Shown here: positions 1-64,000 of the stretch, piece by piece
How positions within the stretch are numbered: the stretch's first letter is position 1
Layout of the letters: each line of letters opens with the position of its first letter
IMG/VR virus record: IMGVR_UViG_3300035665_000001
Span: 1 to 64,000 of that record
Direction: 5' to 3' (one strand)
DNA from: a virus
DNA length: 64,000 nt
Program-made: the position numbers and the translations under genes
The notes under the pieces: model-generated
Told to the model about the DNA's origin: nothing
The model's input: only the letters and a program-made list of their open reading frames with translations
The model's database searches: none

Positions 1-135
1 TGTCCTTGTTGTCCTTGTTGTCCTTGTTGTCCTTGTTGTCCTTGTTGTCCTTGTTGTCCTTGTTGTCCTTGTTGTCCTTGTTGTCCTTGTTGTCCTTGTT
101 GTCCTTGTTGTCCTTGTTGTCCTTGTTGTCCTTGT
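1..135 (-). repeat. 9-bp tandem repeat, 15 units, encoding (Gln-Gly-Gln)n
   Basis: Fifteen perfect copies of the 9-mer TGTCCTTGT fill the first 135 bases and run off the window edge, so the true number is unknown. In the minus-strand reading frame of the flanking gene each unit reads CAA-GGA-CAA, Gln-Gly-Gln. The array therefore codes for a low-complexity QGQ tract, probably a flexible linker. Perfect identity between units suggests recent expansion and likely copy-number variation. Confidence 0.95.
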
Positions 136-1106
136 TTTGGTGGTTCAGCACCTTCACCTGGTTTAGGCATATCATCGCCCATTCCGTCCATCTGATCAGT
201 AACATCTTTTCTATCAGCTGGCGAAAGTTTATTCAATTCTTCAACAACAGCATCATACATATCCATGTAAGTGTTGTATCTGTCATAATTGATATAATCA
301 TTAAACAACCCCATAGGTAATTGAGCATACCCACTTTTAACCAATGTATAGTTGGTAATAAAATCACCAGTATAATTGACTGCATTGCCATCAAGATTAA
401 ATGCTTTCATTAAATAGAAATCACCATTCGCATAATGCATAATTTCATGCAACAATACAAATTCACAATACAAATAGGCATCTGGAATATCACCACCCTG
501 TGATTGATATTTCTTACCATGTTTGAATTTTGGATTAGCTTTTATACCTTTTACAGTAGCAAATTTCATCAAGCTTTCCATAAAAGGTACATAAAATAAC
601 AGATGTGCGTCTGGTGTACAGGCAGCAGTTTTTATACTATCGTATTGTGGTAAAAGTTTATCGGGAGTAAACCATAAAATAGGTTCAATTCTTTTAACCT
701 GAAATGAATTCGACAAAGGATAGAATTCTGGAACTTCATACTTAACAGCGTTGAATACTTTTTGAAAAATTCTTCGATCAAACTTAACATCCGACATAGG
801 TACATCTTTAATAAAATCAAATGCCGTATCTTCATACAAATTATGTATTATGGTTGCGTTTAATAAAGGTGATTTACTAGCAAATTCTAATTTTTCAGCA
901 ACTTTACTTTCCAACATTTCCTGAGCATTAGCTTTGCTAATGCTTTTTGCTTTTGCAAACTCCTCAATAATATGTTGGATATAATCCTCTTTACCAGTAG
1001 TTACAGTAAATTTTGTTTCACCAACAGCATTATATGTATTCGTTAAACCGGCCTCAGTTAAGTATGTTTTAAACATTGAATCGATGTTCTCAAAAAAATC
1101 ATTCAT
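1..1106 (-). CDS. HExxH metallopeptidase-like protein (DUF2201/VWA-associated type), 3' end cut by window
   Basis: Reading from ATG at 1106 the frame is open to the window edge: about 323 ordinary residues and then at least 45 residues of QGQ repeat. Residues 220-224 read HEIMH inside a hydrophobic helix (VLLHEIMHYANGD), the zinc-binding HExxH motif. In cellular genomes a metallopeptidase/VWA-like protein of this type is often paired with a MoxR-family AAA ATPase, and exactly such an ATPase lies directly upstream here (3 bp gap, same strand). The expected VWA-like domain would lie after the QGQ linker, outside the window. The N-terminus contains L16-T17-E18|A19, compatible with a T4-type prohead-protease site. 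The family name is inferred from motif plus neighbour. Confidence 0.6.
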   Translation of the reverse strand, partial: MNDFFENIDSMFKTYLTEAGLTNTYNAVGETKFTVTTGKEDYIQHIIEEFAKAKSISKANAQEMLESKVAEKLEFASKSPLLNATIIHNLYEDTAFDFIKDVPMSDVKFDRRIFQKVFNAVKYEVPEFYPLSNSFQVKRIEPILWFTPDKLLPQYDSIKTAACTPDAHLLFYVPFMESLMKFATVKGIKANPKFKHGKKYQSQGGDIPDAYLYCEFVLLHEIMHYANGDFYLMKAFNLDGNAVNYTGDFITNYTLVKSGYAQLPMGLFNDYINYDRYNTYMDMYDAVVEELNKLSPADRKDVTDQMDGMGDDMPKPGEGAEPPKQGQQGQQGQQGQQGQQGQQGQQGQQGQQGQQGQQGQQGQQGQQG

Positions 1107-1109
1107 AAC

Positions 1110-3140
1110 TTATCCTCGTTTTAATCCAAATTTAACTAAAATTTCTCTGATTTTTGTAGCAGTAGTATCAAGTTCCTCTGTTATTTTTGCATCCATATAA
1201 TCTTCAAGCAAAATAAGCATCAAATTTTGACTAAGTGCTAATTCATCACATGTGGCTTTTAATGATATATACAAATTACTTAAATATTGATTTGTTCGTT
1301 CTGCTTCCTTAACTTTTCCAGCATATGCAGCTTTATCAGTTAGAATATTCAAAATAACATGAATATATTTCAAGTATTTAACATATAATTCACATGTTTT
1401 AGCCTCTAGCATAGGTACATCATTAACTTCACCCGCAGCATTAACAAATTTTGCAGTTCCACTACTTTTTTGATTTTCTACAATTTTATCAGCAACAAAA
1501 TCCGTAATTTCTTGAACAAATTTTTGTGGTGATGTTAAATTTGCAGTTAAATAATTATCAAAATGTGGTGAATCATATAATTGTTCAGGATCATCATAAT
1601 AAGCGTTAAATATTTCACTAATAGTTTTAACCCCTTCTACTTTGCGTGTTTTAATTCCTTCATACATAACTTTTACAGAATCATTATTACGAATAAATCC
1701 ACCCGTAACATCTAAAAAATTATCAGGCGGTACCTGTTGTTTTTTACATGTAAACGTCAATTTATTACTCCAGGCATCATGAAATTCATTAACCATTGCA
1801 TCAATAAATATATCAAAATCTTCATCAGAGTAACTGGTATCCAAATTAAATTTACCAACTTTTCTTTCATCTGAATTATTCAACGCATTAGTTTCCCAAT
1901 CATCATCATCTTCAATTGATTCCTGTGTTGAAGAAAGTGTCGATTCTAAACCAACAACCGTAAGTCTATTAATGATATTAACATTTGTCATACTTACAAT
2001 ATCAGTTATCTCTCTAGGTGACAGGTATACCACGGTTCTTTCATTTCTTAAATTGAATAATTTTTCTTCTTTCTGAATATCATTTCCACGCCAATCAACA
2101 GTTGTAGATTGATAATGGCTTAATACGGTTTTAATAGCACCTACTGTAGCAGTATTACAATCAAACCCCATTTTCAATTCAAGATCTTTTGGTCTTTCAT
2201 TAGATAGCAAATAGGTTTCTAATGATGCCCAAGATGCTCTCGCAGGAATAATATCAACAACATCGCGAGTATGACTTGTTAATTCACCAACACCAGCATC
2301 ATCAGGATTTAATGCACCAGCAACCATGATTTCCACAGGTAAATCAAATTCTTCATTAAAAGATTTTTCCAATAATAATTTTCTAATTGAATTGAATACC
2401 TGAGCATCAGCTCTAGTTAATTCATCTAATAATAATAAAAATTTATATTTTCCTTGACCTTTTTTTCTTTTTTCTTCTGGAATGACTTCCTCATTTTTAA
2501 GTGTTTCCTGCATTTTTTTCTGAATTAAATCAAGTAATTCAGGTTTAGAAAACGATGTAGTCATTACGGGTAAACCATTACTATCTAATTCAGGAGAATT
2601 ATTTGCATCTTTTGCTTGGTTTGCCGTTGGAATTCCAGTAGTTGATTCACGATGTAATGTTGATACATCAATGTGTATAAAATGTAAATCTAAATTATTG
2701 GCAACTTGCATCATATGTGCAGTATTGTGATGAATAAATCCTTGAGCATCCTGATACAAATGTGTATCCGTAGCAATATTTAAATCATATACTAATTCCT
2801 GTGCACCCGTTAATGTTGATTTTGTAATCTTAACAATTGAACCATCTGCCTTCTCTACAGAATCCCCAATATTAAATTCATTTACAAATTTACAATCCTT
2901 TTTATTATAAGCCAATTTATGTTTTTCAGCAGTTTCAACTTTAGTGCCATCATCAAATTCAATAACGTTAATAACATCTTCCTTTGTCATTAGAAAAGGA
3001 ACAGGTTGATAGTGTCCATTTTCATCCTTTAGTTTAATTGCTGATTTCACATAATATTCTTCATCACAGACAAATTCAACACCTTCTAATCTGGCTACAG
3101 CTTCAAATAATTCTGAAATTTCTACTTTTAATTCCATCAT
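1110..3140 (-). CDS. MoxR-type AAA ATPase, C-terminal half, with N-terminal split-intein fragment (IntC)
   Basis: The 676-residue product starts with about 139 residues of intein. They include a block-B-like T-x-x-H (TAEKH, about 70-74), block F (VYDLNIATDTHLY, about 117-129) and a terminal GFIHHN with catalytic Asn139. The extein follows, beginning with Thr140. That extein is the rest of an AAA module whose P-loop GEPGIGK ends the N-extein of the gene at 3413-5032; joining gives GEPGIGKT. Walker B is FLLLLDE (about 234-240) and a sensor-1-like ALNPDD follows. The spliced protein would be about 1047 residues with two AAA modules. RBS AAAGGTG precedes the double ATG and a TATAAATA box lies at 3174-3181, so this half has its own promoter. 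Unspliced, the second AAA module lacks a complete Walker A motif. Confidence 0.85.
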   Translation of the reverse strand: MMELKVEISELFEAVARLEGVEFVCDEEYYVKSAIKLKDENGHYQPVPFLMTKEDVINVIEFDDGTKVETAEKHKLAYNKKDCKFVNEFNIGDSVEKADGSIVKITKSTLTGAQELVYDLNIATDTHLYQDAQGFIHHNTAHMMQVANNLDLHFIHIDVSTLHRESTTGIPTANQAKDANNSPELDSNGLPVMTTSFSKPELLDLIQKKMQETLKNEEVIPEEKRKKGQGKYKFLLLLDELTRADAQVFNSIRKLLLEKSFNEEFDLPVEIMVAGALNPDDAGVGELTSHTRDVVDIIPARASWASLETYLLSNERPKDLELKMGFDCNTATVGAIKTVLSHYQSTTVDWRGNDIQKEEKLFNLRNERTVVYLSPREITDIVSMTNVNIINRLTVVGLESTLSSTQESIEDDDDWETNALNNSDERKVGKFNLDTSYSDEDFDIFIDAMVNEFHDAWSNKLTFTCKKQQVPPDNFLDVTGGFIRNNDSVKVMYEGIKTRKVEGVKTISEIFNAYYDDPEQLYDSPHFDNYLTANLTSPQKFVQEITDFVADKIVENQKSSGTAKFVNAAGEVNDVPMLEAKTCELYVKYLKYIHVILNILTDKAAYAGKVKEAERTNQYLSNLYISLKATCDELALSQNLMLILLEDYMDAKITEELDTTATKIREILVKFGLKRG
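2724..3140 (-). other. Split intein C-terminal fragment (IntC, about 139 aa)
   Basis: The region encodes a T-x-x-H block B, a VYDLNI block F and a terminal His-Asn. The Asn codon lies at 2724-2726 and is followed by a Thr codon at 2721-2723, the +1 nucleophile. There is no room for an endonuclease domain. The fragment is unusually long because the split lies just after block A, as in the atypically split inteins known from phage metagenomes (e.g. the AceL-TerL type). Function is inferred from motif order and from the exact reconstitution of a P-loop. Confidence 0.85.
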
Positions 3141-3173
3141 CTTTTCACCTTTTAATATTTAATATTTAATATT

Positions 3174-3181
3174 TATTTATA
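3174..3181 (-). promoter_or_regulatory. T4-type late promoter box TATAAATA
   Basis: On the minus strand the sequence reads CTATAAATAA, 34 bp upstream of the ATG at 3140. This is a perfect T4 late -10 box. It would let the IntC half be transcribed independently of the IntN half. Confidence 0.6.
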
Positions 3182-3320
3182 GTATTTTTCCATATTTATT
3201 ATCTATTTTTAAAACCTCAGATATGGAAATTGTAAATATACCAATTTTTCATTTGTTATCCCAACATTAAAGCATTTTCAAAGAAAAGTTTCACACAAAT
3301 CTACTACGAATATAGGTTAC

Positions 3321-3353
3321 AAAAAAAATCCCCAGTTTTTCAACCAGGGATTT
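3321..3353 (-). terminator. Rho-independent terminator between the two split-intein genes
   Basis: On the minus strand, AAATCCC and GGGATTT pair (7 bp), with an inner GTT/AAC pairing around a GAAA loop, followed directly by a run of U. It lies 60 bp after the stop codon of the N-terminal ATPase half, so the two halves form separate transcription units. Confidence 0.8.
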
Positions 3354-3412
3354 AAATTTTTGAATAGTGTTGACTTAACTAAACACTCTCACATTGTTGA
3401 TAAAAACACATA

Positions 3413-5032
3413 CTATTTTAATTTTTCAGCTCTAATTTCTAAAATAGTTTTATATAACACCTCATCGATCTCAACTATAATTTCCTGATTACCTCGTAAA
3501 CATTTACCAATACCAGGTTCTCCAGAGATAATGGGTACATATTTTCTAGCCTCTTTAGCCGTTGATTCGGAATCACCATCCATTTTAATTTTAGTAAGTA
3601 ATTGCTGTTCTAATACATCTCGCCATTCGGTTTGTGGATGTGTACTACCATCAAAATCAATTTTAGATGTTTGTTTTATCAAATCAACCATAATTTTTTT
3701 AATTTTTGGATATAAATCTGATACAGCTCCATTTGTGTAATTTTTAAAATTCAATTCCACATTTGTCATCAATATTGATGCTTCTCTAAAATTTGCAACT
3801 GGTAAATTTGCGTTGATATATAACAGTAATTGTTCCCACCGTCTAGGTGAAGATCTAACCTCAACAGATTTATCATCATAACTTAAATCTTCAGCAGTTA
3901 AATTATCATAGAATGTATTAAACACTTGTGGGTTTAATTTGATACTTGGAAATTCCTTCGATATATTTTTTTCATATTTTTTAAGGAAATAATCAAACCA
4001 TTGTTCTTTATCAGGGGATTTAAATTCCATTTCTACGAAATCATTATTCATAGGAATATCTTCAACACCATCGTCACTCAAATTTGATGCATAAACAATG
4101 AAAACTCCAGGTGGAATTTTATCATTACCAATTTGTCCATTCAAAATATTTCTAAGGATGTTTCTGATTTTCATATTATCATTTCTAAAATATTCATCTA
4201 AAAACAATATACAGTTATATGATTCCCTAACATTTGTGATCAAAGCTTTATTGTTTGTATAACCATCTCTAATTGTTCTATCTTTTTTAAGATTAGTAAT
4301 CAGTTCTTCCGTAGTCAATTTTAAAGATTTCATCGATTTTAATTTGGTGACCAAATTTGATTCCGATTGTACGATTTCAAATTTTTGTGAGGTCAAATCA
4401 TTTAAACCACTACTATCTTGTGATGTAGTAACGACTGCAGAATCAGAGGAAATTTTATCACCAACCATAATCATAAATGGAATATTGATAATGTGTTCCT
4501 CAGTAATATGTGGTGCCTCAATAGTTATTAATGGTAAACCTAATAATTTTGAGAACCCACGAATAAAAGAAGTTTTACCCGTTCCTGGATCACCAGTAAG
4601 CATAATAGAATTTTTTACACCCGATGAAGCTGCCTGTCCGTCCATTAACGACAATAATGTAAAAATTTGTTTATTGAACACGTTGTTATTATTTACATTT
4701 GGAGCTTTAAACATCAGTTCCTTAGAACTTAATGCTTTATCAAGTGAACCACCAGCTTTCACCGAACCACCAGATTCATCGGGAATATATTTTTCAACAA
4801 CACTACCATCCAAATTTAAAAATTTTGCAGATTTTGCCGCCTCTACATATTTTTTCAAAGATGCAGTTTTTGTATCTAAATCTTTTTCAAAATCACCAAT
4901 ATTTTCATCTGTAATTTTTTTATCTTTGTGGTTTAACACAGCATTAATCAGAGCATCAAATGTTACATTTGTTCTAGATGTAATCTTATCGGAAAGTTTT
5001 GCTTCCGTAATTAACGAATATGATAATTTCAT
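3413..5032 (-). CDS. MoxR-type AAA ATPase, N-terminal half, with C-terminal split-intein fragment (IntN)
   Basis: The product has 539 residues. A complete first AAA module shows Walker A GDPGTGKT (147-154) and Walker B CILFLDE (about 274-280), with a sensor-like VYASN (about 313-317). A second Walker A begins at GEPGIGK (504-510) and is cut after the Lys by Cys511. The last 29 residues (CLRGNQEIIVEI...) look like intein block A, then stop. The missing Thr and the rest of module 2 are in the gene at 1110-3140. The start ATG has GGGAG upstream and lies 3 bp after the preceding gene. The N-terminus MKLSYSLITE|A has I8-T9-E10|A11, the same spacing as the T4 internal-protein leader MKTYQEFIAE|A, suggesting packaging in the capsid (inference). 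Confidence 0.85.
   Translation of the reverse strand: MKLSYSLITEAKLSDKITSRTNVTFDALINAVLNHKDKKITDENIGDFEKDLDTKTASLKKYVEAAKSAKFLNLDGSVVEKYIPDESGGSVKAGGSLDKALSSKELMFKAPNVNNNNVFNKQIFTLLSLMDGQAASSGVKNSIMLTGDPGTGKTSFIRGFSKLLGLPLITIEAPHITEEHIINIPFMIMVGDKISSDSAVVTTSQDSSGLNDLTSQKFEIVQSESNLVTKLKSMKSLKLTTEELITNLKKDRTIRDGYTNNKALITNVRESYNCILFLDEYFRNDNMKIRNILRNILNGQIGNDKIPPGVFIVYASNLSDDGVEDIPMNNDFVEMEFKSPDKEQWFDYFLKKYEKNISKEFPSIKLNPQVFNTFYDNLTAEDLSYDDKSVEVRSSPRRWEQLLLYINANLPVANFREASILMTNVELNFKNYTNGAVSDLYPKIKKIMVDLIKQTSKIDFDGSTHPQTEWRDVLEQQLLTKIKMDGDSESTAKEARKYVPIISGEPGIGKCLRGNQEIIVEIDEVLYKTILEIRAEKLK
3416..3502 (-). other. Split intein N-terminal fragment (IntN, about 29 aa)
   Basis: The Cys codon at 3500-3502 directly follows the Lys codon of a P-loop. 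The 29 residues to the stop (CLRGNQEIIVEIDEVLYK...) carry the Cys1 nucleophile and the short hydrophobic strand of intein block A, and nothing else. A 29/139 split is the reverse of the usual cyanobacterial DnaE arrangement of about 100/35. Confidence 0.85.
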
Positions 5033-5035
5033 TCT

Positions 5036-5428
5036 CTACTCCCAATTCATAATTTTTTTAAATTCATCTGGTGTATCTACCAGAGTTTTCATCATTTCAG
5101 CATATCTATAAATATATCCAGTTTCAAGATAATTAACACATGGAATAACATATCTTTTTCCCGTATCTGGATCAACGATACCGCCATACATTCCAATGAT
5201 TATTTGAGTTCTGTCTTTACCTGTTGTATCTATTGTAGCCACAGATGCTCGTACTTTTGCTAAATTTTCTTCAGAAATATCAAATTTTGTATCGGTATTA
5301 CTTTGGTTACTAGTTGCAACTCCATAAGATGTTGCAACATCTTCAAAAATCTTATTTGATATTTTATAAGAAGATTTAGTTTGAATTTTAGTGGAAGTTT
5401 GTTTTAACATATCAGCCAACTTACTCAT
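5036..5428 (-). CDS. Hypothetical protein, 130 aa, co-transcribed with the AAA ATPase
   Basis: I do not recognise this protein. It starts MSKLADMLKQTSTKI with a strong AAGGAG eight bases before the ATG and a late-promoter box at 5470-5477. It ends 3 bp before the start of the split ATPase gene, so the two are very probably one transcript. The N-terminal third is Thr/Ser/Lys-rich. The rest (for example IIIGMYGGIVDPDTGKRYVIPCVNYL) looks like a small beta-rich fold. No signal peptide or membrane segment is seen. A partner or adaptor role for the ATPase is possible from position only. Confidence 0.75.
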   Translation of the reverse strand: MSKLADMLKQTSTKIQTKSSYKISNKIFEDVATSYGVATSNQSNTDTKFDISEENLAKVRASVATIDTTGKDRTQIIIGMYGGIVDPDTGKRYVIPCVNYLETGYIYRYAEMMKTLVDTPDEFKKIMNWE

Positions 5429-5469
5429 TTTAACTCCTTCAATATATTATTTTTAATTATAATTTTCTA

Positions 5470-5477
5470 TATTTATA
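5470..5477 (-). promoter_or_regulatory. T4-type late promoter box TATAAATA
   Basis: The minus strand reads GATATAAATATAG, 42 bp upstream of the ATG at 5428. It would drive the gene at 5036-5428 and the IntN-bearing ATPase gene, ending at the terminator at 3321-3353. Confidence 0.65.
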
Positions 5478-5521
5478 TCTTTTTTTTAAAAAAGCCATCA
5501 CTTATATCACATTAATTATTC

Positions 5522-8500
5522 TTAAACGTTTTTCTCCAAATAGTCCAACCAAAATTGAATAAGAAAGAAGTCATCATATTCGGCAATAGTTTTCGATTCA
5601 ACATACTGAATATAACTACTAATACAGACAATATCATCCTCAGATAAACATCTACCAAATGTTTCTTTCTCTAACGAAACTATATCAGAAATAAAAGTGG
5701 TATACGGTTTATCAGATTCAACTTTTTTAATCTCATAACCATAATGTAGTTCTAACTTTTTGTTAAGTAAAAATAAATCCATATCAATTTCATTATGCCA
5801 TTCATTAGTGGATAAATTTTGTTTTAATCTGTAATAAGTATCAGTCATAACAACACGGGTATCATCTGATAAAATTTGATAATTAACTATCAACTTTATT
5901 TTAAACAATAAGTTACGAAGATTTACAACCAATTTAATTAACATTTGACCATATTTTAATTTTTCATCAACATAACCTGTGACATCAAACAATTTTATCT
6001 CTTTCAATCTATCTTTAAAATGTTTAACATCCAATTGATTATAAGCATACGTAGCCGTCAATATTTCAAAAACAGTTTGTTGATCTTTATACAATTCAAT
6101 AAGCACACTTATATCAACGATATTCTGTTTAAAATCATATGCATGAACATCATTCATATATTCTGAAAAAGTCTTAGTCCCATTCAAATGGTTTTTATAC
6201 GCATTTAAAGTTGGGGTTATATCCATAAGCGGTAATTCAAAATTAATATCAAATGATTTTAATAAATTTTTGTTCAACGATGTTAATGCATACCGCTTAG
6301 ATTTTATATTATCCAACTCATAAAACAAATAGAAATTTTTATTTTCTGCTTCGAGGGTTTTTATTTCTGACATAACCAATTCATAGGATTCAACATCTAA
6401 ACCATCTAATACACCATACAACAAATTTATTCGTTCTAACCTAGTTATCAACATATTAAACATTTCCCGAACATTAGCTTTAAATACTAATGTAGGTACA
6501 GCCAAATTAGTAATCTCGGGTCTAAATTCATCTCGATCATATTGCCCCAATGAGGTATTCACAAAATAGCGAATATCAACATTATAAGTATATTTTCCTA
6601 AACCATTGCCAGATTCTGCACCTGTAACAACAGATGCAACAATATTTTTTATTTCGATAATACAATATCGATTTTTATTATTACGCAAAACCAATTTATC
6701 TCCAATAGTTACATTTATTTTTGTAAATGGAGTAGTATATTGTGCAGCATTATTAATATCATAAACACTTTTAACCGAACTTGGAACTTTCGTCATAAAA
6801 GTTATAAATTTACTGCCCGTTATATCCACAGTAGTATTACCAGATATAGGTACCGACAACCTAAAATCAAACAAAAATTCAGATGCTGGATCGGGATATG
6901 CAAATTTTGGATCAAATATTGTCGTATTATCAAACTCATGTCCCGGAAAACCAACACCATTATATCCAACAAAAACATATCCTAGTCTGTCAGCTAATAA
7001 TGTAGTATCCACTGTAGAAAAAGTAACAGCCCCTTTATCCAACATATCCTTTAACGCACCAGATAGATATAGAGGTCTAGTTACCAAAATTCCACTTTCT
7101 GGGTCAGCATATGTCATTTTTGGTACATCTGGGTTTAATTCTAATGGTGCGTAGTGAACATCTCCCATCTTTACAATTTGCGAATTTTTAGGTCCATCCA
7201 AATTAAAAGTTATATGACGTACAAATGCTTCACCAGTGGAGTAAGTAATTTCACATCTAACATCATATGTTCCAGCATCATAAAATGTATGTGCTACCTC
7301 ATTACCATCAAGAACCAATGTTTCTACAAACCATTTATATACTGCTTGTATTTCATTTCCGATAGCGTCAACAGTAGTTTCCATTTTTGCTTTTAATTCG
7401 ACAGTAAATGGGACATTACCAGTATATGAAATAGAATCGGTGTAATCTACTTTATCGGGAACTATAATATTATTATTGATGATAATATCAGTCCATTGCT
7501 TTCTATGTTTTTCAATCAACATATTTTTTTTATTTTCTAATTTTACAACTTCAACACAATTCTTAAATTTTCCAATAAGTTCCACAAAATTATAAAAATC
7601 ACATTTGATACTTTCATTATAATACTCAATATTACTAATAGTTTCGGTTGATAATTTAACGTTGTATTTAGTGTCCACCGAATACTCAACAATCATTTTT
7701 GTAATTTCTGATAATACCTGACTTTGTGTTAAGATTAACGCAGATATTCTACCTTTTTGACTAAACTTTACAACATTATCTTTATTTTTTAAATAAAATG
7801 GGTGAAGAATTAAAATACTGTGGTCCAATTTCTCATAGTCGTCCGTAACTCTCAAAATATTATGAAACCATCGAATGTAATTTATTCGCATCAACTGATT
7901 ATCAAAATATAATTTTTTTAAATTTTTTTCATTCAATAAAAATGCCTTTTCATTAGGTCTAGTTGAAATTATAAACTCATAAAGTATATCCAACTCGGCA
8001 AACAATTCACTTCTAACAACTTTATAAGTTTCATCATCAAATAAATCTGTTAAAATATCTACCGATTCAGAAAAACCGGTAGAAACTTTATCATGGGTTA
8101 TTTCATCCAAATATAATTTATCGATATTACCAATTTTAGTAAATATAGAATCAACCGAATCACTAAATTTTTCAAGTGCGTATAAAATATTAAAATCAAT
8201 TATATTTTCATTGTAAAAAGCGTTATATTCATTTAAAAATTGAATGTAACTTCCTTTATTATATAAATCGGTCAAAACATATGAAAACGCTTTAATTGGG
8301 GTATATATTTTAGTATCAATATATTCATTAAAACCAAAGAATACATTTTTCTTTGCAATAACTAATATAATTTCAACCTTGCTGACGTGCGATTTAAAAT
8401 CAATCAATTTATTCCGACACGATATTTTATTTTCATCGATACCCAAAAGTATATCATCTAGACGCTTACTTTTCAAATCTTCAAGATCAGCAGTTAATTT

Positions 8501-9952
8501 TTTTAAAAATAAAGTATAATCACGTTCTATCGATTCTGCGTATGTTGGTGGGGACAACTTATATGATGCAGTGAAAAATGTTAACGCTGCAGTTTTTAAC
8601 AATTCCTGAACTTTTACAACCTTTTGAACAAACGTATCAAATTCAAAATTATTAAGATGGTATGTTTCCTGCGTCAACAAATTATTATATCGAACAACCC
8701 CAAATTTATAATCGTTTCGTAAATCATCAATAGTAGAATCACCATAATTATCTATATCCAATTTTGAATATCGAAATATATTTGATGTCATCAAATTATA
8801 ATAATATTCCTTAACACTCAACAAAAACAGTTCAGTTTGATAAAATTCAAATGATAAGGTTACTGATTTGCCTGATTCGGAATATTTTTGGGTATAAACA
8901 ATTGGCTTTTTAACAACTTTAGTCATTTCAATTATATCCGAAACAATCTCCTTTAATGTCATATCAGTAATAATATAATCACAATCAACATTTATTTTAC
9001 CATCTTCAATCAATGTAATGTATGCTGAAAATCTATCAAGCATTTTATTGTATTCCGACTCAGTTTTATAATCAACATACATTTGATGTGATGCAATATC
9101 AGAAATAAATAATTTAACACGATTTGAAATAGATTCAAACGTATTTACTAAATTAGTAAACCTATAAACTCCTGATGAAACTATATTATTTTCATATGAT
9201 AATAAATTGTTTTTTATTTTTTCTACAATATCAAAATATTCGAAATTGGTTTGTTCAGGAGTTATCGCTATTGATTGTGATTTAACTTTATCAAATACGT
9301 CGGTATATTCATAAATTTTATTTTCAATCATTTTTTCGGTTGATACCATACTATGTAACTCAACTTTATTTTTATTGAGATACATAGTGTACAACCCATA
9401 CATATAATTGTAAACATCAGTAATGAACGTGCTCGATACATCGAAAATCTTTTTAGTTGGAACAGTTACTCGAAGAATATCATCAACATCATATGGATTA
9501 TTTGAAAAATAATAATATGGAGCAACTGTGTTATCACTATAAATTCTAGCATGTGTTAATACGTTTTGAATTTCATCAACCTCAACTTTTATCAACGGAG
9601 AGACAACAAGCATTTGTTCAAAACGATATAATGAATTAGTGAATGTTACTTTAGTATGAAGAATCTCTAATTCATATAAGTATGATCTAACTATTGCAGA
9701 TTCGATTTTATATTTTTCAAAAGTTACATTTAATGATTGTAATACTTTATCTATTTCACTATTTAATTCAGCAGTTACATCTATTTGTTTCAATACAAGT
9801 TCCAAATTGAATTTAAGAACATTATATTCATCAACAATTTTTTTATAATGAGTAATTTCAGTAGGTTGATCAATAAATTCATAAGTATTATGTGCTGATA
9901 GATTAAAATCCATAACAGCAACATATAATGAATTAAATTTAGTTCTAAACAT
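5522..9952 (-). CDS. Very large virion-type protein with a PKD-like domain, 1476 aa
   Basis: The protein is Asn/Tyr/Asp-rich with long alpha-helical stretches of coiled-coil character in the first 900 residues. A PKD/Ig-like segment follows at about residues 880-925 (...VAHTFYDAGTYDVRCEITYS..., with the typical Y-D-x-G-x-Y-x-V core). After it comes a Pro/Gly-richer beta region (about 930-1130), then more helix. The start has GGAG seven bases upstream and overlaps the end of the preceding gene by 8 bp, so the pair is translationally coupled. No enzymatic motif or membrane segment is seen. Size and composition fit a baseplate, tail-fibre-connector or injected structural protein, but I cannot assign it to a T4 gene. 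Confidence 0.7.
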   Translation of the reverse strand: MFRTKFNSLYVAVMDFNLSAHNTYEFIDQPTEITHYKKIVDEYNVLKFNLELVLKQIDVTAELNSEIDKVLQSLNVTFEKYKIESAIVRSYLYELEILHTKVTFTNSLYRFEQMLVVSPLIKVEVDEIQNVLTHARIYSDNTVAPYYYFSNNPYDVDDILRVTVPTKKIFDVSSTFITDVYNYMYGLYTMYLNKNKVELHSMVSTEKMIENKIYEYTDVFDKVKSQSIAITPEQTNFEYFDIVEKIKNNLLSYENNIVSSGVYRFTNLVNTFESISNRVKLFISDIASHQMYVDYKTESEYNKMLDRFSAYITLIEDGKINVDCDYIITDMTLKEIVSDIIEMTKVVKKPIVYTQKYSESGKSVTLSFEFYQTELFLLSVKEYYYNLMTSNIFRYSKLDIDNYGDSTIDDLRNDYKFGVVRYNNLLTQETYHLNNFEFDTFVQKVVKVQELLKTAALTFFTASYKLSPPTYAESIERDYTLFLKKLTADLEDLKSKRLDDILLGIDENKISCRNKLIDFKSHVSKVEIILVIAKKNVFFGFNEYIDTKIYTPIKAFSYVLTDLYNKGSYIQFLNEYNAFYNENIIDFNILYALEKFSDSVDSIFTKIGNIDKLYLDEITHDKVSTGFSESVDILTDLFDDETYKVVRSELFAELDILYEFIISTRPNEKAFLLNEKNLKKLYFDNQLMRINYIRWFHNILRVTDDYEKLDHSILILHPFYLKNKDNVVKFSQKGRISALILTQSQVLSEITKMIVEYSVDTKYNVKLSTETISNIEYYNESIKCDFYNFVELIGKFKNCVEVVKLENKKNMLIEKHRKQWTDIIINNNIIVPDKVDYTDSISYTGNVPFTVELKAKMETTVDAIGNEIQAVYKWFVETLVLDGNEVAHTFYDAGTYDVRCEITYSTGEAFVRHITFNLDGPKNSQIVKMGDVHYAPLELNPDVPKMTYADPESGILVTRPLYLSGALKDMLDKGAVTFSTVDTTLLADRLGYVFVGYNGVGFPGHEFDNTTIFDPKFAYPDPASEFLFDFRLSVPISGNTTVDITGSKFITFMTKVPSSVKSVYDINNAAQYTTPFTKINVTIGDKLVLRNNKNRYCIIEIKNIVASVVTGAESGNGLGKYTYNVDIRYFVNTSLGQYDRDEFRPEITNLAVPTLVFKANVREMFNMLITRLERINLLYGVLDGLDVESYELVMSEIKTLEAENKNFYLFYELDNIKSKRYALTSLNKNLLKSFDINFELPLMDITPTLNAYKNHLNGTKTFSEYMNDVHAYDFKQNIVDISVLIELYKDQQTVFEILTATYAYNQLDVKHFKDRLKEIKLFDVTGYVDEKLKYGQMLIKLVVNLRNLLFKIKLIVNYQILSDDTRVVMTDTYYRLKQNLSTNEWHNEIDMDLFLLNKKLELHYGYEIKKVESDKPYTTFISDIVSLEKETFGRCLSEDDIVCISSYIQYVESKTIAEYDDFFLIQFWLDYLEKNV

Positions 9953-12125
9953 ATTTTTTCTCCATATCTAACCATACCATATCTATTTTTTCCTGTTTTT
10001 TAATAAATTCTGCATTTCTTTTAAATTCCATATTTTTATTATGTGTGAATGCAACTATATTACTAAGTATGTTATTAAATGTTGTTATAACATCATCAAA
10101 ATTTTCCTGTCCACTTGAAATGGTAAATTTATGAGTAATAGTATAATCAAACAAATCAGAAACAACACTAATATCTTGATTTATATCAAACGCTATAGTA
10201 ACAACAGTTTTGAATATATCTTTAACATTTGTGAGTTTATTATCAATATCAAGAATCAAAGTTTCACTATATTGCTTATTCAATATATGACTGTGTATCA
10301 TTCCATATAGTAATTTTGTTTCAATAAGTAAATAGCGATTATACATTTCCAATCTACTAATATCAAATATCTTATCTGTAAATTCTCGATCCCACTCTTT
10401 TACCAAGTGTGTTTGAAGCATTGTCAATAATGATTTATAATACGACAACAACTTATTTCTATCATCTACCGAATACCATTCAACATCACATTCGTAATCT
10501 ACAAATTCCTGAAAATGAGTGTTTAATGTACCAACAAAATTTCCACGCAGTAAATTCACATATCCCATATCAGTAGAAGCATCAGGAATATATTTTTTAA
10601 AGAATGGTAATCGATTATCAAAATAATCCTTATACCGCAAAATATATGCAGTGATAGTATCATCCAAATCAATGATGGAGGCGGTTAACTTATTCAACTC
10701 AATTTCTAGAACCTTATTATCAATTTCATGTGCTTCCTTTAGTGTCATCAATTCATTATATTTTTTATCCAAATCATTTTTTTCATTGGTATAAAAATTT
10801 ATTTTTGCCAATACAGCACTGTTATCAACATTTGCATTGATGAAATTTTTATCAATTTCATTTATCGCTACATTTAATTGTCTATTAAGTTCAACACCTA
10901 ACTTGGAATAAATTTCAAATTCAGCAACTTTCTCCCAATAAGTTTCAGTTGCATATTTTTTAGCTACTATATCATACGTTTGCTGTAATTCATCTAACAT
11001 CGTATCAAAGGCATCAACTATATGTTGATCGATTTTACCTAAATGCAGATTAGTGTAAAGGTATTTTAATTTCTCTAAGGTTATCTCTCTATACTTAAAA
11101 TATTTTTTCTCATCATCGCTAGTTACTACCAGAAGCAACACTTTTTTCTTATCGATAATAAGTTGATCAACCTCAGCAATGTATTTTTTTAGTTCATCTA
11201 CTTTTTTACTGGTCATTTTAAATAAAAATTCATTATTATTAAAAGTTTTATGTGATTGTAACCATAATAATGAATACTCTTTTACTGCTAACTCAATCGA
11301 AAAATTGTATTTCTTTGTTAATGTTTCATACCATTTATCAACTAATAAATCATAGACCTGGGTTGATGAAGTTTCTTCTAAAGTTTTTTTACCAAACATA
11401 ATACTTGAACCGTATGTCCAGTATGTTTCATATTCATCTTTAAACTCTTCAACTAAATCCTGATAAAATACCTCCGTTCTTTTTTCCCATTCCTCATACA
11501 GCATTCGCAAAGTAACAGAAAAAAATGTATGTGGTAATAATTCAGTTTTTATTTTAGATAACTCAACAACATGATCTTGAATATTCTTCTCATAATGAAC
11601 AAAATCATCAGTCACTTTTACCATAATATCGTGTAATGTATTGATTTCTTGTGTAGTATCAATAACATAATTGTCATTATAAAAATAATTGTTTTCAACC
11701 ACCTGTGATTGATAATACCTAATAAAATCGGTTATTTTTTGAATATCATCAGTTAAAATACTCAAATTATGACTAATAAACTCATTATCATCCATAGACA
11801 ATTTACGTTTCAATATAATTTTTTCTTTGTTTGAAACCAACGAATTTTTATTAATGATTAGTTCATTATACTGTTGTAGTATTGGTAGCCCATAAGTATC
11901 AAAATCAATGATAAATTTTGACAAATCATACAATGTCGTATGGAGCTCACTGTCTAAACGTTGTGTAGAATTTTTATGGTCGTTAATCGACATCACAGTT
12001 GCCTCATCCAACCCATAATTTTTAATGAAATCTTCTGATAAATTTTGAAAATAACTGTCTATTTTTGAGTTATATGGATACCCACTTATAAATTCAAGAT
12101 TTTGTCGTACATCAATTCTAACCAT
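9945..12125 (-). CDS. Large helical protein of unknown function, 726 aa
   Basis: The start is placed at ATG 12125 (MVRIDVRQNLEF...) because GGGGAA lies at the right distance; the frame extends 12 bp further to a TTG that would itself be part of the RBS. The protein is almost entirely predicted helix, with Asp/Glu/Lys-rich heptad-like stretches (for example about residues 430-510). No domain is recognised. It overlaps the following 1476-residue gene by 8 bp. Both share Tyr/Asn/Asp-rich composition and may be neighbours in one structure. A CATAAATA box upstream suggests late expression. Confidence 0.7.
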   Translation of the reverse strand: MVRIDVRQNLEFISGYPYNSKIDSYFQNLSEDFIKNYGLDEATVMSINDHKNSTQRLDSELHTTLYDLSKFIIDFDTYGLPILQQYNELIINKNSLVSNKEKIILKRKLSMDDNEFISHNLSILTDDIQKITDFIRYYQSQVVENNYFYNDNYVIDTTQEINTLHDIMVKVTDDFVHYEKNIQDHVVELSKIKTELLPHTFFSVTLRMLYEEWEKRTEVFYQDLVEEFKDEYETYWTYGSSIMFGKKTLEETSSTQVYDLLVDKWYETLTKKYNFSIELAVKEYSLLWLQSHKTFNNNEFLFKMTSKKVDELKKYIAEVDQLIIDKKKVLLLVVTSDDEKKYFKYREITLEKLKYLYTNLHLGKIDQHIVDAFDTMLDELQQTYDIVAKKYATETYWEKVAEFEIYSKLGVELNRQLNVAINEIDKNFINANVDNSAVLAKINFYTNEKNDLDKKYNELMTLKEAHEIDNKVLEIELNKLTASIIDLDDTITAYILRYKDYFDNRLPFFKKYIPDASTDMGYVNLLRGNFVGTLNTHFQEFVDYECDVEWYSVDDRNKLLSYYKSLLTMLQTHLVKEWDREFTDKIFDISRLEMYNRYLLIETKLLYGMIHSHILNKQYSETLILDIDNKLTNVKDIFKTVVTIAFDINQDISVVSDLFDYTITHKFTISSGQENFDDVITTFNNILSNIVAFTHNKNMEFKRNAEFIKKQEKIDMVWLDMEKKYV

Positions 12126-12186
12126 TGTATTCCCCAACTAACGTGATACTGTTTATTTTAAGTCTTATAAATTTTTAACTTTTTAT

Positions 12187-12194
12187 TATTTATG
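12187..12194 (-). promoter_or_regulatory. Late-promoter-like box CATAAATA
   Basis: The minus strand reads GTCATAAATAATA about 62 bp upstream of the ATG at 12125. It is a one-base variant of the TATAAATA box found elsewhere in the window. Confidence 0.4.
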
Positions 12195-12208
12195 ACCTTA
12201 AACATTAA

Positions 12209-12292
12209 AAGAAAAAATTGCGGAAATAAATAAATTAAAATACAAAAAAGAGAAAAATACCTGTATGAAATTAAAATATTTGGAAGAAAGTT
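12209..12292 (+). repeat. Duplicated gene leader, copy 1
   Basis: This stretch is nearly identical to the one at 13060-13152: GAAAAAATTGCG, an AATAAATA box (12225-12232), TTAAAATACAAAAAAG, ACCTGTATGAAATTAAAATATTTG. It includes the first codons of a gene. See copy 2. Confidence 0.85.
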
Positions 12293-12300
12293 ATGATTGA
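12265..12300 (+). pseudogene. 11-codon mini-ORF, remnant or leader copy of the 13125 gene start
   Basis: It encodes MKLKYLEESYD then TGA. This is the start of the downstream gene at 13125 (MKLKYLIESY...) with a stop soon after. The ATG of the next gene (12293) lies inside its last codons, in another frame. It could be a decayed duplicate or a leader peptide coupling translation of the 12293 gene. The protein motif L-x-E|S is kept in both copies. Confidence 0.5.
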
Positions 12301-13060
12301 TATTAACAATACTACAATAGAAACCGGAACTCCAGAAGTTGAAAAGTTCTTCTCAATTGAAGCTAAAAATAGAAATATATCAACATTAGAGAAAATAAAT
12401 TTTACTAATGCTGATTTAATGGAAATTTTAAATATTTCAGAAGAAATAGAACATCACCCATTAAGTAAAAATTTTTACACATATTTGATTGCTAGTAGAG
12501 ATGATAATTTCATTTTTTCAAATTTAGTCTTTATAAATTTTTTAAAAAAAGGTAAATTACCAATAAAAACACTAACTAAACTATTTAATAATACAGAGGA
12601 TTTATCAGAAAAAAACAAATATGATTGGTTGGATTATACTACATATCATTTTCCTCATTGGTTTCCAGATAATTATGATTTAATTCAACTAAATATTTTC
12701 AAACATCCATTCAACAAATTGGTAGCTACAAATTTAATTGAGTTTGTTTCCAGTAAAGACGTATCAAAACTGATAATATCAATTTTTAATTCTCTTGATG
12801 AAAATGAATTTGTTGGAATTTTTAAAAAAAATTTATCTAACTTTAAATCCAATTCTGAGTTAGCATTGTTTCTTTCAAAATGTGAAAATTCTCCAAAAGA
12901 TATTTTACAAATATGTTATGATCTTTTAAAACGTGATGACGACAAAGAACTAATTGGAACACATAAAAATTGTCCAAAACCAATAAAAATCGAATTATTT
13001 AAAAAAACACAAGATATAAAATTCTTACCAGATCATGTAAAAGATATGTTTTTATTTTAA
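12293..13060 (+). CDS. Hypothetical protein, 255 aa
   Basis: I do not recognise this protein. The ATG overlaps the 11-codon mini-ORF at 12265-12300, which probably supplies its ribosomes since no good Shine-Dalgarno lies just before it. The sequence is helical, rich in Lys, Asn and Phe. The C-terminal half shows short helical repeats (LALFLSKCENSPKDILQICYDLL; CPKPIKIELFKK) reminiscent of HEAT-like helices. No membrane segment or signal peptide. It is transcribed away from the 726-residue gene on the other strand, and the next gene has the same leader, pointing to local duplication. Confidence 0.7.
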   Translation: MIDINNTTIETGTPEVEKFFSIEAKNRNISTLEKINFTNADLMEILNISEEIEHHPLSKNFYTYLIASRDDNFIFSNLVFINFLKKGKLPIKTLTKLFNNTEDLSEKNKYDWLDYTTYHFPHWFPDNYDLIQLNIFKHPFNKLVATNLIEFVSSKDVSKLIISIFNSLDENEFVGIFKKNLSNFKSNSELALFLSKCENSPKDILQICYDLLKRDDDKELIGTHKNCPKPIKIELFKKTQDIKFLPDHVKDMFLF

Positions 13061-13152
13061 ACGAAAAAATTGCGCAAATGACGTAAATAAATACATTAAA
13101 ATACAAAAAAGGGAAAATACCTGTATGAAATTAAAATATTTGATAGAAAGTT
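13060..13152 (+). repeat. Duplicated gene leader, copy 2
   Basis: This is the partner of 12209-12292. It has the same order of elements with a small insertion (ATGACGT) before the AATAAATA box at 13086-13093, then an almost identical leader and first eight codons. The two copies are about 850 bp apart. Confidence 0.85.
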
Positions 13153-13475
13153 ACACACATAAAATTTCTATATACCCAATAATCAGTGTTATCTATGATG
13201 GTGAAGTACAAGCAGAATACGAGTTTAAAGATGATGGTCAAGTTATCGAAATACAAGTATGTCTTCGCCCAGATGAAGGTGTAGTTAGTGATAAATTTGT
13301 CCAGTCGTTTATGAACGATATTAAATTTGATGAATTGGGTCCACTAAGAGATAAGGCATTTGAAAAATTCAAAGGAGAAAAATTCTTAGTCGACCCAGAA
13401 AAACTAACTAAAGAAAAGGTACAAATAAAATCATCAAAAGGTTGGGAATACGCAGAAGAAGAAAAAAAAGATTAA
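13125..13475 (+). CDS. Hypothetical protein, 116 aa, with capsid-targeting-like N-terminus
   Basis: It starts MKLKYLIESYTHK, where L6-I7-E8|S9 fits a T4-type prohead-protease site. The body (SVIYDGEVQAEYEFKDDGQVIEIQV...) looks like a small beta sheet, followed by a charged helix and a very acidic/lysine end. It faces the dnaJ gene head-on with only 7 bp between stop codons. Function unknown. A packaged internal protein is a hypothesis based only on the leader motif. Confidence 0.7.
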   Translation: MKLKYLIESYTHKISIYPIISVIYDGEVQAEYEFKDDGQVIEIQVCLRPDEGVVSDKFVQSFMNDIKFDELGPLRDKAFEKFKGEKFLVDPEKLTKEKVQIKSSKGWEYAEEEKKD

Positions 13476-13482
13476 AACTACA

Positions 13483-14307
13483 TTATAAAACATTTTCTAG
13501 ATCTGGTCTTTCCTCTGCAGTGGGTAGAGTGATGTTCAATACAACATATAATACACCATCACTCAAACCCTTCTTAACACGCATTTTTTGACCATGTTTT
13601 GTATTTTGTGGAACTTTAATTTTGAAAACATCACCAAAAAAATTAATTTCTTTTTGCCCACCAAAAATTGCAGTTTTTAAATCAATAGTTTCCATAATAA
13701 AAATATCATTATTTTCAATAGTCATATTGTTTGGTGGTGTTATTTTAATAGTGATGTAAACATTACCAACGCGACCATTCATACTTCTTCCTTTACCTGA
13801 AACCCGCATTTTTGTACCATTCTTGATTCCAGCTGGAATAGTCAATTTTATATTTTCACCATTGATTTCAGTCGTAATATAATCACCATTAACTGCTGTT
13901 TCTAATGGGATAGCAACATCAACATGTATATCTAAATTGGCCTGTGGTCTAGGTGTTTCAAATGGTGAACCGCCACCAAAACTAAATGAACTACCACCAG
14001 CTCCACCACCAAACATATTTCTAAGCATTTCATCAATATCCATACCAGATGATCTATGATATTGATGAAAACCTTGTCCAGTGCCCTTGTTAAACATAGA
14101 ATCGCCACGCATATCATACTGAGATTTTTTCTCAGCATTGCCTAACACTTCATATGCGGCAGCAATTTCTTTAAATTTTTCCTCAGCATCTGGACTTTTA
14201 TTTCTATCGGGGTGATACTTATTCGCTAATTTTCTATAAGATTTTTTTATTTCATCAGCACTTGCATTTTCACTAACACCGAGAATACTATATAAACTTT
14301 TAGCCAT
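13483..14307 (-). CDS. dnaJ: DnaJ/CbpA-type co-chaperone
   Basis: The product has 274 residues. The N-terminal J domain (about 3-66) has the HPDRN motif (about 32-36) needed to stimulate DnaK ATPase, followed by a Gly/Ser/Phe-rich linker (about 85-120). There is no CxxCxGxG zinc finger, so it is a type II (CbpA-like) protein. The C-terminal substrate-binding beta domains ([17 protein letters not shown]..., [15 protein letters not shown]...) are present. It is shorter than cellular CbpA (about 305). RBS AAGGAA. It is the last gene of the chaperone cluster, 2 bp after grpE, and should deliver substrates to the phage or host DnaK. Confidence 0.93.
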
Positions 14308-14309
14308 AA

Positions 14310-14774
14310 TTATTTTCCTTGAATAATAACCATTGCAGCACGTAATAATCTGCCGTTTAAAATGTAACCTTTTCTAAGTACCTCTACGATTGAATTATCA
14401 TCCAACCCATTATCAACTTTCGCAATTGCTTCATGAAAATTAGGATCAAATTTTTCAGTATTAATTTCCTCAACACCATGTTTTTTCAAAGTATTAAGTA
14501 AACCCTTATAAAGTAATCCAACACCAACCCTAACATCATCTGGCATATCAACTTTCAATGAATTCTCAAAATTGTCCAAGGTTTCGAGCAAATCTTTTGA
14601 AAATCGTTCATTAGAAAATCTAACAGCATCTTCTTTTTCACGTTGTAATCGATTTTTAAAATTTTGAGAATCGGATAGTGCTCGATAATATTTGTCTTTA
14701 TATTCATTTACTTCATTGGTTAACTTTTCAAAAGTTTCGGGTGTATTTTCTAATACATCATCTTCATTCATCAT
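14310..14774 (-). CDS. grpE: GrpE nucleotide-exchange factor
   Basis: The product has 154 residues from ATG 14774; an upstream in-frame GTG at 14786 is possible but less likely. The N-terminal helix ([23 protein letters not shown]) matches the long dimerising coiled coil of GrpE. The C-terminal beta domain ends with the family signature [21 protein letters not shown]. GrpE releases ADP from DnaK. It is shorter than E. coli GrpE (197) mainly by loss of the disordered N-terminus. It lies between dnaK and dnaJ in the same direction. Confidence 0.93.
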
Positions 14775-14797
14775 ATTTGTTCTCACAGTTTGAAATT

Positions 14798-14821
14798 GGG
14801 GACAAAACTTAATTTGTCCCC
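14798..14821 (-). terminator. Strong intercistronic hairpin between dnaK and grpE
   Basis: GGGGACAAA and TTTGTCCCC pair (9 bp, 6-nt loop) just after the dnaK stop. No U-run follows, so it is more likely an attenuator, processing or mRNA-stability element than a full terminator. It would lower grpE-dnaJ expression relative to dnaK. Confidence 0.5.
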
Positions 14822-14834
14822 ATAAAATTAAAAT

Positions 14835-16124
14835 TTAGTGTTCAATTTCCGCCTCAAGAAAATCATCATCTGGCATAGATGCTGAATAGGTTTGATTATC
14901 CTGATTTTGCGATGCCTCATGCAACTTCGTACCAATTTCCTGGAACTTATTCATCAAAGTTTCATGAATTTTTTTAAGATCGGAAACAGTTGATGTTTCG
15001 TTACCTACCAATTCCTTTGCAGAATCAATAACAGATTTTAATTCGGCTGTATCTAAGGCTTCATTTTCCTTAATAAACTTTTCTGCCTGATTAATCGTAC
15101 CATCAATTGAGTTTGTAATACTAATTTTTTCAAGCTTATCTTTATTTCGAATGTTTGATTCCTCCGCATCTGCAACCATTTTAGAAATTTCATCATCAGT
15201 TAACGTACCACTACCAGTAATAGTGATTGAATTAGCTTTCCCCGTAGATAAATCTTTTGCAGAAACAGAAAGAATACCATTGGTATCAATATCCATCTTA
15301 ATTTCAATTTGAGGAACACCTCGTGGTGCAGGAGCAATTCCACCCAATTCAAATGTTCCTAACTGCTTATTATCAGAAAATAACTGTGCCTCTCCAGTAG
15401 CAATCATGACAGATACCGCAGGTTGGTTATCAGCCGCCGTTGAAAACACCTGTTTTGCAGATGTAGGAATAGTTGTACCTTTTTCAACCAGTTTAGTCAT
15501 CACACCACCCATAGTTTCAATTCCTAAAGATAATGGTGTGACGTCCAATAAAACAATATCATCAACATCACCTGCTAATACACCTCCTTGAATAGCAGCA
15601 CCTGCAGCAACCACTTCATCGGGGTTGACAGTATTATTCAAGATTTTACCATTAAAAAACTCAGAAACTTTTGTTTTTACTAATGGAATACGAGTTGAAC
15701 CACCAACCATTACAACTTCCTGGATTTTTGATTTATCTAACCCAGCCTGTTTCAAAGCATCTTTGATATGGGTGAGAATTTCATCAACCATTGGTTCAAT
15801 CATAGAATCTAATTTAGCTCTAGTCACTTTCGAAATCAAATGTTTTGGACCTGAAGCATCAGCAGTAATGTATGGTAAATTAATTTCAGTTTCCATAGTT
15901 GCAGAAAGTTCTTTTTTTGCTTTTTCAGCAGAATCCATTAAACGTTGCATAGCAAGTGCATCATTAGATAAATCCATACCAGTATCAGATTTAAATTGAG
16001 AAATTAAGTATCCCATAATCGCCTGGTCTACGTCCTTACCACCCATAAAAGCATTACCATCGGTTGATAAAACTTCAAATGTTCCTTCTTCACCAACATC
16101 AATAACTGAAATATCTAATGTTCC
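14835..16124 (-). CDS. dnaK: DnaK (Hsp70) exon 2
   Basis: This is the second exon of dnaK, 429 codons from GGA-ACA-TTA-GAT-ATT. Joining it to exon 1 (16458-17048) restores the ATPase phosphate-2 motif DFGGGTLDIS. It carries the rest of the nucleotide-binding domain (VMVGGSTRIPLVK; NPDEVVAAGAAIQGGVL), the conserved linker (VLLDVTPLSLGIET) and the peptide-binding beta domain with its helical lid, ending in an acidic tail (MPDDDFLEAEIEH) like DnaK's EEVKD-type end. The spliced protein is 626 residues, close to E. coli DnaK (638). A continuous frame starts at an intron Met (16157), but that product would be a fragment without the N-terminal lobe. Confidence 0.93.
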   Translation of the reverse strand, partial: GTLDISVIDVGEEGTFEVLSTDGNAFMGGKDVDQAIMGYLISQFKSDTGMDLSNDALAMQRLMDSAEKAKKELSATMETEINLPYITADASGPKHLISKVTRAKLDSMIEPMVDEILTHIKDALKQAGLDKSKIQEVVMVGGSTRIPLVKTKVSEFFNGKILNNTVNPDEVVAAGAAIQGGVLAGDVDDIVLLDVTPLSLGIETMGGVMTKLVEKGTTIPTSAKQVFSTAADNQPAVSVMIATGEAQLFSDNKQLGTFELGGIAPAPRGVPQIEIKMDIDTNGILSVSAKDLSTGKANSITITGSGTLTDDEISKMVADAEESNIRNKDKLEKISITNSIDGTINQAEKFIKENEALDTAELKSVIDSAKELVGNETSTVSDLKKIHETLMNKFQEIGTKLHEASQNQDNQTYSASMPDDDFLEAEIEH

Positions 16125-16457
16125 CGATTTGTTATCGTAGGGGAATTTAACCCCCACTTCTAATAGTTTCCTATTAGTCCAGACTATATCTTAGTTTGTT
16201 AATTTTCAAACCTTCCGCACTCTTGGAGTTTTACCTTCTTCAGCATTATCTGGTCAGAATCCATACTCTAGTCGTTGAACCTTGAACTTATTTCTAAGTC
16301 CCTTGGCTGCTGATTTTCCAATCTTAACCCTTTTCAAACCATTATCCCTATCTTCACAGATTTGATTGTGGTGTGTTAAGCTCTAAGGACGTCCCAGCAA
16401 TTCACGGAATTTTTTTAAACTGGAGGCTTGTTATGCTGCTACTGCAGCCAATAGTTC
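16125..16457 (-). ncRNA. Group I self-splicing intron in dnaK (333 nt, no ORF)
   Basis: The minus strand shows the conserved core in order: a P-like element (GAATTGCTGGGACG), Q (AATCAGCAGCCAAG), R (GTTCAACGACTAGA, 16267-16280) and S (AAGATATAGTCT, 16181-16192), with P7 pairing GACTA/TAGTC. A P9 hairpin CTAATAG-GAAA-CTATTAG follows at 16160-16177. The 5' exon ends in T (16458), which can form the P1 U-G pair with the guide GCCTCCA (16421-16427); the intron ends in G (16125). Excision joins ...GGT-GGT to GGA-ACA in frame and restores DFGGGTLDIS. This is a subclass IA2-like, T4-td-like intron by its R and S sequences. Confidence 0.93.
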
Positions 16458-17048
16458 ACCACCAAAATCCACAACACAAATGGTTTCATCTTTTTTCTTA
16501 TCAATACCATACGCTAATGCTGCTGCAGTAGGTTCGTTAATAATACGTAACACATTAAGACCGGCAATTTTACCAGCATCCTGTGTTGCTTTACGTTGTG
16601 AATCATTAAAGTAAGCAGGAACAGTAATAACTGCATCAGTAACAGTTGTACCTAAATATGCCTCAGCATCCACTTTTAATTTTGAAAGAATCTTAGCAGA
16701 AATCTCTTGAGGCGTGTAAGTCTTACCATCAATCTCAACAGCGGCAGCACCATTTCTATCTACAATGTTGTATTGTACTTTAGTTTTTGCTTCCTCAGTT
16801 TTTTTCTCATTACTCATTAAACCCATAATACGTTTAACAGCTTCAATTGTTTTATGGGGGTTTGTTACTGCCTGACGTTTTGCAGACTCACCAACCAAAA
16901 CTTCATCACCTGCAAAAGCCACAATTGATGGAGTAGTATTATTACCCTCACGATTTGGGATAATTTTTGACGTTCCATTTTCATAAATGGAAATACAACT
17001 ATTAGTGGTTCCTAAATCTAAACCAAGCACAATTTGTTTTTTACTCAT
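16458..17048 (-). CDS. dnaK: DnaK (Hsp70) exon 1
   Basis: The first 197 codons of dnaK: the phosphate-1 motif [17 protein letters not shown] (about 9-25), [33 protein letters not shown] and [12 protein letters not shown] are all intact, ending at VVDFGG. Without splicing, translation adds eight intron-coded residues and stops at 16431, giving a useless half ATPase domain. RBS GAGGAAA precedes the ATG. Joined with exon 2 (14835-16124) it gives a 626-residue Hsp70. The upstream neighbour is an HNH endonuclease 26 bp away, and grpE and dnaJ follow. Confidence 0.95.
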
Positions 17049-17074
17049 AATATTTTCCTCATTAAGCTAAATTA

Positions 17075-17815
17075 TTAATTAATGTATTTTTTTTCAATAA
17101 TTGGTTTGAAAAATTGTATCCAACTTTCTCTATTCCAATTGGTTTTCGAATGACAGCTATTACATAACACTATCAAATTTTTTTCATCTGAGTTTTGTTT
17201 ATTATAATCTATATGATGAATGTGTAGTTTTGATGTAATTTCAAAACGGTTACACAGTTGGCATTGTAAATTATCACGAACCTTTATCAGATATTTCTTT
17301 TGCTTATTAAAGCCTACATCGTATTCACCAAAACTTAAACCACCTTGCCAATTATGATGATATTGTAGTTTTGGTGTATTCTGGTTTTGTTTTAAAAACC
17401 CAGTATCATCATAAGATCTTTTACCTTTCCTTGAATCAGAAGCCCATTGCTTATATTCATCGGTATGTTCTTTACCAAAAAAAGGATTTTTTTCACCAAT
17501 TCTCGGATTATCTTTCAAATACATTTTCAATGAATTTGAAATTTTACTCGATACCATAGGATCACATGATGGATTGTTTTTTCCAGAAAAACGGTCTGAC
17601 ATAGTTTTTCTTAATTCAGCAGCTCTATCACGTCCAATTCGATCTTCCCAACTGATTGTTTTTTGCCAATTAATTTGACATTTTTTAGAACAATATCGCC
17701 TTTTTTCAGATCCAACCCTTAATAATCCTTTTCGTGGTCCAGTTTTAACAATTTTTAATTGTATCACCACACCACAAAATTCACAGTTTTTAATATCAAA
17801 TAATTTATGGTCCAT
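17075..17815 (-). CDS. Free-standing HNH homing endonuclease, NUMOD3-type
   Basis: The start is taken at ATG 17815 (MDHKLFDIKNCEFCG...), which has AGGA ten bases upstream; the frame extends to 17872. The N-terminus has a zinc-ribbon-like segment (CEFCG ... YCSKKC). Next are NUMOD3-like DNA-binding motifs (about 80-140: SGKNNPSCDPMVS, GEKNPFFGKEHTDEYKQW, SRKGKRS). A C-terminal HNH nuclease follows (CQLCNRFEITSKLHIHHIDYNKQN...NLIVLCNSCHSKTN). Such enzymes cut a related allele so that recombination copies in the gene or a linked intron. It sits 26 bp upstream of the intron-containing dnaK and may mobilise that ORF-less intron. A hairpin next to its RBS may restrain its translation. Confidence 0.9.
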   Translation of the reverse strand: MDHKLFDIKNCEFCGVVIQLKIVKTGPRKGLLRVGSEKRRYCSKKCQINWQKTISWEDRIGRDRAAELRKTMSDRFSGKNNPSCDPMVSSKISNSLKMYLKDNPRIGEKNPFFGKEHTDEYKQWASDSRKGKRSYDDTGFLKQNQNTPKLQYHHNWQGGLSFGEYDVGFNKQKKYLIKVRDNLQCQLCNRFEITSKLHIHHIDYNKQNSDEKNLIVLCNSCHSKTNWNRESWIQFFKPIIEKKYIN

Positions 17816-17829
17816 ATAACATTTCCTAA

Positions 17830-17849
17830 AATGTATATTACTATACATT
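17830..17849 (-). promoter_or_regulatory. Hairpin next to the RBS of the HNH gene
   Basis: AATGTATA-GTAA-TATACATT is a perfect 8-bp stem with a 4-nt loop. It ends about 2 nt before the AGGAAA Shine-Dalgarno of the HNH gene start at 17815. A hairpin in this place could hinder ribosome access, as known for T4 intron and seg endonucleases. Confidence 0.5.
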
Positions 17850-17897
17850 ATTTTAATGAACATATGATCCATTTATACCACTGTTTTTAATATCCAG

Positions 17898-18377
17898 TTA
17901 AATAAAATTTTCGGGATATTTGTCAATAACATCGGATACTATGTTATACGGCAATATTTCACCAAATCGCAACTGTATTGATCGATATTCCAAAATATCA
18001 AAAAAATCGTTATACTTGATAAAATTATTAGTTAAGTATATGGCAATTAATAAATTTTTATTTGAATATTTACCTTTTAAAAAATGAAAATCATCATTCC
18101 TGGATCGAATAACATCAACTACTGAATAGTAAATAATTGATAATTCTTCTGGAAACTGTTTAGGTCCTCCAAATCTATCCTTTAACAATATATCACTTTC
18201 AATATCATAAATTACATCCGAACGCATAGTTAAATTGCGATTTGATAATTTTGTTTCACGCACATTTGGTTTATAAACTTTAAAAATAAGATAATCGCCA
18301 AATTTTATATTTGGAATATCACCATAGTCAAATGTATCACCAAATTGCTGTCTTACAGCAAAAATTGCCAATGACAT
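17898..18377 (-). CDS. Hypothetical protein, 159 aa
   Basis: The start is ATG 18377 (MSLAIFAVRQQFGDTFDYGD...), with GAGAGGA upstream; a longer reading from TTG 18395 would use the RBS as codons. I do not recognise the family. The protein is a mix of beta strands and helices (IKFGDYLIFKVYKPNVRET; NLLIAIYLTNNFIKYNDFFDILEYRS), without membrane segments. It lies between Hsp20 and the HNH gene in the chaperone cluster and may be transcribed with them. Confidence 0.7.
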   Translation of the reverse strand: MSLAIFAVRQQFGDTFDYGDIPNIKFGDYLIFKVYKPNVRETKLSNRNLTMRSDVIYDIESDILLKDRFGGPKQFPEELSIIYYSVVDVIRSRNDDFHFLKGKYSNKNLLIAIYLTNNFIKYNDFFDILEYRSIQLRFGEILPYNIVSDVIDKYPENFI

Positions 18378-18415
18378 TGATAATCCTCTCTTCAAAAAAA
18401 AATTATACCAAAATT

Positions 18416-18835
18416 TTATTTAATTGGAATGTAATGAATCTCTTTTTCTTTTATAGTTGGAGTTACAACAACTCTTAATATACCATCAATAATTTCTGCA
18501 TCAATTTTATCAACTGGAAACATTAAACTATAGGCAACATCAAAATTTCTTTTTGCAATATCACGTTTGATATATTCTCGACCATCATCAATATTTTCAT
18601 CGGATTTTGAACCCATAATTCGCAATGAATCTTCGGACAATTCAATTTTGATATCTTCTTTTGAAAACCCAGCAACTGCAATTTCTAAATGGGCAATGCC
18701 ATCTTTAGTATAAACGTCGGTCAATGGATATTTACTGACTGCTTTAGTATTAGTAAACACCTGTCCAAAAAACTCATTGACAGCATCTTCTAAAACAGCA
18801 TTAGCGGGGTAAAAATGTATATTTCTTGTTCTCAT
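18416..18835 (-). CDS. Small heat-shock protein, Hsp20/alpha-crystallin family
   Basis: The product has 139 residues from ATG 18835, with AAGGAG nine bases upstream; a TTG at 18841 is in frame but not needed. The alpha-crystallin domain spans about 38-132: TDVYTKDGIAHLEIAVAGFSKEDIKIELSEDSLRIMGSK, then RDIAKRNFDVAYSLMFPVDKIDAEIIDGILRVVV. It ends with an I-x-I-like tail (HYIPIK) used for oligomer assembly. It holds unfolding proteins for refolding by DnaK/DnaJ/GrpE, all encoded downstream on the same strand. The N-terminus resembles IbpA-type proteins. T4-like cyanophages also carry hsp20 genes. Confidence 0.92.
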   Translation of the reverse strand: MRTRNIHFYPANAVLEDAVNEFFGQVFTNTKAVSKYPLTDVYTKDGIAHLEIAVAGFSKEDIKIELSEDSLRIMGSKSDENIDDGREYIKRDIAKRNFDVAYSLMFPVDKIDAEIIDGILRVVVTPTIKEKEIHYIPIK

Positions 18836-18841
18836 AATCAA

Positions 18842-19514
18842 ACTCCTTGGTTAAGCAAATTTATTTTATAATTTTTGTGCAATTCACAAAAATTTTGAAT
18901 TTTTGAGAGGAATATTATTTTTTTAGTAGATTGTCTCAATCTTTACAATTGAGAAACTTTAGACATTTCGTTACGAAAAATGATTTTATGTAATCCAAAA
19001 TAAAATAAACACCATAATAGTCGATTATTATATTTTTATTTTTAACAATAACAAAATTTGTCTATTGTACACAATACAGAACTTAAAAAAATTAACATTC
19101 TTATTTTAAATGAACTAACACAAACCTAAAGATTGGTGTCCACCAATGCTCGTTTCCAAGACTTACAAGGATTAAGATTGATCTTTATGATAACTAAAAA
19201 AATCAATCATGGTCTTTAGTTCAATAGACCATCAATTAAAAATCATAATTACTAATTTGTTAAAATTATACAATGAATTTTTAAGAAAATAAATCATTTT
19301 CAAAAATTATTTAATAATTACCTATACAATAATGTAATTTAGGTTAAACAAATTAATATCCCTTTTTAAATATTATACTATATCAAGGGGTGATTTACAT
19401 TCTATTTTTATTTATATCGGTAATTTTTTTCATTACCCTATCATTTTAAAAAAATTATACAATAAATTTTGGGAAATTTTAAAATTTCCCAAAATAATTT
19501 TAAAAATTTGTTTT
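18842..19514. other. 670-bp non-coding region with several small inverted repeats
   Basis: No credible ORF on either strand. Visible structures are: TCTCAAT/ATTGAGA (about 18934-18954), ATTGGTG/CACCAAT (about 19132-19147), GATTGAT/ATCAATC (about 19167-19199), TGGTCT/AGACCA (about 19209-19230) and the terminator at 19467-19494. The block 19118-19235 has three neighbouring hairpins and could be a small structured RNA. No tRNA signature (TTCGANTC arm, CCA end) is seen. Promoters for the Hsp20 gene should lie at its left end. Confidence 0.4.
19467..19494 (-). terminator. Perfect 14-bp palindrome, terminator of the acidic-protein gene
   Basis: TTTTGGGAAATTTT is followed at once by its exact complement AAAATTTCCCAAAA. 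It lies 20 bp after the stop codon of the minus-strand gene at 19515. A and T tails on both sides make it potentially bidirectional. Confidence 0.65.
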
Positions 19515-20129
19515 TCACACCAATTTTCTTAACGCTTTTAATGCAGCTAATTCAACTTCTGACGGTTTACCAGATGCAAGTTTATCCTGAATTTCAGAAA
19601 TCAATGGCAGAATACCTACTCCAGCCTTAGATGTTTCGATATTTGAATCTTCTTCATCTTCATCATCAAGAGAAAGTTCGTCACTGTTATCTTCATCGTC
19701 TAATGACAATTCATCTGTATCTGTATCATCCAGAGAAAGTTCGTCACCATTATCTTCATCGTCTAGTGATAATTCATCTGTATCTGTATCTGTACCTGTA
19801 TCATCAAGAGAAAGTTCGTCACCACCATCTTCACCATCGAGCGTTAATTCATCATCTTCATCATCGAGAGAAAGTTCATCACTGTTATCTGCATCATCGA
19901 GTGTTAATTCATCATCTTCTACAGGGGCTTCATCATCTAACGTTAATTCCGCTTCCTTTAACTTATCATCCAAATAAGCTGCATTTTCAGCGGCATTTCG
20001 TAAAATCCACATATCATATTCAGTTAACAACGAAATACCATAATTTTGAATATTAACTGCCTCAACCAAAGCAACTCGTTGACTCTCTGCGGTGTTTTTC
20101 ATTTCTTTTAAAACATCAATCCTTTTCAT
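19515..20129 (-). CDS. Acidic repeat protein (DELSLDDED repeats), 204 aa
   Basis: The start is ATG 20129 (MKRIDVLKEMKNT...), with AAAGG upstream. After a helical N-terminus (about 1-60), residues about 62-160 consist of repeats of DEL[ST]LDDED/T separated by short N/G/T spacers; at least eight copies can be counted. The last 35 residues form a conventional helix. A similar LSLDD-rich acidic segment occurs in the gene at 33116-33745. Extreme acidity and repeats recall prohead core or internal proteins, or nucleic-acid mimics, but this is inference. Downstream is a strong palindromic terminator. Confidence 0.75.
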   Translation of the reverse strand: MKRIDVLKEMKNTAESQRVALVEAVNIQNYGISLLTEYDMWILRNAAENAAYLDDKLKEAELTLDDEAPVEDDELTLDDADNSDELSLDDEDDELTLDGEDGGDELSLDDTGTDTDTDELSLDDEDNGDELSLDDTDTDELSLDDEDNSDELSLDDEDEEDSNIETSKAGVGILPLISEIQDKLASGKPSEVELAALKALRKLV

Positions 20130-20158
20130 ATTCAAACCTTTTAAATTTAATTTATACT

Positions 20159-20166
20159 TATTTATA
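20159..20166 (-). promoter_or_regulatory. T4-type late promoter box TATAAATA
   Basis: The minus strand reads CTATAAATAAG, 30 bp upstream of the ATG at 20129, between the ADP-ribosyltransferase gene and the acidic-protein gene. Confidence 0.6.
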
Positions 20167-20176
20167 GTTGTTTAAA

Positions 20177-20749
20177 TTATTGTTTAAAAATAATACATGA
20201 CCAAACGTAAGTATCTCGATCCGATCCATGCAATATCTCAGGTTTATCAGACAATTTTAATATTGTGTTTCTTGGTAACAAATATTCACTTTCATCCCTC
20301 TCAAGGGACTTTTTGGAAATATTAGATGCAAATTGTCCTTTTTTTGCATTAATTTCGAGAATATGTGCGGATTCTGCTTTTGATACACCATGTGTATCAA
20401 ATACATCCTTTCTAGCGGCTTGTCTATCTGCAAATTTTTGTGCAATCCCGTATTTCGTAGATGTTGACATATACGCAGGTATATGCATAGTATCATCACC
20501 AGACATAGTTGTTCTAGGATCATGTCGAATACCCGAATATAACGTGATATTTTTTGGTAATTTTTTTGATACTATTTTGTCAAGTGTAGGTATATGATGA
20601 ACGTCCACAAATTCGGGTATTTCGGTTCCATTTGCATGATGCTTATACAATTCTCTAGAAAGTGGTCGAGATAAATCAGTATAATGCCTTATTTGATCCA
20701 CAACAGTAATTTTTTTAGCTTCATACAACAACATATCAATTAATCGCAT
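20177..20749 (-). CDS. ADP-ribosyltransferase of the R-S-E class with capsid-targeting-like leader
   Basis: The product has 190 residues. The three signature elements of Arg-specific ADP-ribosyltransferases are present in order: LYSGIR with Arg75, the STS motif PAYMSTSTKYGIAQKFA (Ser95-Thr96-Ser97) and the E-x-E turn RDESEYLLPR (Glu153, Glu155). Such enzymes use NAD to modify host proteins; T4 Alt and ModA modify host RNA polymerase. The N-terminus MRLIDMLLYE|A has L8-Y9-E10|A11, the same spacing as T4 internal-protein leaders, so this enzyme may be packaged and injected like Alt (inference). RBS GGAG. It follows two unknown genes on the same strand with a 10-bp gap. Confidence 0.85.
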   Translation of the reverse strand: MRLIDMLLYEAKKITVVDQIRHYTDLSRPLSRELYKHHANGTEIPEFVDVHHIPTLDKIVSKKLPKNITLYSGIRHDPRTTMSGDDTMHIPAYMSTSTKYGIAQKFADRQAARKDVFDTHGVSKAESAHILEINAKKGQFASNISKKSLERDESEYLLPRNTILKLSDKPEILHGSDRDTYVWSCIIFKQ

Positions 20750-20759
20750 AATTTACTCC

Positions 20760-21407
20760 TCAAATCAAAAAACCGTGTTTCTCAAGCATAGTAATATTTT
20801 TCTGTGAAAATTTTGCATAATACTTTTTACCATTAAATTTTACAACTGATAAATTTTCATTCAAAAAAACAATTTCTGACCCATAAGGAATATCATTACA
20901 TATTGGTTTTTCCATTAGCCTATTTTTAAACAATGAAATTTCCACATTTTCGGGTAACATATCAGAAAATAAATCGGTTGATGCAAAATAGGTTGTTCCA
21001 CCATCTTCATCTACAGATTCTACAAGCAAACTAATGGTATCCATTTCTTCTTTTAAAATACAATAATGTGCATCCAAATAACTAAAAACTTTAGAAATGT
21101 CATCATTTATCACTATATCCGCAAATTTTTGTAAGTTTTCATACTTTGATTCCTGTATGCCTTTCATAAACTCAGTATGATTGTTACTATTAAAAATAGC
21201 TGTAACACATTCTAACATACATAAATATGAATCAATACGTGTTTTAAATATATCAAAATTAGTAACTACTGTTTTTTTCTCATCAATTATTCTCTTAGCA
21301 TTCTCTAAAGCTGTTTGGCGTTCATCCTCTAGCAACCGATGTAAACTATTCTCAACAAATTTAGTTTCCTGTATTCCAGCAAGTATTCGCATTTCTTCAG
21401 TTAACAT
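20760..21407 (-). CDS. Hypothetical protein, 215 aa
   Basis: I do not recognise this protein. The ATG at 21407 overlaps the end of the previous gene by 7 bp and has GGAG seven bases upstream. The N-terminal two thirds are helical (including SLHRLLEDERQTALENAKRIIDEKK). The C-terminal third is beta-rich (YGSEIVFLNENLSVVKFNGKKYYAKFS). It is directly upstream of the ADP-ribosyltransferase gene, so all three genes 20177-22078 look like one operon under the late box at 22108. Confidence 0.7.
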   Translation of the reverse strand: MLTEEMRILAGIQETKFVENSLHRLLEDERQTALENAKRIIDEKKTVVTNFDIFKTRIDSYLCMLECVTAIFNSNNHTEFMKGIQESKYENLQKFADIVINDDISKVFSYLDAHYCILKEEMDTISLLVESVDEDGGTTYFASTDLFSDMLPENVEISLFKNRLMEKPICNDIPYGSEIVFLNENLSVVKFNGKKYYAKFSQKNITMLEKHGFLI

Positions 21408-22078
21408 ACTTTATCTCCATATAAATTCTTTAATACCGTAATAAATTTTGGTAAAATTTGAGATAATGGACTTTCCTCATCATAAAAATTATAATCTTTA
21501 AGAGCATCTCGCAAAGTATTTTTATTATTTTTCATCGAATTAGTAGGTTCATCATACAAATCCTTACCAAATTGAATTCCTTTATGTACCATAGGTGCAA
21601 CCACACCATATCGCATTATTTCAACTGTGGTTGGTGTATTTCTCAAACCCTGGACGGGAATTGTCACATCACCTGATAAAAACATTTCATCAATTCTTTT
21701 TCTTAACTGCTCAGGTGTTGTTTTTTCATCAAATTCAAGTGTCAAAACTTTATCAATTATTTTTCCAATATGAGTTTCAGTCAAATAACATAAAATTTGA
21801 GTTGGTATATATTTGGATATTGCGGGAACAATGAATTCTAACAAATTATATTCATTTGTTTTACTTTCATTCAAAATAGGATTTAGAGAAAATTCACCGG
21901 AATTTAAAAGAATTTTTTCATTTTTAGATATTTTTTCGGCAATTTCTAACAAATTGTTAGCTGTAACTTTTGATTTTTCACTAGCTATTGCTAATAAAAT
22001 TTTAACCTGTGCTTCATTCAACCCCAACAATTGAATTTTAGTTAAAATTTCATCATACTCAATAATTTCTACAAACAT
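21401..22078 (-). CDS. Hypothetical protein, 225 aa
   Basis: I do not recognise this protein. RBS GGAGAAG eight bases before ATG 22078 and a late-promoter box 30 bp upstream. It is mostly helical: LGLNEAQVKILLAIASEKSKVTANNLLEIAEKI, then IVPAISKYIPTQILCYLTETHIGKIIDKVL and a charged C-terminal part. No catalytic motif or clear membrane segment. It is the first gene of the three-gene unit that ends with the ADP-ribosyltransferase. Confidence 0.7.
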   Translation of the reverse strand: MFVEIIEYDEILTKIQLLGLNEAQVKILLAIASEKSKVTANNLLEIAEKISKNEKILLNSGEFSLNPILNESKTNEYNLLEFIVPAISKYIPTQILCYLTETHIGKIIDKVLTLEFDEKTTPEQLRKRIDEMFLSGDVTIPVQGLRNTPTTVEIMRYGVVAPMVHKGIQFGKDLYDEPTNSMKNNKNTLRDALKDYNFYDEESPLSQILPKFITVLKNLYGDKVC

Positions 22079-22107
22079 TAAAACTTCTCCTACTTTAATA
22101 ATAAATC

Positions 22108-22115
22108 TATTTATA
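22108..22115 (-). promoter_or_regulatory. T4-type late promoter box TATAAATA
   Basis: The minus strand reads TTTATAAATAGATT, 30 bp upstream of the ATG at 22078. It would drive 22078 to 20177 including the ADP-ribosyltransferase, fitting late expression of a packaged protein. Confidence 0.65.
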
Positions 22116-22139
22116 AAGTAGGAGAAAGTATTTGAATTA

Positions 22140-22874
22140 TTAATTGGCTTTTTTAATCAAGAAATATTGGTATTCTGCAGTATCATTATCTTTAATGATT
22201 CGTGCCAGATTTTGCTTCTCGGAGATTGCAAGTTTAACCCCAGCAGATCCAATTTTTAGAATTGAAATAATACGTTCTAAATCCACTTTAAATGGTTCAT
22301 CCAAAATACCATCATCGACAGTAAATGGTAAATCAATATCTACCACATCCACATCATTAGTTAATTTTAAAGATAACGCATCTTTACTACTTTTTGTAAT
22401 GAATACACTAGCATTGAAAATTGATAAACTCAATTTTTTTAGAATATCCGTGATTGTATCTGCATCCAAAGTTACCTCCAAATCGGCAACAAATCCACTT
22501 AATTTTTTAGGTGTTTCTGGTAACAATGATTTTGCAACATTTTTGTTTTTAATATTAGTATTATCAATTTTAAAATGTGTTTCAATTGCAAGATCCTCAT
22601 CATTTTTCTTAAATTTAACCGAACTTTTTTGAGATGCAGATTCTAAATTAATGATTTGTTTAATAAAATCTAATTGTGAAAATCCCTGTACTGTAGGCAT
22701 ATCAATATCTGGTTTATTTTTATAATTAGCAACAATAATCAATGCTCTTGTAGCTTCATATGCGACAGCCAGTAACTCATTCGAATCTACATCGTGTTCA
22801 ATTTTCACAATTTCAATCATCTTAGAAACTCTAAAATTCTCAATAATGTCATTTAAAAATTCAAAGTATTTCAT
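22140..22874 (-). CDS. DNA polymerase sliding clamp, gp45-like
   Basis: The product has 244 residues (T4 gp45 has 228). The pattern matches gp45 in order: an N-terminal helical segment, QGFSQLDFIKQIINLE (compare the gp45 DLNGFLGILSLV region), an inter-domain PETPKKLSG, then DADTITDILKKLSLSI and a beta-rich second domain ending AEYQYFLIKKAN like gp45's NYVVALEAD. The trimeric ring tethers DNA polymerase and, with gp33/gp55, activates late transcription. It is next to the gp55-like gene and both lie within 1.5 kb. Similarity is weak at residue level, so the call rests on length, order and context. Confidence 0.65.
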   Translation of the reverse strand: MKYFEFLNDIIENFRVSKMIEIVKIEHDVDSNELLAVAYEATRALIIVANYKNKPDIDMPTVQGFSQLDFIKQIINLESASQKSSVKFKKNDEDLAIETHFKIDNTNIKNKNVAKSLLPETPKKLSGFVADLEVTLDADTITDILKKLSLSIFNASVFITKSSKDALSLKLTNDVDVVDIDLPFTVDDGILDEPFKVDLERIISILKIGSAGVKLAISEKQNLARIIKDNDTAEYQYFLIKKAN

Positions 22875-22952
22875 TTATTTTACCCTTTTAAGTTTTATGT
22901 TTAAAAAATATTACAGTGTTATAATACTAAATATTACCAAAAATAGAATTGT

Positions 22953-23645
22953 CTAGCAAATATAACCATCCATTTTTTCTCTTTTTCTTCTAATCGATTC
23001 AAAATCGGTGTCAATATCAGTTCTATTATCTAATGCTATTTCAATTGCTTGATCTTTTATTTCTCGATTTTTCTTTTCTTTTTTTAGAATTTGCCTGAAA
23101 GCATTTGTTATGATTTGAGTGAGATAGGAGAATGATGACGATTTTTGTCCGAGTTCATTTGTTTTGGTTATATCAAATTTAGTTATACCTTTGATAGATT
23201 GATAAATTGCTTCTGCTTTCATATCATCTAAATAAGTATAATGTCTAAATTTTGTTTGTGTTGCAACTCGATCAACAGTTAAAACTACAATTTCTCCCAA
23301 TCTACGAGTACAGTATGTTTTTAATGTTGCTGCAGCAATTGATTTTTCCTTCTCAAGATGCATAGAGTTTTTTTCGGGTAAGGTGCTTAATTTAAGTATT
23401 TTCTCATCCCATTCATTTGCCAATTTTTCTAAAAAATTAAATTTATTATTCTGAGCTAATTCAATCTCATATCGCAATTCACTTTCTTTTACATAATGTT
23501 CAGATTGTGGTCGCCCTTTCTTTTTTGGTGATTCATCAACCAAATAATTGGGTTCATCCTCAATTTGAGGATCAATTTCATTATCAAATTGAGAATCTAA
23601 TAGTGATCCATAATCTAATAGGTTTGTGTTGTGTTCGTTATCCAT
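22953..23645 (-). CDS. Late-transcription sigma factor, gp55-like
   Basis: The product has 230 residues (T4 gp55 has 185). Residues about 135-200 (FRHYTYLDDMKAEAIYQSIKGITKFD ... SFSYLTQIITNAFRQILKKEKKNR) match the sigma-region-2-like core of gp55 ([28 protein letters not shown] ... [21 protein letters not shown]). It directs RNA polymerase to TATAAATA late promoters, and such boxes precede many genes here. The first 60 residues are an acidic extension with a KKKGRPQ patch. RBS AAAGGAA. It is transcribed just before the sliding-clamp gene, its expected co-activator. Confidence 0.85.
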   Translation of the reverse strand: MDNEHNTNLLDYGSLLDSQFDNEIDPQIEDEPNYLVDESPKKKGRPQSEHYVKESELRYEIELAQNNKFNFLEKLANEWDEKILKLSTLPEKNSMHLEKEKSIAAATLKTYCTRRLGEIVVLTVDRVATQTKFRHYTYLDDMKAEAIYQSIKGITKFDITKTNELGQKSSSFSYLTQIITNAFRQILKKEKKNREIKDQAIEIALDNRTDIDTDFESIRRKREKMDGYIC

Positions 23646-23730
23646 GGTTATTATTCCTTTTATTCGTATCTAATATAGCAATTATACAAAAAACTAATAT
23701 ATTAATGGGGTTTAAATCGGTAAATTTTCA

Positions 23731-24243
23731 TCACGAGTCCCAAAAATCTCGATAATCTAACCCAAATTTATAAGGATTAACTTTATTAAGTCCAATAACA
23801 TAAAAAATATAAGATGCCACCCCCGATCCACGCATAAAATATACACCTGCCGATGTTTTATCAAGGTGACGTTTTAATAAAAAAGCCATTTTTAGTAATA
23901 ATTCATTATGATTATGTTTACATATATAGTTAAATTCTTCACGAATGTAATCAGAACTATCAGGAAACTTTTGAATCAATTGTGTAATTTCTTTTTCCAA
24001 ATCAACATAATTTAACAATGAATAGTTAAAAGGTTTAATATTATCACTAAAAACTTTAATTCCATTAGATGATGCATACATTAAATCTCGTTCATCATCT
24101 GAAATATACTCTGCATATGACCCCAACATATCAGACACCTTTTCTAAATTTAAACCAGAATTCATTATAAACGAATTAGAATAAAATAGTTTGTTATGTT
24201 CATCCGAATAAATTAAACCTTCTGCCAATTTTTTCATAACCAT
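23731..24243 (-). CDS. DnaE-like (family C polymerase) N-proximal palm fragment, 170 aa
   Basis: Residues 134-168 read VYFMRGSGVASYIFYVIGLNKVNPYKFGLDYRDFW. This matches the polymerase III alpha palm motif [36 protein letters not shown] almost position by position, including RGSG-x-x-S. The preceding helix (DYIREEFNYIC...) fits the helix before that motif. The protein stops just where the next motif, the catalytic PDxDxD, should start; that motif begins the separate gene at 40534-41187. The PHP domain is absent. It is either half of a split, reduced polymerase or a repurposed relic. It sits directly upstream of the gp55-like gene and overlaps no neighbour. Confidence 0.75.
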   Translation of the reverse strand: MVMKKLAEGLIYSDEHNKLFYSNSFIMNSGLNLEKVSDMLGSYAEYISDDERDLMYASSNGIKVFSDNIKPFNYSLLNYVDLEKEITQLIQKFPDSSDYIREEFNYICKHNHNELLLKMAFLLKRHLDKTSAGVYFMRGSGVASYIFYVIGLNKVNPYKFGLDYRDFWDS

Positions 24244-24271
24244 TTTTAATCCTGTATTTCACACATAATCA

Positions 24272-24679
24272 TTACTTTGCTTGCATCAAATGTAGTAACA
24301 CTAATTCTGGATACTTTTCCTCAAATTCAGAAACCATATTAACAGCAATTAAAAAATTTTGTCTATCAATTTCAGTTAAAGTAGTATGAGTCTTTAAAGT
24401 TCTACCTTTTATATCATTTTCATGTTTATATTCAATATCATGGTATTCCCTTATAAATTTAACCGAAGCATAAATTTTAGCTTCCAATTGAGTATCAAAC
24501 AAATTCGTAGTGGGACAACATAATTTCTTACCAAGAGTGGTTTCAATAAATGCCAACTTATCACTATCTAGAGATTCGGGTGAATGAAATTTTTCTTCTT
24601 GTGGGTTTAGTATTTCATTTAATTTTGTACTTACAAGCCATACTATATCACCATATTTCTTTTCTGTCATATCAATCAT
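24272..24679 (-). CDS. Hypothetical protein, 135 aa
   Basis: I do not recognise this protein. It starts MIDMTEKKYGDIVWLV; the second Met (MTEKKYG) is an alternative start. It is mainly helical with one CC pair (GKKLCCPTTNLFDTQLEAKIYAS) and ends EKYPELVLLHLMQAK. It lies between the 187-residue unknown gene and the DnaE-like fragment, same strand, small gaps, so likely co-transcribed with replication genes. Confidence 0.7.
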   Translation of the reverse strand: MIDMTEKKYGDIVWLVSTKLNEILNPQEEKFHSPESLDSDKLAFIETTLGKKLCCPTTNLFDTQLEAKIYASVKFIREYHDIEYKHENDIKGRTLKTHTTLTEIDRQNFLIAVNMVSEFEEKYPELVLLHLMQAK

Positions 24680-24687
24680 AACTAAAA

Positions 24688-25251
24688 CTATTGTTCCCCC
24701 GAAATCATACTAAAAACTCTATCTGGTCGTTCATCAACAATAATATTTTTTATTTTATTAACTACTTGAGCATCATCATGTATTGCGTTAACAAGGGTAT
24801 AAAGTAAATCTCGATTATTATCTTTTTCTACTAATAAAGTTGCATTTTTCAGTTTTGCCTGATAATAACATGGAGTAATAATAACACCATTAACCATAGT
24901 AATTATAGGTGCTATTTCATCAAACGCAGTTGGGTTTATTTCAATAGTAAAACCATATGGATGTTCTAAAATAACCCAGGCAGTTGATGTTCCATGACGC
25001 AGACTACGAAATTTCCAACCACTTCGATATTTTTCTTCAATAATAAAAGTTCGAATTTTTGATGAAACACGCCAATTTCCACGCCAATTTTCAAATGACA
25101 TAGGTAAACTACCATTCTTATTCAACCGCACCATAAAACCAACATCACCATGAACTTTTAATAAAAACTCATCATCATTTAATTTCTTAATTTTTTTAAT
25201 ATCATCAATATCAATTTCTCTAATATCATCAACTTCTGTTATATCAATCAT
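24688..25251 (-). CDS. Hypothetical protein, 187 aa
   Basis: The start is placed at ATG 25251 (MIDITEVDDIREID...). The frame stays open to 25290, overlapping the helicase gene, but that start has no Shine-Dalgarno. The first part is acidic. The middle has an aromatic/Arg-rich stretch (SFENWRGNWRVSSKIRTFI; RSGWKFRSLRHGTSTAWVI), beta-rich and basic, which may bind nucleic acid or another charged partner. It directly follows the helicase C-terminal gene. No family recognised. Confidence 0.7.
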   Translation of the reverse strand: MIDITEVDDIREIDIDDIKKIKKLNDDEFLLKVHGDVGFMVRLNKNGSLPMSFENWRGNWRVSSKIRTFIIEEKYRSGWKFRSLRHGTSTAWVILEHPYGFTIEINPTAFDEIAPIITMVNGVIITPCYYQAKLKNATLLVEKDNNRDLLYTLVNAIHDDAQVVNKIKNIIVDERPDRVFSMISGEQ

Positions 25252-25264
25252 ACTACACCATTTT

Positions 25265-26410
25265 TTAATTGTTGAATTTTGAAAAATCATCTAAATCGAT
25301 GAAACCTTTTTTTATACCATTATCAATAATACGCTCTAATTTACCTTTATAAAACAATTCACTCATTTCAGACTGTTTTAAATCCCATATAACTAAGTTT
25401 TTCTTTGGTCTAGTAACAGCAGTATAAACTACACGTTTTTCCTCATCAATATTATAAAACCCATCCTCTACCTGTTCAAGTATCGAAAAATCATAAATAA
25501 AAATCACGTTATCCCACTGCAACCCTTTAGCCTTATGCACCGTCATCAATTGTACCTTGTGTGCAGATTTTTCTTCTAAGAATTGTGCCTCGAATAACAT
25601 TTCTTCTAACGCCTCCATCCAATTACTTAATCCCTCTCGATTTTTAACCTCATTTAAATCTCTATAAAATCTTTTCAAAGAATGTTCTACTTGTTCAACA
25701 GTTTTAGTAGGAGATTCAATCATTTTCGCAATTTCTGGAATCGCCAAATGAAAACTACCAAATTCCAAATGTTTGTAAATACTACATATTTCTGGTATTT
25801 GTTTAACATCAGAAAACATATTACTAATATCCTGCATACTAGTACATTTGCTTATACCAGAAGCAATTTTCAAAGGGATACCACCCTTAGCCATCTTAAT
25901 AATATCAACAACAATAGATTTATTATATCCATGACTAACTATCGACAGCATATTCATCAGAAATTTTACTTCAGCTCTTTTAAGAATATCAAATTCTGTG
26001 TGTAGATAATATGGAATTTGTAACTTACCCAATATTTTTGCGAGTTGTTTTATAGCCGCATTAGTTCTAGCCAATATACATGTTTGATGTAGTGGTTTAT
26101 CAAGCAACTTTAATTCATCAATAAATTCCTCAGAATCGTAAATATTGTAAACATCACCGGCATGTGTATTGGCGGCTTTTGAAATTTTAGATTCGTCCAA
26201 TGAGTCATTATTAAAATCAATAGTATCAGCAATTTCATTTGCAAGAGAAACAATTTCAGGTGATGATCTAAAATTATAACTTAAAATTTCAACGGTTGGA
26301 TTAAAATCATCTATAAACCTACTCATCAGTTTTGGTTGAGAACCCCGAAACCCATATATGCTCTGTTTTACATCACCCATCATTACCAATTTAGCTTTGT
26401 TTGAATTCAT
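25265..26410 (-). CDS. UvrD/PcrA-like SF1 helicase, C-terminal piece
   Basis: The product has 381 residues carrying helicase motif III GDVKQSIYGFRGS (about 12-24), motif IV YNFRSSPEIVSLAN, motif V VQLMTVHKAKGLQWDNVIFIYDF and motif VI YTAVTRPKKNLVIWD. Motifs I, Ia and II are in the separate gene at 27346-28047. Its ATG (26410) lies inside the 3' end of the endonuclease gene, with AAAGGAAA as RBS, so it is made as its own chain. The break falls in the loop between motifs II and III, so the two chains could assemble into a working 3'-5' helicase (inference). SF1 helicases act in phage replication and recombination. Confidence 0.88.
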   Translation of the reverse strand: MNSNKAKLVMMGDVKQSIYGFRGSQPKLMSRFIDDFNPTVEILSYNFRSSPEIVSLANEIADTIDFNNDSLDESKISKAANTHAGDVYNIYDSEEFIDELKLLDKPLHQTCILARTNAAIKQLAKILGKLQIPYYLHTEFDILKRAEVKFLMNMLSIVSHGYNKSIVVDIIKMAKGGIPLKIASGISKCTSMQDISNMFSDVKQIPEICSIYKHLEFGSFHLAIPEIAKMIESPTKTVEQVEHSLKRFYRDLNEVKNREGLSNWMEALEEMLFEAQFLEEKSAHKVQLMTVHKAKGLQWDNVIFIYDFSILEQVEDGFYNIDEEKRVVYTAVTRPKKNLVIWDLKQSEMSELFYKGKLERIIDNGIKKGFIDLDDFSKFNN

Positions 26411-27368
26411 AATCTAGTTTCCTTTCGATACTTTCATTGTATTTTATTCGTATTAATTTAATATTTTTTTTACTGCAATAATCATCTTTGAGTTTATCGT
26501 TATCCTGGCGATGTTTTAATTTTTGTTGTTTTTCACACTCAGACAAATCTAATTTTTTAGAAAAAGGATAATATTCGAAATGATGAATACCATCAAATTC
26601 AATTATAATATTTTGTTGTGGTAAATAAAAATCATACCTTAATATTGAATACTTAGATTTTCCTCTTAAATCCGAAAATGTTTTTTCTCTTTCAAATTGA
26701 ATATTATTATTCTCCAAATATTCTCGTATTTTGCGTTCACCATGACTCTTGTCAGTAAAACAATTTGGACATCCTAAACTCCCCAAATGATCCCTACCCT
26801 TTCTTTGAAATTGATAACCACATTTCAAGCATTCAATATCAACATCACTATGTTTTCCCAAATAATTCACATACAAAAAAACATCACCAAATATTTTAAC
26901 AGACTCAAGTAAATAATTATCGAATGATATTCTATTTTTTTTGGAAATTTTAGTATTAACACATCGGTCATTTGGACAACCATGTCCAGAAAGATGATTG
27001 CCAGGTATTTGGTAGAATAACGAATTACATTGTAAACACAAAATCCCAATTTTAGTCAAACTGTTAATATAATTTGAGTCAACATACTCATACATATCAC
27101 CATGAACTTTTTTTGCTTTGTTCACAAACTCTCCAAAAGTGTAGGTGTTATGCTTTGCCAACTGTTTATATTGGCATTGTTTGCAACCATGCCCTTTTTG
27201 ATGACTACTATAATTTTGTTCAAAAACTATATTACAAACCTTACAAAAAATTTTAATTTTTCTTAAATTTTTAGTTGAAAACTCATCAGGCACTAATTCA
27301 TAGGAATACTTTAATTTTTGGTCATTGGAAACCTTTTTCAAAAAATCAACTTTCTTCAATATCAACAC
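26391..27368 (-). CDS. Homing endonuclease with zinc-finger repeats, inserted in the helicase gene
   Basis: The product has 325 residues from GTG 27368. Three Cys/His zinc-finger-like repeats come first: FCKVCNIVF...HQKGHGCKQC, LCLQCNSLF...HLSGHGCPNDRC and ECLKCGYQF...HLGSLGCPNC. A PD-(D/E)xK/EDxHD-type nuclease follows: DKSHGERKIREYL, LRYDFYLPQQNIIIEFDGIHHFEYY and DDYCSKKNIKLIRIKYNE. The gene overlaps the N-terminal helicase gene by 23 bp and the C-terminal one by 20 bp, in a third frame, and so splits the helicase. There is no intron core around it. The family resembles Vsr-like endonucleases found in fractured phage genes. No clear RBS; translation is probably coupled. Confidence 0.88.
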   Translation of the reverse strand: MLILKKVDFLKKVSNDQKLKYSYELVPDEFSTKNLRKIKIFCKVCNIVFEQNYSSHQKGHGCKQCQYKQLAKHNTYTFGEFVNKAKKVHGDMYEYVDSNYINSLTKIGILCLQCNSLFYQIPGNHLSGHGCPNDRCVNTKISKKNRISFDNYLLESVKIFGDVFLYVNYLGKHSDVDIECLKCGYQFQRKGRDHLGSLGCPNCFTDKSHGERKIREYLENNNIQFEREKTFSDLRGKSKYSILRYDFYLPQQNIIIEFDGIHHFEYYPFSKKLDLSECEKQQKLKHRQDNDKLKDDYCSKKNIKLIRIKYNESIERKLDYEFKQS

Positions 27369-28047
27369 CAGTAATATTTCTTAAACTAATAAGAAAATGA
27401 TATTGGGCATAATTAAGATCTTGAGCCTCATCAGTAATAATGTATTTTACATTCTGAAAAGTAGCACGAACCCTATCAAAACAATCCGCATCATCCAAAA
27501 CAAAATTAGCCAAGTGAATCATAAAATCAAACATAACCAAATTATTTTTAATCAGATATTCTAGCAATCTAAGAGTTTCATCATCAGTAAAATCCTCCAA
27601 CTGTAAATCTTGCGATACATTACTAATAAATTGTTTGTTAAATGTACCTTTTTCCTTCTTTTTGCCATATTTTTTAAATTCTTCTTCCATAAATGCTTCA
27701 GGAAATTCATGCACTATTGTTGGAACAACGGTATAACCAATATCCTGAAAATAAGGTTTTATCAATTCATTCCAGCAAAAAGAATGAATAGTCGAAATGT
27801 ATTTGAAATCATACTTTTGCTTTTCAAAAAATTTATTAACCCTTTCTTTTAGCTCGTTAGCAGCTTTTCGAGTAAAAGAAAATGCAACAATCTCATTAGG
27901 TTTAACACCTTGATTGATTTTATCACTAATAAATTCTACACATGAAGTTGTTTTTCCTGATCCCGCAGCAGCTAAACATAGTACGTGTTTATCCCTTGTA
28001 GAAGCAAATTGTTGTTGTTCATCAGTTAAATTACTTTTCTTACTCAC
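27346..28047 (-). CDS. UvrD/PcrA-like SF1 helicase, N-terminal piece
   Basis: The product has 233 residues from GTG 28047, which has CGGAG at good spacing; the frame extends to a TTG at 28074. Walker A is AAAGSGKTTS, motif Ia FSFTRKAANELKERV, motif Ib TIHSFCW and motif II ITDEAQDLNYAQ. The chain ends soon after, at RNITGVDIEES, where the endonuclease gene begins. The remaining motifs are in the gene at 25265-26410. It is the first gene of a long minus-strand unit running towards the sigma factor and clamp. Confidence 0.88.
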   Translation of the reverse strand: MSKKSNLTDEQQQFASTRDKHVLCLAAAGSGKTTSCVEFISDKINQGVKPNEIVAFSFTRKAANELKERVNKFFEKQKYDFKYISTIHSFCWNELIKPYFQDIGYTVVPTIVHEFPEAFMEEEFKKYGKKKEKGTFNKQFISNVSQDLQLEDFTDDETLRLLEYLIKNNLVMFDFMIHLANFVLDDADCFDRVRATFQNVKYIITDEAQDLNYAQYHFLISLRNITGVDIEES

Positions 28048-28109
28048 TGGGTTGCTCCGAATTAATTGTTTCAATTAATCAATTATACTCAATATTTTAG
28101 AAAAAAATA

Positions 28110-28117
28110 TATAAATA
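28110..28117 (+). promoter_or_regulatory. T4-type late promoter box TATAAATA
   Basis: ATATAAATAG lies 37 bp upstream of the ATG at 28154 in the divergent gap after the helicase gene. It is a perfect match to the T4 late box. Confidence 0.65.
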
Positions 28118-28153
28118 GTTTTGATTGTTAATTATACACTAAGGAGTACAAAA

Positions 28154-28402
28154 ATGGCAGAATTGAAAAAAACCCCAATTAGATCAGTTAATGAAGATAT
28201 CATCAGTATGGAATTTGATGTAAATCCAAACATTCCTACTGCAAACTATAGCAATGAAACGGCTGAAAGAATTCAACAAGCAATTGTTAAAAAATTGAGA
28301 GCTGAGAAACTGAAAAAAATGATTGAATCTGAATTAAAACAAGATACAAAAGTTCTTGATGGTGAAAGTTTAGGATTCTCATTCACATTCAATAGTATGT
28401 AA
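28154..28402 (+). CDS. Hypothetical small protein, 82 aa
   Basis: The start is ATG 28154 (MAELKKTPIRSVNED...), with AAGGAG seven bases upstream; earlier in-frame codons precede the RBS and are not used. It has a basic helix in the middle (ERIQQAIVKKLRAEKLKKMIESELKQ) and a Phe-rich end. Function unknown. A late box upstream suggests virion or assembly use. The next gene starts 8 bp later. Confidence 0.7.
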   Translation: MAELKKTPIRSVNEDIISMEFDVNPNIPTANYSNETAERIQQAIVKKLRAEKLKKMIESELKQDTKVLDGESLGFSFTFNSM

Positions 28403-28409
28403 GATAAAT

Positions 28410-28652
28410 ATGAATGGCGTAGAAAAGAATGAATTCGATTATATCGAACATAAAAAAATAAATGTAAATAAACAACTGTTTTCTCTAATGAGAACGGATT
28501 ATTTTGAAATAGATACAGTTCTAAAAATATTAAATTTAAAAACATTACCAGTTGAAATTTCTGTAAATAACAATCAGGTCTTCATTAGAGATTTAACAAA
28601 TTATATTGTTTCGACTGATTTTAAACTAAAACCAAATATCAATAAAAAGTAA
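28410..28652 (+). CDS. Hypothetical small protein, 80 aa
   Basis: It follows the 82-residue gene with a short gap and weak RBS. The sequence (MNGVEKNEFDYIEHKKINV ... LKTLPVEISVNNNQVFIRDLTNYIVS) looks mixed alpha/beta with no recognised family. Its last 27 bases overlap the 3' end of the opposite-strand gene at 28626. Confidence 0.6.
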   Translation: MNGVEKNEFDYIEHKKINVNKQLFSLMRTDYFEIDTVLKILNLKTLPVEISVNNNQVFIRDLTNYIVSTDFKLKPNINKK

Positions 28653-29399
28653 CGCTGCAATTTTACTATCTAAACAGATAACATATTCCAACATCAAAAT
28701 CTTGTAATTCATATCAAACATACGTTTAACCGGTATCTGAACCTTATCAGGTACCGCAATGTTTCCCAAAATTTCAAGTGATTCATCCAAAATAACCTCA
28801 AGATATTTTCCATCTGAAGTTTCCTGCAAATTTGTGGGATCCTCAACAATACTTAAAATAAAATCTCTATATTTATCTACCGTATCCTCTATAGATCTTT
28901 CGGCTTCACGAATATAAAAATCTCTAGGAACAAACCTTTTAGTGTTTCCAACAAACATACTTCTTGGGTAAGTAATTACTTTTGCATTTGTTTCATGACG
29001 AACTGTAAATAGATTCATACCGTTGTACATTTCATTATGATCCAATACAGTGACCTCATCACCACTGTTAATATCGATAAAATGTTTATTTCTAACCGAA
29101 GATGTGTTCCGCCTTCTTTCCTCCATTTGGGTTAATGCAATATTCACATCATCAGTTGTACCCAACACATCTTTAGAAATCTGAATAACAGTAACTCCAG
29201 GGGTATTACCATTATTAGCAACGTTATATTGTAACGCATCATTAACAGCTGATGCGACATTTTTAGTTATGTCATCAACACTTACCGTTTCAACCGAGGT
29301 TACTGGTTGTGGAAGTATTGATTTACCATTTTTTTTGAAAAAAACATCATTAATGTCACCAAAACTTTCCCCACTAATTTTACTAAAATCGAATGCCAT
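28626..29399 (-). CDS. Hypothetical protein, 257 aa, probably structural
   Basis: RBS AAAGGT before ATG 29399. The N-terminal third is Ser/Thr/Val-rich and probably flexible. The middle (FIDINSGDEVTVLDHNEMYNGMNLFTVRHETNAKVITYPRSMFV) is beta-rich. The C-terminal part is helical (FYIREAERSIEDTVDKYRDFILSIVED). No family recognised. It follows two fibre-like genes on the minus strand but is separated from them by a terminator, so it has its own transcription start. Confidence 0.7.
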   Translation of the reverse strand: MAFDFSKISGESFGDINDVFFKKNGKSILPQPVTSVETVSVDDITKNVASAVNDALQYNVANNGNTPGVTVIQISKDVLGTTDDVNIALTQMEERRRNTSSVRNKHFIDINSGDEVTVLDHNEMYNGMNLFTVRHETNAKVITYPRSMFVGNTKRFVPRDFYIREAERSIEDTVDKYRDFILSIVEDPTNLQETSDGKYLEVILDESLEILGNIAVPDKVQIPVKRMFDMNYKILMLEYVICLDSKIAALLFIDIWF

Positions 29400-29440
29400 T
29401 TTAAATACCTTTTTTAACTATTTTTATATATTATATCTGA

Positions 29441-29559
29441 CATTGAGCAGGGATGTTTCATAAATTTTTGATTTTTAATAACTAAGTTCTTGATGGCATA
29501 AAAAACATCAGAAATACTTACTTATAAATCAATATGTTAAGCTATACCTGCTCAATGTC
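29441..29559. other. 13-bp inverted repeat enclosing a structured non-coding segment
   Basis: GACATTGAGCAGG (29441-29453) is repeated exactly in inverted orientation at 29547-29559. Between them GATGTTT/AAACATC and TGATG/CATCA can pair. A TATAAATA box on the minus strand (29572-29579) points into the segment. A third copy, ACATTGAGCAG, occurs at 55235-55245. It may be a small RNA or a protein-binding site; no ORF lies here. Confidence 0.5.
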
Positions 29560-29571
29560 GGTTATATAGGA

Positions 29572-29579
29572 TATTTATA
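29572..29579 (-). promoter_or_regulatory. T4-type late promoter box TATAAATA without an adjacent gene
   Basis: The minus strand reads GATATAAATATCC. Transcripts would run through the inverted-repeat segment and reach the gene at 28626-29399 about 175 bp downstream. Confidence 0.5.
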
Positions 29580-29591
29580 TCATTTTTTAGC

Positions 29592-29625
29592 AAAAAACCC
29601 CAACCTAAAGGTTGGAGTTTTTTAA
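29592..29625 (-). terminator. Terminator after the fibre gene 29636-31036
   Basis: CCAACC-TTTA-GGTTGG, extended by A/T pairing with one mismatch, followed by TTTTTT on the minus strand. It lies 10 bp after the stop codon. Confidence 0.8.
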
Positions 29626-29635
29626 ATTAAAATTA

Positions 29636-31036
29636 TCAAAAATACAAATATTCAATCATAACTTTTGCTAATGATGTATCACCAATCTCGGTTAATGTAG
29701 TGTTGTAAATATTCAAATAAGTGCCATCACCAGTAGTACATTCAACATCAAAACTAATACCGGCTGAAGAAACAATTCTCGCAGTACCATAGTGTAATGG
29801 TTTTACGATGTTATGAGTTAACACACCAGTAATTTCAAACTGTGTAAAATCTGTTTGTGCATAAACAGTAATATTCACATTGTTTAATAAAAAAGAATCT
29901 ACTGCAACTCGTGGAATTAAACTAATCGTGTCGGTTAATGCCTGATCACCCAATTGTCTAGCAGTAACTTCATCAGAAACAGAAGTGGCAATTGTTATAT
30001 CCGCGTTTTGTCTAATAACGGCTTCACCTGAAATAGCGTTATTCAACGCAGTTTCAGATACTTGTCTAGCAGTTTTTTCTGCGTTAATTGTAGCAGTTAA
30101 TGTTAAATCAGCAGATTTATATTCTGTGGTTAATATATTTATAGCATCATTATTAGACAATACATAACTTGCAAAAGTAGAATCATTAGTGGTATCAACT
30201 GAATTAACCAAAGTAACAATTTCTGCAAATGAATCTTTATCAGCATCAGATGCAAGTAATATAGAATCAATTCTCATCTTTTCTACTGTAATAGCATTAT
30301 TCAACTTTGCATCTTCGAGTTGTCTACTATTAATTTCATCAGCAAGTAACACAGATAAAGCTGCGTCCGCTGCTTGTCTAGATGCTTCCTCATTAGAAAT
30401 AGATGTAGCCAAAGTTGCATCAACAGTTTGTCTTTTAGTTGATTCTGTTAAGATAGATGTTGATAATGTTACATCGGAAGATTTATATGCAGAATCTAAC
30501 AAACTAATGGTTGACGCTAAAGAGGAATATGCTGTTTGTCTTGCAGACATTTCTGCAGCAATAGAAGTTGATAAACTAACATCCGCCAACTTATATGCTG
30601 AATCCAGGGATGATATTATTGATGTTAAAGTATCATCATTCAATTGTCTAGTATTAGCCTCATTAGCAATTGATGCTGTTAATGAGGTAACTGCAGCATT
30701 TATTGCAGAATTAATTGCTGCAGCAACATTTGCATTTGGATTAACAGTAATGTAATCTGCGATCTCTTTTAATGTGTTTAAGGCTTCAGGGGCGGAACCA
30801 ATTAAATCAGCAATCACCTTTCTAAATGAACCATCAACGTTTGAATCACCATTCAACACAGTTAATAAGTTGTTAATTTGTGTATCTGCTGATGTTCTTT
30901 CAGCAATTTCAGTGTTAATTGCAGTAGCTAATGCTGTTTCCGCATTAGTTGCGTTAGTATTAATCGTTTCCAATAATGAGGCCAAGGTTGTTGGTAAACC
31001 TTTTATACTTCTTTGACTATATGTAATTTGTGTCAT
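29636..31036 (-). CDS. Tail-fibre-like coiled-coil protein, 466 aa
   Basis: From about residue 20 to 360 the protein is a long chain of similar units (for example TSISNEEASRQAADAALSVLL and ADEINSRQLEDAKLNNAI), each with small residues, an ExxxRQ motif and Asp. This pattern forms trimeric coiled coils in phage fibres. A segment RIDSILLASDADKDSFAEIV is nearly identical to one in the next gene upstream (31124-33088). The last 90 residues are a beta-rich tip (VAVDSFLLNNVNITVYAQTDF...) that could contact the receptor. RBS GGAG. Strong terminator downstream. Confidence 0.8.
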   Translation of the reverse strand: MTQITYSQRSIKGLPTTLASLLETINTNATNAETALATAINTEIAERTSADTQINNLLTVLNGDSNVDGSFRKVIADLIGSAPEALNTLKEIADYITVNPNANVAAAINSAINAAVTSLTASIANEANTRQLNDDTLTSIISSLDSAYKLADVSLSTSIAAEMSARQTAYSSLASTISLLDSAYKSSDVTLSTSILTESTKRQTVDATLATSISNEEASRQAADAALSVLLADEINSRQLEDAKLNNAITVEKMRIDSILLASDADKDSFAEIVTLVNSVDTTNDSTFASYVLSNNDAINILTTEYKSADLTLTATINAEKTARQVSETALNNAISGEAVIRQNADITIATSVSDEVTARQLGDQALTDTISLIPRVAVDSFLLNNVNITVYAQTDFTQFEITGVLTHNIVKPLHYGTARIVSSAGISFDVECTTGDGTYLNIYNTTLTEIGDTSLAKVMIEYLYF

Positions 31037-31123
31037 CTTTTAATCTCCATAAATTATAATTGTATAGTAGTTTCTACTATTTTTTTTGTATTTAAATCTG
31101 AATATATCAAAATAGTATTTAAA

Positions 31124-33088
31124 TTATCCACCAAACAATGTACGAACGTTACCACCATTTTCCGTATATGTATATTGAATCACTAAAGTTGAATTTTCAA
31201 ATGTAGTAATATCATCCCATTCAGTAATATGTAGTGAAAAATATATTTTATCACTAACAGTAGCCGATAAATTTAATGATATTCCATTTGCAGCAGTAAA
31301 CCTAACCTCTCGAAAATTTAAAAAATCTAAAACTTTTCTACCTTTAAACACATCTAAACCACCAAAATAAACAGGGTTAAATTCAACATTACATACCTTA
31401 TCATGATTATTGGTATCATTGAAAAAAGTAGTAACCAGATTGTTTAAATATGAAATATCACAACCTAACATTGAATTAACATGTAATACACTAGTATCAA
31501 TCTTATGAGATGTTGAAACCACATGATCCAAATAATTTTTTTCTAAATTAATAGTATTGTTGATATTCGTGTTTAAGGTTTCAACAGCAGTTTTTCTCAC
31601 ATTTATTTCATCATTGACGGCATTTTTTCTATTTACAATTTCTTGTGCCAATTCAGTATTTACTGTGTGGACCGCAGAATTATTTGATATAACGTAACCA
31701 GCAAAAATAGAATCATTTTCGGTATCAACTGAACTAATTAAATTTACAATTTCTACAAATGAATCTTTATCAGCAGATGCAGCCGATAAAATTGCGTCGA
31801 TTCTTGTTTTTTCAGTATTTACACGAGTTAATAAATCAGTATTATTGTTTTCAACAGTGATTTCCAATTGTGATACACGATTAACAATAACATTTTCCTG
31901 ATTTACAGCACGATTTCTTTCAATATCAATTTCAGTCAATGTAAATGTTTTACCTGAAATCTCATCCTGGATAAACGTTCCATCCTGTTGTTTTACTGGT
32001 ACAGTTACATAATTTTTACTAGAATCAAAAATGATAAGTGGCATAACACTGGCACCAGTATCAATTTCCAAACCAACATTATCAGTTAAAATTCCAGAAA
32101 ACCCTTTGTTGATGGTGATTATATTATCGCTAACATTGAGGGTAGTTGTTTGAATATTGACATTTTTACCTTTTATAGTTAAATCACCATCAATATTTGT
32201 GTTACCATCAACTTGCAATGATTTAGTGATTCTTACATTGTTGGGTATATTAGTTTCATCTTTCAGTTCATCCCATTGAATAATGGTAGTAGTCCCTTCA
32301 TCACCTCTGAAAACTTCAATACCAGCATTTAAAACAGGTGTTCCAACCGCATTTGAATTTAAAGTAACGATATTATCATCTAATTTAATCTCTTTTGTTT
32401 GAATCGATGTTGTTGTTCCTTTAACAGTCAAATTACCATCAATAACTGTGTTACCACCAACATATAAATGACCTTTAATATGCGAATTTAATTCTGCGAT
32501 TAAATCATTTATAACCGTAATAGTACCACCGACAGTTAAACCTTTTTTAAATGTAACGTTACCAGTTTTTAATATTTCGAGATATTTTGTGTTTATCTCT
32601 AGATAATAATCAGTGGGAACAGTTTCATCTTTTGTCATTAACAAATTTTTATTACCCACATCAAATGCATCTGTCCAAAAAACACCAGTTTTTGGTTTAC
32701 TAACAAATAGATATGCTTGACCTGAAAGTGGTGAATCAAATGTTATTTTGACAGAATTCAAACTAACATCAACACCAAATGATTGCCCAAAAACTTTACC
32801 AAAATTATCATATACAATAATCTGTAAATCATTAGTATGAAACTCAACAGGGATTACCCATTCTAACAAATCTGTAGGTTGTTCAAAAGTATAAACCTCT
32901 TTTTCGTCAGTTAATGGAAACCATCTACCACGTTCCTCACCATCAGCTAAAGTAGCATACAAGTATAATATACCATCAACTACATATAATTCACCGTGTC
33001 GAGCTACTTTTGGTAAAAATTTATCACTGAAACGAGCAATAACTCTATTATCGGTAACAATTGATTTTATTGTTAAATTACCAGCCAT
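31124..33088 (-). CDS. Tail-fibre or adhesin protein with repeated beta domains, 654 aa
   Basis: The N-terminal 180 residues are beta-rich. Two tandem copies of a fibre domain follow: GNTVIDGNLTVKGTTTSIQTKEIKLDDNIVTLN... and GNTNIDGDLTIKGKNVNIQTTTLNVSDNIITIN... Then comes a coiled-coil part with the motif RIDAILSAASADKDSFVEIV shared with the 466-residue neighbour, and a C-terminal beta domain similar in layout to that neighbour's tip. The same DGNMLITGDLTIGG-type domain occurs in the plus-strand gene at 45921. RBS AAGGAG. It is probably part of the host-recognition apparatus on the baseplate. Confidence 0.8.
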   Translation of the reverse strand: MAGNLTIKSIVTDNRVIARFSDKFLPKVARHGELYVVDGILYLYATLADGEERGRWFPLTDEKEVYTFEQPTDLLEWVIPVEFHTNDLQIIVYDNFGKVFGQSFGVDVSLNSVKITFDSPLSGQAYLFVSKPKTGVFWTDAFDVGNKNLLMTKDETVPTDYYLEINTKYLEILKTGNVTFKKGLTVGGTITVINDLIAELNSHIKGHLYVGGNTVIDGNLTVKGTTTSIQTKEIKLDDNIVTLNSNAVGTPVLNAGIEVFRGDEGTTTIIQWDELKDETNIPNNVRITKSLQVDGNTNIDGDLTIKGKNVNIQTTTLNVSDNIITINKGFSGILTDNVGLEIDTGASVMPLIIFDSSKNYVTVPVKQQDGTFIQDEISGKTFTLTEIDIERNRAVNQENVIVNRVSQLEITVENNNTDLLTRVNTEKTRIDAILSAASADKDSFVEIVNLISSVDTENDSIFAGYVISNNSAVHTVNTELAQEIVNRKNAVNDEINVRKTAVETLNTNINNTINLEKNYLDHVVSTSHKIDTSVLHVNSMLGCDISYLNNLVTTFFNDTNNHDKVCNVEFNPVYFGGLDVFKGRKVLDFLNFREVRFTAANGISLNLSATVSDKIYFSLHITEWDDITTFENSTLVIQYTYTENGGNVRTLFGG

Positions 33089-33115
33089 ATTATAAACTCC
33101 TTATTATGTTTTGTG

Positions 33116-33745
33116 TTATTTTACTTCTAACACTTTAAAAATATGTTTTATTTCATCAATCAAACCATCAACGTTATCACTTTTAGTTAACTGACTGCGA
33201 ACCATTGTAGAAATCAACGTATCGATAGATTTCCAATATTTGGTGGCTTTCAATGTTTTACCTGTTATTTCATCCTGTTGAAGAGAATATGTTTGTTTAA
33301 CATCCGAAATTATTAAATCAATGATACTATTAAGTGTTTCACTCTTAACAGAAACCATAGGTTGAACATACATTATTTGTCCACCATCTTCAAAATCTAA
33401 AATTGATGAACTGGTAGTATGGTGTATATCTGTAATGCCAACCATTTGTTCAATAGTTTTATCAAGATCAGAAAAAACCTCATCTGGACTCGTAACAGCC
33501 TGAGTTTCGGTGTTAGTGGATTCATCATCGGTGGGTTCTTCATCAACATCATCGGTTTCTTCAGTATCCTCTGTAGCATCTATATCTTCGGTACCATCAA
33601 CAGGAGTTTCCGAATCATCGGTAACATCACCATCTAAATCCAATGAATCATCATCTAATGATAAATCTTCTTCTGGTGCTTCTTTATCAGCTTCCAGCAA
33701 TCGTCTTCTAGCAGATTCAGCAATGATATTTTTTAATCTAGCCAT
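33116..33745 (-). CDS. Acidic protein with capsid-targeting-like N-terminus, 209 aa
   Basis: The start is ATG 33745, with GGAGAAA upstream; a TTG at 33760 lies inside that RBS. The N-terminus MARLKNIIAE|S has I8-A9-E10|S11, the T4 internal-protein spacing, followed soon by RLLE|A, a second possible site. Residues about 25-95 are extremely acidic (EEDLSLDDDSLDLDGD..., TDDSE, DEEPTDDE) and share LSLDD with the gene at 19515. The C-terminal 110 residues are an ordinary helical domain. A prohead core or internal protein is plausible. A late-type box AATAAATA lies at 33782-33789. Confidence 0.75.
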   Translation of the reverse strand: MARLKNIIAESARRRLLEADKEAPEEDLSLDDDSLDLDGDVTDDSETPVDGTEDIDATEDTEETDDVDEEPTDDESTNTETQAVTSPDEVFSDLDKTIEQMVGITDIHHTTSSSILDFEDGGQIMYVQPMVSVKSETLNSIIDLIISDVKQTYSLQQDEITGKTLKATKYWKSIDTLISTMVRSQLTKSDNVDGLIDEIKHIFKVLEVK

Positions 33746-33781
33746 AATTAATTTCTCCAATAAAATAATTCTTTTAAACTA

Positions 33782-33789
33782 TATTTATT
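33782..33789 (-). promoter_or_regulatory. Late-promoter-like box AATAAATA
   Basis: The minus strand reads ATAATAAATATAG, 37 bp before ATG 33745. It is a one-base variant of TATAAATA at the usual distance. Confidence 0.5.
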
Positions 33790-33886
33790 ATCATCTGACA
33801 TTCCTAAACATTTAAACAATTCAAAAAATGTAAAATCTGTAGGATAATAAATAAATTCAACAATTGAGGTTAGAGGATTCAAAATA

Positions 33887-34600
33887 ATGACAACACAAAT
33901 TAATAAGATTATAGCTGTAGAAGGTTTGGATAAAACTGGTAAAACCACATTCGTGGAAGAATTTGATGCCACTTACCATAGTTTATTTGGGTCAACAATA
34001 AACGAATTGAAGAAATTTTCATTTCCCAATGCACTAACTCCCATTGGTAAATCAATTCGGGATGAATTAAATTCTGTGATACCAAACAAATCTATAGTTA
34101 ATACCCCAAACTTTCTTGCTGAGATGTCCCATTATTGGTTAGTCGAATTATTCGAACAACACTATGAAAATTCAATTGAAAAACCCTCCAACAATATCAA
34201 TAAAGAAGTGGTACAGGTAAAAAGTAGAAACTATATCTTTGATAGATATTTCATTTCTACATTAGCATACCAAGCATTTTATAATAATAGTAAAGCAGAT
34301 TTAGATTTTATTAAAACCTCGTTAAACAATAATAAATTTATTAAATTTCCAACAGATATTATTTTACTTGATTTACCAAATTCAATTATAATTGAAAGAA
34401 CTCTAGCAGATAAAGAATCGGGTATAATTGATGCCAATGATACAACAGACGAACTTATTCTTAATAAAAGACGTGAAGCTTATATAAGTGCGATTAAGTT
34501 TTTAAAAGGTGCCGGTATCAATATTCATTGGTTTGAAGATGTTAGTAAAATTGATACCGGTGATCTAGTAAGAGTTTTGATGGGTAAAATTTTCCAATAA
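33887..34600 (+). CDS. tmk: Thymidylate kinase
   Basis: The product has 237 residues. The P-loop is VEGLDKTGKTTFVEEF (about 11-26). The DRY-type motif is FDRYFISTLAYQAFY, the family signature for binding dTMP. The lid region (RTLADKESGIIDANDTTDELILNKRREAYISAIKFL) and LDLP before it also fit. It phosphorylates dTMP to dTDP for phage DNA synthesis. It is the only plus-strand gene within about 16 kb of minus-strand genes, and its product is slightly longer than the usual 210. RBS GAGG. T4 itself uses an unrelated dNMP kinase (gene 1), so this is a different solution. Confidence 0.9.
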   Translation: MTTQINKIIAVEGLDKTGKTTFVEEFDATYHSLFGSTINELKKFSFPNALTPIGKSIRDELNSVIPNKSIVNTPNFLAEMSHYWLVELFEQHYENSIEKPSNNINKEVVQVKSRNYIFDRYFISTLAYQAFYNNSKADLDFIKTSLNNNKFIKFPTDIILLDLPNSIIIERTLADKESGIIDANDTTDELILNKRREAYISAIKFLKGAGINIHWFEDVSKIDTGDLVRVLMGKIFQ

Positions 34601-34616
34601 CCATCAGTCTTAAAGA

Positions 34617-34814
34617 TTACATAAGTTTTAAAACTTCAATAACTGTAGTTTTTCCACCTAATTTTTTTGAAATAAGTTGCAATTGTTTAAATAAGTCAAT
34701 ATCTTTTTCGGATGCTTCACCATTTTGACACATTGCAACCCATTTTTTAGCATCTTCTTCTGTTGTTTTACCTTTTATTCCAGGTGCACTTTCTTTTAAA
34801 TCACTAATACGCAT
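34617..34814 (-). CDS. Small protein with capsid-targeting-like N-terminus, 65 aa
   Basis: MRISDLKE|SAPGIKGK has L6-K7-E8|S9, compatible with a prohead-protease site. The rest is a helical, charged domain (EEDAKKWVAMCQNGEASEKDIDLFKQLQLISKKL). AAGGAG lies eight bases before the ATG, with a perfect late box 24 bp upstream inside the 3' end of the previous gene. Function unknown; possible internal virion protein. Confidence 0.7.
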   Translation of the reverse strand: MRISDLKESAPGIKGKTTEEDAKKWVAMCQNGEASEKDIDLFKQLQLISKKLGGKTTVIEVLKLM

Positions 34815-34830
34815 TATTTTCTCCTTTTTT

Positions 34831-37662
34831 TTAAATATATTTATATTTTTCTATTATTTTTAATTTTAAATCGGGAAATTTATCATCCAACCATAAGGTT
34901 TCAACGGATAAACTATCTTTAAATAAATTAGTTTTGTGCAAATCACTCATAAGAACTTTAAAATCAAACATGGCATCTAAATAAACACCCATAGGTATAT
35001 CTAACAGTTGACGCAATTCAAATTCTTTATCAAGACGAGTTTTACTATCAAAGGTATTCAAATATAATTCAATAAATGTTCCCAATACAATCTTATCACA
35101 TTTTAAATTTTCGGAAAGTAGCATTTTTTTACTTTTTTCACTAATATCTGTCATATAATATGTTATATATTTTACTTCATCATACATGATAGTTCTTATG
35201 GAATCAGAAAATGTTCTTATAAATAATAATTTATCATCTAACGCATCTAAATCATACCCAAATGATTTAATTTCTTCATTCTTTTCATCAATATCACCAC
35301 CATCATACAAATTATATTGTTCAGTTACCAATTTTTTAGATAATAAAAATAAATAGTCATATATTTCATCAAAATTAGTTTTTTCTGTAATATATAGTAC
35401 AGTTTTTAGTGCGATATTAACCGCTTTCAATCGGTGTGGCGTCATTGATGTCAACGTAAATCGTTTATGCCATACACCACTTATCAACTCATAATTATAA
35501 TCATCCGGATTATCTACAACAGACCCTAACAAATCTAAATCTAATTTATCAATAAAACCATCTCTATTAACATCGTAAATTGGTTTTCCATGATTATCAA
35601 ACATTATTGCCTGTGCTAAATCTGGTGAAACAGTTTGTTGACCAGATAATAATTCTTCCTGAGTTATATTTGATTTACCAACATTAGTGATGTCGATATA
35701 TAATTTTGATTTATCAACCAAATTGAGTAATCTATTAGATTTTTCTATTATTGCATCATAATCTAACCCATATTTGTTTTTAATAACATCAAGAATATAT
35801 TTACTATTCAATGAACCAGATTGTAATGATTTATAAGCCAATATACAAACCACATATTCAATCAATTGAGTAAATCTAACATTTAATAAATCACCATAAT
35901 TGAATAAATTATAAAATGATCGATCGAGTTCAAAATCAACTTTCACATTATCATAATTAAATCCAATGTTACACGTTTCAGACACAGTAAATATCCTAAA
36001 ATCAAAATGTTTGATGTCAATATTATTTTTATCAGTAGTAATAACTACCCCACGAATAATAACTTTTTTACCATCAACGAGAATTATCAATCCAAAAGCG
36101 GAATTTATAAGAAGGTCCTTACTATCTACAGTGACAATACCTTCATTGTCACTTGATTCATCAGAAACAACCACACCATTGTTATTTTCTACAATAAGTT
36201 TCAAAGAAATATTTGCCAATGTATGAATTTTTAAAGTGTTATCATCCCCCCATACCAACAAACATTTCAAATCATCTTGACCAACATTATCCGTTTCATA
36301 CGTTGGTGAAATAATATCTTGTATAATTAATGGCAATTTATCGTATGGTATTTCATTCTCATAAACAAATATCGATACTTTTTTTGATAACTTACAACGA
36401 TCATTTAAAGTTTCCTCATGTAACTTTAAAGCTTCTATACCTGCAAGATAACCACTCAACCGATATAGTGTATCAGTAACATCTATCCTAACCGTGCCAA
36501 ACAATGATAATTTGTCAGAATTTAACATAGGTATATTAGTACGATTAAACGCATTTGTAACCAAATTATTATCTAGTAACTTTAAATATATATAAAGAGT
36601 TTCACTCAAATCATTACATAAATCATCTACAATTTTTAAATTACTCTCAATAGAATAAGTGGATAATAATTCTGTCAACTTAGAATTTTCATATAGATAT
36701 TTTAACTCGTTTATCTCATTAACAACATAATTAATTGTATCTGGATAAAACACTTTTTTTTGTCCCTTGTAATCAACTGTCAATTTACTTGAATCGATAA
36801 CATTGCCATTGGCATCTAATCGATGATTATCAATTAAAATCTTATACCAATCAAACGCAATTTTATACTCTTTGTCTATTATGGTATTACGCACAAATCC
36901 TTCCAAGCTACCCAATCTATCCTCAGTAATTATTTTTTTAGGTTTATAATCGTTCAAATCACGTATTTTATTACCAACACTATAATCGGTATCATCCAAT
37001 TTAACACCACCATATCTATTATCTAACATACTCAGTTCAAATTTTAGATTTGTCGACCAAATTTTTGGTTGTGTTATAATATATCCAGTCAAATAAAATG
37101 TCATGGTGACAACAGCTGAACATTTTTGTGATTCAGGGTCAGTATCAATTTCAACAGAATCTAGAAAAACCTCAGTTGTAGAAATAGGTGAACCTGGCAA
37201 TGGTTCAATTGTTACTTGTTGTGGTGAGTTAAAATATGGTATTATTTGTTCAGTTATTTCGAAAGCTTGATAATCGGATGATGCCCAACAAACCAACTCC
37301 ATCGTAAATTTATATGGTGAGGGATTCATGGTAACATAACCAATGTTATACCCATATTTACGCATATCAACAGTGATAGTATCATGCGGTGCACGTCTTT
37401 TATCAGTATTTCTCTCAATACCAACCATTCTAAATGATAACATAGGAATACTAATATCCTTCAATCTATTAACATTTGAGGTTGCATCATTATCAACATT
37501 ATTTTCAAGATGGGATATAACATCTGAAGGTGAACCATAATTGATAGGTACAACTTTTATCTTTCCAGTTGCATCAGAATATGGAATTTCAGAGAATAAA
37601 CTCGCAAACCCAACCAAATATGTTTTTATTTGTTGACCATTGAAATGTAGATTTTTATTCAT
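34831..37662 (-). CDS. gp15-like tail completion/sheath stabiliser protein with a large C-terminal extension, 943 aa
   Basis: The first 220 residues follow T4 gp15: YLVGFASLFSEIPYSDATGKIKVVPINYG, RLKDISIPMLSFRMVGI, YNIGYVTMNPSPYKFTMELVCWASSDYQAFEITEQIIPYF, and VVTMTFYLTGYI. T4 gp15 has 272 residues; here more than 700 follow, mainly helical with beta inserts. They include an EF-hand/dockerin-like loop DVNRDGFIDKLDLDLLG (about 705-721). The protein should cap the tail and hold the contracted sheath at the neck. Genes upstream resemble gp14 and gp13, the T4 order. RBS AAGGT; late box at 37697. Confidence 0.75.
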   Translation of the reverse strand: MNKNLHFNGQQIKTYLVGFASLFSEIPYSDATGKIKVVPINYGSPSDVISHLENNVDNDATSNVNRLKDISIPMLSFRMVGIERNTDKRRAPHDTITVDMRKYGYNIGYVTMNPSPYKFTMELVCWASSDYQAFEITEQIIPYFNSPQQVTIEPLPGSPISTTEVFLDSVEIDTDPESQKCSAVVTMTFYLTGYIITQPKIWSTNLKFELSMLDNRYGGVKLDDTDYSVGNKIRDLNDYKPKKIITEDRLGSLEGFVRNTIIDKEYKIAFDWYKILIDNHRLDANGNVIDSSKLTVDYKGQKKVFYPDTINYVVNEINELKYLYENSKLTELLSTYSIESNLKIVDDLCNDLSETLYIYLKLLDNNLVTNAFNRTNIPMLNSDKLSLFGTVRIDVTDTLYRLSGYLAGIEALKLHEETLNDRCKLSKKVSIFVYENEIPYDKLPLIIQDIISPTYETDNVGQDDLKCLLVWGDDNTLKIHTLANISLKLIVENNNGVVVSDESSDNEGIVTVDSKDLLINSAFGLIILVDGKKVIIRGVVITTDKNNIDIKHFDFRIFTVSETCNIGFNYDNVKVDFELDRSFYNLFNYGDLLNVRFTQLIEYVVCILAYKSLQSGSLNSKYILDVIKNKYGLDYDAIIEKSNRLLNLVDKSKLYIDITNVGKSNITQEELLSGQQTVSPDLAQAIMFDNHGKPIYDVNRDGFIDKLDLDLLGSVVDNPDDYNYELISGVWHKRFTLTSMTPHRLKAVNIALKTVLYITEKTNFDEIYDYLFLLSKKLVTEQYNLYDGGDIDEKNEEIKSFGYDLDALDDKLLFIRTFSDSIRTIMYDEVKYITYYMTDISEKSKKMLLSENLKCDKIVLGTFIELYLNTFDSKTRLDKEFELRQLLDIPMGVYLDAMFDFKVLMSDLHKTNLFKDSLSVETLWLDDKFPDLKLKIIEKYKYI
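34838..34845 (-). promoter_or_regulatory. T4-type late promoter box TATAAATA
   Basis: The minus strand reads AATATAAATATAT, inside the last codons of the gp15-like gene and 24 bp before ATG 34814. Confidence 0.55.
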
Positions 37663-37696
37663 ATTTAGTTAAACCTTATAAGTAGAAACACACCTA

Positions 37697-37704
37697 TATT
37701 TATA
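37697..37704 (-). promoter_or_regulatory. T4-type late promoter box TATAAATA
   Basis: The minus strand reads GTTATAAATATAGG, 35 bp before ATG 37662 of the gp15-like gene. Confidence 0.65.
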
Positions 37705-37758
37705 ACCCATTTGAAGAAAAAATATCAATTATAAGATTATCAAAAAAAGATAACCAAC

Positions 37759-38520
37759 CTATAATCGCATAGTCATGATGTCCAATTCAGTATCAAGTGA
37801 TCGTTTTTTAGGTTTACTAGGATTGTCGGATTTTACTTTTTGTTGTTTTATTTCTTCATTGGAAGCAATTTGAGTTTTACCATCCATGATATTTAACACT
37901 TCTTCTAACTTAGCGTATGTATCTTTATAGTTTTCACCAACATCATCAAACTTATCTAACTGTGATGTATAATTGTCATATGTCGCCTTATTCAATGTTA
38001 ACATACAAAATATGTTTTCCCATAAATTTGCATTTCCATAAAAAACATCTGTTACTTTGTATCTAGTTACATCCCTAACAGTTTCAACTATGTCACCGAT
38101 AAGTGGTTTTCTACCTAACTTTTCAGACAATTCATCAACATGCAAAAATATTTGCTGATCGCTACCCATTGGCATCATAACTCCCCATTTAGACATATCC
38201 ATTTGATATTCCTGTGGTGTCCATGTACCTATCATATCAATAGGTTCTCCCAAAACGATGGAGTTAGTATCTTTCAAGATATTATCATCAAAAACAGTAT
38301 TTGGATTTTTAGAATTTGGATCAATGGGGAAATATTTTAATGGGGCACCATTCAATCTAACTTTTTCTCTTGCGATGCGTTTGATTAACTTAATATCTTT
38401 CAATTTTGCATTATTTTTCCCAGCATATACTTTTAAAGAGTCAGGACCAGATTCTTTAATCGAGTGAGTTATTGAAAAACCGGTTGGTAAAATTTCATTT
38501 AAAAATGATTCTCTGTTCAT
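37759..38520 (-). CDS. Neck protein, gp14-like (putative)
   Basis: The product has 253 residues (T4 gp14 has 256). The middle part fits gp14 in layout: NGAPLKYFPIDPNSK (compare RGIEVYYVPRE), DMSKWGVMMPMGSDQQIFLHVDEL (compare FGMMVQDEVTLSINP), and GRKPLIGDIVETVRDVTRYKVTDVF (compare [23 protein letters not shown]). The C-terminal 50 residues are a charged, probably disordered tail. It lies between the gp13-like and gp15-like genes, as in T4. It should help close the filled head and join it to the tail. Confidence 0.6.
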   Translation of the reverse strand: MNRESFLNEILPTGFSITHSIKESGPDSLKVYAGKNNAKLKDIKLIKRIAREKVRLNGAPLKYFPIDPNSKNPNTVFDDNILKDTNSIVLGEPIDMIGTWTPQEYQMDMSKWGVMMPMGSDQQIFLHVDELSEKLGRKPLIGDIVETVRDVTRYKVTDVFYGNANLWENIFCMLTLNKATYDNYTSQLDKFDDVGENYKDTYAKLEEVLNIMDGKTQIASNEEIKQQKVKSDNPSKPKKRSLDTELDIMTMRL

Positions 38521-38550
38521 GACATTTCCCGAATATTGATAGATACTATA

Positions 38551-38558
38551 TATTTATG
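38551..38558 (-). promoter_or_regulatory. Late-promoter-like box CATAAATA
   Basis: The minus strand reads GGCATAAATATATAG, 31 bp before ATG 38520. One-base variant of TATAAATA. Confidence 0.5.
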
Positions 38559-38673
38559 CCAAAAAATTATATTATCAATACGATATTGTTAAGAAATTTT
38601 AAATATTATCGTGTGTTGGTTAAATACAAAACCACTATAAGGTAACTATTTTTAGATGCGGACTATGCAAAAT

Positions 38674-39348
38674 TTACCCAATGTATATGCCACCACAATC
38701 CAATACTGACTTATCCCATAATTCCTGTTCTAATTTGTCGATTTCAGTTTGAGCTTGAGAAATCAAATCGGAACCATTCATAGATAAATCATTTGGAGCA
38801 GAGACGCCAGTGTATTTACTTCTTATCAAACCAAGATTAAATTTTGCTTGTGCGAGTGCATATTTTTGTACCCATGGATCACCGTAAATTGGTGCCAAAT
38901 CTTTATATTTCATAACTTTAGCGGCAACATTTTTATCAGTTGTAGGTGCAAAATCTGTTTGAAAATAACGAACGCCATCCTTATACAAGATACGAGTGTG
39001 TACCGGATTAGTTGTTTTTTGTAAAGCATTATCATTTTGTATCATCCCCAACATAGTAATCTCATATGCCTGTCCAAAAGTCTCAGGAATAAGTGTTACA
39101 CCAGTTCCACCAGTTAACGCATTTATAGAAATAATGAAATCAACGTCATCGGGTACTAAATGATAATTTTTACCTGCGGTTAAACGCAATACCGTCCATT
39201 CTTCATTCCATGCTTCAGACGAATTGTGTCCATAATAATTGATGGTATGATAGATAATCATATCCAAATCGGAATCCGATAATTCAACATCAGTTTGAGA
39301 GGAACCCAACATAGATAAAATGTAGGTTTTTAAAAAATCTTTAGTCAT
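38674..39348 (-). CDS. Neck protein, gp13-like
   Basis: The product has 224 residues. The N-terminal helices (LKTYILSMLGSSQTDVELSDSDLDMIIYHTINYY) and a beta-rich centre (LTAGKNYHLVPDDVDFIISINAL) fit the gp13/head-tail connector fold. The C-terminal signature WVQKYALAQAKFNLGLIRSKYTGVSAPNDLSMNGSDLISQAQTEIDKLEQEL is typical of gp13-like proteins. It binds the portal side of the neck. RBS AGAGGAA. The gp14-like and gp15-like genes follow. Confidence 0.75.
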   Translation of the reverse strand: MTKDFLKTYILSMLGSSQTDVELSDSDLDMIIYHTINYYGHNSSEAWNEEWTVLRLTAGKNYHLVPDDVDFIISINALTGGTGVTLIPETFGQAYEITMLGMIQNDNALQKTTNPVHTRILYKDGVRYFQTDFAPTTDKNVAAKVMKYKDLAPIYGDPWVQKYALAQAKFNLGLIRSKYTGVSAPNDLSMNGSDLISQAQTEIDKLEQELWDKSVLDCGGIYIG

Positions 39349-39378
39349 TGTGAATTCCTCTAAACAAAAAAGTATATT

Positions 39379-39741
39379 TTATCTTTTTTTCAATAATTTA
39401 TTTTTTACTTCTTGTGTTTCAGTATTATTTTCAGCAACAGTAACCACTGAATCTTCAACTTCGACAGCAATAGTATCAGTGGTAACATCAGCTACTTCTT
39501 CAACTTTAGTAATTTTATCTTCAACTTTTGCTTGTTGTTTAGCAGTTGATTTAACTTCATCAATAACTGGTTCAATTACATCTGGAACCTCACCAACCAA
39601 TCTTAAAACTCGCAAATAACCACCTGTTAACTTTTGATCAACAGTTACTTTTGAACCTTTAAAAAGGGTAACAGTTTTACTCTTCCCAGGAATTGTAAAG
39701 TTAAAAAGTCCAGTTTGTGTACTTTCATATACATAAGCCAT
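39379..39741 (-). CDS. Hypothetical protein, 120 aa
   Basis: The start is ATG 39741 (MAYVYESTQTGLFNFTIPGKSKTV...), with AGGAGA upstream; the frame runs further but without RBS. The N-terminal half is a small beta domain with Gly turns (TVTLFKGSKVTVDQKLTGGYLRVLRLVGEV). The C-terminal half is Val/Thr/Glu-rich and low-complexity, ending in KNKLLKKR. It precedes the gp13-like gene and may be a minor head or neck protein. Confidence 0.65.
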   Translation of the reverse strand: MAYVYESTQTGLFNFTIPGKSKTVTLFKGSKVTVDQKLTGGYLRVLRLVGEVPDVIEPVIDEVKSTAKQQAKVEDKITKVEEVADVTTDTIAVEVEDSVVTVAENNTETQEVKNKLLKKR

Positions 39742-39766
39742 ATTTATTTCTCCTAATTTTATGATA

Positions 39767-39774
39767 TATTTATG
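39767..39774 (-). promoter_or_regulatory. Late-promoter-like box CATAAATA
   Basis: The minus strand reads ATCATAAATATATC, 26 bp before ATG 39741, between two unknown genes. Confidence 0.5.
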
Positions 39775-39788
39775 ATTCAACAAAAAAA

Positions 39789-40133
39789 TTAATTTTCAAT
39801 TAAACTAGTTGTTATTGTATGTAAATATCTTCTGAATTTCGCCTTCTCAGATTTTGCCCTTGAAAGTTCTTTTTCTTGTTGATTCAAATATTTATCATTT
39901 TTTTGTTGATGTGATAATTGTGTTGATGATTTAACAGTTTTAATCGTCACATCTATACTTCTAATTATGCGATCATAAAAATCTAATAGTTCCCTTATTC
40001 GAGATTTTGTTTGTCTAAGTATTTTTTGATTTGATTCTCCAGCAAGAATACTTTTTATTTCTTTTTCAGTAATAAATTTTTTCGTAGCCTCAGCTTCAAT
40101 TTCAGACTTAGGACCACCAACATTAACTATCAT
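39789..40133 (-). CDS. Hypothetical coiled-coil protein, 114 aa
   Basis: After a short N-terminus the protein is one long charged helix region with heptad character (IRELLDFYDRIIRSIDVTIKTVKSS, QQEKELSRAKSEKAKFRRYLHTI). Net basic. It begins 10 bp after the HU-like gene, with GGTG as RBS, and is probably co-transcribed with it. Function unknown. Confidence 0.65.
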   Translation of the reverse strand: MIVNVGGPKSEIEAEATKKFITEKEIKSILAGESNQKILRQTKSRIRELLDFYDRIIRSIDVTIKTVKSSTQLSHQQKNDKYLNQQEKELSRAKSEKAKFRRYLHTITTSLIEN

Positions 40134-40143
40134 TTATCACCTA

Positions 40144-40425
40144 TTATTCAAAAATAGTTTTACCTTCACGCATTACTTTACAACCCAATTCATCTCTTGC
40201 AGGTTTTGTAAAAGTTTCACCAGTTTTTGGATTTCTAACTTTTCTATCATTTTTATGTTTTTTAAATACTTTAAATAATGAACCAAATTTAATTTCACCA
40301 CCAGCTTTAACTTCCTCTACAATAACCTCCAAAATACCATCCCAAATACGATCACATTCAGATTTTGAAACTTTTTCTTCACCAATGATTTTTTGTAATT
40401 GTACAACTAACTCTGATTTTGTCAT
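40144..40425 (-). CDS. HU/IHF-family DNA-binding protein
   Basis: The product has 93 residues, the family's usual length. The N-terminal helices MTKSELVVQLQKIIGEEKVSKSECDRIWDGILEVIVEEV are followed by GGEIKFGSLFKVFKKHKNDRKVRNPKTGETFTKPARDELGCKVMREGK. This has the conserved loop-strand RxxRNPxTGE of the DNA-bending arms and the R-x-G-x-N-P-like turn. It bends and compacts DNA, for replication, packaging or transcription. RBS AAGGAA. A perfect late box lies 63 bp upstream. Confidence 0.9.
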   Translation of the reverse strand: MTKSELVVQLQKIIGEEKVSKSECDRIWDGILEVIVEEVKAGGEIKFGSLFKVFKKHKNDRKVRNPKTGETFTKPARDELGCKVMREGKTIFE

Positions 40426-40487
40426 TTTTTTATTCCTTCTCTTTTGTTTAAATTTTATTAGTTAAAATAAGTTGTTTCTTTTATTTT

Positions 40488-40495
40488 TATTTATA
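40488..40495 (-). promoter_or_regulatory. T4-type late promoter box TATAAATA
   Basis: The minus strand reads GATATAAATAAAA, 63 bp before ATG 40425 of the HU-like gene. Confidence 0.55.
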
Positions 40496-40533
40496 TCTTT
40501 TTTCCCGCAAATCTTATAAAATAAACATTTTTT

Positions 40534-41187
40534 TCATAATTTAGTAGTTTTTTTTAAAAAATCTATCAACAGGATGTATGCATATCCAATCGAATGTGGT
40601 TTTTTATATCTATACTTACCATCATTAATACCCAACAGCTTAAATTGCTCATCAAAAACGGGAATTCCATAAGTTTCATCTAAAATTTTTCTATCATTTT
40701 CAGATTTATTTTTTAAAAGTTTATCGGTGTGAATATAATTTTTCATTTTATCATAATTATGCAATGCACCCGGTCTAATAATAGCTATCACAATTGCAAT
40801 ATCTAATACAGATGAAACCTCAAACTCCCGCAAAATAAACGGATATTTGGTTAATTGATACGGAAATTCATAGTTCCAAAGTTGATGCCAATCAATATTA
40901 TTTTCATCGATCAATTTAACGAAAATATCCAAATCCTGTGATGTAATACCATCCAAATAGGTATTGTTTAAAATATCTATCTTTTGGTATTCGCATTTTT
41001 CCATAGTTTTATAATCTAAAACAGCAACACCATTAAATGATGGAACTGTTTTGTAGAAATATACCCCTGCAGGATGTGGTTGTCTATCACCGCGATCGTT
41101 AATAACACATCCACGAATAAGGTTCTTTTTTATATTGTTAGATTCAAGCGATGGAATATCCAAATCTAAATCTGATAATTTAACCAT
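40534..41187 (-). CDS. DnaE-like (family C polymerase) catalytic fragment, strongly reduced, 217 aa
   Basis: Motifs of polymerase III alpha appear in the right order: DLDLDI (6-11; compare catalytic PDFDVDF), HPAGVYF (38-44; HAAGVVI), YQKIDILNNTYLDGI (67-81; LVKFDFLGLRTLT with the third Asp), SVLDIAIVIAIIRPGAL (126-142; FEDMIALVALFRPGPL), ETYGIPVFDEQ (171-181; PTYGIILYQEQ) and YKKPHSIGYAYILLIDFLKK (194-213; FNKSHSAAYALVSYQTAWLK). The stretches between them are greatly shortened. The segment before DLDLDI (the RGSG motif) is in the separate gene at 23731-24243. It follows gp46 with a 23-bp gap. It may be a minimal split polymerase or a relic with a new job. Confidence 0.78.
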   Translation of the reverse strand: MVKLSDLDLDIPSLESNNIKKNLIRGCVINDRGDRQPHPAGVYFYKTVPSFNGVAVLDYKTMEKCEYQKIDILNNTYLDGITSQDLDIFVKLIDENNIDWHQLWNYEFPYQLTKYPFILREFEVSSVLDIAIVIAIIRPGALHNYDKMKNYIHTDKLLKNKSENDRKILDETYGIPVFDEQFKLLGINDGKYRYKKPHSIGYAYILLIDFLKKTTKL

Positions 41188-41210
41188 ATTTAATTACTCT
41201 CACTACAAAT

Positions 41211-43058
41211 TCACATTCTTGGGTTTACTGATATAGTAGATATACCACGCGATTTAGTAACCATAATAATCTCTTTAACTTTTTCTTTAATTTCCTCTCT
41301 ATGAGAAATCAGATACACTTTCATTTTTTCCTGCTTAGAAACATTCTTAATAAAAGTAAATACCGATTCTAATAAAGTACCATTTATACCACTATCTAAC
41401 ACCTCATCCATAAAAATAGCATCAAATTCAACATTATTTTTCAATTTAAATACTTTCATCAACGCCATCATTAACATAATGTTGCCGATTCTTTTCTCAC
41501 CATTTGATAATGATCCCGGATTAACTTCCTTACCCAATTTCATTACTCTGATTGTAAAATCGGGATTAAATTGTAGATGAATATTATAATCGGGTATCAA
41601 TTTTTTAAAATTTCTAAGAATTTCATTTGTTTGTTTGATATATCTTCTAAGAAATTTTCCCCTATTTTTAGGTTCCTCAGCTATTTTAATATAATTTTTC
41701 AAATCAGTTATAACTTCAACAACTTTATCTATAGTGGATAAATCAATCTCTCGTATAAGTTCTCTATTAGCATCAATTTCAGTTAAAAAATGATTTTCTT
41801 GATTAATAACCTGTTCCAATTCTTTTTTAATGTTTGTTAGCACTATATCAATGTTATCAAGTTCTTTTTTATCAACAGTTAACTCAATCTGATCAAGTGC
41901 ATCTTTTATTTCCTGTAACAGTGATTTTTTTTCCGTTAACGATTTTTTAATTTTTGTTTCCGATTCTTCGTGCTTGGATACACTTTTATCTATCGATTTC
42001 ATTTTCGATTCATATGATTTCAACTTTTCATCACTGGCCAATATCGCAGATGCATCCTGCCACGTTTGTTCACATGTGGGACAAATACTATCTTTTAAAG
42101 ATTTATTTTTTTTCTTTTCACTTTCATATTTTTCAGATATAATTTCAAATTCTCGATTTTCACGCTCAATTGCGGAACATATATCTTTTTGTGCAACTTT
42201 TAATTCAGAAATACTTGCAGATATATTAATCTTATGTTCATTTAACTCATTGACAAAATCATATTTTTCTTTTTCAGTTGCAAAATCAATGCTGGCATAA
42301 AAATCAATTTTGTTATTCAATTCTGCAATCTCTTTTTTTCTTCTGGATTCAAAACGGTCATATGACGTTTGTAATCTTACAATTTGTTCTTGTATTTGCT
42401 CATTGGAATATTTTATTTCTTTTGCACTCGATTCTAAATCTGCAAGTTTTACTTGTTCATCTCGCAATTTATCTTTAATATCCGCTAGTTGCATATTATA
42501 AACATCAAAATTAAAAATATTCTCCAACACCTTTTTCTGGCTAGATGGCAGCATATTTAAAAACGGTTTATTATGTTCCGATGCAACTGAAAATAAAGAT
42601 GTTTGTAAAAAAGTTTCAAAATTCATACGAAACAATTTTTGTATCAACACATCATTATCCTTATCATCGGCTTTAGATATATTATGCCATAAATAACCAT
42701 CATTTGCAGTAATATCAGATACCAATCTATACAGATTTAAAACTTTTGGTTTTCTACCTCTTTCAATTTTATATTTGACTTTTTCAACAAAAAATTCTAA
42801 CTCTACTAACGCATCTTTCCCTTTAATATAATTAACGATTTCATTCGCCTTAACATTTGAAACTGTTTCACCAAAAATAGCATATGTTAATGCTGCCATG
42901 AAGGATGATTTACCCGAACCAATTCTCGAACCCTCAGTATCTTTATCAATACCATCAACCAATATTACCGTAGATGAGAAAGTATTAAAATCCACCTCCT
43001 GCATCGCTCCATAACTATAAAAATTCTGAATTCTCAATTTATCAAACTTAATTCTCAT
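41211..43058 (-). CDS. Recombination exonuclease subunit gp46 (Rad50/SbcC-like ATPase)
   Basis: The product has 615 residues (T4 gp46 has 560). Walker A is GSRIGSGKSSFMAALTYAIFGE (about 43-64). Two long coiled-coil arms surround a zinc hook CPTCEQTW. The ABC signature is NPGSLSNGEKRIGNIML and Walker B is FDAIFMDEVLDSG, followed by the H-loop LISHREEI. With gp47 it resects DNA ends for recombination-dependent replication. gp47 lies directly upstream on the same strand, the T4 order, with a 110-bp gap. The DnaE-like fragment follows. Confidence 0.93.
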   Translation of the reverse strand: MRIKFDKLRIQNFYSYGAMQEVDFNTFSSTVILVDGIDKDTEGSRIGSGKSSFMAALTYAIFGETVSNVKANEIVNYIKGKDALVELEFFVEKVKYKIERGRKPKVLNLYRLVSDITANDGYLWHNISKADDKDNDVLIQKLFRMNFETFLQTSLFSVASEHNKPFLNMLPSSQKKVLENIFNFDVYNMQLADIKDKLRDEQVKLADLESSAKEIKYSNEQIQEQIVRLQTSYDRFESRRKKEIAELNNKIDFYASIDFATEKEKYDFVNELNEHKINISASISELKVAQKDICSAIERENREFEIISEKYESEKKKNKSLKDSICPTCEQTWQDASAILASDEKLKSYESKMKSIDKSVSKHEESETKIKKSLTEKKSLLQEIKDALDQIELTVDKKELDNIDIVLTNIKKELEQVINQENHFLTEIDANRELIREIDLSTIDKVVEVITDLKNYIKIAEEPKNRGKFLRRYIKQTNEILRNFKKLIPDYNIHLQFNPDFTIRVMKLGKEVNPGSLSNGEKRIGNIMLMMALMKVFKLKNNVEFDAIFMDEVLDSGINGTLLESVFTFIKNVSKQEKMKVYLISHREEIKEKVKEIIMVTKSRGISTISVNPRM

Positions 43059-43168
43059 ATTATTCCATTCTCAATTCTCAAACAAAACACACAACAAACA
43101 CCACATAATATATTTTTTCAAATTCATACTACCCAAGCAACTATACATCTTTTAATATTGAATCACAA

Positions 43169-44236
43169 CTACTCTTGATACGTCTTCGATAATTCTCTAA
43201 GAAATTTTATTGATTCTCGATCTACAGCACCAACTAAATCTTTATTATTTTTTATCATCTCATTTAATACAAAATCCATATATGATTGATCGGAGTTTAT
43301 TTTAGTAGATGATTCATCGTCAGTATCATCCTCATCGTCACTATCTAGATCATCCCATACAAAATACTGATCATCCAAAACCAAATCATTAATACCATGT
43401 GTTAGCAACAATTTTGATTTCAATTCCTCCAATTCAGAATATTTCAAATTTGTATCTATAATCAGTTTAAGATTATCACCAACAGAAAAAATAGTTGTTA
43501 AATCATCAATTTCCAATAATTCCGAAACCTTAAACCTATACATTCTTGGGTGATGGTATTCTATAAATTCTCTATCACCAGTATTCACATCTAAAATAGT
43601 CCACCCACGTTCATCGGAATCCTCACCATAAAAAAATCTACATATATTTCCAATATATGTTAATTTTCCCTTAGTTTGTTTTTTATGGAAATGTCCTAAG
43701 AACACATGGTTGTACTTTTCAGTAATTGTATTCGCATTAGCACCTTCTTCAGCTTTTATAAACTGATTTAACATAAAACCCTGTACCTCTATATGACCAC
43801 ACATATAATCTGCGATTGGAAATTGGTGATCTTTAATGTATGCATTTGGAAAATACGGTAACATATAAAAATTTTTATTATATATTTCAACTATTTGTGG
43901 TTCATCTACAATCTTAATATTTTTATATCCTGAAAAAATATGTAAGTTATGTCCATTTGAATCGTATGTTTTTTTAGACATATCATGATTACCTGCTAAA
44001 ATATAAACATTATCGAAAGTATCACTAAGTAATTTAAACGCTTTTGCTAAATGATTCAATGTGCTAGTTGATATAGTTTCTTTTATATCTAAAGTATCAC
44101 CCAAATTAATCATAGTAGTTATGCCGTATTTTTTCGCGTGTTCGCACTGCGTACGAACACCATTCAAAATTATTGCATCAAACTTACCATTTGATTTCCC
44201 AAAATGCCAATCCGTACTCATTGTAATTTTTTCCAT
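43169..44236 (-). CDS. Recombination exonuclease subunit gp47 (Mre11/SbcD-like nuclease)
   Basis: The start is ATG 44236 (MEKITMSTDWHFGKSNG...), with GAGGAG upstream, giving 355 residues (T4 gp47 has 339). Calcineurin-type phosphoesterase motifs occur in order: STDWHFG (D-x-H), MINLGDTLD (GD), YILAGNHD (GNHD), MCGHIEV and FLGHFHKKQ (GHxH). These bind two Mn ions. An acidic insert (DDLDSDDEDDTDDES) lies near residue 310. It forms the nuclease complex with gp46, which follows. The divergent gap to the plus-strand structural genes has a late box for the other direction. Confidence 0.93.
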   Translation of the reverse strand: MEKITMSTDWHFGKSNGKFDAIILNGVRTQCEHAKKYGITTMINLGDTLDIKETISTSTLNHLAKAFKLLSDTFDNVYILAGNHDMSKKTYDSNGHNLHIFSGYKNIKIVDEPQIVEIYNKNFYMLPYFPNAYIKDHQFPIADYMCGHIEVQGFMLNQFIKAEEGANANTITEKYNHVFLGHFHKKQTKGKLTYIGNICRFFYGEDSDERGWTILDVNTGDREFIEYHHPRMYRFKVSELLEIDDLTTIFSVGDNLKLIIDTNLKYSELEELKSKLLLTHGINDLVLDDQYFVWDDLDSDDEDDTDDESSTKINSDQSYMDFVLNEMIKNNKDLVGAVDRESIKFLRELSKTYQE

Positions 44237-44431
44237 AATCTCCTCGCAAAGCAAACAAAATAACGTGTTGTAGATCATTCATACAATACATTATACATTC
44301 TTTGTTCAATTATTATACCTTATTATTAAGGCATTTTTTTCCCAATTACGACATTTTTTTTCATATCACCGCTACCACAAATCAAGTAAATAACTTACAT
44401 TTCTAATTTCCAATATGCTTTCTGTGAAATT

Positions 44432-44439
44432 TATAAATA
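44432..44439 (+). promoter_or_regulatory. T4-type late promoter box TATAAATA
   Basis: TTTATAAATAG lies 33 bp before ATG 44473 and starts the plus-strand structural block. Confidence 0.7.
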
Positions 44440-44472
44440 GTTTTAATTATAATAATTAGTGGAGAAAATTCA

Positions 44473-45453
44473 ATGGCACAAAATTTTGATAATACCCAAA
44501 AAATTGTTGACATTCATGGAAATACAGTCACGTATATAAATCCATCAAAAATTGTTAGTGATAAATTTGGATTGAAGCTTATTGGCAACAACTTTAATGA
44601 TGATGCCGAAATAAAAGAGGTAATTAATGAAAATTTTATCGTATTAACACAAAACTTTTATGATGAAACACCACCCACAAATCCTGTTTTAGGACAAAAT
44701 TGGTGTAGTTCAACAGATAACTTAACATACAAATGGTTTGGGCAAAATTGGGTGCAATCCGATAAAGATGTAACTTATGATTCATTTATGTTTATTAAAT
44801 ATGATATGACAAATGTTAAAGATTTTGTTCTAGATGAATTTGTATTTAATTTTACTATGAACAACATAAAGTTATACAACCAAAATATGTCAGATGTTAA
44901 ATTTGTTATCGATCCGTTCGATTCAAGAAAACTTATTATCCGAGATAAAAATGTAACGATGCTTTACATTTTGGTTTTTCATCCTAAAGACAGGATTTCC
45001 AACCCAATTTTAAATAAAAAACTGGAAATATTTACAGCATCAGGACAAACACAATTCGATATAAGTACATTTTTAGACAACAATGAAATCAATACCTTAT
45101 CAGTAGCTTTAAATGATACCATGTTAAAAAATAATGAATTTTTTATTGCTAATAATATTTTAAACATTGATGGTTTAATTTATAGAGTTAGAAAAGATAA
45201 TAAATTAACTGTTTGGAAATATGGTGGAAGTTTAACTGGATACTATTCATCTTTTAAAATTCATACAAGTAGAAGTGAATCATTTTTAAGAATACCAAAA
45301 TTTTTCAAAAACATTGAACAATTGGAATTAATAGATGTGGACAATAAAACCACTATAAACCCAATTGAAACTATTGAATATGACAATTTTGTACATTTCG
45401 AATTTTTAAATAAAAAAAATGTTGTTGCAAATATCCACGCCAGAATAATTTAA
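44473..45453 (+). CDS. Fibre/baseplate-associated protein, 326 aa (putative)
   Basis: Residues about 70-100 contain ETPPTNPVLGQNWCSSTDNLTYKWFGQNW. This is the P-x-x-P-x-x-G-x-x-W-x-x-x-x-x-x-x-x-x-x-W pattern common in T4-like tail fibre and baseplate proteins. The rest is beta-rich with several FDISTFL / LSVALND type segments. RBS GGAG and a perfect late box. It is followed by a smaller gene that contains a similar GYIWYNTVEKVYKTW motif, so the two look related. It is probably an adhesin or wedge component; no specific T4 counterpart recognised. Confidence 0.65.
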   Translation: MAQNFDNTQKIVDIHGNTVTYINPSKIVSDKFGLKLIGNNFNDDAEIKEVINENFIVLTQNFYDETPPTNPVLGQNWCSSTDNLTYKWFGQNWVQSDKDVTYDSFMFIKYDMTNVKDFVLDEFVFNFTMNNIKLYNQNMSDVKFVIDPFDSRKLIIRDKNVTMLYILVFHPKDRISNPILNKKLEIFTASGQTQFDISTFLDNNEINTLSVALNDTMLKNNEFFIANNILNIDGLIYRVRKDNKLTVWKYGGSLTGYYSSFKIHTSRSESFLRIPKFFKNIEQLELIDVDNKTTINPIETIEYDNFVHFEFLNKKNVVANIHARII

Positions 45454-45469
45454 AAGGAGTTACAACTTT

Positions 45470-45856
45470 ATGATTTTCCCATTAAATGCTAATAAAATTG
45501 AACAATTAGAATTAGACCCAGAAAAAGTAATAAACGGATATATCTGGTACAATACAGTTGAAAAAGTATATAAAACCTGGATCGATGGTGTGTTGAATGT
45601 ATTCATTACTGATCACACTGTAAATTCAATAATGGTTGACAAATTATTGTTGCCACATCAATTTACTATTTCATTTTCAAATGCACATAGTGTCATCATC
45701 AAACATAATAAAAAAACAAAAAATTTTAACTACAATGTGTATGATACTATCGATAATTGCAATCTATACTGTTCTCTCGAAATTATTGATGAAAATGAGG
45801 TAAACATTGATTTCGTAGATCCAGTTACAGGTCACATCTTTATGTATTTTGAATAA
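45470..45856 (+). CDS. Small fibre-associated-like protein, 128 aa
   Basis: AAAGGAG upstream. The motif NGYIWYNTVEKVYKTWIDG (about 21-39) is a short version of the W-x-x-W repeat in the previous gene. The C-terminal part is a beta domain (HQFTISFSNAHSVIIKHNKKT; VDPVTGHIFMYF). It lies 16 bp after the 326-residue gene, same transcript. Function unknown beyond likely tail or fibre association. Confidence 0.65.
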   Translation: MIFPLNANKIEQLELDPEKVINGYIWYNTVEKVYKTWIDGVLNVFITDHTVNSIMVDKLLLPHQFTISFSNAHSVIIKHNKKTKNFNYNVYDTIDNCNLYCSLEIIDENEVNIDFVDPVTGHIFMYFE

Positions 45857-45873
45857 GATTATTCAACGTAGGT

Positions 45874-45881
45874 AATAAATA
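45874..45881 (+). promoter_or_regulatory. Late-promoter-like box AATAAATA
   Basis: GGTAATAAATAAATAAA lies 39 bp before ATG 45921. Variant of TATAAATA at the usual distance. Confidence 0.5.
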
Positions 45882-45920
45882 AATAAAAACTCCAACTTAA
45901 TTAATTAAAGGTGAACAATA

Positions 45921-47894
45921 ATGATTAAAAGTAAATTACATAATCCTATAATCGCACAGAATTCGCATATCGAAAACGCGGTTGTACAAAAAGTAAATAA
46001 TGATAACGAACTGGTATTTTCAAACCTTGATTCGATTACACCCGTCGTTCCAGAAACTGGAAGAATTTGGTTCAACACCGATAAAGGTCAATTTCATTTT
46101 GCAAACGTAGGTAATGGTGGTAATGGTAAAAATTATGTTGACGAATTTTTATCAAGAACTGATTTAAGAGCACAAGAAGTAGTAAGTAAAATTGATTTTC
46201 AAGACACTTTAAAAATCAATGATAAAACTGGTGGCAATATCTTGACAGTTGATTCTACTAGCAAAGACATCCATATTACCGGTAATTCTTTAAGTGCAAC
46301 TTTATCTTCAAACACAACAACTACAATTGGTGGAACAAACACCCTAAATGTAACTGGTGATGAAACAGAAACATTTGGTAGCAAAAAAACTGAATCAGTA
46401 ACATCAGATTCTACTCTTACCATTGGTGGAAAATACACTACTATTGTCACAGATGATGTTTCAGAAACATACAGTTCAAACAAAAGTGTTGCAACAACTA
46501 AAGATTATACTACTACAGTAGGTGGAAAATACACTTCATTGGTAACAGGTGTAGCTGCAGAAACATTTTCATCATCATTATCAACCACAGTAACAGGAAA
46601 TTTTGTTGAAACCGTTGGTGGTACAGTTACTATAACAGTTGCAGGTAATGTTACTGAGAATTTTTCTTCTAACCAACAAACCAATATTACTTCCAATTTA
46701 GGTATCAAAGTTGGTGCAGTGGCAACTTTAACAGACGGTTCTGGAAATACTAAAGTCGAAGCAAATAATACAAACAATACATTAACTGTAAACTATGCTA
46801 CTATCAATATTAATGGACAAACAGAAACCCATAAATTGAGTAACAAATTTACAATTAATGATGGTTTGAGCGATAAATTAATTATTGACAATTCAAATGA
46901 TAAAATAACTGCTATCTATGATACTATTGAAAATACATCAAATATAATCAAATCTAATGTTGCTAGTATTTTTGCATTAACAGATAGTTCAAACAATGAT
47001 AAAATTATTGCAAACCACGTTAATAACTCATTAAACATACATTATGCTGAAACAACCATTACAGGCAATGCAACTGTTGATGGTAATATGTTAATTACTG
47101 GTGATTTAACTATTGGTGGTCAAACTACAAAAGTTGATGTTGCCTCAGAAAATTTAAGAATTGCTGACAACGTAATCATTTTAAACAGTAATTTAACAGA
47201 AGCAACCGATCCAAGATTAGCATCAGCAATCGTGGATGGCGTAGATGTTGATTATAATGCTGGGGTTGCAATTAATAGAGGCAGTCAAGGTATTCTGGAT
47301 TTAATCAAATGGGTTGAATCTACCGATACATCATCAAATGTCACCTTACGTGACGCAGTTGCAAAAACTTCTGTTTGGAATTATGAAGCTGCTACACCCG
47401 CATATGAGTTACACCAAATAATCAATGCATATTCATTAGCAAGAAAAGTTAAAGATAAATCAGGTACACATTGGGTTGGTTATGATGGTCATGAAGGTTT
47501 AAATTATTCGGCTGCAAAAGCTGCTGGTGCAACTACAGAAGAAGCGTTAGATTATTCATTTAAATTAGATGCAGATTTACTTGATAATTCTGTTGATGCT
47601 ATCGTTGAAGAACTTGATAATCTTAAATTTGATAGTAAAAATTCAAAAAGAGTTGGACAAACCCCATCAGTAGGAACTGAATTTACTATCACTCATAACT
47701 TAGGAACAGTTTATGTAGATGTTAGAACTCAAAGAGAGGATGACGGTAAATGGTATTTTGATATTTTGCCTATTCAAGTAATTGATGCAAACACTATCAA
47801 AATTGTTGCTTCAGAAGCTACTAAAATTAGATATATGATTTCTGCCATTGAAGGGTTTGATGTTAATCAAGCCACAGAATTAGTTATCATTTAA
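45921..47894 (+). CDS. Tail spike/fibre protein with gp5/VgrG-like beta-helix repeats, 657 aa
   Basis: The N-terminus has the fibre motif TPVVPETGRIWFNTDKGQFHF. Residues about 110-245 contain about five imperfect repeats of TxTxGGxxTxxVTxxxxETFSS, the pattern of triple-stranded beta-helices in T4 gp5 and VgrG spikes. A fibre domain follows (VDGNMLITGDLTIGGQTTKVDVASENLRIADNVIILNSN, about 380-420), shared with the minus-strand gene at 31124. The C-terminal domain has GQTPSVGTEFTITHNLGTVYVDVRTQ, a common fibre-tip fold. It is probably trimeric. RBS AAAGGTG; strong terminator after the stop. Confidence 0.8.
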   Translation: MIKSKLHNPIIAQNSHIENAVVQKVNNDNELVFSNLDSITPVVPETGRIWFNTDKGQFHFANVGNGGNGKNYVDEFLSRTDLRAQEVVSKIDFQDTLKINDKTGGNILTVDSTSKDIHITGNSLSATLSSNTTTTIGGTNTLNVTGDETETFGSKKTESVTSDSTLTIGGKYTTIVTDDVSETYSSNKSVATTKDYTTTVGGKYTSLVTGVAAETFSSSLSTTVTGNFVETVGGTVTITVAGNVTENFSSNQQTNITSNLGIKVGAVATLTDGSGNTKVEANNTNNTLTVNYATININGQTETHKLSNKFTINDGLSDKLIIDNSNDKITAIYDTIENTSNIIKSNVASIFALTDSSNNDKIIANHVNNSLNIHYAETTITGNATVDGNMLITGDLTIGGQTTKVDVASENLRIADNVIILNSNLTEATDPRLASAIVDGVDVDYNAGVAINRGSQGILDLIKWVESTDTSSNVTLRDAVAKTSVWNYEAATPAYELHQIINAYSLARKVKDKSGTHWVGYDGHEGLNYSAAKAAGATTEEALDYSFKLDADLLDNSVDAIVEELDNLKFDSKNSKRVGQTPSVGTEFTITHNLGTVYVDVRTQREDDGKWYFDILPIQVIDANTIKIVASEATKIRYMISAIEGFDVNQATELVII

Positions 47895-47911
47895 TAAAAT
47901 CACTTTTTTAA

Positions 47912-47947
47912 AAGTCCACTAAATTGATTTTAGTGGACTTTTTTTTG
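47912..47947 (+). terminator. Rho-independent terminator after the spike gene
   Basis: AAGTCCACTAAA pairs with TTTAGTGGACTT (12 bp, 5-nt loop) followed by eight T. It separates the fibre genes from the tail-sheath unit. Confidence 0.9.
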
Positions 47948-48024
47948 CAAAAAGTTTTATTTATAAAATTATTAAAAAAATAAAAATAACGATTTATAAA
48001 AAAAAGGTAATTTTATTAGATTAC

Positions 48025-48032
48025 TATAAATA
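48025..48032 (+). promoter_or_regulatory. T4-type late promoter box TATAAATA
   Basis: TTACTATAAATAAAA lies 44 bp before the sheath ATG at 48076, just after the previous terminator. It should be the strong start for tail-sheath mRNA. Confidence 0.7.
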
Positions 48033-48075
48033 AAATTTGAAAATAAAACAAAAATAATTATTAAGGAGAATGAAA

Positions 48076-50643
48076 ATGTTAGTAGGCGTAGAAACACAAC
48101 TTCTAGACGCATCACCATCGTATCCAGGTGGAGATTCGTCATTTATACCAACTATTGTTACATTTGCAGAAAAAGGTCCTGTCAACCAACCTGTTTTAGT
48201 TGGTTCTGCGATGGAATGTTTAGAAATTTTTGGTGAAGCTATTTTAGCTAAGAAACAATATGGTATGTTTGCAGCATATGAATTTTTTAAACAAGGTTCA
48301 GGTGCATGGATTGTAAGAGCAGGTGCTGATCAAGCCGGTTATGCTGAAACAACTATCAAAGCTAGAGATGGTAAACCATTGTTGACTGTTAGATATAAAA
48401 CATCAGGCGAATTTGGTAATTCATTAAGAGCTGTATTCCAAGACATCAACCCAATTAATTTTGATGGTGTTGTTACTATGCAGGTTGTTATTGAAATGAT
48501 AAACCCATTAACACCAGATGAATGGGCATTGACTGAAAAAACCCCATATCCAGCATATATTCCAGTTCCTGGAAAAAACAGATTCAATGTTGACTTTGCA
48601 ACTCAAAGAGTTTATACTGCAATTGATGATGAAGATCAAGTAAACCATTTTGGTGAATATTTGTATGATGCAAAAACTGATAAATGTATCAAACAAGTAA
48701 ATGAAATCGTTGCAAAACAACAAACTGAAGATTTTATGTTTATTTTTGAACGTGATCCATTTACATCAACTATTTTAATTGAAAAATTAAAAGCTACTGT
48801 AAATTTTGCAGGCGGTTCAAATGCAATTGAAACAGCTTGGGCACCAATTTTCAACTTAGCTGGTTTCAAAAAATATGATGCTGCAAGAGCTGAATTCAGA
48901 GCAGAATCAGATAAATATACAATGGCTAAAAATGAATATGTACAATTACCAATCAATGTTCAAAAATATGTCAAAGACAACAACATCTTAGTTATTGGAG
49001 ATTTAACTCTCAGAGGTATGATGGAAGTTGTTTATGGTGATAAATTAAAAGATTGGGGTGTTTACAATGGTTTTGATACAACTGTAGGTTCAGTAGCTTA
49101 TGCAACAGCTTATCCAGATGTTAAAAATCCAGCGGTAAAAGATACAGACACAGTTAAGTTAACAGACATCAATGGTGTTGATACCGATGTTCAAGTTGGT
49201 GATATTAGAAAACATGTAATGCCTTTGGGTGGCGATGTTACTAAACACAATTATTACTTATCAACTGCTGAAGATAAATTCTTAACACAAGAATTATTTG
49301 CTAAAGATTGTCCTCAGGTTGCTGGTGGTCCAGAAAGTTTGGCACCAATTGAAGGGACTGACCATTATTATAATGTTACTGTTCAATTCTCAAATGCTGC
49401 ACAAGTATTAGCAGAAATTATTGAAAAAATGAATAACATTAAAAGAGATCCTGCAAACCAAGCATATAGAGTTGATGCAATTTCACCAGGTGAATGGGGT
49501 AACAATTACCAGGTATCTATCGATTATAATGTATCTGTAGATGAAGTAACATTCCACGTATTCCAAGAAAGAGGTCCAAACTTAGTTGAAGTTGAAAATG
49601 GTGTTTCGCAATCAAATAAAGCTGATAGAATGGCATTTAAAAACATCAAAATTAGTATTGCGACACCTGTTGACCCAACAAACACACAAACTATTCCTGT
49701 GAATGATGTTGATCCTGATACAGGTGCAGAATTACCTATGCCTTTGATGGGTGGTGCTGATATGTTTACAGAAAAAGATTACCAAAATGATGATAAACTA
49801 GCTCCTTACATCGCAGGTTCAGTTGCACATCAAACTGGTGTTTGGGCAGTACAAAACTTTGAAGAATTTGCATATAAAGCATTAGCTTGTCCTTATTTCT
49901 CACAATTTGGAATGGTATCTGGTGAAATGGTTTCTTTAGCAGAAAATAGAAGAGATTTCCATTGTATTATTGATACACCAGACGTTACAGCTGCATCAGT
50001 TGTAAACTGGAGATTGGATGGTAATCACAACTCTAAATTTGAATCGATTTACTTCCCTTGGTTGATGAAATTAGATCCATACACTAAAAAAGTTGTACCA
50101 ACACCTCCATCTGGTTCTGTGTTACAATCTATTGCCTTAACACAGAAAAATGGTAAAATTTGTGATGCACCTGCTGGTACAAATAGAGGGGTTATCTTTG
50201 ATGCTCAAGCAATTTCTAAAGACATCAAACTTTCACAAGTTACAAGAGATAGATTGTATGGAATGGGTGTTAACCCAATTGTAAAAGGTTTAACAACTGG
50301 TATTTGTATTATGGGTCAAAAAACCACCTATGCAAAAACATCACCAATGCAAAAAATTGGTACAATGCTTATGATTGAGCAAATTGTAAGAGATTTAACA
50401 TTATCTGGTAAAAATTGGTTGTTTGATTTATCAATTCCATCACTTTGGTTAAATATCCAAAATTCATTCCAATCGTATCTAAACACATATGTATCAAGTG
50501 GTTGTTTAGCTGAAGCATCTGCTAACGTAAGTGCGGCATATAACCCACCAATCGTATTGGCTCAGTCAAAATTGAATGCACTGGTGGCAATTAAACCAAG
50601 TCCTTACATGGAACATTTGATCATCCCAATTTCGGTCAGCTGA
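48076..50643 (+). CDS. Contractile tail sheath protein, gp18-like
   Basis: The product has 855 residues from ATG 48076; AAGGAG at 48063-48068 fits this ATG, while the ATG at 48070 is too close. The N-terminal part SYPGGDSSFIPTIVTFAEKGPVNQPVLVGSAMECLEIFG ... AAYEFFKQGSGAWIVRAG is the sheath family start. The C-terminal domain GLTTGICIMGQKTTYAKTSP ... NIQNSFQSYLNTYVSSGCLAEASANVSAAYNPP is the conserved core that interlocks subunits and contacts the tube. It is longer than T4 gp18 (659), with the extra length in the surface-exposed middle. It has its own promoter and a strong terminator, as expected for an abundant protein. Confidence 0.9.
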   Translation: MLVGVETQLLDASPSYPGGDSSFIPTIVTFAEKGPVNQPVLVGSAMECLEIFGEAILAKKQYGMFAAYEFFKQGSGAWIVRAGADQAGYAETTIKARDGKPLLTVRYKTSGEFGNSLRAVFQDINPINFDGVVTMQVVIEMINPLTPDEWALTEKTPYPAYIPVPGKNRFNVDFATQRVYTAIDDEDQVNHFGEYLYDAKTDKCIKQVNEIVAKQQTEDFMFIFERDPFTSTILIEKLKATVNFAGGSNAIETAWAPIFNLAGFKKYDAARAEFRAESDKYTMAKNEYVQLPINVQKYVKDNNILVIGDLTLRGMMEVVYGDKLKDWGVYNGFDTTVGSVAYATAYPDVKNPAVKDTDTVKLTDINGVDTDVQVGDIRKHVMPLGGDVTKHNYYLSTAEDKFLTQELFAKDCPQVAGGPESLAPIEGTDHYYNVTVQFSNAAQVLAEIIEKMNNIKRDPANQAYRVDAISPGEWGNNYQVSIDYNVSVDEVTFHVFQERGPNLVEVENGVSQSNKADRMAFKNIKISIATPVDPTNTQTIPVNDVDPDTGAELPMPLMGGADMFTEKDYQNDDKLAPYIAGSVAHQTGVWAVQNFEEFAYKALACPYFSQFGMVSGEMVSLAENRRDFHCIIDTPDVTAASVVNWRLDGNHNSKFESIYFPWLMKLDPYTKKVVPTPPSGSVLQSIALTQKNGKICDAPAGTNRGVIFDAQAISKDIKLSQVTRDRLYGMGVNPIVKGLTTGICIMGQKTTYAKTSPMQKIGTMLMIEQIVRDLTLSGKNWLFDLSIPSLWLNIQNSFQSYLNTYVSSGCLAEASANVSAAYNPPIVLAQSKLNALVAIKPSPYMEHLIIPISVS

Positions 50644-50683
50644 GGTAAATCAATAACTTAGGAAGCCTTTTTTGGTGAAATGA

Positions 50684-50713
50684 AAATACCCAATTTCGAT
50701 TGGGTATTTTTTT
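50684..50713 (+). terminator. Rho-independent terminator with UUCG loop after the tail sheath gene
   Basis: AAATACCCAAT-TTCG-ATTGGGTATTT is an 11-bp perfect stem with a stable UUCG tetraloop, followed by TTTT. It closes the sheath transcript. Confidence 0.92.
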
Positions 50714-50716
50714 GTC

Positions 50717-50777
50717 TTTTTATCCTATTAGTGTTTTAACTATATTATACTATACGAATACGCTAATAGGATAAAAA
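50717..50777 (+). promoter_or_regulatory. 15-bp inverted repeat around a promoter, covering the RBS of the endonuclease gene
   Basis: TTTTTATCCTATTAG (50717-50731) is exactly complementary to CTAATAGGATAAAAA (50763-50777). The right arm contains the AGGA Shine-Dalgarno of the ATG at 50779. The 31-nt loop holds TATATTATACTATACG, which resembles a -10 element. Read-through RNA from the sheath gene would hide the RBS; RNA started inside the loop would not. T4 I-TevI is controlled in this way. Confidence 0.6.
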
Positions 50778-50778
50778 G

Positions 50779-51846
50779 ATGAATGAGATTAAAAACCCAA
50801 CTCAATTACTAGCATCATTTCCACAATTGGGTTTCAATTTGGATAATTATGATATTGTTGCAAAATACGCAGGCTTTTTGGAATATGTGTTAGATGAAGA
50901 AATATTATTAAATATAGATAATGTACGATTACATGTTAGGGAATTTTTTAAAGAAGAATATGGTGTAACCTTTCCAAGGGTAAGTAAAAATTCATCAAAA
51001 TTTTGGATTGCTAGAGGCTTTTCTGAAGAAGAAGCGAAAATAAGAACTAAAGAATTTTATGATACTAAGATAAAAAATAACCGTGTATTGCCAACTCAAC
51101 TGCAATACTATCTGAATAAAGGTATGTCAGAAGAAGATGCTAAACAGGCTCTTAAAGATGAGCAAACCAAGCGTGTAAAAAAATTAACGGATAAAGAAAT
51201 AGCTAACCCAATGCTGAGAAAGCAACGTTTGTGGAATAATATCGAATATTGGTTGAATAAAGGTTTCACTGAGATTCAAGGGATGCAACTTATTGAAGAA
51301 AAGTTTAAATCTAGAAATCTTCAAACGATGGTTAAATTAACTAAAAAATTCCAAGATAAAGGCTTGAATTATGATGATGCACTAGAAAGTGCTCAAAAAG
51401 ATTATAAAAAGAGAGCAAAGAAAACTATGGATACTAGAATAGAAAATAATTCTTTTGGGTTTCAAAAAGCGTCAAAACAATCCTTGAAAGTTTTTCAACC
51501 GTTGATGGATAAGTTAGATGATGAAAGCATCGAGTATTTTGTGGGTGTTGAAGGCAACACAGAATACTTCTTAGCCTCCGGAACAGAATATTTCTACTCC
51601 TATGATTTTTGTGTTCCATCTAAAAAATTAATAATAGAATATCATGGTGAACACACCCACCCTAATCCTAATATGGATCCAGAAAGTTGGAAAAATTGGA
51701 AACATTGCTGGACTAAAAAATCAGCCAATGAGTGTAGAGCGAAGGATTTGAAAAAGATTAGATTAGCAGAGAACAAAGGATATAAGGTAATTGAAATTTT
51801 TGAAAGTGATAATTATGATTTATTGTCTTATCTTTTAGAAAACTAA
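50779..51846 (+). CDS. Free-standing homing endonuclease, EDxHD/Vsr-like type, 355 aa
   Basis: The N-terminal two thirds contain four related helical units: FWIARGFSEEEAKIRTKEF, YYLNKGMSEEDAKQALKDE, YWLNKGFTEIQGMQLIEEKF and KFQDKGLNYDDALESAQKDY. They are probably DNA-binding repeats. The C-terminal nuclease domain has TEYFYSYDFCVPSKKLIIEYHGEHTHPNP, then KKSANECRAKDLKKIRLAENKGYKVIEIFES, the pattern of Vsr-like endonucleases in T4-like phages (e.g. the F-CphI group). It stands between the sheath gene and a convergent unknown gene, with its own terminator. Target is probably a nearby structural gene of intron- or HEG-free relatives (inference). Confidence 0.82.
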   Translation: MNEIKNPTQLLASFPQLGFNLDNYDIVAKYAGFLEYVLDEEILLNIDNVRLHVREFFKEEYGVTFPRVSKNSSKFWIARGFSEEEAKIRTKEFYDTKIKNNRVLPTQLQYYLNKGMSEEDAKQALKDEQTKRVKKLTDKEIANPMLRKQRLWNNIEYWLNKGFTEIQGMQLIEEKFKSRNLQTMVKLTKKFQDKGLNYDDALESAQKDYKKRAKKTMDTRIENNSFGFQKASKQSLKVFQPLMDKLDDESIEYFVGVEGNTEYFLASGTEYFYSYDFCVPSKKLIIEYHGEHTHPNPNMDPESWKNWKHCWTKKSANECRAKDLKKIRLAENKGYKVIEIFESDNYDLLSYLLEN

Positions 51847-51868
51847 CTAATTTAGATACATTTAGGTT

Positions 51869-51896
51869 AAAAGGGATTTTTTAAAATCCCTTTTTT
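51869..51896. terminator. Bidirectional terminator between convergent genes
   Basis: AAAAGGGATTTT pairs with AAAATCCCTTTT (12 bp) with a TT loop and T-runs on the plus strand, A-run on the other side. It ends the endonuclease mRNA and probably the minus-strand mRNA of the gene at 51905. Confidence 0.85.
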
Positions 51897-51904
51897 ATGT
51901 GTGA

Positions 51905-52198
51905 TTAAGAATATTTGTCAATATTTAATGTGGTGAATACTCGACTGTTATCATATTCAAGAAAACTATCGTCAAGGTTATGTATTGTGGATTCATCGAC
52001 AATAACAGAATATTTAATTTTCCCATAAGAAAAAACGATATTTCTTACAATTCCAGTTAATATTTGTGATGGGAATTTAACTAATACAGGTTCACCAATT
52101 CTAAATTTACTCTCATTGGAAAAACAGTTGGTTTCATAATCATCTAAAGCATGTTTATATTGCATATCTCGATATACATCAACACAAACGTCTATCAT
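51905..52198 (-). CDS. Hypothetical protein, 97 aa
   Basis: GGAAA upstream of ATG 52198. The middle has a beta-barrel-like pattern (FRIGEPVLVKFPSQILTGIVRNIVFSYGKIKYSVIVD), resembling small SH3-type domains with a GIV turn. No recognised family. It follows the gp26-like pair on the same strand and is the last gene of that unit. Confidence 0.65.
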   Translation of the reverse strand: MIDVCVDVYRDMQYKHALDDYETNCFSNESKFRIGEPVLVKFPSQILTGIVRNIVFSYGKIKYSVIVDESTIHNLDDSFLEYDNSRVFTTLNIDKYS

Positions 52199-52217
52199 TT
52201 TTACATTTCCTCATTCA

Positions 52218-52439
52218 TCATCGTTTATTAGATTTTTTAATTTCTTCATTTTCTTTTTCACGTTGGATAACTAACTGATCTATCCAAAATTTTCGTTCAT
52301 CTGGTGTCATCATCATAGTTTCACTGCGTTGTGTATGCATGTGATAATTTAATGCCCACACTTCAAAAAGTATATTTTCGGATTGTTGTTTTAGAGATTT
52401 TAATATTGGTAAAACATCTTTTGCTCTAAAATTCTTCAA
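52218..52439 (-). CDS. Small protein, 73 aa, possibly the -1 frameshift extension of the gp26-like gene
   Basis: It is a charged helical sequence (AKDVLPILKSLKQQSENILFEVWALNYHM ... DERKFWIDQLVIQREKENEEIKKSNKR). The only start codon is TTG 52439, overlapping the stop of the upstream gene by 4 bp in the -1 frame. The frame has no stop between the slippery site at 52451-52457 and this TTG. It could thus be made by re-initiation or as the C-terminal end of a frameshift fusion, as known for tail-assembly chaperones. Position resembles T4 genes 26/51. Confidence 0.6.
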   Translation of the reverse strand: MKNFRAKDVLPILKSLKQQSENILFEVWALNYHMHTQRSETMMMTPDERKFWIDQLVIQREKENEEIKKSNKR

Positions 52440-53227
52440 CCCTCTTCGGAGAAAAAATTTGTAATATCCACCACAACATCGGTTTTTTCTTTATAACCAC
52501 AATGTGAACATTTCACATCTAAATCCATAACGGTACCAATTTTATTAACCTCTGTAAAATGATTAACAATAAACTTAAAATCTTTTGGGTTTGTTTGTTC
52601 GACCCATTGAGCGATTAACATTTTATCGGTTACTGTGTTCTTACTACCATTGAATTCAACATCAACTCGCTGAATACAACTTACAATTTTATCCAATTGT
52701 TCAGAAATATCATTATCATTAGCTTTTTGAATTTCAACAGCCTCTTTAAAAATAATAGGAATCATAAAAATTTCATAATTCTTAAATTTCAACATCAGCT
52801 GATCAAATGATTCTAATCTTCTAACAGGTAATTTAGTATAATCCACTTTTATTTCATTATGACTATTACATTCCGAACATACCCAACTAACTTTAGTCAT
52901 ATTACCATAAGTTAACACTCTAGCCTGTAACAACATTGATTCAACGTCAGCCCTAATCAACATTTCGGGTTTTTTCAATCCTAATATTGTATTTTTCAAA
53001 ATAATCATTGGAGCTTTTAAATCTTCTACTAATTTCTGATCAGTCCATATTAATTCATCTTTAGTGGTTAAAGATCTAACCTGCACAATACCATCGGGGG
53101 TTATTCCATTCTCTTGAAAAATATCATGCACACTACCATCCTCAAAATATGGAATTCCCTTTGAAGGTAAAACCATCTCATAGTAAGTTGGTTCCTGGGT
53201 TTGTAAAAGTGGGTTAAATTGACTCAT
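52436..53227 (-). CDS. gp26-like baseplate hub assembly protein (putative), 263 aa
   Basis: The opening PTYYEMVLPSKGIPY is like the conserved start (...PxYxxxLPSxGK...) of the T4 gp26/baseplate family. It has two Cys pairs: WVCSECNSHNEIKVDYTKLPVRRL (about 116-139) and VKCSHCGYKEKTDVVVDI near the C-terminus, the layout of the family's metal-binding C-x-x-C plus a second one. T4 gp26 (208 aa) helps assemble the baseplate hub and is not in the virion. The last codons contain a U-UUU-UUC slippery site. A late-type box lies upstream. Confidence 0.5.
   Translation of the reverse strand: MSQFNPLLQTQEPTYYEMVLPSKGIPYFEDGSVHDIFQENGITPDGIVQVRSLTTKDELIWTDQKLVEDLKAPMIILKNTILGLKKPEMLIRADVESMLLQARVLTYGNMTKVSWVCSECNSHNEIKVDYTKLPVRRLESFDQLMLKFKNYEIFMIPIIFKEAVEIQKANDNDISEQLDKIVSCIQRVDVEFNGSKNTVTDKMLIAQWVEQTNPKDFKFIVNHFTEVNKIGTVMDLDVKCSHCGYKEKTDVVVDITNFFSEEG
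52451..52457 (-). other. Candidate -1 ribosomal frameshift site (T TTT TTC)
   Basis: On the minus strand, in frame with the gp26-like gene, the codons read AAT-TTT-TTC, i.e. the heptamer T-TTT-TTC five codons before the stop. A -1 slip reads on through CTC-CGA-AGA-GGG-TTG into the 73-residue frame. No downstream pseudoknot was worked out by eye. Confidence 0.45.
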
Positions 53228-53281
53228 TTAAAAAATCTCCTTTTGAAATTTTATTTTTAGGTTATTTTACATTAATACATT

Positions 53282-53289
53282 TATTTATT
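53282..53289 (-). promoter_or_regulatory. Late-promoter-like box AATAAATA
   Basis: The minus strand reads CTAATAAATAAATG, 55 bp before ATG 53227 of the gp26-like gene. Confidence 0.45.
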
Positions 53290-53349
53290 AGAAAATTGTT
53301 TGGTTTTTTAAATAATTGAATAAATAAATAAAAATTATGATGGCATTGA

Positions 53350-53357
53350 TATAAATA
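53350..53357 (+). promoter_or_regulatory. T4-type late promoter box TATAAATA
   Basis: GATATAAATAATAAC lies 47 bp before ATG 53404. With 53282 it makes the gap a divergent pair of late promoters. Confidence 0.65.
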
Positions 53358-53403
53358 ATAACAGATAGTTAAGAACTGGCTAAAGGCTTAAAGGAGAAAT
53401 ATA

Positions 53404-54432
53404 ATGAAATTTGTTGAAATCGTGGAAATGGTTAGTGATATTGAATCAAAGTGTGAACATCTAACCGATGCTAAATTAGAATTACTTGAAGCAATTCTAA
53501 CAGAAGGGTCGGAAACTTCATTTGATTTAATGCACCATATTGATTATTTAGTAGAATTTGTTTCAGCTTATTCTGATAAAAATGCTAGAACAATTACAGA
53601 ATCAGTAAATTGTGGTAAAGTATTAGATGTAGTATTACAAGCAGTCCAAAGAAATACAAGAGATATGAATGCTTTTGTTACTGAAGCGTTAAATGGTGTT
53701 GGTGAAATTGATGTAGAATTATCACAAGATGAAACTAAATCGGTTACTCTACTTTCAATCGTAACAAACGCATTAACTGAAATGTATGGTATCAGTGAAG
53801 TAGAAAATATGCCAGCTGAAATGATTTTTGATATTGTTAATGAAGTCAAAAATTTAAAAATTAATGATGAAACCGATGAAATGGATTTATCTGAAATTGT
53901 TGAAGAAATTTCAGAAGCTTTAAAATCAGCAATCAGAGATGGTTCAATTGATTTTGACACCGATAATTATACAGGTGAAACATTATCAGAATTCTTAGAT
54001 GATTATACTGATACAGCTGATTTATTAGAAGAAATGGCGAAGGTTAATGAAGAAACTTTATCAGAATCAAAAGATAAAGATGGTGTTCGTCTTATGAAAA
54101 AAGCAAAAGATGCATCAATGTTAATTGAAAGCAAATATAAAAATTGTGCTAAAGGTGATGTTGAATGTATGAAGAAAAAAGCGAAAGCTGCTAAAGAATG
54201 GTATTCTAAACATGAAATGCCTGGTGGAGTTGACGTAAATAAAGTTAACCTTATTGGACGTTTAGGTGCACACATCCGTGTTGCTAAAAAAGCATTCAAA
54301 AAATTCCACGGAAAAGATCCCACACCAGATTTGATCCAATATGTTTGGGTTCCTGGAATCATTAAAAGAATGAGAATGAAAAATGCTAAATTGAAAGGTA
54401 AAGCAATGATTAAAAAACAAGGAATGAAATAA
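53404..54432 (+). CDS. Hypothetical protein, 342 aa, acidic body with basic tail
   Basis: The first 225 residues are acidic and helical (VEIVEMVSDIESKCEHLTDAKLELLEAILTEG ... ETLSEFLDDYTDTADLLEEMA). The last 110 are strongly basic (MKKKAKAAKEWYSKHEM ... RLGAHIRVAKKAFKKFHGK ... IKRMRMKNAKLKGKAMIKKQ). The segment KFHGKDPTPDLIQYVWVPGIIKRM resembles DNA-binding helices. Such a two-part charge layout suits a prohead core or internal DNA-binding protein. LLE|A and LTE|G sites for a prohead-type protease occur near residues 27-34. AAGGAG upstream and a strong terminator after. No firm family. Confidence 0.7.
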   Translation: MKFVEIVEMVSDIESKCEHLTDAKLELLEAILTEGSETSFDLMHHIDYLVEFVSAYSDKNARTITESVNCGKVLDVVLQAVQRNTRDMNAFVTEALNGVGEIDVELSQDETKSVTLLSIVTNALTEMYGISEVENMPAEMIFDIVNEVKNLKINDETDEMDLSEIVEEISEALKSAIRDGSIDFDTDNYTGETLSEFLDDYTDTADLLEEMAKVNEETLSESKDKDGVRLMKKAKDASMLIESKYKNCAKGDVECMKKKAKAAKEWYSKHEMPGGVDVNKVNLIGRLGAHIRVAKKAFKKFHGKDPTPDLIQYVWVPGIIKRMRMKNAKLKGKAMIKKQGMK

Positions 54433-54451
54433 TTTTTTCATAGTTTGTTTT

Positions 54452-54484
54452 AAAAAAGGGGGAATATAATTTCCCTTTTTTTTG
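54452..54484 (+). terminator. Terminator after the 342-aa gene
   Basis: AAAAAAGGG(G)GAA pairs with TTTCCCTTTTTT around TATAA, followed by further T. It lies 20 bp after the stop codon. Confidence 0.8.
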
Positions 54485-54517
54485 CATTTTAAAATTAATT
54501 TTTTGAGAATACACATC

Positions 54518-55183
54518 ATGATTGTTACAATAAAACCAAAAATTGATAGTAAATTGAAAATAATGTTTGATAAATTATTATCGACTACAGACAAAACATT
54601 ACCATTACATTTTAAATTTTTAAAAAATTTAACAGTCGAGTTACGTGAACAGTTTATGCAATACTTTTCATATACTACCAAATATGATTTAAAAGAATAT
54701 AATTTACTACACCGGAAATATAAAAATAACGAAAATATGCTCATTGATGCGATTCTTGATATGGTTACAGATTATAAAGATAGTGCTGTGTGGAAAACAA
54801 ATCATCTTGAAAAAATGAGAGGCATTTATTTAGGTTCAATGTACCAAATAAAATACAAAAATTACCACCATGATCCATTTCCACTCGTAATTTTTCTAAA
54901 CAGTTATGATGTAAATCATCAAAATTTTCAAGCAATAAATTTACACTATTTTTTTCCACAATACCGAGACTATTTAATAACTCAAATTCTAAGAATAAAC
55001 CAACCTAGAATAAAAAGTGGTAAGGAACCAATATTAACATTGCCTATAGTAAACAAATTAATACCAAGTGTAGGTATGGCTTATAGAAACTATAAGGCAG
55101 AAGAAATAAAAGTAATTGAAAGAATCAGTTACACCCGGTGGAAAACCTATTTACAAATCGATCATAGACAGGTTATACTATGA
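54518..55183 (+). CDS. Conserved-type phage protein of unknown function, 221 aa
   Basis: The start is ATG 54518 (MIVTIKPKIDSKLK...); the frame begins 36 bp earlier inside the terminator, which is not a likely start. The centre is GIYLGSMYQIKYKNYHHDPFPLVIFLNSYDVNHQNFQAINLHYFFPQYRDYL. The pattern of F/Y-rich strand, DPFPLVI, then a Gly/Asn turn and LHYF recurs in T4-like phages as a small conserved protein near structural genes. I recall no established function. It stands between the basic-tailed protein and the tape-measure unit. Confidence 0.7.
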   Translation: MIVTIKPKIDSKLKIMFDKLLSTTDKTLPLHFKFLKNLTVELREQFMQYFSYTTKYDLKEYNLLHRKYKNNENMLIDAILDMVTDYKDSAVWKTNHLEKMRGIYLGSMYQIKYKNYHHDPFPLVIFLNSYDVNHQNFQAINLHYFFPQYRDYLITQILRINQPRIKSGKEPILTLPIVNKLIPSVGMAYRNYKAEEIKVIERISYTRWKTYLQIDHRQVIL

Positions 55184-55214
55184 TTTTTTTATTACTGATT
55201 ATACTAACAAGGTG

Positions 55215-55245
55215 AATAAATAGAAATAGTTATAACATTGAGCAG
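55215..55245 (+). promoter_or_regulatory. Late-type box AATAAATA followed by ACATTGAGCAG leader motif
   Basis: AATAAATA (55215-55222) is followed 12 bp later by ACATTGAGCAG (55235-55245), which abuts the ATG at 55246. The same 11-mer occurs twice at 29441-29559, once 13 bp after a TATAAATA box. Confidence 0.5.
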
Positions 55246-55698
55246 ATGGGAAAAAATATGAGAATTTATAATACACTTAAAAAAATGATTACTAACACGG
55301 ATTCTAATGAAATTAGTGATGATTATGGTTTGACCGACAATTTCTCAGCATGTGGTATAAAAGTAAAGCTATCAAAAAAAGAATATTCTATATGGTCAAA
55401 ACAATATTTCCAAGGAAGCACATCATATAAAATATTCTTTAACAAGGTATATAATAAAAATTTAATGAGAATGCAAACCATTATCGATGATGCGTATGCA
55501 CTTGCAAAACAGGGATGTGTTATGCAAGAAACTTATGTAAGTTTCTATTTAGATGAATACAATTTTATAGAAATACCATTTGATATATTCTCAATAAATT
55601 ATGATATAAGTGATGCTTCAAAACGTATGACTCAATGGGATATATCTAATAGAAAACGAATTCTAAAAAAATACCCAGAATATGAAACAGATAATTAG
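55246..55698 (+). CDS. Hypothetical protein, 150 aa
   Basis: Start ATG 55246 or the second Met four codons later (MRIYNTLKKM...). It is mixed alpha/beta with a basic N-terminus (YNTLKKMI) and aromatic residues (YSIWSKQYFQGSTSYKIFFNKVYN; VSFYLDEYNFIEIPFDIF). It ends 50 bp before the tape-measure gene on the same strand, where a tail-assembly helper would be expected, but no family is recognised. Confidence 0.65.
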   Translation: MGKNMRIYNTLKKMITNTDSNEISDDYGLTDNFSACGIKVKLSKKEYSIWSKQYFQGSTSYKIFFNKVYNKNLMRMQTIIDDAYALAKQGCVMQETYVSFYLDEYNFIEIPFDIFSINYDISDASKRMTQWDISNRKRILKKYPEYETDN

Positions 55699-55748
55699 TC
55701 ACATATGAAAAAATTACTGACCGTTAGAGTTTATAAAGGAATATACTA

Positions 55749-58700
55749 ATGCCAATTAACAACAGAGCAATACAAGTAGAAACATCTGAATTTACCGACA
55801 GAATTAAAGATGCTGGAAATGATTTAGCAGAATTATCATATGTTATGCGGGATTTGGAATCAACATTAAATAATTCTAAAACAAGAAAGGCAGAACTTGC
55901 AAGACAAAAACTTACCGGTAGATTAACCGACGAGGAAGAAGCTGCATTGACAGCATTGACAGCTCAAATTGAAGCATTAGACGCAGTTAGAAAAAGAGGT
56001 GCACAAAAAGCAAAAAAATTAGATGCTCTGCAAGAATCTTTGGGTAGAAATATGGTAAACAGAGATCGGATGCTAGGTGATTCAATGACTGGCGTTCGTG
56101 GTGCATTGTTTCACGGTATGCGAGGTGTTCAAGCATTTACTGGTTCACTTGGTAACGTAGGAGAAAGTCTTTCCGAATTAAACACCGTAGTAGGTAGTAC
56201 AGGAACACAATTAAACAAGTCGTCCCAGGATTTATCCATAGTATTTGGTAAATTAGCAGATGCAGTATTAAGAGCCCGTGGACCATTTGCAATATTAGCA
56301 GCCGTAATAGGTGCAGCAGGTATTGCAGTAAAAAGGTATCACGATAGATTGGCAATCGCCCGAGACATGGGTGGTGGTGCTGGTTTATCTCGTGATTTAC
56401 AAAGTATGTCCACCAAACTAAATGTTGATCCTGACCAGTTAAAAGCATTGTCAAATACTATATCCGAAAGTTTTAACGTATCAATGACTAACAATCAAAA
56501 AGAAATCGCTAAGGTCTCTTTAAAAAATCAATTAGATGAAAAAGTTATGGGTAAAGAATATGCAGAAGATTCTATGGCATCAATGGCGGAATTAAAAGAT
56601 TCATTCACTGCAAATTCTCCAACAGCATTATTAACAAAAATGTCATCAGCTACGTCCGTTTTAGCTAAAACTATGGGTATTAGTAATAAGATGGCACTTG
56701 CACATATCAAGGCAATAAATCAAAATACAAAGGAACTTGCAGGTGAAGAAAATAGTGATGTTCAAGAGGCTATAAATGAAGGATTCATGGAAATGTCAGC
56801 TGGTTGGGATGCTAGTGGTTATGACCAAGAAACTCAGAAAAAACTAAGGGATACAGCAACTCAAAATCTTTCAGATGATAAGGTTGGGCACTCTGGAATC
56901 AGATTGCAAGAAAGTTTACATGATGGTTCTAAAGGTGGTCAAATACTACAGGCTAAAATGGAAAAAGCCAATATATCTGCTGACGATGCGTCTAAGTTAT
57001 ATCAGCGAAAATCGATGGGTGCCGTTATGACACCCGACGAAATGAAAAAACTTGCAATGCTTTCACAAATGCAGGCTGAAGCCGATGCAATCACAATGGA
57101 AGATCTTAGTAAAACTGCCAGAGAAAAAAGAGGAACAGCAGAAGGTACAGATGCAGAAAACAAACTAAGAATTCTCAGAGATAACGGGGCAAAACAAAAT
57201 TCTGGTGTTGCAAATGCCACCAATAAATCCTCAGTCAATGATATTTTATCCAAATCTGCAGCAGGTGATAAATCCTATGCCGCAAACAAGGATAGTGAAA
57301 AAAATACAGCTGCACTTAATAAACTCGTTGCTGGTATGGGGATAAAAAATTCTAAAGATAAAGATGATTTTTTAAAAACCTTACAGAATAGCCAACAAGA
57401 AGCAGAAAAAATAGGATTTGATAAAGATAAGTATAATAAGGCTTTACGTACACAAAGAGAGGCAATATTAAATAAAAACGGTGTGGCACTTTCTGGAAAA
57501 GAATCAGATAGTGAAATTGAAGCTAAATTCAACGAAAAAACTTCTACGGATCAACAGGAGTCTGCGAAAGATTCTGCGTTTTCAGCTGCATTAGACACTA
57601 ATAAATTAACTTCATTTATAGATAATTCTGCTACTTCAGGTGCTACTCTTGCAGGTAAAACAGTGCAAGGTCAAGACTTTAGAAACAATACAAGCGAAAA
57701 AACTTTAGCTGAAAACGAATTAACAGCTAACATGACTGGTGCTGAACAGGTAGAAAGAAAATTAGCAACCTTAGCTAGTGGTGCATTAGATACATTTGAA
57801 AATAAAATAATGGAAGTGGTAGAAAAAGCTATTGATCCTATAAACAAAGCAATAGATGGTTTAGTTAAGTCATTTACCTGGTTAAAAACTACATTAGACC
57901 CATTATTTACCGCAATAGGTGAATTATACGATAAAAATTTAAAACCCGTAATTGATAGATTTACCGCATGGTTTTCAACTGAAGGAATGGATAAACTAAA
58001 ATCATCGTTTGAAACTTTTGTAAATTGGTTATCATCTGTAACAACAAAGTTAGGTCCTATTTTTTCAGCAGTGACCGATTGGGGTGAAAAACATATTTTA
58101 CCCTTATTCAAAAAAATTGGAAATATTGCTGCAGCTTTATTTGGTGCTGCAGTAGATGTAGGAGAAGGGGTTGCAGGTGGTGTAACATCCGATACTGGAA
58201 CAGCAGCAATTGTAGGTTCCTTTAAACTATTAGGGGGCATAGTGGATGCAGTCACCAATAATTTGGAAATATTATTGACTGTATATGCAGGTCTTAAAAC
58301 TGCAATGTTGGCAGAAACATCAGCAAGATGGTTGATGGCAAAAAAACAGCAAATCTCATCTGCTATACCTGAGGTTACAGGTAGAGTAAGAGGTGCAGGA
58401 TCAAAACTTGGAAAAGCAGCTTTATATGCAGGTGCAGCTTATGGTGCAGCACATCTTATGAGTTCAGATGCACAGGCAGATGATGGTAGTGAAGGAGAAG
58501 ATAATAAATCAACTATTGAAAAAGTAATTGATAGTCCTGTTACTGATATAGCTTTGATGGCTGGTCCAATGCTCAAAAACTTAATTCCTGGCATTGGAAC
58601 TACACTAATGACCGCGTTAAGTGGTTTAGGTCCATTAGTATTAAGTGCATTGAGTGGTTTGGGTTCATTCTTAATGAGTACACTTACTCTAGCTGGACCA

Positions 58701-61700
58701 GCAATTATGACTGCACTAGGTACAATCGGTACTACTATCGCTACTGCACTTTCACCACTTTTATTACCAATTGCCGGAGTAGTTGCTGCAATTGCAGCGG
58801 CAGTTTTATTATTCAAAGGATGGAATAATGCTGCTGAAGATTTCAAAGATTCTGAAGAAATGAAGGAAAAAAGAAAGTTATTAGAAACTAATACTCCAGA
58901 AGCGAAGGCTTATGCAGAATCAATTTCTGAAACTGGGAAAGCTTTTTGGGATGGCAAAAAATACGTTGATGAATTTGGTAAAACTATAGAGGCACAACCG
59001 TCATTATTGCAAAAAACATCAAGTGCTCTATCTGCTCTATCGTTAGGTTTTTTTGATCCTGTAAAAATAGAAGCTAGTTTAAGCTCTATTGGTACGATGT
59101 GGAATTCGATGTTGGAGTTCTTTAAAAACATCGATCTCGCAAAAATATTCAGTGATTTATGGACAAGTGTTACTAATTATTTTACCGAAGCAAAAGTTCA
59201 CTTAGTTGAAATATTCTCAGGTTACTCAGAAATTTTTACAGCACCATTTAAAGCAGTTCAAGCCTGGTTTAACGGCGAAATGTCATTTAAAGAGGCTCTA
59301 GAAGTAGCATGGCAAGGAATACAAGGTGGGTTTGGAAAAATAGCTGAAAATCTTGGTGAATTATTAACAATGCCTTTTAGAACTGTTCTTAATTTTTTAG
59401 AAACGGGAATAAAAAACTTAACATCTCATTTACCATCATGGTTAGGTGGTAGAGATGATAAAAAAGAAGAAGAGGCTAAAAAAGAAGAGTCCAAAAAAGA
59501 AGAAAATAAAAGTAGTTGGTTTAGTAGACTTTTACCAATTTCATCCGCACATGCAGATGAATTACCAAAAGATGGAAAATTACCTCCTGCATTTGTACCA
59601 CCACAAGCTAGTAATTTAACTACGAGTGATATTGAGCTTGAGAAAAAAGAAAAAGAGAAAGCAACAATTGAAAAACAAACTAAAAATTTAGAGTTGGCTA
59701 AAACTAATGAAGATGCTGCACAAATAGAAGCAGAAAAAGCTGAGTTAGAAAGAATCAATAAATTGAAATCATTGGATGATTTAAAACTTCAATTGAATGA
59801 AAATGAAAAAATAGCATTAGAAAGAGAAAAAATTGAAAAAGATGCAAAAGATAATAAAGATGCTGCTATAAAAGCTAATCTTGACAAAGCAAAAATTGAA
59901 AAAGAGGCTGCTGAGAAAGCGTTAGAAGATGCAAAGAATGCATCTAATCAACCATCATTCTTTGCATCATTAGGAACATTTTTCTCATCATTAGCTGGGT
60001 CAGCACAATCATCTATTGGTGATATGGTAAGTTCTGCAAAACAATCAGTTAACAATGGTTCTCTAATCAAGGATATAGGTACAGGAATCAAAGATACTAC
60101 TAGTAGTGTTGGTGATTACGCAACAAAAAAATATAATCAATTTAAATTTAATGAGGTTGACGCAGCATTAGCCTTCCAAGGTGGTGCATCGATAAAAGGA
60201 CTTAGTGACGTCCAAACCAGAGCATTAGCAGCAAATACGGCAAAAACTGAAAGTGGTGGTAGAATAGATGCAGACAATAATCAGGGGTATTTTGGTCAAT
60301 ATCAATTTGGTGCTGAAGCTTTAGCTGAAAGTGGATTAGTTGATAAAGAAAAACTAGCAGCTGCAAAAAAAGCATCTAAGGGTGGCTGGTACAAAAAACG
60401 ATCTTCAGATGGATCTATGGGTGGTCATGAAGCATTTTTAAGAGACAAATCTAATTGGAAAATTCAAGGTGGGTTAGATGAGTTTTTAAAAAATAAAGAA
60501 TTACAGGATAAATCTTTCATTACATACACAAATAAAAACGTTGCAGGTGGATTTAGAAGTGGTGCACTTTCAGAAAATGATGATGCTGGAAAAATTGCAG
60601 GTTATTCTAAGGCTGCACATTTAAAAGGTGTTGGTGGTGCAAACAAGCTATTTAAACAGGGTGTTGCTTCTTACGATGGTAATGGTAAATCTACTGTTAC
60701 ATATGCTAAACAAGCAACAGATGCAATGGATAGCACTGTACATGCTATAAATGAAAGAATTGGGAAAGGTGGTAAACCAGAACAACCACCATCTCTATTA
60801 GCTAAAGTAGGTCACGCGTTAAATCCAATAAAATCTGCATCTGCCGATGAGTTTAATCCAGGGATAGTGAATACTTCGGAAATGTCAAATAATCTTGTTG
60901 CTGGTGTTAATTCCGCACTTTATAAAGGTGTTAATGATGATATTGCCCGTGGTGTGAAATATAAAATGGGTTCGAGAGATTCATCTAGTGGAGCGATAGA
61001 CTGTTCTGGGTTTGTTTTGGAACAAATGCAATGTGTTAAGGATGCAATCAATGACCCATCACAGATTTCAGATGCAATGAAAGCTATGAAAAAGGGTAAC
61101 ACTGCTGCTGGTATTACTCAAGAACTTGCAAAATTATCTGGCAAAGAATTAACAGGTAAGGATGTTAATGCTGCAAATTTAAAAGAAGGTATGACCATTG
61201 GTATTGATAACAATAAGGCTAATAACAATGACCGATACAAAGGTATTGATCATATTGCTCAAGTTGTAAAAGATCCAAATACTGGTGAATTGATGGTTAG
61301 TCATTCAGGTAGTAAAGGTCCAACAATGTTACCTGTTGAAAAATTCCTGAAGCAAAATGCAGGAAACGATATGACTGCTGTGGATCCTTTATTTAATGTT
61401 CGTGGTAAAGAAAATTCACCAATTACTTCAAATGGTAATGCAACACAAGCTATTTCAATACCAACTCAACAGGCAACTCAACAAGAAACCCAACAAGCGT
61501 ACCAACAACTGGCAACGGTTCCAATGAGTGAAGATGATGTCCTTTCTGTATTAAAAGCTATTTTAACAACACTAAGACAATCAAATGGTATTTCGGGTCC
61601 TGCATCAACACCTATTAATTCAACACCTACAGCACCAGTTAATAATGTGGTAACAACACCACTGACCGATTCTTCGACCACACAAAGTGTTGTTCAAACA

Positions 61701-63407
61701 CCACCGACTAATGATGTTGCTGCTCAAACACAAGAAGCTACTACTAATGCGGCACAAACACCTGCATCCAATGCAAATCCACAAGCTGCAGAAATTGTTC
61801 CAGAAATATCAGAAAATGATAAACGTATAGCAGCTTTAAAAGCGGAAATAGCGGCAGCTGAAAAAAGCGGTAATGGTTTGCGAGCACAGGCTGATCAATT
61901 TAGAAAAGATGGTGGGTCTGAAGAAGGTGCAAAAGAAATAGCAGGTGCTGCAGAATTGCATGATAAAAAAGCAAAAGAATTGAAAGAGGAATTATCAAGA
62001 CTACAACCATCACCTATAGAGGCTGTAAAGCAAGGTGCGGAAAAATCTAACCTAGAAATAACAGATGCAACCAAACAATCTGATGAAAAAGCAAAAATGC
62101 AGGCAACAATTGATGCTGCAATAGAAAAACAAACAAAAGCCAGAGCAGAACAGGTTGAAAAACATGGTGAAGATTCAACAGAAGTTAGAATGATTGATGG
62201 AGATTTAAAAAGTCTCAATAAACAAAAAACTAATTTGGCAGATAGCACAATCATACCCACGATACAAAAAGATGCAGAAAATAAAGTTGGTGAGATAACA
62301 AACACCACACCTAAGGAACATCATTTAGATGGAACAATAAAAGGATTAGAAAACGCAGCAAAAACTTATAAAGATCGTGGAATGAATGATAAAGCATCTG
62401 AAATTGAATCTCAAATAGAGGCAATGAAAAATTTACGTGATGAGAGCATTGAAAGAGATAAAACCCCTGTTGAGAGAACAGCACCTAGAAATCCCACATC
62501 ATATGGTGGTATAGGAGGATTTATTACTAGCCCATTGAACAGTAGTTCAGCAGATATAGGGAAAACATTAGCTAGTATGGGAAATAGTATGGCAGATGTC
62601 GGAAATTTAATGACATCAACAATTTCGGATGCTTTTGATTTTAGTGGGGATGATATTTTAGACACTATTGCAGAATCCACAACTATTGATTCAAATGAAT
62701 TAGGTTGTGACATTGGTGAAACAATGAGCAATGGCAGTTTTGGAGATACATTCACAAATATGTTTGAAAATTCAACAAATCAATCAGATTTATCAGACAT
62801 GGGGTCATCTGACAGATTATACAGTGGTCCACTTGCACCAACAGGTGGTTCAGATATGATGTCTAGTATGAGTTCCGCAATTACTCCTAACTTTTTAGGT
62901 TTTGAAAATGGTGGTTTAACACCATCACAACCAAACTCAATATTAGAAGCATTAACTGGTATGCAAGGTGCGGCAGGAATAGTTCATACAAATGAATTAG
63001 TAGTTCCACAAGGGTTAGTTGGAACTTTACAGAATTTAGTTGCTCCTAATGCAGCATCTACACCTGGCTATATTCCATCATCATCGGGAAGTACACCTAG
63101 TGCAATATCTGGAATAACTCCAGGGTTTAGTGCACCCGTAGCATCATCGGGGTTAGCTGCAAATAGTGCTGCTCCTGCAAATCAAAATAAAACTGAAAAC
63201 ACTACTAATTCGTCAAATACTGATAGACTATTAGGATTAATTCTAGCAGAATGTCAAAGACAATCTGGTTTCTTAGGCAGTAGTGCGAGAGAGGCAGCTG
63301 CACAAACTAAACAATCTGCTCAAACATATAAAACAGGTGTCGATAGATTGGATAACTCAAGACAAATGGACATTAATTCAAAAAGTGATAGTATTAGAAT
63401 GACTTAA
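55749..63407 (+). CDS. Tape measure protein with lysozyme-like and NlpC/P60-like domains, 2552 aa
   Basis: It sets tail length and is ejected through the cell envelope. Coiled-coil N-terminus (about 1-90), a hydrophobic segment (FAILAAVIGAAGIAV, about 178-192), a long charged helical region, and a large hydrophobic block about 950-1030 (LSGLGPLVLSALSGLGSFLM ... LLLPIAGVVAAIAAAVLLF) fit tape measures. Charged coiled coils lie at about 1240-1400. A lysozyme/transglycosylase-like domain begins about 1497 (NTAKTESGGRIDADNNQGYFGQYQFG). An NlpC/P60-like domain has DCSGFVL (about 1749-1755) and HIAQVV (about 1833). The end is Gln/Ser/Thr-rich. Linkers repeat SAHADE, SASADE and DAQADD. RBS is weak (AAAGGAATA). 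Confidence 0.9.
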   Translation: MPINNRAIQVETSEFTDRIKDAGNDLAELSYVMRDLESTLNNSKTRKAELARQKLTGRLTDEEEAALTALTAQIEALDAVRKRGAQKAKKLDALQESLGRNMVNRDRMLGDSMTGVRGALFHGMRGVQAFTGSLGNVGESLSELNTVVGSTGTQLNKSSQDLSIVFGKLADAVLRARGPFAILAAVIGAAGIAVKRYHDRLAIARDMGGGAGLSRDLQSMSTKLNVDPDQLKALSNTISESFNVSMTNNQKEIAKVSLKNQLDEKVMGKEYAEDSMASMAELKDSFTANSPTALLTKMSSATSVLAKTMGISNKMALAHIKAINQNTKELAGEENSDVQEAINEGFMEMSAGWDASGYDQETQKKLRDTATQNLSDDKVGHSGIRLQESLHDGSKGGQILQAKMEKANISADDASKLYQRKSMGAVMTPDEMKKLAMLSQMQAEADAITMEDLSKTAREKRGTAEGTDAENKLRILRDNGAKQNSGVANATNKSSVNDILSKSAAGDKSYAANKDSEKNTAALNKLVAGMGIKNSKDKDDFLKTLQNSQQEAEKIGFDKDKYNKALRTQREAILNKNGVALSGKESDSEIEAKFNEKTSTDQQESAKDSAFSAALDTNKLTSFIDNSATSGATLAGKTVQGQDFRNNTSEKTLAENELTANMTGAEQVERKLATLASGALDTFENKIMEVVEKAIDPINKAIDGLVKSFTWLKTTLDPLFTAIGELYDKNLKPVIDRFTAWFSTEGMDKLKSSFETFVNWLSSVTTKLGPIFSAVTDWGEKHILPLFKKIGNIAAALFGAAVDVGEGVAGGVTSDTGTAAIVGSFKLLGGIVDAVTNNLEILLTVYAGLKTAMLAETSARWLMAKKQQISSAIPEVTGRVRGAGSKLGKAALYAGAAYGAAHLMSSDAQADDGSEGEDNKSTIEKVIDSPVTDIALMAGPMLKNLIPGIGTTLMTALSGLGPLVLSALSGLGSFLMSTLTLAGPAIMTALGTIGTTIATALSPLLLPIAGVVAAIAAAVLLFKGWNNAAEDFKDSEEMKEKRKLLETNTPEAKAYAESISETGKAFWDGKKYVDEFGKTIEAQPSLLQKTSSALSALSLGFFDPVKIEASLSSIGTMWNSMLEFFKNIDLAKIFSDLWTSVTNYFTEAKVHLVEIFSGYSEIFTAPFKAVQAWFNGEMSFKEALEVAWQGIQGGFGKIAENLGELLTMPFRTVLNFLETGIKNLTSHLPSWLGGRDDKKEEEAKKEESKKEENKSSWFSRLLPISSAHADELPKDGKLPPAFVPPQASNLTTSDIELEKKEKEKATIEKQTKNLELAKTNEDAAQIEAEKAELERINKLKSLDDLKLQLNENEKIALEREKIEKDAKDNKDAAIKANLDKAKIEKEAAEKALEDAKNASNQPSFFASLGTFFSSLAGSAQSSIGDMVSSAKQSVNNGSLIKDIGTGIKDTTSSVGDYATKKYNQFKFNEVDAALAFQGGASIKGLSDVQTRALAANTAKTESGGRIDADNNQGYFGQYQFGAEALAESGLVDKEKLAAAKKASKGGWYKKRSSDGSMGGHEAFLRDKSNWKIQGGLDEFLKNKELQDKSFITYTNKNVAGGFRSGALSENDDAGKIAGYSKAAHLKGVGGANKLFKQGVASYDGNGKSTVTYAKQATDAMDSTVHAINERIGKGGKPEQPPSLLAKVGHALNPIKSASADEFNPGIVNTSEMSNNLVAGVNSALYKGVNDDIARGVKYKMGSRDSSSGAIDCSGFVLEQMQCVKDAINDPSQISDAMKAMKKGNTAAGITQELAKLSGKELTGKDVNAANLKEGMTIGIDNNKANNNDRYKGIDHIAQVVKDPNTGELMVSHSGSKGPTMLPVEKFLKQNAGNDMTAVDPLFNVRGKENSPITSNGNATQAISIPTQQATQQETQQAYQQLATVPMSEDDVLSVLKAILTTLRQSNGISGPASTPINSTPTAPVNNVVTTPLTDSSTTQSVVQTPPTNDVAAQTQEATTNAAQTPASNANPQAAEIVPEISENDKRIAALKAEIAAAEKSGNGLRAQADQFRKDGGSEEGAKEIAGAAELHDKKAKELKEELSRLQPSPIEAVKQGAEKSNLEITDATKQSDEKAKMQATIDAAIEKQTKARAEQVEKHGEDSTEVRMIDGDLKSLNKQKTNLADSTIIPTIQKDAENKVGEITNTTPKEHHLDGTIKGLENAAKTYKDRGMNDKASEIESQIEAMKNLRDESIERDKTPVERTAPRNPTSYGGIGGFITSPLNSSSADIGKTLASMGNSMADVGNLMTSTISDAFDFSGDDILDTIAESTTIDSNELGCDIGETMSNGSFGDTFTNMFENSTNQSDLSDMGSSDRLYSGPLAPTGGSDMMSSMSSAITPNFLGFENGGLTPSQPNSILEALTGMQGAAGIVHTNELVVPQGLVGTLQNLVAPNAASTPGYIPSSSGSTPSAISGITPGFSAPVASSGLAANSAAPANQNKTENTTNSSNTDRLLGLILAECQRQSGFLGSSAREAAAQTKQSAQTYKTGVDRLDNSRQMDINSKSDSIRMT

Positions 63408-63459
63408 TTTGTATAATTAACACTAAATAATTTATTATTATAATATAAAAAAGGACAAC

Positions 63460-64000
63460 ATGGAAATTTTGAATGAAAATTTAAACCATTATTTAAATGA
63501 AAATAACAATTACACACCTTTAAATGAAGCTGCTACTCCTATGTGGATGTCTTATATGGATGCGTTTAACGCTTTCATGGAGCAAAGTGGTAAAAGACTA
63601 GATAGATATACCACATATGATGAAATGGATCGGTATCCAGAAATACATTTGGCACTTGATATTATCTCAACAGAAATTTTTGTATTTGATCAAATAGCGA
63701 ATTCACCGTTTTTATTTAACACCAACGGAAAAATACCAGAACCAACATTAAATACATTAATTAAAAAATTTACAGATGTTTTAAAATTAAAAGAAACATT
63801 ACCCTACGCAGTAAGACAAGCATTAAAATATGGTGACAGTTTTTACTTTTTAGTTAAAAACAGTAATGGTAATATGGCTGGTTTAAGACGAATAGATAAC
63901 AAAGATATTGATTTTATCGAATATGATGAAGTAGGTATCGAACCTATGAATTATTACATTTCTAAAAAGAAAGTAGATGAAGCTCAAATGGGTAGTTATT
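63460..64000 (+). CDS. Portal protein, gp20-like, N-terminal part (cut by window end)
   Basis: It begins MEILNENLNHYLNE... after AAGGA and is open for 180 codons to the window edge. The conserved portal region appears at about 54-75: DEMDRYPEIHLALDIISTEIFVFD, matching T4 gp20's MxxYPEVxxAxxEIVNEAIV. ETLPYAVRQALKYGDSFYFLVKN (about 112-134) matches the portal wing strand (xRRxYVDGRLYYH). The dodecameric portal forms the DNA-packaging vertex. It follows the tape-measure gene by 53 bp. Confidence 0.85.
   Translation, partial: MEILNENLNHYLNENNNYTPLNEAATPMWMSYMDAFNAFMEQSGKRLDRYTTYDEMDRYPEIHLALDIISTEIFVFDQIANSPFLFNTNGKIPEPTLNTLIKKFTDVLKLKETLPYAVRQALKYGDSFYFLVKNSNGNMAGLRRIDNKDIDFIEYDEVGIEPMNYYISKKKVDEAQMGSY

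What the first reader, a model, noticed from the sequence alone, without database searches (positions are those of the whole stretch)
1110..5032. Atypical split intein cutting the Walker A motif of a double-AAA MoxR-type ATPase
Gene 3413-5032 ends GEPGIGK followed by CLRGNQEIIVEI... and stop. Gene 1110-3140 starts with about 139 intein-like residues ending GFIHHN followed by Thr. Joining gives GEPGIGKT, a perfect P-loop, and one protein of about 1047 residues with two AAA modules. The split is about 29/139, the rare arrangement with a very short IntN. Activity of module 2 would depend strictly on trans-splicing, a possible switch. The host protein, a MoxR-type ATPase in a phage, is one I do not recall for any described split intein.
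Basis: partly seen in the sequence, partly recalled or inferred. Interest (0 to 1): 0.9.

Follow-up and report, generated by a model that had tools for sequence, protein, structure and literature searches.

The report
Split intein inside phage MoxR-type ATPase
A large phage makes one of its ATPase chaperones as two separate proteins, each carrying part of a self-removing 'intein' that almost certainly stitches them together exactly through the ATP-binding loop; it is a solid new example of a known trick, in a phage that uses the trick repeatedly.

Summary
On the minus strand, gene 5032-3413 ends GEPGIGK|C plus 28 residues (29-aa IntN). Gene 3140-1110 begins with a 139-aa IntC ending HHN|T. Joining the exteins gives GEPGIGKT in a 1047-aa, 118-kDa protein with two AAA modules. 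The strongest evidence was new. Three related viral contigs carry the same gene uninterrupted: 59-60% identical across the whole joined sequence, GEPGIGKTAHM invariant at the junction, same gene neighbourhood. All 16 homologues found in viral contigs lack the insertion. The IntC scores 40 bits against a profile of this phage's other inteins (best of 2000 shuffles 11.8) and keeps the catalytic His, Asp, His and Asn. The 272-nt gap holds a terminator, a late-type promoter word and a ribosome-binding site, so two genes are transcribed separately. This phage has nine other split-intein C-halves (NrdA, UvsX, TerL, topoisomerase, one unidentified). New member of a known kind. Splicing itself remains inferred.

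The parts
3503..5032 (-). N-extein: residues 1-510, AAA module 1 and the start of AAA module 2 up to GEPGIGK
3413..3502 (-). IntN (Cys511-Lys539, CLRGNQEIIVEIDEVLYKTILEIRAEKLK) and stop
   Evidence: position fixed by empty-site orthologues
3326..3353 (-). Terminator-like hairpin plus T-run after the N-gene
   Evidence: 12 pairs, then TTTTT; consensus match only
3174..3181 (-). TATAAATA (T4-type late promoter word) 33 nt upstream of the C-gene start; AGGTG ribosome-binding site next to the ATG
   Evidence: 9 of 17 such words lie 23-62 nt upstream of a start, the highest of 56 same-composition words (mean 12%)
2724..3140 (-). IntC, 139 aa: block B His74, block F Asp119/His127, block G His138-Asn139, followed by Thr+1
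   Evidence: (PF14890 match 2724-3134)
1110..2723 (-). C-extein: rest of AAA module 2 (from Walker A Thr) and C-terminal region
1..1106 (-). Putative metallopeptidase partner gene (HEIMH motif), cut by the contig end
   Evidence: (57% identical, E 2e-131, to the DUF2201 protein of relative L082)
5036..5428 (-). Small conserved gene in front of the ATPase; same place in intact relatives
   Evidence: (37-44% identical, E 3e-28 and 3e-38)
5470..5477 (-). TATAAATA 41 nt upstream of the operon of small gene plus N-half

Best explanation
A phage double-AAA MoxR-type ATPase gene was invaded, at its second Walker A motif between Lys and Thr, by a class 1 mini-intein. The intein was later broken near its N-terminus into two separately transcribed genes. 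Both halves are made late in infection. The 29-residue IntN docks on the 139-residue IntC. Cys1, the block B and block F His/Asp residues, and the penultimate His with terminal Asn carry out standard class 1 splicing, with Thr+1 as acceptor. This gives the 1047-residue ATPase with a complete second P-loop. The ATPase then works with the metallopeptidase encoded next to it, probably as a MoxR-type chaperone pair in virion assembly. Shown: gene structure, motifs, empty-site orthologues, conserved neighbourhood. Inferred: docking, splicing, timing and function.
For: Exact joint GK|T and intein motifs. Uninterrupted orthologues at 59-60% identity over the full joined length, with an identical sequence at the junction; 16 of 16 homologues in viral contigs lack an insertion there. 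Intein profile score 39-40 bits against at most 11.8 in 2000 shuffles; PF14890 improves from 0.068 (C-gene) to 8.8e-5 (joined intein) and finds the IntC in a genome scan. His74, Asp119, His127 and Asn139 are invariant against other inteins of this phage. The best PDB fold matches of the IntC model are inteins. Separate terminator and promoter word. The same phage holds complete split pairs whose exteins tile NrdA (profile 1-212, 204-389, 390-523) and TerL (398-522, 522-641). Neighbouring metallopeptidase gene, as in the MoxR-vWA pairs of jumbo phages (PMC7824862).
Against: No activity data. The IntN has no profile score of its own. The block B Thr is Ala here (also Ala in this phage's TerL C-half at 169358-170110). 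The IntC model is weak (mean pLDDT 62, TM about 0.35) and the joined intein could not be folded here. No second copy of the split gene was found to show that the halves are conserved as a pair.
Confidence: 0.92

Rival explanations
1. The intein is dead: the halves stay separate or associate without ligation, and only module 1 hydrolyses ATP.
For: No experiment; block B Thr is Ala; IntN alone scores nothing.
Against: All catalytic residues of a class 1 intein are kept. The C-half keeps Walker B and sensor residues, which makes sense only if the P-loop is restored. A 60%-identical, otherwise intact reading frame argues for continued use. The phage keeps many other split inteins in core genes.
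Confidence: 0.05
2. The 272-nt gap is removed at RNA level (intron or trans-splicing), giving a contiguous intein that splices in cis.
For: The phage does have a group I intron, in dnaK.
Against: No intron family match in 2500-3900 even at E up to 5, whereas the dnaK intron is found at 1e-15 in a scan of the same kind. The gap carries a terminator, a promoter word and a ribosome-binding site, and the two frames differ.
Confidence: 0.02
3. Assembly artefact: the break is a misassembly of an intact or contiguous-intein gene.
For: Metagenomic contig, and only one copy of the locus was seen.
Against: Clean start, ribosome-binding site, promoter word and terminator at the break; conserved neighbours on both sides; many other split inteins in the same record, five C-terminal matches of which recur at one constant offset in a second contig.
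Confidence: 0.02
4. The split is a regulatory switch: module 2 is held inactive until splicing is triggered.
For: The C-half cannot bind ATP at module 2 before splicing; a P-loop intein in DnaB shows conditional splicing (PMC6195587).
Against: Both units have the same late-type promoter word; no sensor domain was seen; the other split genes of this phage are core enzymes, which fits tolerated parasites.
Confidence: 0.07

Closest known systems
AceL-TerL, GOS-TerL and engineered Cat-TerL atypical split inteins (PMC11766414)
   Same: Class 1 split inteins with IntN of 25-37 aa and IntC of 104-115 aa; the two natural ones come from TerL genes in metagenomes
   Different: Here 29/139, host is a MoxR-type ATPase, +1 residue is Thr rather than Cys
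PolB16 OarG split intein (PMC10189870)
   Same: Naturally very short IntN (15 aa) and long IntC (168 aa), metagenomic
   Different: Ser1/Ser+1 and PolB host; here Cys1/Thr+1
TerL1-a P-loop inteins of mycobacteriophages (PMC5050341)
   Different: Different host protein; the present one is split and has no nuclease
Short-IntN splits at GEPGxGK|T in Clp-like and other P-loop ATPases of IMG/VR phages (found here)
   Same: Same Lys|Thr site, IntN 27-42 aa, IntC 117-144 aa where seen, ends HN|T
   Different: Hosts are mostly Clp/HSP100-like; their IntN sequences resemble one another, ours differs
Split PolB intein of Pseudomonas jumbo phage MIJ3 (PMC6892783)
   Same: Split intein in a jumbo phage
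   Different: Block B lies in the N-half (canonical split), HNH endonuclease gene between the halves, PolB host

Membership tests
Class 1 intein | Nucleophile Cys/Ser at position 1 directly after the N-extein | tested here: met
   Cys511 after GEPGIGK
Class 1 intein | Block B catalytic His | tested here: met
   His74 invariant in alignment A2; the usual Thr of the block is Ala, as in this phage's TerL C-half
Class 1 intein | Block F Asp/His and block G His-Asn, then Cys/Ser/Thr at +1 | tested here: met
   Asp119, His127, His138-Asn139, Thr140
Class 1 intein | Sequence homology to inteins | tested here: met
   40 bits vs at most 11.8 in shuffles; PF14890 E=8.8e-5, below its curated cut-off
Class 1 intein | HINT fold of the assembled halves | tested here: inconclusive
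   IntC alone folded: pLDDT 62; the 13 best PDB hits are all intein or intein-like but E only 4e-3 or worse and TM about 0.35; the joined chain could not be folded here
Class 1 intein | Excision with ligation of exteins | not testable with these tools
   Needs expression
Natural atypical split intein | Two separate genes, short IntN (under about 40 aa), IntC containing block B | tested here: met
   29/139, separate starts, terminator and promoter word between
Fractured gene with homing endonuclease between the halves | Nuclease ORF in the gap | tested here: not met
   Gap is 272 nt without such an ORF
MoxR AAA+ ATPase | AAA module related to MoxR proteins | tested here: met
   phrog_1297 76 bits for the joined module; alignment with annotated phage MoxR ATPases
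MoxR AAA+ ATPase | Paired with a vWA / metallopeptidase gene | tested here: met
   DUF2201 protein next to intact relatives and its 57% identical orthologue at 12-1100; the vWA part of ours, if any, is cut off by the contig end
MoxR AAA+ ATPase | MoxR clade-specific structural inserts | not tested
   No structure of the AAA modules was predicted

The most novel reading that the evidence does not exclude
This phage makes its packaging motor, recombinase, ribonucleotide reductase, topoisomerase and assembly chaperone from pieces by running about ten split inteins at once in the same cell, several of them atypical and several in P-loops; these must be mutually orthogonal, and the MoxR split is one part of that obligatory protein-stitching programme.
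Probability: 0.4. Interest if true: 0.75.

Novelty: new member of a known kind. Interest (0 to 1): 0.52.

Why it matters
It adds a natural short-IntN split intein (29/139, Cys1/Thr+1) with a very well-defined insertion site, in a host protein for which I found no described intein. Such short-IntN inteins are useful for chemical protein labelling. The related intact genes give a ready control for the effect of the intein. The surroundings matter more: one phage genome with at least six complete split pairs and four more C-halves lets one ask how many split inteins can work side by side without cross-reaction, and whether Walker A motifs of AAA+ chaperones are a hotspot for atypical splitting.

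Tried and rejected
Searches with the single halves found no relative in phage records or in viral contigs, nor did a stretch of the joined module; relatives appeared only after fetching this phage's portal protein, finding its relatives, and searching those records with the joined ATPase. A first family alignment was too diverse to search with. PDB sequence searches gave nothing useful: ankyrin chance matches for the IntC, general AAA+ for the ATPase. The idea that the gap is a group I intron was rejected. A query with the IntC alone found no relative.

Full report
Observation. The two genes lie on the minus strand, 5032-3413 and 3140-1110. The first ends ...ARKYVPIISGEPGIGK-CLRGNQEIIVEIDEVLYKTILEIRAEKLK-stop. 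The second starts with 139 residues ending LVYDLNIATDTHLYQDAQGFIHHN, then TAHMMQVANNLDL....

Is the join real? Four tests say so. First, AAA module 1 aligns with the joined module 2 through the junction (24% identity, E=2e-9 in a two-sequence comparison). Second, the joined module scores 76 bits against phrog_1297 (ATPase), against 47 for the C-gene alone, and passes the Pfam AAA cut-off that the C-gene does not reach. Third and strongest, three related viral contigs encode the protein without any interruption: residues 2/3-1045 of the joined sequence match at 59-60% identity with no stop, and GEPGIGKTAHM is identical in all. Fourth, a family search found 16 contigs with the double-AAA protein; none has an insertion at this Lys|Thr. 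The site is therefore an empty site in the relatives.

Is it an intein? A profile built from eight other inteins of the same phage gives the candidate 39-40 bits; the best of 2000 shuffles of the candidate gives 11.8. Aligned with five of those inteins, the invariant residues are His74 (block B), Asp119 and His127 (block F) and Asn139 (block G), the known catalytic positions. The block B Thr is Ala, as it is in the TerL C-half at 169358-170110 of the same phage. Pfam's intein model rises from E=0.068 with the C-gene to 8.8e-5 with the joined intein, still below its curated cut-off; in a genome scan it marks 2724-3134. The AlphaFold model of the IntC alone is weak (pLDDT 62); its 13 best PDB matches are all inteins or intein-like domains, with poor E-values (4e-3 and worse) and TM-scores near 0.35. 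That is weak support.

Why split, not contiguous. The 272-nt gap changes frame and contains a terminator hairpin with a T-run (3353-3326), a TATAAATA word 33 nt before the second start, and an AGGTG ribosome-binding site. TATAAATA is the T4 late-promoter core (my knowledge). Its total count in this window is what chance gives (17 against 16 expected), but 9 of the 17 copies lie 23-62 nt before a gene start, the highest of 56 same-composition words, whose mean is 12%. A second copy precedes the operon of the N-half (5470). Both halves thus look like late genes with their own transcripts. No intron family matches the region.

The host protein. The gene sits in a conserved neighbourhood: a small 122-130-aa gene ends a few bases before it, and a protein with a DUF2201 putative metallopeptidase domain follows in a close relative and in more distant ones. 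In the window the orthologue of that protein (57% identical, HEIMH motif) begins right after the C-gene and is cut by the contig end. MoxR-like ATPases of N4-like phages are likewise followed by a putative metallopeptidase, and a MoxR plus metallopeptidase-vWA pair in jumbo phages has been proposed to act in virion assembly (PMC7824862). MoxR-type is therefore a fair label and virion assembly the best guess; the latter is inference.

The surroundings. The 306-kb record holds nine other intein C-terminal matches, all of which lead an open frame of their own. Reading the stretches shows NrdA in three genes joined by two canonical split inteins; their exteins tile the Pfam barrel domain 1-212, 204-389, 390-523. 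TerL pieces are consecutive on phrog_36964 at 398-522 and 522-641; three TerL C-halves imply four pieces, of which the first was not located. The two visible TerL IntN halves have 33 and about 46 residues. UvsX has two C-halves, one of them again inside the P-loop. A topoisomerase large subunit and one further gene start with an IntC. Both halves were seen for six split inteins (MoxR, NrdA twice, TerL twice, UvsX once); for four only the C-half. The portal protein carries two contiguous inteins. Relatives also carry inteins but fewer matches: four in a 290-kb relative, five in Salicola phage SCTP-2, one in MIJ3.

How unusual. Insertion between Walker A Lys and Thr is described as the classic P-loop site (PMC5050341). 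Natural short-IntN splits are described at 25/104, 37/115 and 15/168 (PMC11766414; PMC10189870). A degenerate scan for GEPGxGK followed by Cys in IMG/VR returned 18 stretches: 15 show a P-loop ATPase ending in a 27-42-residue IntN-like tail (13 distinct sequences), and in 13 of the 15 a matching IntC of 117-144 residues ending HN|T with the rest of the ATPase follows within about 2 kb. Most are Clp/HSP100-like by eye. So the present case is a new host for a recurrent arrangement. I found no paper describing an intein in a MoxR protein, but the library covers open-access papers only.

Limits. Splicing is not shown. The IntN is too short to score by itself. Only one copy of the split locus was seen; near-identical records may be hidden from the searches.

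Noticed in passing
window 14835-17048 (-): Phage-encoded dnaK (HSP70) interrupted by a group I intron (RF00028, 16160-16489, E 1e-15), with an HNH-like ORF at 17075-17872 next to it and a DnaJ gene at 13483-14307. The default whole-window Rfam search missed the intron.
   Followed up: partly
G000 106996-110468 (L016): NrdA is encoded in three consecutive genes joined by two canonical split inteins; the exteins tile the Pfam barrel domain without gaps.
   Followed up: partly
G000 169358-170110 (-), 230010-230798 (+), 200201-201511 (-) (L017, L019, L018): Terminase large subunit scattered over distant loci on both strands as pieces with short-IntN split inteins; three C-halves imply four pieces, the first not located.
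   Followed up: partly
G000 241522-244614 (L019): UvsX recombinase in pieces with two split inteins, the first inside its P-loop (N|SGKS) and with an unusually long (about 190 aa) IntC; similar regions occur in MIJ3-like phages and SCTP-2.
   Followed up: partly
G000 63460-66627 (L015): Portal protein with two contiguous inteins, the second with an HNH-like insertion; several relatives in IMG/VR have shorter matching spans, consistent with lacking one or both.
   Followed up: partly
L091-L097, L100-L106, L108: 15 viral contigs with short-IntN split inteins at GEPGxGK|T of Clp/HSP100-like and another P-loop ATPase, found by one degenerate DNA pattern.
   Followed up: partly
L098 4887-4910 (+): A long intein-like stretch directly after GEPGVGK in one continuous ATPase frame.
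   Followed up: no
window 1-320: Contig end lies in a GQQ-coding simple repeat inside the metallopeptidase gene, probably why the contig ends there.
   Followed up: no
G000 117459-118697 (L016) and 159019-159603 (L017): IntC-led C-halves of topoisomerase II large subunit and of a gene without a family match (looks DnaB-helicase-like by eye); N-halves not located.
   Followed up: no
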